From the IMG/VR virus record IMGVR_UViG_3300025383_000943, positions 1-28,513 of that record: a stretch of DNA of 28,513 bases. One strand, given 5' to 3'. Positions within the stretch are counted from its first letter, which is position 1. Every line of letters begins with the position of its first letter. Shown piece after piece: positions 1 through 28,513 of the stretch. A program made the translations under genes and the position numbers. This DNA is from a virus. The notes under the pieces are model-generated. The model had not been told where the DNA came from. It did not search any database and saw only the letters and a program-made list of their open reading frames with translations.

Positions 1-112
1 CAACAACCATTTCAAGACCTGAACATTTTGCAGTGATGCTATTCACATATTGATCACGAATTTGTTGCTCAGTTAACCCGCCGTACATTTTGATTTCGTT
101 TGCTTTTGACAT
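1..112 (-). CDS. Small hypothetical protein, C-terminus cut by window edge
   Basis: An open frame starts at an ATG (110-112) and stays open to the left edge, giving 37 residues that begin MSKANEIKMYGG. The start is supported by a good Shine-Dalgarno sequence (AGGGAG) about 6 nt upstream and by a sigma-70 promoter at 144-172. I do not recognise the family. It lies at the end of a series of tiny genes, each with its own promoter, typical of early host-takeover genes of large phages. The function is unknown. Confidence 0.6.
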   Translation of the reverse strand, partial: MSKANEIKMYGGLTEQQIRDQYVNSITAKCSGLEMVV

Positions 113-197
113 TTTGTAACTCCCTTTTAACTACAATACAAGTATTATAACAAATCTGCGATTTTACTGCAACCAAAAAGTGTTGTTTTTATGCAAC
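113..197. repeat. Promoter-leader cassette, copy A of an 85-bp direct repeat
   Basis: This copy matches 394-478 with about 5 mismatches in 85 bases. On the minus strand it carries, in order, the last two codons (V-A) and stop of the 67-aa gene, a sigma-70 promoter, and the Shine-Dalgarno region up to the next ATG. The whole intergenic cassette is therefore duplicated, including the end of the upstream gene. Confidence 0.9.
144..172 (-). promoter_or_regulatory. Sigma-70 promoter of the leftmost small gene
   Basis: On the minus strand it reads TTGCAG, a 17-bp spacer, then TATAAT, with a TG one base before the -10 (extended -10). It sits 32 bases before the ATG at 112, leaving room for a short leader with a Shine-Dalgarno sequence. 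Confidence 0.8.
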
Positions 198-392
198 AAA
201 ATCAATTATATATTCGCCTGCAACAGGGCCGTTAAGTTCGATTGAACCGCAGGTCAATGACAATTCATCGTAAACTTCTTGGAGTTTTTCTTCGGAACAT
301 TCTACAAAAAGACTGCCATTGTAGAAACAGGCTTTGCGTGATTCGCCTAAAATTGACTCTACACGATGTAATACTACTGTTTCGAAACCCAT
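189..392 (-). CDS. Small hypothetical early protein (67 aa)
   Basis: The 67-aa product begins MGFETVVLHRVESILGESRK and contains no motif I recognise. It has two cysteines and alternating polar and hydrophobic stretches that could form a small alpha/beta fold. The start is well supported: AAGGAG lies upstream and a sigma-70 promoter lies at 425-453. The last two codons and stop fall inside the 85-bp repeat. Position and promoter suggest an early gene; the function is unknown. Confidence 0.75.
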   Translation of the reverse strand: MGFETVVLHRVESILGESRKACFYNGSLFVECSEEKLQEVYDELSLTCGSIELNGPVAGEYIIDFVA

Positions 393-393
393 T

Positions 394-478
394 TTTGTAA
401 CTCCTTTTTAACTACAATACAAGTATTATAGCAAATTAGGGATTTTACTGCAACCAAAAAGTGTTGTTTTTATGCAAC
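394..478. repeat. Promoter-leader cassette, copy B of the 85-bp direct repeat
   Basis: This is the second copy of the cassette at 113-197. It contains the end of the 46-aa gene (V-A-stop), TTGCAG-17-TATAAT, and the AAGGAG region before the ATG at 392. The differences from copy A are in the spacer, in one base just upstream of the -10 hexamer and in one Shine-Dalgarno-flanking base, so promoter function should be kept. Confidence 0.9.
425..453 (-). promoter_or_regulatory. Sigma-70 promoter of the 67-aa gene
   Basis: TTGCAG, 17-bp spacer, TATAAT on the minus strand, with an extended -10 (TGC before TATAAT). It is embedded in repeat copy B, 32 bases before the ATG at 392. Confidence 0.8.
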
Positions 479-610
479 CAAGCGTAAGGGTTCTTTGACT
501 GGTTGTTGTATAGTTACAACACCACCGTGTACCTTGCGAAATAATTCTGCTGCTCCTTTGACGTAAAACTCAAAGACTCTACCATCCGGTGTTGTTAAAA
601 TATATTTCAT
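470..610 (-). CDS. Small hypothetical early protein (46 aa)
   Basis: This 46-aa frame begins MKYILTTPDGRVFEFYVKGA and ends R-L-V-A-stop inside repeat copy B. The ATG (608-610) is preceded by AGGAAT about 6 nt upstream and by a plausible sigma-70 promoter at 642-670. The sequence suggests a small beta-rich protein. No family was recognised. Its support comes from gene-like spacing, the ribosome-binding site and its place in the early small-gene series. Confidence 0.65.
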   Translation of the reverse strand: MKYILTTPDGRVFEFYVKGAAELFRKVHGGVVTIQQPVKEPLRLVA

Positions 611-641
611 TGCAATTCCTGGTTAAATCTACTACAGCAGC

Positions 642-670
642 AGTATAACATTATTTACAGGTCTGCACAA
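642..670 (-). promoter_or_regulatory. Probable sigma-70 promoter of the 46-aa gene
   Basis: On the minus strand it reads TTGTGC, 17 bp, TATACT. The hexamers are weaker than those of the neighbouring promoters but the spacing is the same. It lies between the stop of the nuclease gene (689) and the ATG at 610. Confidence 0.55.
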
Positions 671-688
671 GTGCCGAATCAGAGTATA

Positions 689-1312
689 TTATATTTTAGG
701 TGGGTCCCAGTTTTGCCATTCTTGTTGTCTTTTTTTAGAATCCTTTTGCACTTTTTCATAAAATTCGATAGCTTCTTTTTTTAATTGAGCAAGCCATTCT
801 TCTTTGGTTAATGTAGTTACAGGAGACTCCAAAAACTTTGTCATATTCTTAATTTGCAATTGGCCTTTGCCTATATTTTGAATAGCAAGATGATCCCAAT
901 TTAGTTCGTATACATCTAATGCAAATGTTTTTAATATAGTTTTTTCTTTACTATTATATAAAATGAAATTATAAATTAACGGACGATTTATATTTTTCAA
1001 CCGATCTATACTGATCATATTGGGCATTTTGAAATCTTTTGCGGCATCACTGCTTTTATGATCTATATACACATTACTGATTGAAATATCTTCAATTGAC
1101 CGGTTACTTGTAGCGGGCACAACATCGTCAAAATTGGCTTTAATAATATCATTACAAGCTTCTTCAATTTTATCAGCGATTCCCCGTTGCTGTAAGCCTT
1201 TAGAGTCGGGAAATTTAAGATTGCTGGCCAAACACTCTGTTAAGCGAGTTTTAATCGTTGTAGTCGGCTGAGTCAATTTGTTCTTTCCAAAAACTACGAG
1301 CGTCGGCTTCAT
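689..1312 (-). CDS. Putative PD-(D/E)XK type II restriction endonuclease, HincII-like
   Basis: From the ATG at 1312 the product has 207 aa. A PD-(D/E)XK-like core is visible: E74-D75 in SIEDIS, then Y-I-D84-H-K86, followed by FKMPNMIS. This matches the D..(D)xK then PN-I-S layout I recall for HincII. The C-terminus has T-K-E-E-W and then a charged helix, as in HincII. The likely role is site-specific cleavage of DNA. It lies downstream of a DNA methyltransferase in the same operon, suggesting a restriction-modification pair or a host-DNA-degrading nuclease whose target the phage methylates. The start is uncertain: an upstream TTG (1318) is unlikely, and the ATG overlaps the 56-aa gene by 62 bases in another frame. 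A TTG at 1276 would shorten the overlap. A restriction-fold homing enzyme is the alternative. Confidence 0.65.
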   Translation of the reverse strand: MKPTLVVFGKNKLTQPTTTIKTRLTECLASNLKFPDSKGLQQRGIADKIEEACNDIIKANFDDVVPATSNRSIEDISISNVYIDHKSSDAAKDFKMPNMISIDRLKNINRPLIYNFILYNSKEKTILKTFALDVYELNWDHLAIQNIGKGQLQIKNMTKFLESPVTTLTKEEWLAQLKKEAIEFYEKVQKDSKKRQQEWQNWDPPKI

Positions 1313-1421
1313 AGTCAAATGTTTCTAATACATTCATTCCACCGAGCGGATGCGGAAACCACACTAGCCAACGGCCTGAGTCTTCGTCTAGTGTGCAAAA
1401 TAATTCTACAGGATCTTCCAT
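1251..1421 (-). CDS. Small hypothetical protein (56 aa) overlapping the nuclease start
   Basis: A 56-aa frame starts at ATG 1419-1421 with a strong Shine-Dalgarno sequence (AGGAGT, about 6 nt away). It starts 10 bases after the methyltransferase stop. It is acidic and rich in aromatic residues (GRWLVWFPHPLGG near residues 17-29). No family was recognised. Its 3' part overlaps the nuclease reading frame, so either the nuclease starts later or the two genes truly overlap. Spacing and ribosome-binding site make it at least as credible as the long nuclease start. Confidence 0.6.
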   Translation of the reverse strand: MEDPVELFCTLDEDSGRWLVWFPHPLGGMNVLETFDYEADARSFWKEQIDSADYND

Positions 1422-1430
1422 TGTTTACTC

Positions 1431-2570
1431 CTATTTCTTAAACAAATAAATGCCTTCGGTCTTTGTAGACTTTTCTTCTCTATTATTACCTACGCCTGGT
1501 CGTGTGGTCAGCAACATATTGACAGTCTCCACATACTGAAACCCAACTTTTTTACTAATCTCGGTCCAACGATCTACAATACTAAAACTTTCCTTGCCCT
1601 GCTTGTAGTCTGCTATGTTAACAGCATAAATGCCATTTCGAACCAATCCCCTGTGAACCATAGTTAGTGTTGGTTCTACATACTGCTCAAACCAAGCATC
1701 CAAATTGGAAAATTTATTGTAGCATTGAGTAGGCTCATCGTTGTAACGCTCACAGTTAAAATAAGGTGGACTACTGAATGCTGCATCGTAAGTTTCAATG
1801 CCGGGCATAAAATCTTCACTGCCTGTGCAGTACACTTCAGAGTCTGTGCCAACGACTTCGGTAATCAGTGCACCCAATGCTTCAAGACCTGCATAAGTCT
1901 TGGTGTTGGGATCGATGCCGTGATAGGTATAACGCATATTTGAAGTCATTGCACCCATCATACGCCCGCCAAATCCCGCACTAAAATCCAATACAGTGCC
2001 GCCCCAAACAGGACAAATGTACTCCCAAACAGCACGGGCATTCATTGGTTTGAAGTTGGTAATAGTGCCACCATTGACCAATTCCAAGGCAGTACGTAAC
2101 GCTGAAGGAAATACTGCTTGATCACCGTTGTCTCTAAATTGATAGCAGATTCGAATAGCACGACGTAATTTTGCATCGTGGTTAAATCTGCTTTTCAATC
2201 CCACAGAATTGTTGTCGCCCCAAGCTGCTTCCTGCATACCAGGAAACCAAAAACGACTAAACGCAGAACCAGCACTACCACCAATTGCCAGTGTACGCTT
2301 TTTAACTGACTTTGAACTGGCCGCAACATCTGCAATCTGCTGACGACAGCCTTCTAAACTATAGTAGGTAATGGGAACGATGCCCACACTACGATAAATT
2401 TGGAAAGCAGATTCCTGTATGGCTTCACGACCAGCATCATCTGCGGCAAGCCAACGTTCTTTGCTTAATGCCCGTAGTTGGTCATATACACCTTCATAGC
2501 CAGTGTACGAGTCGGCAGTAGGTGTGACGCCCCACTCAGCACATATTTGATTGTAATACTGTTCGATCAT
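1431..2570 (-). CDS. DNA methyltransferase (N6-adenine or N4-cytosine type)
   Basis: This 379-aa protein has an AdoMet-binding motif I at 195-204 (DFSAGFGGRM) and an acidic strand end (GIDPN, 218-222). Its catalytic motif IV, SSPPYF, is at 266-271. S-P-P-Y is the signature of amino-methyltransferases acting on adenine N6 or cytosine N4. Motif I precedes motif IV. The roughly 190 N-terminal residues are an additional domain, possibly for target recognition. The gene follows an exported-protein gene by 3 bases and precedes the 56-aa and nuclease genes, all apparently read from the promoter at 2888-2916. It probably protects phage DNA. Target sequence and base specificity cannot be read from the sequence. 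Confidence 0.85.
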   Translation of the reverse strand: MIEQYYNQICAEWGVTPTADSYTGYEGVYDQLRALSKERWLAADDAGREAIQESAFQIYRSVGIVPITYYSLEGCRQQIADVAASSKSVKKRTLAIGGSAGSAFSRFWFPGMQEAAWGDNNSVGLKSRFNHDAKLRRAIRICYQFRDNGDQAVFPSALRTALELVNGGTITNFKPMNARAVWEYICPVWGGTVLDFSAGFGGRMMGAMTSNMRYTYHGIDPNTKTYAGLEALGALITEVVGTDSEVYCTGSEDFMPGIETYDAAFSSPPYFNCERYNDEPTQCYNKFSNLDAWFEQYVEPTLTMVHRGLVRNGIYAVNIADYKQGKESFSIVDRWTEISKKVGFQYVETVNMLLTTRPGVGNNREEKSTKTEGIYLFKK

Positions 2571-2573
2571 CGA

Positions 2574-2858
2574 TTAAGGTGTTAATTGTAGCATACGATC
2601 CACTTGATGTTGATTTTGTCCGGGCAATGGGGTACGAGGATCAGGAGTGGGAATCGTATAGGGTTTTTGTACGCTGATGATTTGTGTAATTGGCGGTTGA
2701 ATTGCACGTTTTGCGTCCCAGCAACTCTGCGGACAAGGATTGGCAATTACTCGCCCTTGCCCTGGAGCAACCACATAATCTTCGTATTTGTAGACCTGTA
2801 TTTGTGCCTGTGCTGCGATACCAGAAAGTAATACTAAAGTTAACATTAGTTTTTTCAT
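2574..2858 (-). CDS. Small exported protein (94 aa) with signal peptide
   Basis: The N-terminus (MKKLMLTLVLLSGIAAQAQ) is a classic Sec signal peptide with probable cleavage after AQA near residue 18. The mature part of about 75 residues has two cysteines in the order N-P-C-P-Q-S-C and a proline-rich C-terminus. In the periplasm the cysteines could form a disulphide. No family was recognised. It is the first gene after a perfect sigma-70 promoter and is followed at once by the methyltransferase. It is one of five proteins with clear N-terminal signal peptides in this window. Confidence 0.75.
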   Translation of the reverse strand: MKKLMLTLVLLSGIAAQAQIQVYKYEDYVVAPGQGRVIANPCPQSCWDAKRAIQPPITQIISVQKPYTIPTPDPRTPLPGQNQHQVDRMLQLTP

Positions 2859-2887
2859 ACTTGCCTCAATAGTTAAACCAATAACGT

Positions 2888-2916
2888 ATTATACGATATT
2901 AGTGAATTATTGTCAA
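2888..2916 (-). promoter_or_regulatory. Perfect consensus sigma-70 promoter
   Basis: On the minus strand it reads TTGACA, a 17-bp spacer, TATAAT. It drives the exported protein, methyltransferase and nuclease genes. The stop codon (TGA) of the 704-aa gene is inside the TTGACA, so promoter and upstream gene overlap. Confidence 0.88.
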
Positions 2917-5027
2917 ATATTACTGGCGTATTGTACGGCCGCCGGAGCACGGCGTGCTGCTTGGATGTCCGCTTGGGCAGGACGTTCAAATTTGTGTGTC
3001 CAAGATTTGCTGGCCAAGTCTGCACTGGGGAAACGTTTGGCTCTATAGTTAGCACCGTCGGGTTCGGTTAGTGCAAAGTCAATTTGTCCCTGCCAATTTT
3101 GTTTCCAATTTGGTCCCAATGCTTGTTTGAGTTTGGTTAAGCGTGGGCCGTTGTGACTGAACAATCCGCCTGCTGGCAGCCCATTGCTGTCCATATGTTC
3201 GTCATTGGCAAAAAAGCGTGATTCAACTTTTATGTTGGCCAACATACCAGCAATTTGTTCTTTGCTCATACGCCATTTGGTTCTGCAATACTGATAAATG
3301 TCTTGCCAAGGCACTGAGCCAGGTGCTTGTGGTATTTGTACTTTTGGTTTAGCAGCTGCACGGTACTGTGCAACCTTGGCCTGTGCAGGTGATCCTTTGG
3401 GTATCATCTTGGGATCCAATTTGCCGGTGGCAATTTTACTGATATCATCTTCGAATTCGATAGCCGAAGCAAATTCTTCTGCAGAACTAGTAGGTGCTGC
3501 TTTTGCAGTTTGTACTGGCTCTGGACCAGTGTCAGGCACTGCCACTTGTTGGCCAGGAGTTAATCGAGTATCCTTGTTCATATGATTGAGTTTGAATAGC
3601 TCTTGCGGTGTTGTGCCGTTTTGTCTTGCAATACTGTAAACAGTATCTCCAGGTTCTACTACTTGTTTTGCAATAGATGATTTAGCCAACGCACTACCTC
3701 CAGCTCCTGCCAGTGCAGCTCCGCCTAGCCCTCTTAAAAAACCTCGGCGACTAATGGCTTCATTGATATTTTTATTCAATGTATCTAGTTCGTGTTCGCC
3801 CGACGGAGTTAAGAACCAAAACCCGTCTCCGGGAGTAACAATTAATCCTGCAGATTCTAAACTATCATATACTCGTTGTTGTGCATCAGTTATGCCACGT
3901 ATATCTTGTTGGAAATCTAGTCTGTGATCGTTGGCAGTTTCTATGGCCTTTAACAATAACAATTTGCCGTAGCCTTGTCCAAGAAAACGACTTTCAACTT
4001 CGACTTCATTGTTAACATCATCAGATTCAGCACTTCGAACAAAACTAAACTGTCCTACATTTTTACCGTGTACTGTTAATTTAATTTGAAAACTGGTTTT
4101 GAAATTGTCTGGAGTGTGCACATCAAATTTAATTGGGCTTTCTGCATCTTCTTTGAAGAAGTCAGTAGCTTCCCATTTTTGTACTAAAAAGTTTTTTAGC
4201 TCAACGGTATTCTTTAGGCCCTTGATTCGCATAAACTGATTGATCTTGACTGCACTGTCATAGTCACTGCTGCCGGGTTTACGAGCATTGCTCATATCTA
4301 CACCTAATCCATCGTCCTCGTTAGGATGTCTACTACCATAAATCAACAAGTTTTGCACACGTTTCTTGGCACCGGCAGTGAGTTCGCTTTTGTTCTTCTT
4401 AAATATCATTTCTAATATTTCTTCTAAAAAGTTACGACTGCGATAACTTCTGGGACTAGGACGCGGTCCACGTAATACTGCGGCTGCTTGTTTAACGCCA
4501 ACTGCACGACGTGTATCTTGTAGTCGCCAAGCAGTTTCGTCCATATATAAAAAAGTAGGTATGCCACGTTGCTTTGCAGTTATCAACATTTCACGTGTAG
4601 CAGGACTACGAACTTCTGACTGTTCTTTCATCAGTATGTGTATTTCTCTTACTCCACCAATTGGTATGGTGTTGTCTCGACTGAACACACGATCTTCGCT
4701 TTCTCTAGTACGACCCGGACTATGTATCCAACTGCGTTCCCAATAGTCAATAGGTTTAACAGGATAACGTTGTGCAAACCAATCACCATCTAACACAAAC
4801 ATAGCAGCACCAGATCCTACAAATCTGTGATAGTCTCCAACTTTACTGCGTGTTGTGCTTAAAAAATATTGATAGCCCTTGGGAGCGTATCCGGCTTCAC
4901 TGGGATTTCCAGTGGTACTGCTTAACTTGAACACACCGTCACGAAGTATATCACGTGCAGCAGTTATACCTGCATAGTGGAATAATATGGGCGTTGCACC
5001 TTCAGCGAGGAATTCTGTTGCTCTCAT
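2913..5027 (-). CDS. Multidomain leader-tagged protein: ART-like + GNAT + internal Tat signal + LysM + lysozyme
   Basis: The 704-aa product has at least five parts. Residues 1-10 (MRATEFLAEG) resemble the T4 internal-protein capsid-targeting leader, with an L-A-E|G prohead-protease-like site. Residues 14-135 look like an ADP-ribosyltransferase fold: F-H17-Y18, YFLSTTR (54-60) and the E-rich R-E-S-E-D-R (108-113). Residues 300-405 look like a GNAT acetyltransferase, with R-F-L-G-Q-G-Y-G at 347-354. Residues 426-448 (SRRGFLRGL then a hydrophobic Ala/Gly stretch) form a typical twin-arginine signal, oddly internal and just after I-N-E|A (421-424). Then come LysM (456-498) and a phage lysozyme-like domain (572-690, candidate catalytic E602 in NIKVESRF). 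The start overlaps the previous stop (TAATG). Domain calls are from motif recognition; the ART and lysozyme activities are not proven. Confidence 0.75.
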   Translation of the reverse strand: MRATEFLAEGATPILFHYAGITAARDILRDGVFKLSSTTGNPSEAGYAPKGYQYFLSTTRSKVGDYHRFVGSGAAMFVLDGDWFAQRYPVKPIDYWERSWIHSPGRTRESEDRVFSRDNTIPIGGVREIHILMKEQSEVRSPATREMLITAKQRGIPTFLYMDETAWRLQDTRRAVGVKQAAAVLRGPRPSPRSYRSRNFLEEILEMIFKKNKSELTAGAKKRVQNLLIYGSRHPNEDDGLGVDMSNARKPGSSDYDSAVKINQFMRIKGLKNTVELKNFLVQKWEATDFFKEDAESPIKFDVHTPDNFKTSFQIKLTVHGKNVGQFSFVRSAESDDVNNEVEVESRFLGQGYGKLLLLKAIETANDHRLDFQQDIRGITDAQQRVYDSLESAGLIVTPGDGFWFLTPSGEHELDTLNKNINEAISRRGFLRGLGGAALAGAGGSALAKSSIAKQVVEPGDTVYSIARQNGTTPQELFKLNHMNKDTRLTPGQQVAVPDTGPEPVQTAKAAPTSSAEEFASAIEFEDDISKIATGKLDPKMIPKGSPAQAKVAQYRAAAKPKVQIPQAPGSVPWQDIYQYCRTKWRMSKEQIAGMLANIKVESRFFANDEHMDSNGLPAGGLFSHNGPRLTKLKQALGPNWKQNWQGQIDFALTEPDGANYRAKRFPSADLASKSWTHKFERPAQADIQAARRAPAAVQYASNI
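4999..5027 (-). repeat. 29-bp identical leader-coding repeat, copy 1
   Basis: These 29 bases encode MRATEFLAE plus the first two bases of the next Gly codon of the 704-aa protein. They are identical to 5652-5680 in the previous gene. Conservation of every wobble base suggests recent copying or recombination of the leader between genes. Confidence 0.95.
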
Positions 5028-5680
5028 TATGTATATATCAAACTATCTATTCTTTTGTAGCGGATGTTAAATGCGTTCATCAATAATTCTACTTCACGCA
5101 AACATTGATCTCTTGCCCCGCCAACTAAGTAAGCACCGCTAAATCTTTTTAGTTGTGCTACACTGGTCCAGTTAACACTAATAGGTTCATCGTTCATTTC
5201 TTGCATAACACCCATGATCAAACTTTGTTGTGGTGTGCGTCTGTTAGATGCAGGAAATTGCAATTCTCTACTGTCTGATTTCTTTTGTGCGTATAGTTCA
5301 CGTATAGTGGCAATAATAGTTGCAGGCTCTATTCCCGAATCCATCCAGCTTCTTAAATAGCCGTAGCCTTTGTCTACTATTTCAAAACGATTCCAGTTTA
5401 TAGGGCCGGCATAATTGGGATTATTATCATATTCATCATCATCAAATCCCACTGTTTCTTCCCAATAAGTTTGTATATCATTGATAGTATCGCCAGTGAG
5501 TCCTTGATCTTCTGCATTAACAAACATCAGTACCGGGCCAGTTTGTTGATTTACAAAATTAATAATTTCTGTGAATACAGAGTTTTCATCCCCGTCCATC
5601 ATACCTGAATATTCAGGTTGCACATCCACCACTATAACAGGGTGTGCTCGGCCTTCAGCGAGGAATTCTGTTGCTCTCAT
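5027..5680 (-). CDS. Leader-tagged isochorismatase-fold (cysteine hydrolase-like) protein
   Basis: The 217-aa protein starts with the same MRATEFLAEG leader as the next gene. After it comes an isochorismatase-like core: VIVVDVQPEY (D19 on the first strand), a lysine in VDKGYGYLR (K104), and GGARDQCLREVE with C193. D-K-C is the catalytic triad of cysteine hydrolases such as isochorismatase and nicotinamidase. About 60 acidic residues (78-100) are inserted in the middle. The substrate is unknown; nicotinamide-type substrates would be interesting beside an ADP-ribosyltransferase-like protein, but that is speculation. The start overlaps the stop of the amidoligase gene by ATGA, indicating translational coupling. 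Confidence 0.7.
   Translation of the reverse strand: MRATEFLAEGRAHPVIVVDVQPEYSGMMDGDENSVFTEIINFVNQQTGPVLMFVNAEDQGLTGDTINDIQTYWEETVGFDDDEYDNNPNYAGPINWNRFEIVDKGYGYLRSWMDSGIEPATIIATIRELYAQKKSDSRELQFPASNRRTPQQSLIMGVMQEMNDEPISVNWTSVAQLKRFSGAYLVGGARDQCLREVELLMNAFNIRYKRIDSLIYT
5652..5680 (-). repeat. 29-bp identical leader-coding repeat, copy 2
   Basis: This copy encodes MRATEFLAE plus two bases at the start of the isochorismatase-fold gene and is identical to 4999-5027. The codons after it diverge at once, so only the leader is shared. Confidence 0.95.
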
Positions 5681-7620
5681 TTTTTATTTTTATATAAGGT
5701 TCGCAACACATCTTTGATTAATGATTGTACAACAGGATCGGTAGGTGGCATCAGTGTCTTAGTGACCACACAATAGCCTATATCGTCCCAGTCTTTGTTT
5801 TCTACAGTTTCCAACCCGTCGCTTGGGGCAACTTGACTTATACGAGCCAACGCAGCACCGATCATAGGAGATACTTGATAAGTTTTGAATCTGTCCAGTG
5901 AGTCTACACGTTGTATTTGATTCTTTATAATTGTTCTACTTGCTTTAGCTGTTAATTCTTGCTTGACTGCAGCACCACTGGCTATTTCTTTTATATTAAT
6001 ACCGCCTACTAATCCAGCTGGATTATCGCTTAAATAATTCTTAATAACAGTTTCAGGTTTACGGCCCTTAAAACTCATTACACTAATAGTCAATACTGGT
6101 GCACCTTTGGTTCGCAAATAATTTACCAATGCGTTGGAATCAGCTGGAGTTTCTTTTTGACTACCTTGTGCTAACTTTGCCAATTTGGTCTTATATTCTT
6201 GCACATAAGCAGTGGGATCGCTGGCAATAATCATTGCACGTACAAATCTACCTACTACATTGGTAACACCTTTAAGATCTGCAAGATAGTTACCGCCTGC
6301 GTGGCGGAAACTGATGTACTTACCGTTGTAACTGATGCTGGCAGTATGAGCACCGGATACCGAATTGGCGATTGCATTCAATGCTTTAACATCAATTTTT
6401 GTAGTTTGTGCTGGACGACCGAACACATCCTTTTTGGTTTTCTTAACATCTACATCAGTTGACGGATTTGTTATTCCGGACAAACTCTTAAAAACACTGT
6501 TAGCATACCTATTGTTTTCGCGGCCAAAATATCTCAATACATACTCGTCACCTAAAAATACAGCCAATTTCAAAACATCTAATTTTTGTGGAATACTGAC
6601 ATTGATGTGTAGTCCAGTTGAATCATTTGTGTATAGGTTTAATTTTGAAGCAAGAGCATAGAATTTATTCAAAGCAGACATAGCATCTAATGCTGGCAGT
6701 GGAGGACTAACGATCTCAGCTGTTGAATCAGCTTCCTCGTCGGGATCTAGACTACCATCAGGTTCAATGTACCAGTCAGTGAGATTTTTCTTTGCCTGGT
6801 GATAATTTTGAAATACATTTACTTTTGATCCCATTGTGCTAGCAAGTGCAGGTTGTAGTACTCGTGCACCTTCTTGATAGTCGTCGTCTTCGTCATAGTC
6901 TTCGTCGTCGGAGGAATAATCGTCTAATTGCAAAGTGTCCCATACTATAGTTGGATCAAAGTTAAATTGCTTGCTAAATTCATAACCTATATTATTGTTG
7001 CCGGTTAACCATTGTAAAAATCCTGACCATACTTTGCTGTTGCCTGCAATTTGTCGAAGTTGGGATCCTAGTGTTTCAAGTTCGTTGTTATTGTTTTTTA
7101 TATATAACAAATAGCCAAACATTTTTGCAAATTCGAGTTGATCTGACAATTTTTTACTATCAAAACTAAAGCTACGATTGTTCTCGCGAATTCTATCCAC
7201 GGCCATATCTGAATATTTTTTACGTTGCTTAGGTGTAAGTTTATTGTATAATTCAATTATTCTAGGTAAAATACTTTCTGTATACGCAGGATATGCTTCT
7301 TCAGCAGTATTGAATCCCCTATAAGGCTTCTTAAACTTAAATATCCGATCAAACCATTCGGGACTGCGAGTAGCGCCGATGTTTACTTCCCAATAATCCG
7401 AGTCAGCAAATACTTCGTCAACCTCATCCACTGTTTTAGGAGCTTTTTCTGAGGGTTCTGCATTGGCTGCAGTACCTTTAATGGTTGCTTCAGGAATACA
7501 TACTTCAAATTCGAATCCAACTAATACACCGGCAGTATGCCCTTGCTCTACTGCTTGAGCAAAGGAAGTTGGGTCCATACGGACTTCGTCTACTTCTTGG
7601 CTAAATTCATTTAATCTCAT
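5677..7620 (-). CDS. Leader-tagged amidoligase-like (COOH-NH2 ligase fold) protein
   Basis: The 647-aa protein starts MRLNEFSQEVDE and then shows amidoligase-family features: GFEFEV (35-40), D-G-S (288-290) with E-I-V-S-P-P (302-307), and TGLHINVS (335-342). A later F-R-x-x-G-G-N-Y-L segment matches the paralogue upstream. Members of this glutamine-synthetase-like superfamily ligate amines to carboxylates using ATP, and many probably modify peptides or cell-wall components. A long acidic stretch (232-250) interrupts the domain. No Shine-Dalgarno sequence is evident before the ATG at 7620; the gene may be translated by coupling, 21 bases after the paralogue's stop. The leader suggests packaging in the capsid. 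The substrate is unknown. Confidence 0.7.
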   Translation of the reverse strand: MRLNEFSQEVDEVRMDPTSFAQAVEQGHTAGVLVGFEFEVCIPEATIKGTAANAEPSEKAPKTVDEVDEVFADSDYWEVNIGATRSPEWFDRIFKFKKPYRGFNTAEEAYPAYTESILPRIIELYNKLTPKQRKKYSDMAVDRIRENNRSFSFDSKKLSDQLEFAKMFGYLLYIKNNNNELETLGSQLRQIAGNSKVWSGFLQWLTGNNNIGYEFSKQFNFDPTIVWDTLQLDDYSSDDEDYDEDDDYQEGARVLQPALASTMGSKVNVFQNYHQAKKNLTDWYIEPDGSLDPDEEADSTAEIVSPPLPALDAMSALNKFYALASKLNLYTNDSTGLHINVSIPQKLDVLKLAVFLGDEYVLRYFGRENNRYANSVFKSLSGITNPSTDVDVKKTKKDVFGRPAQTTKIDVKALNAIANSVSGAHTASISYNGKYISFRHAGGNYLADLKGVTNVVGRFVRAMIIASDPTAYVQEYKTKLAKLAQGSQKETPADSNALVNYLRTKGAPVLTISVMSFKGRKPETVIKNYLSDNPAGLVGGINIKEIASGAAVKQELTAKASRTIIKNQIQRVDSLDRFKTYQVSPMIGAALARISQVAPSDGLETVENKDWDDIGYCVVTKTLMPPTDPVVQSLIKDVLRTLYKNKK

Positions 7621-7641
7621 AATATTACTTATCTATTATAA

Positions 7642-10113
7642 CTATGTCATTACCGGAACAACATTGAGTCCAGTGTGTGCATATTGCGGATTTTGTCTTA
7701 TCCAATCTCTGGCAACATTGTTGGCATCTGATTGCACATTGCCCACACCATTGAAACGATGCAGTTCAACACCATCACTGTTGATGATTTTCCACCAGCC
7801 GGTGAAGTTTCCTCCCCCAGCAGGTTGTCGAGTATTTGTATTGGTTGCTCGCTCAAGATTGTATTCTGCACCAGGATTTTCTTGTTGATATCGAGCTAAT
7901 CTAGCTATGGCTTCTTGATCTGTATCAGCCACGAATGTAGCTACAACAGAGGATGAGTCCATACCTCTGAAAATATTATATTGCCGACCAAAATTAACTG
8001 TTTGTTGTGTTGGAGTCTCTGTTGCTCTGTGTTCCAATCTATAAATGTCTGGATCTGTTACACCATTGGCATTGCACCATGACCATTTGATACTCTCTGC
8101 ATCATTTCTAGTTTCAGCATGGAATCTATATACCACTTCCCTATCTCTTGGACTCAGCACAACCCAGTTGCCACGGGGATCGCTAGGTGGCAGCGGTCTG
8201 GGAGAAGTAGTGCCTCTTACAGGTGCATTGTTCATGTTGACACCTGCTTGCCGATTACTGGGGTTGGCAAACAAATCAGCGGTTCGTAGGCCAGGATCAC
8301 TACGTCTAACCATCTCTCCAGCAATGTACGCACTGGGGGCCATTACATATCTAACAAAGTCAGGGTCGACTTCAGGACGCAAGGTAACCGCCCATTCAAT
8401 AGGTTTGGCCAGGTCATTGTAAGCATGTCGACCAAGGTTAGTCACTTCTGCAGATTTGATATAGTCAGGAGTTACTCCCCACTCTTTAGCTGCCAATGCC
8501 AGTGCTTCCTGTTCAGTACCAGCAACAACTTCTGCAGATTTATTAAGATGATCAACTCGCCACCAGAACTGCTCGCCTTGGCGTTTGATCTTGCGTTCTA
8601 GCTGAGCTTGTTTGACAAAACTGCGTAGAGCGGCTTTGGGCAGTTCTCCTGCCACATATCGGGCAAAATATTCAATGGTGCTTTTTTCGCCTGACGGTGC
8701 CAACAGTTTGTACAACTTTTTCAAATACTCTTGACGGAACTTTTCTGGATTGGTTGCGGCGTCAAGAGCAACAACAAAACGCAACATAGTATTTTCAATC
8801 TTGTTCTTGCCAGACTCAAGCTCTTTGAGCCAATCACCGCCGGGACTACGAAACTCTACATAACCATCTTTGACATTGGCACTGGTGTACTTGCTGGTTG
8901 ACATTACCCCTAATGCCTTACTGGCCAAATCGTTAAGATGACCTTTCATTTGGTTTAACAAGGGCTCAGCCAGACCAGTGTTGGTTTTTATTCTTCTCTG
9001 AACATTTTCCAATCCAGATGCACAATAGTTATTGCCAGCACGACCAAATTCATCCAACACATATTGGTCGCCCATTAATAACACTAGTTTAACATAGTCT
9101 AGTGTTCCACCTTTGCCGGTATCACTTGGCCCCCAACCAGGTACACTGACATTCATATGTAGGCCGGTACTCTCATTGGTATAACAGCCAGTTTCTTTCA
9201 TCCAGGTTTGAATCTTTTTCAAATCTGTAAATAATTCTTCTATAGGCATTGCAGGACTAACAAACTCTAATCCTGCATCAGCTGAATCATCGGGCTCACT
9301 TAAACTACCATCTGTTTCGACTATATAGAACTGATTGTTAGCATCGGGACGTTTTTTTACACTGTGATAACTGCCGCCGGCCTTGCAAGGTTTCCCCACT
9401 GCTTGACCGAATGCTTCAGCAACTTCTTCGATAGTAACAGTGCCACCTGAGTCAGGTTGAGTCCAGTAAGGCCAAGAGATGTCGCCGTCACCGTAGTATC
9501 TCATGGCATCATCCATATCACGGACACCTTCTTCACTTAACCAATCTTCATCGCTAAAATCATTTTCGTGTTCTTCACGGAATTCTTCATAGGCATTGTG
9601 TTTGCTATCGTCGTCTTCGCCCCAAAGATAGTTAGCATAGTCCAAGATGTCCTGCTTGCCAGGAGTGTAATCATCATCGAGATCTTTGCCAGCAACTTTG
9701 CCTAGCCACTCTTTGATGTCTACTTCGTCGATATTGTTAGCCACCCACGTGACATAAAATTCAAATCCATCCTCGTCCCATAATTCAGAGACCTTGTTGT
9801 CACGCCACTCAAAGTACGCTTCTTCCATCCTTGACTGGAACTCTTGTATTTGTCTGCGACCATTATAATCGCCATCGTGGAAAAAGTCCGCAATTTGTTG
9901 TATGTCGTAAGCTGACTCGTTGTATTCGTAGTCAGGTTCTTGCTCAAAATAGTCGTCGGAATCTCTTTCTGTGTCAGGCACATACATCTCAAATTCCATA
10001 CCTGCACGGGCATCTATTTTAGAAGCCATGGCACGTAAGCTGCTGGGACTCATTGCAATTTCGTCTAATTGCTCGTCTTCTTTTATTAGTTTTTTAACTT
10101 CTTTAATGCGCAT
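7642..10113 (-). CDS. Leader-tagged amidoligase-like protein with four C-terminal repeats
   Basis: I start this 823-aa protein at ATG 10111-10113 (MRIKEVKKLIKEDEQLDE). A longer frame from 10221 would run through a terminator and into the nuclease gene. Amidoligase features: GMEFEM (38-43), D-G-S (268-270), E-F-V-S-P (283-287), STGLHMNVS (315-323) and V-E-F-R-S-P-G-G-D-W-L (419-429). The order is the same as in the 647-aa paralogue. The C-terminus holds four diverged repeats of about 45-55 residues (about 517-560, 649-698, 711-757, 772-823), each W/Y-x-I/V, then a hydrophobic strand and an Ala-rich helix. These may bind a partner or surface. The leader offers I-K-E and L-D-E sites for a prohead-type protease. 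There is no Shine-Dalgarno sequence; CTAAATAC lies 3 nt before the ATG. Confidence 0.7.
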   Translation of the reverse strand: MRIKEVKKLIKEDEQLDEIAMSPSSLRAMASKIDARAGMEFEMYVPDTERDSDDYFEQEPDYEYNESAYDIQQIADFFHDGDYNGRRQIQEFQSRMEEAYFEWRDNKVSELWDEDGFEFYVTWVANNIDEVDIKEWLGKVAGKDLDDDYTPGKQDILDYANYLWGEDDDSKHNAYEEFREEHENDFSDEDWLSEEGVRDMDDAMRYYGDGDISWPYWTQPDSGGTVTIEEVAEAFGQAVGKPCKAGGSYHSVKKRPDANNQFYIVETDGSLSEPDDSADAGLEFVSPAMPIEELFTDLKKIQTWMKETGCYTNESTGLHMNVSVPGWGPSDTGKGGTLDYVKLVLLMGDQYVLDEFGRAGNNYCASGLENVQRRIKTNTGLAEPLLNQMKGHLNDLASKALGVMSTSKYTSANVKDGYVEFRSPGGDWLKELESGKNKIENTMLRFVVALDAATNPEKFRQEYLKKLYKLLAPSGEKSTIEYFARYVAGELPKAALRSFVKQAQLERKIKRQGEQFWWRVDHLNKSAEVVAGTEQEALALAAKEWGVTPDYIKSAEVTNLGRHAYNDLAKPIEWAVTLRPEVDPDFVRYVMAPSAYIAGEMVRRSDPGLRTADLFANPSNRQAGVNMNNAPVRGTTSPRPLPPSDPRGNWVVLSPRDREVVYRFHAETRNDAESIKWSWCNANGVTDPDIYRLEHRATETPTQQTVNFGRQYNIFRGMDSSSVVATFVADTDQEAIARLARYQQENPGAEYNLERATNTNTRQPAGGGNFTGWWKIINSDGVELHRFNGVGNVQSDANNVARDWIRQNPQYAHTGLNVVPVMT

Positions 10114-10132
10114 TTTGTATTTAGCAGTCAAC

Positions 10133-10155
10133 AAAAAAGGACCGTCTGGTCCTTT
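10133..10155 (-). terminator. Rho-independent terminator after the secreted nuclease gene
   Basis: Minus strand: an 8-bp perfect stem (AAAGGACC/GGTCCTTT) with loop AGAC, ending in a run of six T. It lies between the nuclease stop (10178) and the amidoligase ATG (10113), which supports the later amidoligase start. Confidence 0.85.
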
Positions 10156-10177
10156 AATGTAATACCAGTGTACGATA

Positions 10178-10999
10178 TTAATCGTCTGATGCACCGGCAC
10201 CGCATTTAGCACGTTTTGCATTGGTCAATTTACCAAAGTCTACGGGCCATTCTTTGCCTGGTTGTAGCTCTACTGCTCCTGCAGGGAAAGCATACTTAAC
10301 ACCACCTTGTTGCTCAATTTGTGCAATAGGAAGTCTGAATTTAGTTAAATCATTGCCCAAGTTAGGATATGGTGCAACGTGTGGGAACATCCAACCAGCG
10401 ATTTCTTTAGTTTGATTGTTGATAACGATCTTGTAAAAAGCGTGGGGAACAACTACACCTTTGCCAATGGTTTTGTCGCCAGCAGCATAAACGCCACCGC
10501 TAACAATGGTATAGCTTTGGTTTAATTGTACAGTCCATCCACGTACTGAAGTTTCTAATAACTTCCAAATACCACGATTGAGTGATCCAGCTTGTGGGCT
10601 CATATTGGTCATTAGGAATGATTCATACTCTACTTGTGGATCCCAGCTAAGGTCGCCATCTGGGGCCATATGTCCTTTGTCGTAGCCTGTTGCGGCATAG
10701 TCTTGTGGTGTAGCACCGCCTGGAACTGATTGATCAGCTGCAAAAGCGTTAGTACGTGCAACACAGCCCAATGCGTTAGGTGGTGTTAGTTCATACATAA
10801 CAAACTCTGGCAACTTAGCAGTTGCATCGTAGCCTACCAAATAGGCCTGACGGCAAATTGGCTGGATTGGTTTTGCTGATTCTGGAAATCCGTAAGGAGC
10901 GTGTACTTGACAAGCAGCCACAGGATTTGGAGCACGTTGTGTCCAAGCAAATGAGTTTACGGTGACAAGCACCAATAATAGTGCGAATAGTTTTTTCAT
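10178..10999 (-). CDS. Secreted DNA/RNA non-specific endonuclease (NucA/Serratia nuclease family)
   Basis: The 273-aa protein begins with a Sec signal peptide (MKKLFALLLVLVTVNSFAW, cleavage near residue 18). It carries the family active site D-K-G-H110-M-A-P (107-113). The metal-site region follows: N132 in M-T-N-M and N141-R-G-I-W with E149. This beta-beta-alpha-metal family cuts single- and double-stranded DNA and RNA. Export would place it in the periplasm or outside the cell, where it could destroy incoming DNA of competing phages or scavenge nucleotides; both roles are inference. AAGGG precedes the ATG. The gene lies 33 bases after the aldolase stop, probably as the last gene of that operon, and ends at a strong terminator. 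Confidence 0.88.
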   Translation of the reverse strand: MKKLFALLLVLVTVNSFAWTQRAPNPVAACQVHAPYGFPESAKPIQPICRQAYLVGYDATAKLPEFVMYELTPPNALGCVARTNAFAADQSVPGGATPQDYAATGYDKGHMAPDGDLSWDPQVEYESFLMTNMSPQAGSLNRGIWKLLETSVRGWTVQLNQSYTIVSGGVYAAGDKTIGKGVVVPHAFYKIVINNQTKEIAGWMFPHVAPYPNLGNDLTKFRLPIAQIEQQGGVKYAFPAGAVELQPGKEWPVDFGKLTNAKRAKCGAGASDD

Positions 11000-11032
11000 T
11001 GAAATACCCTTATAAAAAATATGTAATATTAT

Positions 11033-12010
11033 TTAGTATAGATTTGTGTAGTATAAATCTAAACAAGATTCTATGTTTTCCTGTACAGCTTTGATTACAT
11101 CGCATTCCAAGCTCAAACGTTCTTCAAGCTCGTTATACTCTGCAGAGTTAAACAAGTAATGTCCAGCTACTTTGACTCTAAGATCTGCATCTGCAGATTC
11201 AGTCCACTTGGTCCATTTACCACTGTCGATTACACGTTGGCGAAACTCTGAAGAATCTACATCGTGCTCTTGAGCCAGGCTCAATACAGTATTAGTTTGA
11301 ATAACACCCAACTGCGGTGCAATATTCAGTGCGTGTACACCTGCTGATCTACGTAGTGCAATTTCTTCCGCAGTCAAATAGTCTGCATTGTGTTCTTTAA
11401 GACCCACTCCTGCAACATCTGCATAATCAACCAACTTGAGTACAGTGTCGTATTCAAACGAACCTGCTTGACGATCTTCGTAGGTCAAACTGCCTGTTTG
11501 TGCTACCACAAATCGCATATTGGGGAAATGTTTGGCAAAGTCTACGTCGTCTTTGTATTTTTGTACTCCGGCAGCAACTCCTACATTTTCCTCGGTACCA
11601 AACTCAAATTGAATCTGCGGATTCACCATCAGTGCAAATTTGATTAATTCTTCTGCAGTGGCGTATCCGTTGCTACAACGACTGGTGTCAATGTGTATGA
11701 GATCAAATCCTGCTTCAATATCCGCAGCAATGGTTCTCTTGGTTGCTTTAACTGCATCACTTTCTGACAGCGATTTTTCACTGTCTAAAAAGTAAGGACC
11801 GCAGTGATCTCTGCACAACATAAGGTACGGACTACGCAGTGGTGCCAGTTGTTGAGCCAGCTCTGCAGTAGTCATAACATATCCGCTGGCAGCATCAACT
11901 TGGTTTCTGCTGGCAATAAACATCAATGGTCGTTGTTTATCTCTAGCATACTTGGCCAGTATGTCGTTAATTAATGGGCTCATTGGCCCAAATCCTAATT
12001 TGAATTCCAT
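11033..12010 (-). CDS. GatZ/KbaZ-like class II aldolase family protein
   Basis: From ATG 12008-12010 (MEFKLGFGPMS) the product has 325 aa; a longer frame to 12040 only deepens the overlap with the phosphatase gene. Segments match the tagatose-bisphosphate aldolase GatZ/KbaZ family in order: RPLMFIASRNQVD, L-C-R-D-H-C-G-P, AGFDLIHIDTS, F-G-T-E-E-N-V, V-V-A-Q-T-G, and L-K-E-H-N-A-D-Y. In E. coli these proteins are called non-catalytic subunits of a TIM-barrel aldolase. Here it ends a four-gene sugar cassette with a phosphatase, a nucleotidyltransferase-kinase and a cupin. It may make or split a phosphorylated keto-sugar precursor; the actual substrate cannot be read. Confidence 0.72.
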   Translation of the reverse strand: MEFKLGFGPMSPLINDILAKYARDKQRPLMFIASRNQVDAASGYVMTTAELAQQLAPLRSPYLMLCRDHCGPYFLDSEKSLSESDAVKATKRTIAADIEAGFDLIHIDTSRCSNGYATAEELIKFALMVNPQIQFEFGTEENVGVAAGVQKYKDDVDFAKHFPNMRFVVAQTGSLTYEDRQAGSFEYDTVLKLVDYADVAGVGLKEHNADYLTAEEIALRRSAGVHALNIAPQLGVIQTNTVLSLAQEHDVDSSEFRQRVIDSGKWTKWTESADADLRVKVAGHYLFNSAEYNELEERLSLECDVIKAVQENIESCLDLYYTNLY

Positions 12011-12462
12011 ATCTCTAATCTTTCTAGTATGTGCATACAAGCATCCATTACTGCGCCGTGTCCACCTGCACTAGGTGTAACAAAGTTAGCAGCTTTGCGT
12101 GCTTCTATTCTTGCTTGTGCGGGAGCTATTCCATAAAATACTGCGTTGAGTACTGCAGCATCGTAGTAACCGTCTCCCATGTATATAGTCTTTGAAAAAT
12201 CAAATCCTTTAACAAATTCAAATCTTGTTGCTTCGGGTACCAAGGTTAATTCAAATCCCATATGATCAACGATACGACTTTTGCTTATGTCCCAACCTGC
12301 ACGGTCAGCACTGATAAATTGTATGTTTAATTTATCTTTAAGCATCTTAAGGCCGTCGTGATCATAATTACCAAAGGCTTTGAAGGGTTTGCCTTCAACT
12401 CCCCAGTAGATAACACCGTCATTCAACACACCGTCTACGTCTAGTATAAAATTTTCAATCAT
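11995..12462 (-). CDS. KdsC-like HAD-family sugar phosphatase
   Basis: The 155-aa protein has the cap-less HAD layout of KDO-8-phosphate phosphatase KdsC: D8-V-D10-G-V-L-N-D, S51-A-D-R in motif II, a lysine near 85, and G-D97-G-Y-Y-D101 in motif IV. D8 would be the phospho-acceptor nucleophile and D10 the general acid. KdsC-like enzymes dephosphorylate 2-keto-3-deoxy sugar phosphates before nucleotide activation. The gene overlaps the upstream nucleotidyltransferase-kinase by ATGA and the downstream aldolase by 16 bases, so it is part of a coupled sugar pathway. Confidence 0.82.
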   Translation of the reverse strand: MIENFILDVDGVLNDGVIYWGVEGKPFKAFGNYDHDGLKMLKDKLNIQFISADRAGWDISKSRIVDHMGFELTLVPEATRFEFVKGFDFSKTIYMGDGYYDAAVLNAVFYGIAPAQARIEARKAANFVTPSAGGHGAVMDACMHILERLEIWNSN

Positions 12463-14006
12463 TTTAATACTCTGCTAAAATGCAATTGCGACAATGCCAC
12501 TAGAAATTTATCAAAAGGTGCTTCGTGCAATGGACTCATATTCAAGTAGATAATAGGCACCAAGGTTATTACTTTTTGCCAATCCAATCCTTGTTTAATT
12601 ACCCACGCTTTTAGTATTTCTTGGTAAACTTCAGCATTGTCAATGCTAGGTACAGAAATGGTACAACGGTCATTGACTTCTTCGTAGCCAATCAAATCTT
12701 GTTTAACTGCTTTATAACTGAGCCACAGGCCACCCAACATCTTGGCCAAGTCATAGTATAAATCACCGTAGATGTTGCCAGCAAAGTCTGTACGCCAATC
12801 AATAGCAGTAAACTGTTGTGTTGCAGCATCGTAAATGGTATTGTCAAAGTGTAGATCACCGTGGATAAATCGCCACTCGGTAGAAGTACACAACCATTTC
12901 CAATCAATCTTGCTCAAGTAAGTGTCAATGTTTTCCACAGGATATCCATTTACTTCTGTGCACTCACTCCAGTCACTGTACTTGATTCGCAATTGATCAA
13001 CTCGATCCATTGTTTTGTCATAGTAAAAATTACGGCAACTGCTGTAGATGTTTTTCTCGTCCAAGTCAAAAGGAGCGACCCATAATTTAGTTTCGCACCA
13101 ATCTAACATTGCACGGTAAACATTGGGTGTGTACTGATTGTAAACAATATCACCCACTGCATAGTCGTGTATTAAGAAGTTGCCCACAGCCTGTACATTA
13201 CCGGGCATACACTGACTGTTTTTGCCAGCACGTGCCCAACGACGAGTAGCGTGTTCTTCTTTGGTAAAGTATTTGACAATCTTGCCGTTGTCGTGATAAA
13301 ACAATTCGTCAGGCTTGGGAAAGCTGATCTCTGGAAGTTCTACGCTTAATTCCTGCCACTTTTCATAAGTGCCAAAGTCCAACCAGTTTTTAACTGTGTG
13401 TGCTTTAAGCTCTAGTCCAGGAAAACCTTCAAAAGTGTCTTTGGCACCAACACGTTGTAGATTGTTTAAGTATTCGTCATCCTTGGCATACATAAGTCCA
13501 ATGAATGCATCTACTGCTCTTGGGCTGGCAATTTTATTTTTAACATCCACAATATCGTCGCCATCTCTGGTGACCCAACAGTAGTCTTGACTGATAGTAC
13601 TGTCTACAGGATACACACCAATCCAGTTATGATCCATACGGCTGGTATAGTCAAAGTCAAATAGTGTGTCGCAGGCCAACCAAAGGAATCCACCTTTAAG
13701 GTGTTCTGCACAATGTTGAATTGTGGTTGCTGGTCCAGTGTTGCCTTCTGAATAGTCTGGAATGTCTACGAACACAATGTTCTTTTCACTGTGTACATTG
13801 CCCACATAGTCTTTGACCTGTTGCCCCATATGCCCACAACCAATTACAAATTTTGTATCTGTGGGAAACTTATCAATGATATGGCTGATAAGAGGTTTGT
13901 TGTCGTAGGGTATAAGACCTTTGTTAACCATTCTGCTGAACGGTCCCATTCTTCTTCCATACCCTGCACTTAATATTAATACTGTTAAGGGTTTATTTGT
14001 GTTCAC
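12459..14006 (-). CDS. Fusion of sugar nucleotidyltransferase and choline/aminoglycoside-kinase-like domain
   Basis: The 515-aa protein has two domains. Residues 7-225 form a nucleotidyltransferase: L-S-A-G-Y-G-R-R-M-G-P (12-22), N-K-G, and a metal-site aspartate in L-A-C-D-T (110-114). Residues about 235-515 form an APH/choline-kinase-like phosphotransferase: I-H-G-D-L-H-F-D-N (381-389) is the catalytic loop and I-D-W-R (402-405) the metal-binding motif, then G-D-L-Y-Y-D-L-A-K. The pairing recalls LicC plus LicA, which activate and phosphorylate choline, but sequence alone does not show whether the substrate is choline or a sugar. It likely phosphorylates and then nucleotide-activates one metabolite. 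It overlaps the cupin gene by 14 bases. Confidence 0.78.
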   Translation of the reverse strand: MNTNKPLTVLILSAGYGRRMGPFSRMVNKGLIPYDNKPLISHIIDKFPTDTKFVIGCGHMGQQVKDYVGNVHSEKNIVFVDIPDYSEGNTGPATTIQHCAEHLKGGFLWLACDTLFDFDYTSRMDHNWIGVYPVDSTISQDYCWVTRDGDDIVDVKNKIASPRAVDAFIGLMYAKDDEYLNNLQRVGAKDTFEGFPGLELKAHTVKNWLDFGTYEKWQELSVELPEISFPKPDELFYHDNGKIVKYFTKEEHATRRWARAGKNSQCMPGNVQAVGNFLIHDYAVGDIVYNQYTPNVYRAMLDWCETKLWVAPFDLDEKNIYSSCRNFYYDKTMDRVDQLRIKYSDWSECTEVNGYPVENIDTYLSKIDWKWLCTSTEWRFIHGDLHFDNTIYDAATQQFTAIDWRTDFAGNIYGDLYYDLAKMLGGLWLSYKAVKQDLIGYEEVNDRCTISVPSIDNAEVYQEILKAWVIKQGLDWQKVITLVPIIYLNMSPLHEAPFDKFLVALSQLHFSRVLK

Positions 14007-14466
14007 TGTCTATTCTACCGTGGGTTCTATTTTGATCGTCTTGCAATCTGATTACATCGTCTAATTCGGTTGTACTGGCTTCCACGTACATAAGATCTGT
14101 GGAGGCAATCATTCGGTGTACAGTGCCAGGTGGTGTGTCAAATGTTGCTCCTGGTACAAGATCAATTGACTTGAGATTGCCCAGTATTTCGTTAACTTGA
14201 TCTTGTGTGATCTCACCACGCTCGTAGGCTTCGCAGTCGAAAAATTCTTCGCCGTGTAACAATGTACCGGTACCTTGCAATATCAGTATAGTTTCACTTT
14301 TTTGTTTGTGTGCTTGAATGCTGGTGCGTTGGCCAGCTTTGAGTAGTAGTGTTTTCAACACGTAAGGATAAACATCAGATCCTGCTTGAATCCAACGTTC
14401 TTCTCCCCAAGGTTTAACTACAGTTTTGACCTCGCTAATAGGTCTATAGTCGATTCTAGATGTCAT
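13993..14466 (-). CDS. Cupin protein, mannose-6-phosphate isomerase type II-like
   Basis: This 157-aa single-domain cupin has V-K-P-W-G-E-E at 17-23, the usual opening of the C-terminal isomerase domain of bifunctional ManC/WbpW enzymes. It then has Q-A-H-K-Q-K-S-E (51-58) with metal-ligand candidates and P-P-G-T-V-H-R (111-117) in the second cupin motif. Stand-alone forms of this cupin occur in sugar-nucleotide clusters. It is the first gene of the cassette running to the aldolase, and a late-type octamer (GATAAATA) lies 24 bases upstream. Activity as an isomerase is plausible but not certain, as small cupins often differ in function. Confidence 0.72.
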   Translation of the reverse strand: MTSRIDYRPISEVKTVVKPWGEERWIQAGSDVYPYVLKTLLLKAGQRTSIQAHKQKSETILILQGTGTLLHGEEFFDCEAYERGEITQDQVNEILGNLKSIDLVPGATFDTPPGTVHRMIASTDLMYVEASTTELDDVIRLQDDQNRTHGRIDSEHK

Positions 14467-14489
14467 ATATGAGTTGATAAATGTCTAAA

Positions 14490-14497
14490 TATTTATC
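14490..14497 (-). promoter_or_regulatory. T4-like late promoter octamer before the sugar cassette
   Basis: GATAAATA on the minus strand, 24 bases before the ATG of the cupin gene and overlapping the clpP stop codon. It matches the NATAAATA form of T4-like late promoters. Expression as a late operon is inferred. Confidence 0.5.
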
Positions 14498-15083
14498 TAT
14501 GCTCAATGATGCTATCACATAATCCATAAGCCAATGCGTGGCGTGCGCTCATATAGTTGTCACGTTCCATATCAGCAGTTAGCTCATCAAATGTTTTACC
14601 CACACTATTGTGTTTAACATAGATGCTGGTCAAGTTACGCTTCATAACCATAATTTCTTCGACTTGGATCAACATATCTGTTGCTTGGCCACGAGCACCG
14701 CCCGAAGGTTGATGTATCATATGGCGTGCATTGGGCAACATCAATCGTTTACCGGCAGCTCCCGCTTGTGCTAGCAATGACCCCATACTGCAGGCCTGTC
14801 CCATAACAATTGTAGATACGTCGGGCTTAATGAACTGCATAGTATCGTAAATTGCCATACCAGCAGTAACAACACCACCAGGACTATTAATATAAAATAA
14901 AATATCCTCATCTGGATTTTCACTTTCCAAGTATAGCATTTGTGCTACAATAAGACTGGCACTGTGTTCATTTACATCTGTGTCCAGCATTACGATTCGT
15001 TCTCTAAGCAGTCGACTGTAGATATCGTAACTGCGTTCGCCATTGGCGGTTTTTTCTAAGACTATTGGTACTAAGTTTGGCAT
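14493..15083 (-). CDS. clpP: ATP-dependent Clp protease proteolytic subunit ClpP
   Basis: The 196-aa product aligns along its whole length with bacterial ClpP from the processed N-terminus (LVPIVLE at 4-10). The Ser-His-Asp triad is intact: S99 in G-Q-A-C-S-M, H124 in M-I-H-Q-P, and D175 in [11 protein letters not shown] (64-70) forms the oxyanion region. No long propeptide is present. ClpP needs an unfoldase (ClpA/ClpX), so the phage subunit probably uses or competes for host unfoldases, altering protein turnover; a role in prohead processing is also conceivable. AGGAGAA precedes the ATG, and a sigma-70 promoter lies at 15103-15131. Confidence 0.95.
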
Positions 15084-15102
15084 TAAATTCTCCTATAGAC
15101 TT

Positions 15103-15131
15103 ATTCTACAGGATTTTGCCTGTGTTGTCAA
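15103..15131 (-). promoter_or_regulatory. Sigma-70 promoter of clpP
   Basis: Minus strand: TTGACA, 17-bp spacer, TAGAAT. The stop codon (TGA) of the SprT-like gene is inside the TTGACA, the same arrangement as at 2911-2916. It lies 20 bases before the clpP ATG. Confidence 0.75.
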
Positions 15132-15616
15132 CACTTTGTGAAATCTTGATGACGGAACCAACGCTTTTGTCCGTGACTGGTTTTTAAGTGTAGTCCGTAG
15201 TATTCGAACTGTTCACGCCAAGCAAAAAAACTAGGACCGTGTCCGCCACTGTATTCAAATATACGTTGATTAGGTTGGTCAAACCTCCAAATGTCCCATT
15301 GATACTGATGAACCATTTCGTGTGCAAGTGTGTTCATAAACCATTGTTCGCAAAACCATTTGTCACTGAGTTGTATTTTGCACCAGCTACCGGTATGTTG
15401 CGGCTCGTCCAACCAGTGACACATTCCCCAGCATTTTTTTATAATACATTGTTGAATTTCTGGACGATATAACTCGTTATTGAATACATAACGGTTGATG
15501 ATATTATATGCGTATATTAAATCGTAGTCACTGGGGCGGAACTGCTTACGTCTTTGGTAAGTTATACTGGGCAACGGTTGTGCCATTATTGATCGTATCG
15601 GATTGGGTCTAGCCAC
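15128..15616 (-). CDS. SprT-like zinc metallopeptidase
   Basis: The 162-aa frame holds the zinc motif H99-E100-M-V-H103 and a third ligand candidate H126 in G-G-H-G-P-S-F. These follow in the order typical of SprT/Spartan-type domains. Cellular Spartan cleaves DNA-protein crosslinks; the role of phage versions is unclear. Four cysteines near 57-79 could support the fold, but no C-terminal zinc ribbon is present. Two starts are possible: GTG at 15614-15616, which uses the GAGGG of the terminator stem as ribosome-binding site, or ATG at 15584-15586 (MAQPLPS), with little Shine-Dalgarno signal. The gene lies between an exported-protein operon and clpP. Confidence 0.82.
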   Translation of the reverse strand: MARPNPIRSIMAQPLPSITYQRRKQFRPSDYDLIYAYNIINRYVFNNELYRPEIQQCIIKKCWGMCHWLDEPQHTGSWCKIQLSDKWFCEQWFMNTLAHEMVHQYQWDIWRFDQPNQRIFEYSGGHGPSFFAWREQFEYYGLHLKTSHGQKRWFRHQDFTKC

Positions 15617-15656
15617 AAGAAAGCCCTCGCTTAGGTATTTACACCTAGGGAGGGCT
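15617..15656 (-). terminator. Rho-independent terminator after the LPP20-domain gene
   Basis: A long hairpin (AGCCCTC/GAGGGCT outer stem with further pairing of CTAGGT with ACCTAAG inside) is followed on the minus strand by TTTCTT. It separates the exported-protein operon from the SprT-like gene. Confidence 0.75.
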
Positions 15657-15675
15657 GGTTATATTAGTAGTTTAC

Positions 15676-16671
15676 TTAATTATGATAACTAATTTGTCCA
15701 ATAACTGCACCGGGTTGTTGCAGAGCTGCATCTCTTCGGGCCTTATATTCAGCATTGTTTACATCCAAAAACTGTATATTACCGTTATTGCCATTGGTCA
15801 TACTAACTGGAGCTGAATTTACCATTGGGGTTGGGATAGGATTAACCACAACACCGTTGTTAGTTGGAGCAGGACCATAACTTAGCGGAGCAGAGTTTTG
15901 TTGCTGTGCTTGTACTGGACGCTCATCTGCATCCAACTCATCAAAGGCACGTTGTGAGTTTGACTTCATATTATGATTGGCCAATGCACTTGCACGATTC
16001 TTACGCAACACGCTGTTCTCATCTAAAGGATAACGAACCAATACATAGACTTTGTATCTTTTACCATCAAAAGTAACTTGACTATCTACTTGCTGAAGAT
16101 TAACCAAATCACCATTTGCAGTTTTCTTGATAGCAATTTCTGTAGTCTCTGCCATATCGTCATTGCCTTGATCATTTGCATAAGACTTGGTCATACTCTT
16201 AACCTTGGAGCCAACCATTTCAAGAATCTTACGCTCTGCACTCATACGAGCTTTGTCATAGGCCATTTGCTCGTCGATACTGACTGCAGTACCTGCACTA
16301 AAAATAGCATCATTGCTGTCTTCAGGCAGTCTAGTAAACCAAGCAGGAGCATTATAATCAATTGGTGCTGCCTTGGGAGGAGCATAATTGTTTGCAGGGG
16401 GAGCATAGCTGGCGGTAGTAATACTGCGAACTGGTGCGGCAGGTTGTGTTGGACCGCCGACAATCACTGGGATTGGGGGAGGTGCATCTTTACCACCTAA
16501 AAAGTTTGGCGCATTTCTTTGCCAAGTACTTCTGTTGTCAACAGGTACTGCCATTTGTACAGTGCCAGGGGCAACAATTTCCTGTGCTTGTGCAGTAGGA
16601 GGAGCTATGGTAGCCACTAACTGTGCACCTTGTAAAACTACGCCTGCGGCGGTCATTGCTACGAGATTCAT
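15676..16671 (-). CDS. Exported protein with LPP20-like domain (331 aa)
   Basis: The N-terminus is a signal peptide ending A-Q-A near residue 29, without a lipobox cysteine. A proline-rich linker (60-108) leads to an LPP20-like domain (about 109-216): P-A-W-F, then F-S-A-G-T-A, an Ala-rich helix Y-D-K-A-R-M-S-A, and the closing strand YKVYVLVRYPL. LPP20-family proteins are outer-membrane or periplasmic proteins, some associated with flagella. The C-terminal 110 residues are rich in Asn, Gln and Pro. It has its own perfect sigma-70 promoter (16703-16731) and a terminator behind it. This is an unusual cargo for a phage; envelope remodelling is inferred. Confidence 0.72.
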   Translation of the reverse strand: MNLVAMTAAGVVLQGAQLVATIAPPTAQAQEIVAPGTVQMAVPVDNRSTWQRNAPNFLGGKDAPPPIPVIVGGPTQPAAPVRSITTASYAPPANNYAPPKAAPIDYNAPAWFTRLPEDSNDAIFSAGTAVSIDEQMAYDKARMSAERKILEMVGSKVKSMTKSYANDQGNDDMAETTEIAIKKTANGDLVNLQQVDSQVTFDGKRYKVYVLVRYPLDENSVLRKNRASALANHNMKSNSQRAFDELDADERPVQAQQQNSAPLSYGPAPTNNGVVVNPIPTPMVNSAPVSMTNGNNGNIQFLDVNNAEYKARRDAALQQPGAVIGQISYHN

Positions 16672-16702
16672 AATTTACCTTTCGGTTGTTGATAATAATT
16701 CA

Positions 16703-16731
16703 ATTATACACGATTTGTTAAAATTTGTCAA
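16703..16731 (-). promoter_or_regulatory. Perfect consensus sigma-70 promoter of the LPP20-domain gene
   Basis: Minus strand: TTGACA, 17-bp spacer, TATAAT, 32 bases before the ATG at 16671. It overlaps the 3' end of the preceding exported-protein gene (stop at 16718). Confidence 0.88.
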
Positions 16732-17095
16732 TGACTTGCCAAATATTTGGCTGTACTTGACACGCTACACCCTGATACTGAACCAAATCTCTTTGGTTAG
16801 AACCAGTTTCCGCAAACCATCTGCATACTGTATGACGGTATACGAAATCTTGTTTGATCACTGGATGTTGTGGCAGTTGTACCCCGCGCACCATATCACC
16901 AATGTTCATACTTCTTACTTCCACTCCAGGCTCTTCGACGCAAGTTTCTTGCTTGGTAGAATTCATATGCCCTTGTGCATTTTGATCTGTCTTAACTTCG
17001 TACCTACATTCAGTTCGCCCTTCAAAGTTAGCCACAACTTCTGCTTGTGCCAAACCTGTACTGGCTAAAATCGAAATCAATAATAATGCTTTCAT
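16718..17095 (-). CDS. Small exported cysteine-containing protein (125 aa)
   Basis: I place the start at ATG 17093-17095 (MKALLLISILASTGLAQA), which overlaps the previous stop by ATGA and has AAGGA upstream. A longer frame to 17119 adds only residues that spoil the signal peptide. Cleavage after AQA near residue 18 leaves about 107 residues with four cysteines, enough for two disulphides in the periplasm. It has no recognised domain. It is co-transcribed with three other small genes from the promoter at 17704-17732. Confidence 0.72.
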   Translation of the reverse strand: MKALLLISILASTGLAQAEVVANFEGRTECRYEVKTDQNAQGHMNSTKQETCVEEPGVEVRSMNIGDMVRGVQLPQHPVIKQDFVYRHTVCRWFAETGSNQRDLVQYQGVACQVQPNIWQVIDKF

Positions 17096-17406
17096 TGACA
17101 GTAGGTCCTTAATTGCCAAATCTTACTACGAGCAATCGCATTCACACGCCTTACATCACCTGTTAGTGTTTCGGGCATACGTGGTTGATTGCCAACTTGA
17201 GATTCTAGTGCCGCAATAATCAAATCTTTTTGATCGCAACTAAGACCAATGTTACGAATTTGATCGTAATTCATTTGCAATAGTGTTGGATAATTAGACA
17301 CTCTTAACACTTCGACCTTTCCATTGATATTTGGAATATTACCAAGTATCGGTTGAGCCTGAGCCAACGTGCCAATTAATCCTGCGACAACCAAAAGTTG
17401 TTTCAT
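17092..17406 (-). CDS. Small exported protein (104 aa)
   Basis: The 104-aa product starts MKQLLVVAGLIGTLAQAQ, a signal peptide with likely cleavage after AQA (about residue 17). The mature part has two cysteines (about 58 and 103) and otherwise no known motif. Its start overlaps the 55-aa gene by ATGA, and its stop overlaps the next exported protein by ATGA, so all are translationally coupled. It may act with its neighbours in the periplasm, but the function is unknown. Confidence 0.72.
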   Translation of the reverse strand: MKQLLVVAGLIGTLAQAQPILGNIPNINGKVEVLRVSNYPTLLQMNYDQIRNIGLSCDQKDLIIAALESQVGNQPRMPETLTGDVRRVNAIARSKIWQLRTYCQ

Positions 17407-17570
17407 TTGCGGTTCCTGTGTTTGTATCCAACCAAAACTTCTTTGAGTGCTTGTCCAGCTACCTGAGGATGTACACCTGCATTTCTAGCAACATAACGAA
17501 TTGCTTCGTTAGTGGGCAGTTGAAGTTCAAAAATAGCAGTGGTTGCAGTTGACAAAATTTGGTCGCTCAT
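17403..17570 (-). CDS. Small hypothetical protein (55 aa)
   Basis: A 55-aa frame from ATG 17568-17570 begins MSDQILSTATTAIFELQLPT and ends in a basic tail (YKHRNRK). A TAAGGA sequence 5-10 bases upstream serves as ribosome-binding site. It overlaps the next gene by ATGA, which argues strongly that it is real. It looks helical and soluble. No family was recognised. Confidence 0.68.
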   Translation of the reverse strand: MSDQILSTATTAIFELQLPTNEAIRYVARNAGVHPQVAGQALKEVLVGYKHRNRK

Positions 17571-17581
17571 TTGAATAGTCC

Positions 17582-17674
17582 TTATTGATTTTTAATTGAA
17601 TTAATACGTTCTGCAGCTTCTACTATGCAAGCAAGTGCAAATCCTAAACACATAAAACTAAGTGACATTGTCAT
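17582..17674 (-). CDS. Tiny membrane or exported peptide (30 aa)
   Basis: A 30-aa frame (MTMSLSFMCLGFALACIVEA, then a charged tail) starts at ATG 17672-17674. GGAG lies upstream and a perfect sigma-70 promoter lies 30 bases before it. The first 18 residues could form one membrane span. As the first gene of a coupled series it is likely translated, although a peptide this short cannot be assigned a function from sequence. Confidence 0.5.
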   Translation of the reverse strand: MTMSLSFMCLGFALACIVEAAERINSIKNQ

Positions 17675-17703
17675 TTACGACTCCATTTTGTTAATATGTA
17701 TGT

Positions 17704-17732
17704 ATTATAGCAAGGTTCGGAATTTATGTCAA
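17704..17732 (-). promoter_or_regulatory. Perfect consensus sigma-70 promoter of the exported-protein operon
   Basis: Minus strand: TTGACA, 17-bp spacer, TATAAT with an extended -10 (TGC). The T-run of the preceding terminator runs directly into the TTGACA, so terminator and promoter share bases. Confidence 0.9.
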
Positions 17733-17762
17733 AAAAATAACCCGCGGATTAGGCGGGTTATT
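17730..17762 (-). terminator. Rho-independent terminator after the phasin-like gene
   Basis: A stem of 10 bp (AATAACCCGC/GCGGGTTATT) with a 7-base loop is followed on the minus strand by seven T. It ends the phasin-like transcript and abuts the next promoter. Confidence 0.88.
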
Positions 17763-17768
17763 TGGGAG

Positions 17769-17810
17769 TGTTGTATAATTACAACAGTAATACTAAGGTA
17801 TTACTTTTTT
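17769..17810. other. Two adjacent hairpins at the end of the phasin-like gene
   Basis: The first hairpin is TGTTGTA-TAAT-TACAACA (17769-17786). The second is AGTAATAC-TAAG-GTATTACT (17786-17805), followed on the plus strand by a T-run to 17810. The second looks like a plus-strand terminator and overlaps the stop codon of the minus-strand gene. It may block antisense transcription or protect the 3' end of the mRNA. Confidence 0.6.
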
Positions 17811-18061
17811 GTAGCAGTTGTAAATGTGTCTAAAATTTTGGAATAGTCAATTTTAGAGAATTTCTGTACAATTTTGGCCGTTTCTTCGGTCATTGTTGTA
17901 GCAGTATCTACTCCAGTTTTAACTGCTTTTTTAGTATAGTCACTTTGTGCATCAACAAAGTCATTCATTGCTTTGGCAATGGCTTCATTTGTTACAAAAG
18001 TCTTAACCCACATTTTCTTAGTAGTTTGAATGCTATCAATAGCTGTATCTAATCCGAACAT
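17801..18061 (-). CDS. Phasin-like small helical protein (86 aa)
   Basis: I start it at ATG 18059-18061 (MFGLDTAIDS), with AAGGAG 8 bases upstream; a longer frame to 18091 would remove the leader. The 86 residues are predicted to be almost fully helical and amphipathic, with the phasin-like V-D-A-Q-x-D-Y-x-K-K-A segment (about 37-47). Phasins coat polyhydroxyalkanoate granules, and related proteins act as membrane- or DNA-associated helices. The match is by pattern only. A late-type octamer (AATAAATA) lies upstream and a strong terminator downstream. Confidence 0.55.
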   Translation of the reverse strand: MFGLDTAIDSIQTTKKMWVKTFVTNEAIAKAMNDFVDAQSDYTKKAVKTGVDTATTMTEETAKIVQKFSKIDYSKILDTFTTATKK

Positions 18062-18092
18062 AATATATCTCCTTAAAATTGTATTGTACATT

Positions 18093-18100
18093 TATTTATT
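18093..18100 (-). promoter_or_regulatory. T4-like late promoter octamer before the phasin-like gene
   Basis: AATAAATA on the minus strand, 32 bases before the ATG at 18061. It matches NATAAATA; there is no sigma-70 -35 at the right distance. Confidence 0.5.
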
Positions 18101-18189
18101 GCAGTGCACAATGGTTTTTCAAGAAAAAATTGCAGATTAGTATTGGCTCACTAAATACTTGATCCAATCAATCATTTAAGGAGATTCAA

Positions 18190-18498
18190 ATGGAACTTAT
18201 CATCGCTATAGCAATTGTGGCAATCGGTGTCGCAATTTGGTTTAATCGTAAAAAACCCGAAGCACCAAAAGTCGAAGCAGAAACATTTTCTGACAACGGC
18301 ATCAAGTTTACTGCACCAAAGGAAGAAGCACCAGCTCCTGTAGCTGAAGTTGTAGAAACTCCTGCCGCCGAAGTAAAACCAGCCAAAAAGCCACGTGCTA
18401 AAAAGCCAGCCGTTGTAGCCAAAACTGCAACTACTGCTAAAAAAGCAGCCGCAGCAAAAAAGGCTCCCGCAAAACCACGGAAGCCTAAAACAGTTTAA
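18190..18498 (+). CDS. Membrane-anchored Lys/Ala/Pro-rich protein with H1-like tail
   Basis: The 102-aa product starts with a membrane span (about 2-18, LIIAIAIVAIGVAIW) followed by N-R-K-K. A short acidic/proline linker leads to a strongly basic C-terminus (about 62-102) with K-K-P-R-A-K-K-P and repeats of A-K-K-A, like the tail of histone H1 or bacterial H1-like proteins. TAAGGAG lies 7 bases before the ATG. The topology suggests a short N-terminus outside and a basic tail in the cytoplasm, which could tether nucleic acid to the membrane. It is transcribed divergently from the phasin-like gene and followed by a terminator. It is not assigned to a family. Confidence 0.7.
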   Translation: MELIIAIAIVAIGVAIWFNRKKPEAPKVEAETFSDNGIKFTAPKEEAPAPVAEVVETPAAEVKPAKKPRAKKPAVVAKTATTAKKAAAAKKAPAKPRKPKTV

Positions 18499-18521
18499 TT
18501 TTTTATTATTAAGAAATTAGC

Positions 18522-18549
18522 AAGCCAGCGTAACAGCTGGCTTTTTTTT
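18522..18549 (+). terminator. Rho-independent terminator after the H1-like gene
   Basis: A perfect 8-bp stem (AAGCCAGC/GCTGGCTT) with a 6-base loop is followed by eight T on the plus strand. It ends just before the stop of the convergent gene at 18552. Confidence 0.9.
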
Positions 18550-18551
18550 GA

Positions 18552-18854
18552 TTAAGCAGTCTTAAATGTAGCACCAGGAATACTGCTGGAGTAAACTGTG
18601 CCAATTTGTTGAACTGTGACAACACTGGATCCACCGCTGGCTAAAAATGCAATTTGATTGCCCAATCCTTGCATATTGATGTATCTAACAGTTTCTGCTG
18701 GAATTATTTCGCAATTACCTGCGTAGGCTGTAGCACTTGCTCCTACTGCATAAAACACTGGATATGCACCAACACTAACACGTACTTTGGTACTGGCAAC
18801 GGCAGAGCTTGCTGTACTAGAGCCTGTGCCTGCTGAAATAACTTGGACTGTCAT
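18552..18854 (-). CDS. Small beta-rich virion-like protein (100 aa)
   Basis: The 100-aa product (MTVQVISAGTGSSTASSAVA at the start) is low in charge and rich in Ser, Thr, Ala, Gly and Val. Strand-like segments such as TKVRVSVGAYPVFYAVG and a C-terminal SSVVTVQQIGTVY are visible. This composition is common in small phage decoration or fibre-associated proteins, but no family was recognised. A late-type octamer (CATAAATA) at 18879-18886 and a Shine-Dalgarno-like AAGGAA fit a structural role. Function is inferred from composition only. Confidence 0.6.
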   Translation of the reverse strand: MTVQVISAGTGSSTASSAVASTKVRVSVGAYPVFYAVGASATAYAGNCEIIPAETVRYINMQGLGNQIAFLASGGSSVVTVQQIGTVYSSSIPGATFKTA

Positions 18855-18878
18855 ACTAAAATTCCTTAGGTATATGAT

Positions 18879-18886
18879 TATTTATG
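18879..18886 (-). promoter_or_regulatory. T4-like late promoter octamer before the virion-like gene
   Basis: CATAAATA on the minus strand, 25 bases before the ATG at 18854. It fits the NATAAATA pattern. Confidence 0.5.
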
Positions 18887-18910
18887 CAAAAATCATTTTG
18901 GCATAAGCTG

Positions 18911-18918
18911 TATAAATA
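18911..18918 (+). promoter_or_regulatory. T4-like late promoter octamer before the homing endonuclease
   Basis: TATAAATA on the plus strand, an exact match to the T4 late promoter, 64 bases before the ATG of the GIY-YIG gene. T4 homing endonuclease genes often have their own late promoters. Confidence 0.6.
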
Positions 18919-18981
18919 TTAATGCGGATCGCGATACTGGACATATCCACCCGCTCTAACAGTTTATAAGGAACTATCAGC

Positions 18982-19560
18982 ATGACTATTTACCTATATG
19001 TTAAAACCCATCAAATAACAGGGTTAAAATACCTCGGCAAAACTACTAAAAATCCACATACATATCTAGGATCAGGTGTAGATTGGAAATTGCATCTTAA
19101 AGAATACGGAATCGACCATAAAACAGAAATTATTAAAGAATGCCAATCAAATGCCGAATTAAACAAGTGGGGCCGATACTATAGCAATTTATGGAATGTA
19201 GTTGAAAGTAAAGAATGGGCCAATCGAATTCCAGAAACAGGTGGCGGTCAATGCTTGCCAGAAACAGCCAAAAAAATATCTGCTAAACTAAAAGGTAGAA
19301 AGAAACCTATTAGGACTACAGAACATACGGTTAATTTAAGTAATGCTAACAAAGGTATTCAAAGACCAAGAACAGCAGAACATCAAAAAGCGTGGAATGA
19401 ATCTTCTAAAAAAAATTGGGATAACAATCCTGGACGTAAACAAAAAGTTTCTGCATTAGGTAAATCTAATGCAGGTCGTAAACATACTGTTGAAACACTA
19501 GAAAAGAAAAGACAAGCTATGTTAAAATATTGGCAAACTAAAAGATCCCAAGTTGTTTAG
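18982..19560 (+). CDS. GIY-YIG homing endonuclease with NUMOD3-like repeats
   Basis: The 192-aa product has a GIY-YIG-like catalytic domain at 2-80: I-Y-L-Y-V, then L-K-Y-L-G-K-T in the YIG position, and a Y-L-G-S-G turn. The C-terminal half carries basic NUMOD3-type elements (A-K-K-I-S-A-K-L-K-G-R-K near 92-103, with similar motifs near 127 and 150-160). Such free-standing phage enzymes cut sites near their own gene and spread into related genomes. AAGGAAC lies upstream of the ATG. The gene stands alone on the plus strand between minus-strand genes and overlaps the 3' end of the UV endonuclease gene by 23 bases, consistent with insertion. Confidence 0.85.
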   Translation: MTIYLYVKTHQITGLKYLGKTTKNPHTYLGSGVDWKLHLKEYGIDHKTEIIKECQSNAELNKWGRYYSNLWNVVESKEWANRIPETGGGQCLPETAKKISAKLKGRKKPIRTTEHTVNLSNANKGIQRPRTAEHQKAWNESSKKNWDNNPGRKQKVSALGKSNAGRKHTVETLEKKRQAMLKYWQTKRSQVV

Positions 19561-20578
19561 CTTGATTGTATAAACCAAAACTAGCCAAGTTTTTACCTTT
19601 GCTTTCCGACATAATATCAAATCGATCTAAAAAACTCAGCGCCCACTCATTAACTGCGTTGTTCCAGTAGAAGTTACTGTGTGCACGTAGTTTGGCTTTT
19701 TTGTAGCCAGTGGCTAGCAATTGAGTATGGTCAGGCATTCTGAGGGGATCATGGCCAACAAGAACATCTTCACGACTGACGCTATAATGCATAGTAGGAC
19801 GAACATCGCGCCAGCTATCAACCACCCTAGCGACTCTGTGATCTTGTGGACTGATGTATTCACCTTCGCGGATCCAATGGTGATGAATGTCCAAAACAAT
19901 AGGCAGTATGTCGGCAAGTTCAAGACAATCATCTAAGCCCCACGAGTTTTCTTCGTTTTCGATAGTGATACAGTTTCTAGCTTCGGGCGATAAGCGGTTA
20001 TATGCCAACCGGATGCCTGCGGGACCTTGACGGCCTGCAATGTGGACGTTGATCTTAAAGTCCTGGAAACGCTTGCCAAATCCCATCCAACGGGCCATTG
20101 TTGCATGATATTCAAACTCCTCTATACTTCTGTTGACAATGTCTGGATTATCTGATGCCAAGACTGTAAACTGACCTGGATGGAAGCTAAGACGCACATT
20201 GCGTAGCCTAGCGATATCGCCCACTTGCTGAAAGTGCTTTTCGCAGTAATCACGGATATCACTCCTGCGCCAGAAATAGCTCCAATCATTATGAGTGTAC
20301 ACAGGCAGTACATCACTGCCAATACGGACCATACGTAAGGATTCATCTAAGTTACCTACTCTTTCAACAAGTTTACGAATTGATTCTATGTTATGGACCA
20401 TAAGGTCCCATAGTCGTTGTTCTGCAACTTCACGAGTTTGACGATTAAGCCACGCTACTGTAGTAGTTCCGCAGTTGAATTCTTTGGCAGTATCTTTTTG
20501 TTTGATACCGTCGATTTGGCTGGGCCCGTCAATCCACTTGCAGGCAAAGCCGATACGTCTAAGATTTGTGTGTTGCAT
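19538..20578 (-). CDS. uvsE: UV damage endonuclease (UvsE/UVDE family)
   Basis: The 346-aa protein matches the UVDE TIM-barrel family over its length. It begins RRIGFACKWI, then L-S-F-H-P-G-Q-F (near 130), N-V-H-I-A-G, I-T-I-E-N-E-E-N and D-I-H-H-H-W, which supply the His/Asp/Glu ligands of the metal cluster, and a C-terminal M-H-Y-S-V-S-R. The enzyme nicks DNA 5' to UV photoproducts and starts alternative excision repair. A perfect sigma-70 promoter lies directly before the ATG; TATAAT is followed by six bases and the ATG, so the mRNA should be leaderless. Its 3' end overlaps the homing endonuclease gene. Confidence 0.92.
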   Translation of the reverse strand: MQHTNLRRIGFACKWIDGPSQIDGIKQKDTAKEFNCGTTTVAWLNRQTREVAEQRLWDLMVHNIESIRKLVERVGNLDESLRMVRIGSDVLPVYTHNDWSYFWRRSDIRDYCEKHFQQVGDIARLRNVRLSFHPGQFTVLASDNPDIVNRSIEEFEYHATMARWMGFGKRFQDFKINVHIAGRQGPAGIRLAYNRLSPEARNCITIENEENSWGLDDCLELADILPIVLDIHHHWIREGEYISPQDHRVARVVDSWRDVRPTMHYSVSREDVLVGHDPLRMPDHTQLLATGYKKAKLRAHSNFYWNNAVNEWALSFLDRFDIMSESKGKNLASFGLYNQAKQLGIF

Positions 20579-20584
20579 AGATGT

Positions 20585-20613
20585 ATTATAGCAGTATATT
20601 ATAATACTGTCAA
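20585..20613 (-). promoter_or_regulatory. Perfect sigma-70 promoter giving a leaderless uvsE mRNA
   Basis: Minus strand: TTGACA, 17-bp spacer, TATAAT with an extended -10 (TGC). The ATG of uvsE follows TATAAT after six bases, so the expected transcription start is at or next to the A of ATG. Confidence 0.88.
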
Positions 20614-20631
20614 ATTGGAATTACACCAAAA

Positions 20632-21354
20632 TTAAACGTCAAATTCTATGCTGATAACGTGTTCATAGTTCTTTTTAATCAAACTTTTGAACATTATATT
20701 TTTGTGTACCAAAAAATTGGTTGCACCAGCATCCATACTGAATTTGGCTAACTGTTTGAAAAATAGTGCACGTCTTTGGTAAATGCCCATAGCTGTTGAC
20801 TTTGCGCCCTGCAATTTGTAAACCGCTGTATTCCAAACGTGTTTTTCTTCTTGACTCCAATCGTGTATTTCAACAAATGCGGTCAATTGATTGTTGGCCT
20901 TGATCATTGCAGGCTGACTGTATTCTCTGTCTTTGAACTCTTGATTCTTATAGTCTTTAACTGTGGTAATAACCAAACGATTGGCCAAAGTACAAAGATA
21001 CTGTATTTGTTGTTGCTGAACTTCGTCGGATTCAGCAAAGGTCAAATATTCATCTACTGCGACTACAATGTCATACTTTTTTGGATTCGAAGGATCAAAT
21101 ACTGTAAACTTTACTTTTTGCTTTTTCAAATATTCAATGACTTGGTCACTGACTTCTGCCACTGCAATGTTGTCGGACTTAATTGAAAAGATGGCAGGAT
21201 TGAATCCCACAAACAAAATACTACTGGTGCCGAGATTGTAGTATTCTGTAATTTGTGCGATTATTTCTCTCTTGCGATCAACGATTTCTTGTTGTCTTTG
21301 GTGTAAACAAAATGCATCAAAAATAATGTCACTGTAATTGGAAAACAAAGTCAT
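20632..21354 (-). CDS. Rossmann-like hypothetical protein, possible methyltransferase
   Basis: The 240-aa product has a helical N-terminus (HQRQQEIVDRKREIIAQI) and then strand-loop-helix segments like an AdoMet-dependent Rossmann fold: SSILFVGFNP (44-53), V-K-F-T-V-F-D-P (80-87), K-K-Y-D-I-V-V-A-V-D (91-100) and A-N-R-L-V-I-T-T-V (127-135). The usual G-x-G loop is degenerate (V-G-F-N-P), so AdoMet binding is unproven. The C-terminus is basic and helical. It lies between the UV endonuclease and dehydrogenase genes and has a late-type octamer upstream. No specific function is claimed. Confidence 0.6.
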   Translation of the reverse strand: MTLFSNYSDIIFDAFCLHQRQQEIVDRKREIIAQITEYYNLGTSSILFVGFNPAIFSIKSDNIAVAEVSDQVIEYLKKQKVKFTVFDPSNPKKYDIVVAVDEYLTFAESDEVQQQQIQYLCTLANRLVITTVKDYKNQEFKDREYSQPAMIKANNQLTAFVEIHDWSQEEKHVWNTAVYKLQGAKSTAMGIYQRRALFFKQLAKFSMDAGATNFLVHKNIMFKSLIKKNYEHVISIEFDV

Positions 21355-21377
21355 ATATGATTATTCTTATTCTTTTT

Positions 21378-21385
21378 TATTTATT
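21378..21385 (-). promoter_or_regulatory. T4-like late promoter octamer before the Rossmann-like gene
   Basis: AATAAATA on the minus strand, 24 bases before the ATG at 21354 and just after the preceding terminator. Confidence 0.45.
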
Positions 21386-21400
21386 ACGATATGTAATAAT

Positions 21401-21427
21401 AAAAAAAGCGTGCTATTAACGCACGCT
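21401..21427 (-). terminator. Rho-independent terminator after the dehydrogenase gene
   Basis: A 7-bp perfect stem (AGCGTGC/GCACGCT) with a 7-base loop is followed on the minus strand by a run of seven T. Confidence 0.88.
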
Positions 21428-21439
21428 CTTGACTAACCA

Positions 21440-21455
21440 CATAAGTTAACTTATG
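21440..21455. repeat. Perfect 16-bp palindrome at the end of the dehydrogenase gene
   Basis: CATAAGTTAACTTATG is a perfect inverted repeat overlapping the stop codon of the dehydrogenase gene (21451-21453). It may be a protein-binding site or a second 3' hairpin; its function is unknown. Confidence 0.6.
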
Positions 21456-22689
21456 CGTTGCGAGTATTGCCGTAGTGGATAACTTTTACAGTTTCACTAC
21501 TCTTAAGTTTACGCCAAGGATCAACAATTACTGATCCTGGTGCAATAGTGCAGTAAGGTTGGGTATCTAACTGGTCACCGGTGTATTCATAAGTAATCTT
21601 ACGATTGTGTGCCCAAAGGAATACTGCTGGGCCGTCTACACTGGCTACAACTTCGCTGGGATCATCTGCCAATGGATCTACGTAAACAACTGGAACGCCA
21701 GCTTCTTTAACATAAAATCCAACCAATGTACTATAACTGCCAATACAGTATTCAACATCTGGTTTGTAGGCTTTACCGTGAATAACAATGGGTAATCCAG
21801 TGGCCTTGCTTTGCTCAACTAAAAACAATCCTAAGTTTTTGGCTTGGATTTCACGAGCGTGCATAATGGTATCAAATAGATCATAGCCAATATCATAGTG
21901 TTCGGCTAACCAACGCAATGCAATGTTATCACGTGGATGGCAAGCACCTGCATCGCCCATACCTGCTGTCATATACTTGGGACCTTGCAGTCTCATTGTA
22001 CTACGAGCCAACGCATTGGTAACAACATCAACATTGATATTACCGATCTTCATAGCAAAGTCTTGAATCATATTTACGATACCGACTTTAGCACTGATAT
22101 AGGTGTTGTAGAAGATTTTGATAGCTTCACATTCGTCCCAAGTGCCGATTTCATAGCGTGGATCATTTTGCATAATTGTTTTATACAATGCAATCAACTC
22201 GCCAGCAATGCCAGTAAGTTCGCCATCTTCAGTACCGATAATAACCATCTCTGGGTTGGCCATATCCCACTTAACACTACCCATGGCAATCAAATATGGA
22301 TTGTACAGGAATTGGTGTTTTGGGTCCAACAACGTAATAAATTTACTGCGTGTGGTACCAGGCAATACAGTACTGATCAGTACTACTTTTTTACTGCTGG
22401 TAGCGTGTTGATTCACTTTGTTGATAGCATCGATTACTGCATCGTGCCCAAAGTCTTTTGGTTCCATATGACTTGATGGCACACTACCGTCGTAGCCAGC
22501 AGCGTGTGGAGTTGGAACAGCAATAAAGATCCATTCGCTTTCATTTACCAATTCGTCGATATCACAGACTTTAACTGTGTCGCTGGTACGCGGGTAAATG
22601 TCATATCCACGCACTTCGTGCTTTTCAGCAAATACTTCGGCGCAGTCAAGACCCAGCTTTCCGATTCCAATAAATCCGATTTTTTTCAT
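21451..22689 (-). CDS. UDP-glucose/GDP-mannose dehydrogenase family protein
   Basis: The 412-aa protein has the NAD-binding Rossmann motif G-I-G-K-L-G (8-13), S-T-V-L-P-G-T-T (106-113), the catalytic lysine and asparagine in A-I-K191-I-F-Y-N195, and the catalytic cysteine in G-A-C250-H-P-R-D254. These spacings match UDP-glucose 6-dehydrogenase, which makes UDP-glucuronate. The usual P-E-F-L-R-E segment is replaced by P-Y-L-I-A-M (131-136), so the two glutamates that assist hydrolysis are absent; substrate or activity may differ. It has a sigma-70 promoter and a terminator of its own, and lies opposite a glycosyltransferase. It probably supplies an oxidised nucleotide sugar for surface polysaccharide. 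Confidence 0.85.
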   Translation of the reverse strand: MKKIGFIGIGKLGLDCAEVFAEKHEVRGYDIYPRTSDTVKVCDIDELVNESEWIFIAVPTPHAAGYDGSVPSSHMEPKDFGHDAVIDAINKVNQHATSSKKVVLISTVLPGTTRSKFITLLDPKHQFLYNPYLIAMGSVKWDMANPEMVIIGTEDGELTGIAGELIALYKTIMQNDPRYEIGTWDECEAIKIFYNTYISAKVGIVNMIQDFAMKIGNINVDVVTNALARSTMRLQGPKYMTAGMGDAGACHPRDNIALRWLAEHYDIGYDLFDTIMHAREIQAKNLGLFLVEQSKATGLPIVIHGKAYKPDVEYCIGSYSTLVGFYVKEAGVPVVYVDPLADDPSEVVASVDGPAVFLWAHNRKITYEYTGDQLDTQPYCTIAPGSVIVDPWRKLKSSETVKVIHYGNTRNA

Positions 22690-22720
22690 TTGTTAAGTTT
22701 CCTTGAAGTTAGATGAGTTT

Positions 22721-22749
22721 ATTATACAGTAGAATAATAAGTTTTGCAA
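22721..22749 (-). promoter_or_regulatory. Sigma-70 promoter of the dehydrogenase gene
   Basis: Minus strand: TTGCAA, 17-bp spacer, TATAAT, 32 bases before the ATG at 22689, with AAGGAA serving as ribosome-binding site. Confidence 0.82.
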
Positions 22750-22857
22750 CTGATTGAACGTCATTCTTAAAAATATTTAGTCAGCGAAAACCATAGTAAA
22801 TTTTTTATCAGTTAACAGAAACTTTACACTAATTGTAACATAGTTTTAATATTATGT

Positions 22858-22877
22858 TGCTATACTGTTGATAAATA
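22858..22877 (+). promoter_or_regulatory. Probable promoter(s) of the glycosyltransferase operon
   Basis: On the plus strand an extended -10 (TGCTATACT, 22858-22866) is followed by the late-type octamer GATAAATA (22870-22877). The ATG is at 22898. No good -35 lies 17 bases upstream, so the octamer may be the working element. Both fall inside a longer TTG-initiated frame, which argues against that start. Confidence 0.45.
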
Positions 22878-22897
22878 TTTTTATCAATTCCACCATC

Positions 22898-23956
22898 ATG
22901 AAATCAAAATCAAAGGTTCTCTTTATCCTTAAAAGAAGAGAAGACTACAATAGCGAAATACATTCCAATATTGGTCTGAGTACAGGCCTTTACAACAGTG
23001 CCAACTTTATGAACGAGATGCTAAAAGCACACGGCATCGAAAGTCATTTAGAAGTAGCCATTGACAACAATTGTGTCGATCGTTTGGTTAGAGCCAACAA
23101 TCCCACTCACGTGATTATCGAAGCACTATGGGTAGTGCCTGAAAAATTTGTAATTCTCAGTAAGCTACACCCCACAGTAACTTGGATCATTCGACTCCAC
23201 AGTGAAATGCCATTTATGGCCGGTGAAGGTATGGCGATGGATTGGATAGGCGAATATTCAAAATTTAAGAACATAGTTATTGGTGTCAATGCGCCAAGAA
23301 TGTTGTCTGAAACAAAGAAATTTTTACAACATATAAATTCTTGGGATAACACAACTGCTGACCAAAGAGTCATTTATCTTCCCAATTACTATCCGCAGGA
23401 TTACAAAACTAAAAAATTCAATAGGAACAAGGAGTACATTGATATAGGTTGTTTTGGTGCTATCCGCCCGTTAAAAAATCATTTACTGCAAGCACACGCT
23501 GCGTTGGACTTTGCAAATCAATTGGGCAAGAAGCTTCGCTTCCACGTAAATGCAGGTCGTGTTGAAATGAATGGTAGTCCAGTTATCAACAATCTCAAAG
23601 GATTTTTCCAACACATACAGTCTAGAGGACACGAACTAGTTAATCACCAATGGACACCTAGAGAAAAATTCTTAGACCTATGCGGACTAATGGATATTGG
23701 CCTACAATGTAGTTTCAGTGAAACATTCAATATTGTAGGAGCTGATTTGATTAGTCAAGGAGTGCCATTGGTAGGTAGTGTAGAAATTCCTTGGAAAGTA
23801 GAATCCTTTGCTGCAGATCCTACTAACAGTTTGGATATAACTAAAAAATTAATGTACGCTTACAAGTGGCCTTGGTTAAATGTTAAAACCAATCAATGGA
23901 GTTTGACCAAATACACCAGCCAAACTGCAGAAACGTGGGATAAATACTTTAACTAA
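22898..23956 (+). CDS. GT-B glycosyltransferase (GT4-like)
   Basis: From ATG 22898 the product has 352 aa (MKSKSKVLFILKRREDYN). The N-terminal half looks like a Rossmann domain with G-L-S-T-G-L-Y-N-S-A-N-F (acceptor side). The C-terminal half starts at Y-I-D-I-G-C-F-G-A-I-R-P-L-K-N-H and contains S-F-S-E-T-F-N-I-V-G-A-D, where GT4 enzymes have the donor-binding E-x7-E (here E-x7-D). It would transfer a sugar from a nucleotide donor to an unknown acceptor. A TTG start at 22868 is rejected. It is followed, 13 bases later, by a small gene and a desaturase, and stands opposite the dehydrogenase. Confidence 0.8.
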   Translation: MKSKSKVLFILKRREDYNSEIHSNIGLSTGLYNSANFMNEMLKAHGIESHLEVAIDNNCVDRLVRANNPTHVIIEALWVVPEKFVILSKLHPTVTWIIRLHSEMPFMAGEGMAMDWIGEYSKFKNIVIGVNAPRMLSETKKFLQHINSWDNTTADQRVIYLPNYYPQDYKTKKFNRNKEYIDIGCFGAIRPLKNHLLQAHAALDFANQLGKKLRFHVNAGRVEMNGSPVINNLKGFFQHIQSRGHELVNHQWTPREKFLDLCGLMDIGLQCSFSETFNIVGADLISQGVPLVGSVEIPWKVESFAADPTNSLDITKKLMYAYKWPWLNVKTNQWSLTKYTSQTAETWDKYFN

Positions 23957-23969
23957 GGAGAATCGCACA

Positions 23970-24182
23970 ATGAGTCGTCATAAAGTAAAATCACATAATT
24001 GGATTGAAGGAATTTTAAGAACTGAAGAGTTTTTGTTTGATAGTATAGAAGAAGCAATGAACTATGCTACTACTTCGGCCCATCACGTAGTAAAAGTATA
24101 CAACGAACACGGAGAGCTAGTACACAATGCACAAAACGCTCCGGTTCCGGATACTATGTCAGCGGAGTTGGCCTACGCATGA
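23970..24182 (+). CDS. Small hypothetical protein (70 aa)
   Basis: The 70-aa product begins MSRHKVKSHNWIEGILRTEE, with an AAGGAG ribosome-binding site 10 bases before the ATG. It has an F-D-S-I-E-E-A-M-N-Y-A segment and H-H-V-V-K-V-Y-N-E-H-G-E-L-V, consistent with a small alpha/beta domain. It overlaps the desaturase gene by ATGA, so the two are translated together. The function is unknown. Confidence 0.78.
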   Translation: MSRHKVKSHNWIEGILRTEEFLFDSIEEAMNYATTSAHHVVKVYNEHGELVHNAQNAPVPDTMSAELAYA

Positions 24183-24889
24183 TAGAAACAGTAATATATA
24201 CTCTTGTAGTAACACACATTACTATTGTTGCTGTTACTTTATATTTGCATAGAGGAATGGCACATAGAGGTATAGATTTTTCTTTTCTATTAGAACATTT
24301 TTTTCGTTTTTGGCTATGGCTAACAACAGGTATGGTTACCCGTCAATGGGTAGCAGTACATCGCAAGCATCATCAATACTCAGACAAAACAAAAGATCCG
24401 CACAGTCCAAAAGTCTATGGCATTTGGAATGTGTTGTTTGGCGGAGCATTGCTTTATAGTAAGGCAGCCAAAGATAAAAAGATGGTAGACTTTTATGGCC
24501 GAGGATGCCCTGACGATTGGATCGAACGTAATGTATATACACCCTATAACTTCTACGGCATCATTTTAATGTTATTGATCGATTTGGCACTATTCGGACC
24601 TTGGGGAGCAGTTGTTTGGGGCATTCAAATGATATGGATCCCATTTTGGGCCGCAGGAGTTATCAACGGATTAGCTCATTGGGTTGGCTATCGCAACGGT
24701 AGCACTAACGATAATAGTCATAATATATCTCCGCTTGGCATTATTGTTGGCGGAGAAGAACTTCATAACAATCATCACCTTAATCCAGCAAGTGTGAAAC
24801 TAAGCCGTCGTTGGTTTGAGTTTGATATTGGGTATATGTGGTTGCGTATTTTTTGTCTACTCAGACTTGCAAAAATAGTCCAGCGTTAA
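24179..24889 (+). CDS. Membrane fatty acid desaturase (delta-9 type)
   Basis: The 236-aa protein has the three histidine boxes of membrane acyl desaturases: H24-R-G-M-A-H29, H61-R-K-H-H65 and H196-N-N-H-H200, with an additional H167 in N-G-L-A-H-W-V-G-Y-R-N. Hydrophobic segments at about 4-22, 36-52, 125-142 and 144-165 fit the family's membrane topology. The protein is shorter than many bacterial desaturases but has all metal ligands. It would introduce a double bond into acyl chains using O2 and reductant, changing membrane fluidity. Desaturases are known auxiliary metabolic genes of cyanophages. Its stop codon overlaps the stop of the convergent adhesin gene (shared TTAA). Confidence 0.9.
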   Translation: MIETVIYTLVVTHITIVAVTLYLHRGMAHRGIDFSFLLEHFFRFWLWLTTGMVTRQWVAVHRKHHQYSDKTKDPHSPKVYGIWNVLFGGALLYSKAAKDKKMVDFYGRGCPDDWIERNVYTPYNFYGIILMLLIDLALFGPWGAVVWGIQMIWIPFWAAGVINGLAHWVGYRNGSTNDNSHNISPLGIIVGGEELHNNHHLNPASVKLSRRWFEFDIGYMWLRIFCLLRLAKIVQR

Positions 24890-25596
24890 CTTGGTGTAAA
24901 CGGACTGTCTGGCTGCCATATAACAGCTGACGAATTATCATAAACAATTTTATTTGTCCCACTGGAATCCAGTGTTAAAAATTCCGGAGTTTTTGCCAAT
25001 AACAATAATTTACTAGCAGATATAGGTTGTATAGGACTATGCGGTGGAGTAAAATTACCAGTGTATATCGCGGTCCCATTTACAAAATGAAAATTAGTCA
25101 ATGCTCCGTGGAATCTTGTCAGCGATTGATAAGCCAAATCGACCCCAATGTACAAATAGTCAGACATATCTGTAACATCGGTTGAGTCTGCTACAGTTTT
25201 TAATCCGACCCCGTCTTGATACACAGTAAGCTGGCCGGATGCTCTAACAACAGCATAGTGATGCCAGTTTTCATACCACCCTGAAGGTAACGGAGTAGAC
25301 AGTACATCCACTCCATTTAATGTGACTATAAAATTATCTAATTCTGTATGTACACTGATTGCAGAAGATGGATAACTACCTATTGTAAATATCCTGGGAA
25401 AAGCTCCGGCATCATTGTCAAATTGATAATGAAACCATTCAATGGTAAAATCATTAGTTCTAACTGCCCAGTCTGAACTTGCAGGTACACGCAAATACTC
25501 ATCATCCAAGGTAAAGTAAAAAGACCCGCCAGTGGTTACCAATGGGTGGTCGTTGTGCAAAGTTACATTAGTTGCTTGTAGTCCGCGAATATACAT
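24886..25596 (-). CDS. LamG/concanavalin-like lectin-fold protein, probable tail fibre or adhesin
   Basis: The 236-aa product has a LamG-type jelly-roll signature: S-F-Y-F-T-L-D-D, F-T-I-E-W-F-H-Y-Q (near 48-56), W-H-H-Y-A-V-V-R (near 110-117), the strand L-T-V-Y-Q-D-G-V, L-Y-I-G-V-D, and F-H-G-A-L-T-N-F-H-F-V-N-G-T-A-I-Y. Such domains bind carbohydrates and are common in phage tail-fibre and virion-surface proteins. No Shine-Dalgarno sequence precedes the ATG; CTAAATAC lies 3 bases upstream. It is next to other virion-like genes on the same strand and likely contributes to host recognition. Confidence 0.8.
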   Translation of the reverse strand: MYIRGLQATNVTLHNDHPLVTTGGSFYFTLDDEYLRVPASSDWAVRTNDFTIEWFHYQFDNDAGAFPRIFTIGSYPSSAISVHTELDNFIVTLNGVDVLSTPLPSGWYENWHHYAVVRASGQLTVYQDGVGLKTVADSTDVTDMSDYLYIGVDLAYQSLTRFHGALTNFHFVNGTAIYTGNFTPPHSPIQPISASKLLLLAKTPEFLTLDSSGTNKIVYDNSSAVIWQPDSPFTPS

Positions 25597-25662
25597 TCAG
25601 TATTTAGTTACTTATCGGTTAAGTTTTCTAATATTTCGTAAGGTAAAAAATATAATTTAAGT

Positions 25663-25710
25663 AAAATCCATACTTGGAAATCCAAGTAATCTCCAATGTA
25701 TGGATTTTTT
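25663..25710. terminator. Bidirectional terminator-like hairpin
   Basis: An outer stem (AAAATCCATA/TATGGATTTT) encloses a second small hairpin (CTTGG-AAAT-CCAAG). The plus-strand side ends in six T and the minus-strand side in TTTTA. It separates the membrane coiled-coil gene from the LamG gene. Confidence 0.7.
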
Positions 25711-25750
25711 AAGTACGCCCTAATACCAACAGTATCTAATAGGGACTGAC

Positions 25751-26317
25751 TCATTTATTGGCTAATGGATTGTCAATAGCCTTTTGAATCTTACTATCAA
25801 CATCTCTATTGAGTTTTTCTAACTTGGCTTCTGTGGTAGATTTTAGCTTGTCCATATCACTACGAACTTTGTCCAAATCATCACGTACATCTTTACGCAT
25901 AGCACGGATTTCTGAATCTGTTGAACGCATTGTTTCTTTTGTACTACGTTCTACAGTTTCAGTCACTGACTCGTTACGACGGATATCATTTTTCAAATCA
26001 TTCTTGATATCGCGAGTATAATCATTGGTTTTGCCCAATGTTTCTTCGATTACTGCTAAACGTTTATCATACCCGCTCAAATCTGGAGCTGAATATTCAG
26101 CAATCTTTTTCTTCATATTCATATAATCTTGATATACTTGAAAACATCCGTATAATCCGCCCAGTAACGAACTTGCTAATGTAAATGCTACCATTAGTTT
26201 TGCTGGAGTAAATTCATATCCACCAATACTGATTACAGTATCTTTACTAGCATATTTTTTTACTGCTTCTTCTGCTTGGTCAATTGTTGCATTGACATCT
26301 TTAATTTCTTCTGACAT
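25751..26317 (-). CDS. Membrane protein with long cytoplasmic coiled coil (188 aa)
   Basis: The product has a helical N-terminus (1-28), a short linker, one hydrophobic segment at about 38-61 (AKLMVAFTLASSLLGGLYG) and a long, highly charged helical C-terminus (about 75-182) with heptad-like spacing (KSTTEAKLEKLNRDVDSKIQ). This fits a single-span protein with a coiled coil. It could be a spanin- or holin-associated protein or a virion component; nothing in the sequence decides. AGGAGAA precedes the ATG, and the gene follows the large repeat protein by one base. Confidence 0.7.
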   Translation of the reverse strand: MSEEIKDVNATIDQAEEAVKKYASKDTVISIGGYEFTPAKLMVAFTLASSLLGGLYGCFQVYQDYMNMKKKIAEYSAPDLSGYDKRLAVIEETLGKTNDYTRDIKNDLKNDIRRNESVTETVERSTKETMRSTDSEIRAMRKDVRDDLDKVRSDMDKLKSTTEAKLEKLNRDVDSKIQKAIDNPLANK

Positions 26318-26318
26318 A

Positions 26319-28513
26319 TTATTCTCCTATTTTATATTGCATATCTAACATCTGTTGATATACACGATCGCTGGCCATTTGTCTTAATGCTCTTACGTTA
26401 TCTACTGTTGATTGATTGGTGTAGACTTCTTTGGGTGCATAAAATTGTGCATCTTTCAATGCTATATTGTATGCGTCGAAACCTTTAGGTTGTGTGGCCA
26501 TTGCTTCTAATCTAACTCCGCCGGCCAGTTCATTTTGCTGAGCGTTTTTATTCACGGAATCTCCGCGTTGCTCTATATTGTTTTGCATCATTTCAAATCT
26601 TTGTTGCATTATCATTTCTGACAATGGATTACCAGCTCGGCCTATCCCGCCAAAACTGGCTACTTGTATTTGCGGTGCTTCAATTTCAACAGTTTTTGTT
26701 TCGTTACGGAATTGATAGGTAGGAGCAGATTGCTGAATAACCATACTAGAGCTTGATGCTACCAGTGGATTATACATAAACGGATTTCTACTAATAGCCA
26801 ATCCAGTTCCACTGCTGGCTTGTGGGCTAATTTCCAGTGCTGGAGGCACAGAGGGTTTTTGTACTGCAACTGCCGTTGCCGAAGTATCTGTTTGCTGTTG
26901 AGCAGCGGTATACGATTGTGTAATTTGAACTAAGCTATTATAACTTTGAGTTTGTACTTGTTGTGTTTGCTGATCTTGTTGCATTGCCTGCTGAACTACT
27001 CTACTGGACTGTTGCGGTGTTTGTTGACTGGACGATTGTGCCGATTGTTGCTGAGATTGGCCAGTCTGAATAGTTTGGAATGATGCTTGTGTAGTTTGAC
27101 TAGAAAACTGTGCTGCAGCTTGTGCACTATTAGCACTCATATCATTCAATGATGCTATTGCGGCGCTGGCAGTTGCTTGAGATTGTTGTGTACTTGCGTC
27201 TACAACTTTTGCAGCATTTTGTACAGCCATTTGTTGCGTTGCTTTGTCTTTTTCTTGTGCAGACTTTAATACACTCATTGCTAACTTGCTAGGACCAGAA
27301 CCGGAATTGGCAGATCCAGATGAGCTTGAGCTAGACGATGCGGTAGTCTGAACTGGGCCGCCAGCTGGTGTTGGTGTAGTAGATGCTGGTTGGGCAGGAT
27401 CTGCAGGCGCTGATGCAACTGCTGATGATTGTGATGAATCTGAACTTGCTGGTGCAGCTGGGGCTGGAGCAGATTGAGCAGGAGCTGGACTTGCAGTAGC
27501 AACAGTTGCTGGACTCGGTGTTGCTAATGCAGGAGCCGCAGGAGCCGGTGTTGCTGCGGCCGTTGCAATTAAAGTTTTTGCATATGCTGCTCCGTAGCCT
27601 GGACAACTAGGGCTAGACAATGGATTAACTATACAAGGGTCAGGTTTGTATAACGCATTAACAAACATATTTTGAACCGCCGCATTACCTGTGGTCGACG
27701 CACCCATTGTAAATGTGCCTAAAGATAATGAATTTGTTGTTGAGGGAAGTAAGAATTGATAAGACACATTTTCCGCAGTATTAGGAGAACTTCTACTCTG
27801 TGAGGCACTGTAAACCACATTATTACTACTGTCAGTTAATCGTACTCTTACTTCAGCAGTTGGATTGTTAGTTAAGTAGGCTCCGCAGGTAAAAGCATTA
27901 TCCCAACTTACACATTCGTTGGTCCTTGTTCCGTTACCTAAACTATAATTATAACCATAGTTAAAACCGTACACATCGACGCCGGCTCCGGAGCTTTTAA
28001 GTGCTGTGTTGATAGCAAATGAATTGTAAACTATATTGCCGTTAGACATTAAATTTGGATTCAACAGGTTGCCGCTGGTTACTATATTGTTAAATCCTGC
28101 GCAGGTTGGTGCGTAAGCAGGATTAAGTGTACAAGGATCTACTCTATATTTTAGACTAAAACTAACATTAGTAATTTCTGGTCCGTAAGGCCCTACCCAA
28201 TAATTTGTATCACGACCTATAAATCCTACCTGAGCGTTGCTATAGTTTGTGGCCGCTATGGGATTACTAAATGTTTCTGTAAAATTAAATTGAGTCCAGT
28301 TGTATTTGTTGTTAGTGTATTGCCCGTAATCATAAGTGGCTGCTAAACCACCACTTGCATTGTAAAATTTAACATAGGCATCTAGATAGTCTTGTTGTCC
28401 ATTGTCCCAGCCATTTCCGTTCTTAGCACGGAATCCAAAATTGAATCCGCTAAGTTGAACACCTGAACCACCAGCAGCCAGTGCGGCATTAATATTAACA
28501 ATTTGATTTAAGT
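26319..28513 (-). CDS. Large repeat-containing probable virion protein, start beyond window edge
   Basis: The frame is open from the stop at 26319 to the right edge, giving at least 730 residues; the TTG at 28064 is not the true start. The first part visible carries two copies of a beta-rich unit, each with I-N-x-A-L, G-x-G-V-x-x-x-G-F-N-[FY]-G and ending D-P-C-x-x-N-P-x(5)-C-x-G (about 125-139 and 270-290 of the visible part). Then comes a long low-complexity region rich in Ala, Pro, Ser, Thr and Gln (about 310-540), and finally a less repetitive C-terminus with N-N-I-E-Q-R-G and helical segments. The cysteine pair suggests disulphide-stabilised modules. A structural role (fibre or surface protein) is likely but inferred. 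Confidence 0.75.
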   Translation of the reverse strand, partial: LNQIVNINAALAAGGSGVQLSGFNFGFRAKNGNGWDNGQQDYLDAYVKFYNASGGLAATYDYGQYTNNKYNWTQFNFTETFSNPIAATNYSNAQVGFIGRDTNYWVGPYGPEITNVSFSLKYRVDPCTLNPAYAPTCAGFNNIVTSGNLLNPNLMSNGNIVYNSFAINTALKSSGAGVDVYGFNYGYNYSLGNGTRTNECVSWDNAFTCGAYLTNNPTAEVRVRLTDSSNNVVYSASQSRSSPNTAENVSYQFLLPSTTNSLSLGTFTMGASTTGNAAVQNMFVNALYKPDPCIVNPLSSPSCPGYGAAYAKTLIATAAATPAPAAPALATPSPATVATASPAPAQSAPAPAAPASSDSSQSSAVASAPADPAQPASTTPTPAGGPVQTTASSSSSSSGSANSGSGPSKLAMSVLKSAQEKDKATQQMAVQNAAKVVDASTQQSQATASAAIASLNDMSANSAQAAAQFSSQTTQASFQTIQTGQSQQQSAQSSSQQTPQQSSRVVQQAMQQDQQTQQVQTQSYNSLVQITQSYTAAQQQTDTSATAVAVQKPSVPPALEISPQASSGTGLAISRNPFMYNPLVASSSSMVIQQSAPTYQFRNETKTVEIEAPQIQVASFGGIGRAGNPLSEMIMQQRFEMMQNNIEQRGDSVNKNAQQNELAGGVRLEAMATQPKGFDAYNIALKDAQFYAPKEVYTNQSTVDNVRALRQMASDRVYQQMLDMQYKIGE

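What the first reader, a model, noticed from the sequence alone, without database searches (positions are those of the whole stretch)
2913..10113. Operon of leader-tagged enzymes: a candidate set of capsid-packaged, injected effectors
Four consecutive genes encode proteins that start MRATEFLAEG (twice), MRLNEFSQEV and MRIKEVKKLI and then carry unrelated enzyme domains. The first leader resembles the T4 internal-protein capsid-targeting sequence (MKTYQEFIAE followed by Ala), which is cut by the prohead protease after (L/I)-x-E. L-A-E|G, I-K-E and L-D-E sites are present here. T4 packages and injects internal proteins and Alt this way. The passengers here (ADP-ribosyltransferase-like, GNAT, isochorismatase-fold, two amidoligase-fold proteins, lysozyme) would be a far richer cargo. 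Leaders, genes and overlaps are seen directly; packaging is inference.
Basis: partly seen in the sequence, partly recalled or inferred. Interest (0 to 1): 0.88.

Follow-up and report, generated by a model that had tools for sequence, protein, structure and literature searches.

The report
Packaging tags on phage effector proteins
A large T4-type phage carries a row of unrelated enzymes that start with a short removable tag, which relatives use to load proteins into the virus head; the same cut site also separates domains in giant fusion proteins and sits in front of hidden export signals, suggesting a large, modular cargo delivered into bacteria at infection.

Summary
The four leader-tagged genes are real, and the capsid-targeting reading is supported. 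A capped scan of environmental viral contigs found over 100 proteins starting MRATEF[ILV]xE on unrelated domains: 123 of 124 hits read Arg although the pattern also allowed Ser, and none has Phe at cleavage position P3 although it was allowed. Leader contigs that hold the T4-type capsid gene also hold a gp21-type (S77) prohead protease (11 of 11), and their capsid proteins show L-x-E at the likely propeptide end. In published virion proteomes of two T4-like cyanophages, enzymes found in the particle begin MKNFSSFLTE|A, MKDFDSFLEE| and MRFRQFIIE|A.

Beyond the finding: (1) the same [ILV]-x-E site lies at module borders of giant polyproteins, and modules of ORF1, ORF2 and ORF4 occur elsewhere inside such polyproteins just after it; (2) buried twin-arginine (Tat) export signals follow such a site in 12-13 of 14 cases, including the lysozyme part of ORF1, so head maturation may unmask export signals. 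The first domain of ORF1 has a DarT/Tpt1-like ADP-ribosyltransferase fold. Packaging, cutting and injection of the window's own proteins remain inference. New variant of T4 capsid targeting plus polyvalent proteins.

The parts
5001..5027 (-). ORF1 leader MRATEFLAE, predicted cut after E9 (L-A-E|G)
   Evidence: disordered in the AlphaFold model (residues 1-8 pLDDT<50)
4158..5000 (-). ORF1 module 1: ADP-ribosyltransferase fold (DarT/Tpt1-like) with helical extension, residues 10-290
   Evidence: AF2 pLDDT 80.6; Tpt1 Z 11.4, DarT Z 9-10; Foldseek best hit DarT
3792..4142 (-). ORF1 module 2: GNAT-like acetyltransferase, residues about 296-412
   Evidence: stand-alone leader-tagged homologues in L264, L265 and L285; weak Pfam
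3759..3767 (-). internal predicted prohead-protease site I421-N422-E423|A
   Evidence: sequence; same placement in other Tat modules
3684..3758 (-). buried twin-arginine signal AISRRGFLRGLGGAALAGAGGSALA
   Evidence: Pfam TAT_signal weak
3534..3662 (-). ORF1 LysM domain
   Evidence: Pfam 1.1e-11
2922..3305 (-). ORF1 Phage_lysozyme2 domain
   Evidence: Pfam 2.1e-13
5654..5680 (-). ORF2 leader MRATEFLAE|G
   Evidence: E9 invariant in 19 of 19 homologues
5027..5653 (-). ORF2 body: probable cysteine hydrolase (isochorismatase-like), invariant D19, K104, C193
   Evidence: no Pfam or PDB profile match
7585..7620 (-). ORF3 leader MRLNEFSQEVDE|V
   Evidence: sequence; inferred site
5677..7584 (-). ORF3 body: Amidoligase_2
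   Evidence: Pfam 9.3e-6, above cut-off
10060..10113 (-). ORF4 leader MRIKEVKKLIKEDEQLDE|I
   Evidence: relatives L155/L011, L283, L118 and the internal copy in L200 keep L-x-E before the same module start
7642..10059 (-). ORF4 body: Amidoligase_2 followed by repeat-like C-terminal units
   Evidence: Pfam 2.5e-5, above cut-off

Best explanation
The N-terminal leaders are T4-type capsid-targeting sequences. During assembly they draw each protein into the prohead core, and the phage's gp21-type S77 protease cuts after [ILV]-x-E, releasing the mature enzymes. These stay in the head and enter the next host with the DNA. The same protease sites separate modules in long polyproteins, so one gene can deliver several enzymes. 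In some proteins (window ORF1 and about a dozen others in related phages) the cut would expose a Tat signal, so a peptidoglycan hydrolase could be sent to the periplasm after injection. Shown: leader, sites, modularity, protease co-occurrence, and virion location of leader-bearing enzymes in related T4-like cyanophages (published). Inferred: packaging, cutting and injection of the window's own proteins, Tat re-export, and what the enzymes do to the host.
For: Leader on over 100 stretches and many unrelated domains, with internal specificity controls. N-terminal anchoring: core motif at 3-5 gene starts per large contig against 0.04-0.08 expected. S77 present in all 11 leader contigs with gp23 and absent in the 12 tested contigs without gp23. 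gp23 propeptide end L-x-E in 7 of 7. ORF2 family: E9 as invariant as the presumed catalytic residues, while upstream is either a free leader or a polyprotein linker. ART modules: [LIF]-x-E at a fixed distance before the start motif, in free proteins and in 4 polyproteins. Homology boundaries show E at P1 after [ILV]x 3.3-fold over background, p=3.6e-7. ART homologues in S77-positive Vibrio and Alishewanella phages have leaders with [LI]xE; four in phages without an S77 match have none. Published virion proteome of S-CREM2: all 5 genes with a T4-type leader are virion-detected, Fisher p=2e-5. S-SZBM1: the one virion enzyme starts MRFRQFIIE|A. T4 CTS properties from PMC9026906.
Against: No virion data exist for this phage or its near relatives. 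The window is a 28.5-kb fragment without the head genes, so the protease is known only from relatives. ORF3 and ORF4 leaders fit the consensus less well. The ART-GNAT junction in ORF1 (F-K-E|D) is not a good site. The regex in the S-CREM2 test was fixed after its N-termini had been seen. The same regex in S-SZBM1 gave no enrichment (1 hit, undetected). Part of the boundary test is biased, because many loci were fetched by their leader.
Confidence: 0.83

Rival explanations
1. The leaders target proteins to another virion part (tail or baseplate), or are a general assembly tag cut by the prohead protease, without injection into the cell.
For: A leader array lies near tail sheath and tube genes in L007, and several passengers are cell-wall hydrolases.
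Against: Sites fit the prohead protease, which acts inside the head. Cytoplasm-type enzymes dominate (ART, GNAT, NUDIX, nucleotidyltransferase, kinase), as in T4 Alt and IPs, which are injected (PMC9026906).
Confidence: 0.1
2. The conserved start is a mobile genetic or translation element: a DNA stretch that helps recombination or initiation, not a protein sorting signal.
For: The first 29 nt are identical between ORF1 and ORF2 while the flanks differ; strong AGA/GAA codon preference.
Against: The codons vary synonymously across contigs while the amino acids stay fixed. The [ILV]-x-E site is kept at internal positions where neither initiation nor the leader DNA exists. Leaders in other phages differ in sequence but keep the site (MKIDELYESMITE|S, MKNFSSFLTE|A).
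Confidence: 0.04
3. Leaders and internal sites are real prohead-protease substrates, but the proteins are scaffold or core filler degraded and expelled during maturation, like T4 gp67 and gp68, not delivered effectors.
For: T4 core proteins are cut at the same motif and mostly leave the head (PMC9026906).
Against: Passengers are folded, conserved enzymes, and enzymes of this kind stay in mature virions of S-CREM2 and S-SZBM1.
Confidence: 0.06

Closest known systems
T4 internal proteins IPI-III and Alt with capsid-targeting sequences, cut by gp21
   Same: About 10-residue N-terminal leader with an aromatic residue before the cut and [LI]-x-E|, S77 protease, unrelated passengers sharing only the leader, and an ART among the cargo (PMC9026906, PMC12373910).
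   Different: Window leader is 9 residues (MRATEFLAE). Cargo is far more varied and is also found as polyproteins with internal sites. Tat signals follow sites. Environmental jumbo phages rather than T-even phages.
Polyvalent proteins (Iyer, Burroughs, Aravind 2017, PMC5512222)
   Same: Multi-domain phage proteins that combine unrelated activities (ART, GNAT, lysozyme, ParB, NUDIX), predicted to be injected with DNA.
   Different: Those are proposed to be processed by embedded zincin peptidases. Here sites for the head protease mark module borders, modules also occur as separate leader-tagged genes, and no peptidase domain was found in the window proteins.
P1 DarB capsid localisation signal (PMC9024508)
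   Same: N-terminal residues are enough to send a foreign protein into a phage head.
   Different: Needs more than 9 and at most 30 residues; a different head and protease.
SPN3US/phiKZ ejection proteins with propeptides cut at AxE (PMC10052503)
   Same: Head protease removes N-terminal propeptides from packaged proteins.
   Different: Mostly long propeptides (over 100 residues), A-x-E specificity in SPN3US, not a shared short leader.
Virion-associated enzymes of T4-like cyanophages (S-CREM2, PMC10665884; S-SZBM1, PMC9146016)
   Same: Enzymes in virions; re-reading their sequences here shows T4-type leaders.
   Different: The passages read do not mention the leaders; mostly single-domain cargo.

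Membership tests
T4-type capsid-targeting sequence | short N-terminal leader ending in [LI]-x-E on otherwise unrelated proteins | tested here: met
   ORF1 and ORF2 and over 100 relatives
T4-type capsid-targeting sequence | aromatic residue just before the cleavage triplet (T4 F7) | tested here: met
   F6 in ORF1, ORF2 and all MRATEF proteins; not in ORF4
T4-type capsid-targeting sequence | gp21-type S77 protease in the same genome | tested here: inconclusive
   Not in the window fragment; present in the 354-kb relative G001 and all leader contigs with gp23
T4-type capsid-targeting sequence | tagged protein found in the virion and cut after the leader | not testable with these tools
   Only published data on S-CREM2 and S-SZBM1 for presence; cutting not reported in the passages read
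Polyvalent proteins | several disparate effector domains in one polypeptide | tested here: met
   ORF1 ART-GNAT-LysM-lysozyme; relatives up to 1593 aa
Polyvalent proteins | embedded peptidase for self-processing (frequent theme, not obligatory) | tested here: not met
   No peptidase in Pfam scans of window proteins and ten related proteins, including polyproteins
ADP-ribosyltransferase (DarT/Tpt1 group) | ART fold | tested here: met
   Z 11.4 to Tpt1, 9-10 to DarT, rmsd 2.5-5 A over 112-148 residues
ADP-ribosyltransferase (DarT/Tpt1 group) | catalytic residues and activity | tested here: inconclusive
   Invariant H17, R60, E109, E111, R113 in homologues, not mapped onto the active site
Amidoligase_2 | Pfam profile above gathering cut-off | tested here: met
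   ORF3 26.1 bits and ORF4 24.7 bits against 22
Isochorismatase-like cysteine hydrolase | family profile match | tested here: inconclusive
   No Pfam or PDB profile match; D19/K104/C193 invariant
Tat substrate | S/T-R-R-x-F-L-x plus hydrophobic stretch near a free N-terminus | tested here: inconclusive
   Motif present but buried at residue 427; becomes N-terminal only if I-N-E is cut

The most novel reading that the evidence does not exclude
Head maturation works as an activation step for a modular cargo: the prohead protease splits effector polyproteins inside the capsid and at the same time unmasks Tat signals, so that injected cell-wall hydrolases leave the cytoplasm through the new host's own Tat machinery while sister modules act inside. 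The phage thus uses one protease for capsid maturation, cargo release and cargo addressing.
Probability: 0.42. Interest if true: 0.92.

Novelty: new variant of a known kind. Interest (0 to 1): 0.84.

Why it matters
The repertoire of proteins that phages inject is mostly unknown because packaged proteins cannot be told from other hypothetical genes. A readable tag plus a cleavage site would let the injected proteome of T4-type and jumbo phages be predicted from sequence, including in uncultured phages and for modules in giant proteins. It also offers an explanation, from existing data, for why enzymes turn up in cyanophage virions. If the Tat step is real, capsid maturation controls where injected enzymes go in the next cell, which I have not found described (the library searched holds open-licence papers only).

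Tried and rejected
1) The first pattern search of whole records told little, because leaders in those genomes are diverse; replaced by ORF-anchored counting. 2) Single-sequence fold of ORF1 failed (pLDDT 36); redone with an alignment. 3) PDB profile searches for ART and ORF2 gave only chance matches at E 0.5-0.6. 4) No cultured relatives were found of the 1466-residue polyprotein or of a 124-aa leader family. 5) Missing S77 in some leader contigs: rejected as a real absence, because those contigs (including the 262-kb G010) also lack gp23. 6) In S-SZBM1 the regex used for S-CREM2 gave no enrichment; the single virion enzyme has a 9-residue leader that this regex misses. 7) Recombination or translation tag: rejected as the main function, because internal sites are kept. 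8) No paper describing such leaders in jumbo or marine phages, or prohead-protease-cut effector polyproteins, was found in the searches made; the library is not complete.

Full report
WHAT IS THERE. The window is a 28.5-kb virus fragment. Four adjacent minus-strand genes carry the leaders described. ORF1 and ORF2 start with the same MRATEFLAEG; their first 29 nt are identical and the flanking DNA differs. ORF1 holds an ART-like region, a GNAT-like region, LysM and Phage_lysozyme2. ORF3 and ORF4 are Amidoligase_2 proteins. ORF2 matches no profile, but its family keeps D19, K104 and C193, which fits a cysteine hydrolase. ORF4 very likely starts at 10113: its 81%-identical relative in a 354-kb contig starts with MRFKEI.

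IS THE LEADER MORE THAN CHANCE. The degenerate pattern carried two controls: AGY would code Ser at position 2 and TTY would code Phe at position 7. Of 124 matches 123 read Arg; position 7 was I 81, L 28, V 14, M 1 and F 0. The one Ser match has 386 open codons upstream and looks like a chance hit inside another gene. After the leader the proteins have nothing in common: in 81 non-redundant members the only invariant columns are the leader residues set by the pattern. Passengers include DarT-like ART, GNAT, NUDIX, superoxide dismutase, GH19, ParB_N, ASCH and ART-PolyVal domains. In four contigs of 300-370 kb the core motif is at 3-5 gene starts each, against 0.04-0.08 expected from internal positions. 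Leader genes cluster: 10 of 44 same-strand neighbour slots are leader genes, against 23 of 1671 genes overall.

THE PROTEASE. A gp21-type S77 protease and a gp23-type capsid gene were sought in leader contigs. All 11 contigs with gp23 have S77; all 12 tested contigs without gp23 lack S77, as expected of fragments. In seven of these genomes gp23 has L-x-E followed by S or N at the place where the propeptide should end (QLLAE|SSAG, MLAE|NASAG and the like). T4 gp21 cuts after L/I-x-E; in the T4 IPIII leader positions 4 and 7 govern targeting, and 8 and 10 govern processing (PMC9026906). MRATEFLAE has the same layout with one residue less (T4 leader sequence from my own knowledge).

THE SITE IS CONSERVED WHERE THE LEADER IS NOT. 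Homologues of ORF2 were found through their body, not the leader. In all 19 aligned homologues E9 is invariant, like D19, K104 and C193, while the rest of the leader varies. In L268 the same domain is inside a 977-residue protein, preceded by EKGVAEGSLNE|GLAHPVIVVDVQ, and in L277 by KQSLDE|GRGTSVIVVDVQ. ART modules likewise follow [LIF]-x-E at a fixed distance before the HY motif, both as free leader proteins and inside polyproteins L006, L008, L009 and L010. The amidoligase start INMSP occurs at residue 868 of a 1248-residue frame in G006 after DLFE|. A data-driven test on all proteins held (3404): at N-side homology boundaries Glu is the commonest residue two places after [ILV] (65 boundary groups; next is Gly with 28), and inside modules it is not (16 and 12); odds ratio 3.3, p=3.6e-7. 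Caveat: loci fetched by their leader bias part of this; the ORF2 and ART series are largely free of that. The linker QGVAE occurs 70 times, and GVAE 120 times against 10-22 for permuted or changed tetrapeptides.

A SECOND, UNEXPECTED FEATURE. ORF1 holds a twin-arginine signal (SRRGFLRGLGGAALAGAGGSALA) at residue 427, where it could hardly work, but directly behind I-N-E|A. Other leader phages show the same: MRATEFVTE|MDRRGFLRGLAG (GH19), MRASEIIAE|DLTRRGFLGAMG, MRAIEFINE|DMSRRGFLGALG (GH19), MFLHDILNE|DTRRDVLRKFG in the window's relative G001, VAEGSLSE|IDRRGFLKG inside L268. Of 14 such leader-type proteins 12-13 have [ILV]-x-E within a few residues of RR (L229 is the thirteenth; L236 lacks it); Tat-like stretches in other viral contigs have none; RR motifs without a hydrophobic stretch have it in 5 of 63. 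Passengers with a Pfam match behind the signal are mostly cell-wall hydrolases. I infer that the head protease unmasks the Tat signal. This is not shown.

RELATED CULTURED PHAGES. ART homologues in T4-type Vibrio phages (S77 present) start MKKFNEFANELAE|A; in Salmondvirus JA11, Lu11, HRDY3 and Sen-NF (no S77 match) they start at or near the domain without a site. Salicola phage SCTP-2 (S77 present) has only a short MNLNESLSAT start and is not a clear case. The cultured Alishewanella phage Slickus01 (S77 present) has ten genes, nine of them consecutive, with a different shared leader, for example MKIDELYESMITE|S, on several kinds of passenger. Its gp23 has ISE|STASG at the corresponding place.

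DIRECT VIRION EVIDENCE IN RELATIVES. The published virion proteome of T4-like cyanophage S-CREM2 lists SAM hydrolase, APH-like kinase, cytidylyltransferase and several hypothetical proteins (PMC10665884). Starts of five of these are MKDFDSFLEE|F, (V)KRFDAFLTE|E, MKNFSSFLTE|A, MKDLHSFLTE|Q and MQTFSMFFSE|D. Genome-wide, the pattern [MV][KRNQ]x[FYL]xxF[ILMF]xE hits five of 215 genes, and all five are virion-detected (p=2e-5). I had seen these starts before fixing the pattern; a looser pattern gives 5 of 9 (p=0.002). In S-SZBM1 (PMC9146016) the same pattern is uninformative (one hit, not detected), but the only enzyme found in its virion, a cytidylyltransferase, starts MRFRQFIIE|A, nine residues as in the window. 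The authors of the S-CREM2 paper note that co-purification is not excluded. The same enzyme family is leader-tagged in L286 beside an ORF2 homologue (MFLVELFED; 33% identity to the S-CREM2 enzyme).

ORF1 FIRST DOMAIN. With a 12-sequence alignment AlphaFold gives pLDDT 80.6; residues 1-8 are disordered. Structure searches place it with tRNA 2'-phosphotransferase (Z 11.4, 2.5 A over 112 residues) and DarT (Z 9-10). T4's own injected Alt is also an ART.

CONCLUSION. Best explanation: capsid-targeting leaders with head-protease processing, extended to polyproteins, and possibly to Tat unmasking. Shown by sequence: the leaders, the sites, their conservation at module borders, and the protease in relatives. 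Shown by others: virion location of leader-type enzymes in two related T4-like phages. Inferred: everything about this phage's particle, injection, and the enzymes' targets.

Noticed in passing
all leader-phage loci, e.g. L268, L069, L201: The linker QGVAEG recurs between modules far more often than permuted sequences (QGVAE 70, GVAE 120 in 0.94 million residues); why this exact linker is so constant is unexplained.
   Followed up: partly
window 10178-10999, minus strand: DNA/RNA non-specific endonuclease with a Sec-type signal peptide directly upstream of ORF4, overlapping the longest ORF4 frame.
   Followed up: no
window 7642-8400, minus strand: ORF4 C-terminus looks like several repeated units of about 50-60 residues after the amidoligase domain.
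   Followed up: no
window 5001-5027 and 5654-5680: The leader DNA of ORF1 and ORF2 is identical over 29 nt with different flanks, as if the leader itself is a unit of recombination.
   Followed up: partly
window 14493-15083, 11033-14006: Phage-encoded ClpP-like protease, and a cluster resembling sugar-nucleotide or Kdo/sialic-type biosynthesis genes (by eye, not searched).
   Followed up: no
L295:7704-10313 (S-CREM2 Cas9-like virion protein): The annotated start may be too early: RFASFMAE|A, a leader-like stretch, lies 17 residues in.
   Followed up: no
L008:8153-12931 and L009:7676-12454: Two closely similar 1593-residue polyproteins; Pfam finds ParB_N, NUDIX and GH19 modules in the first, and ART-type starts appear at different positions or in two copies.
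   Followed up: no
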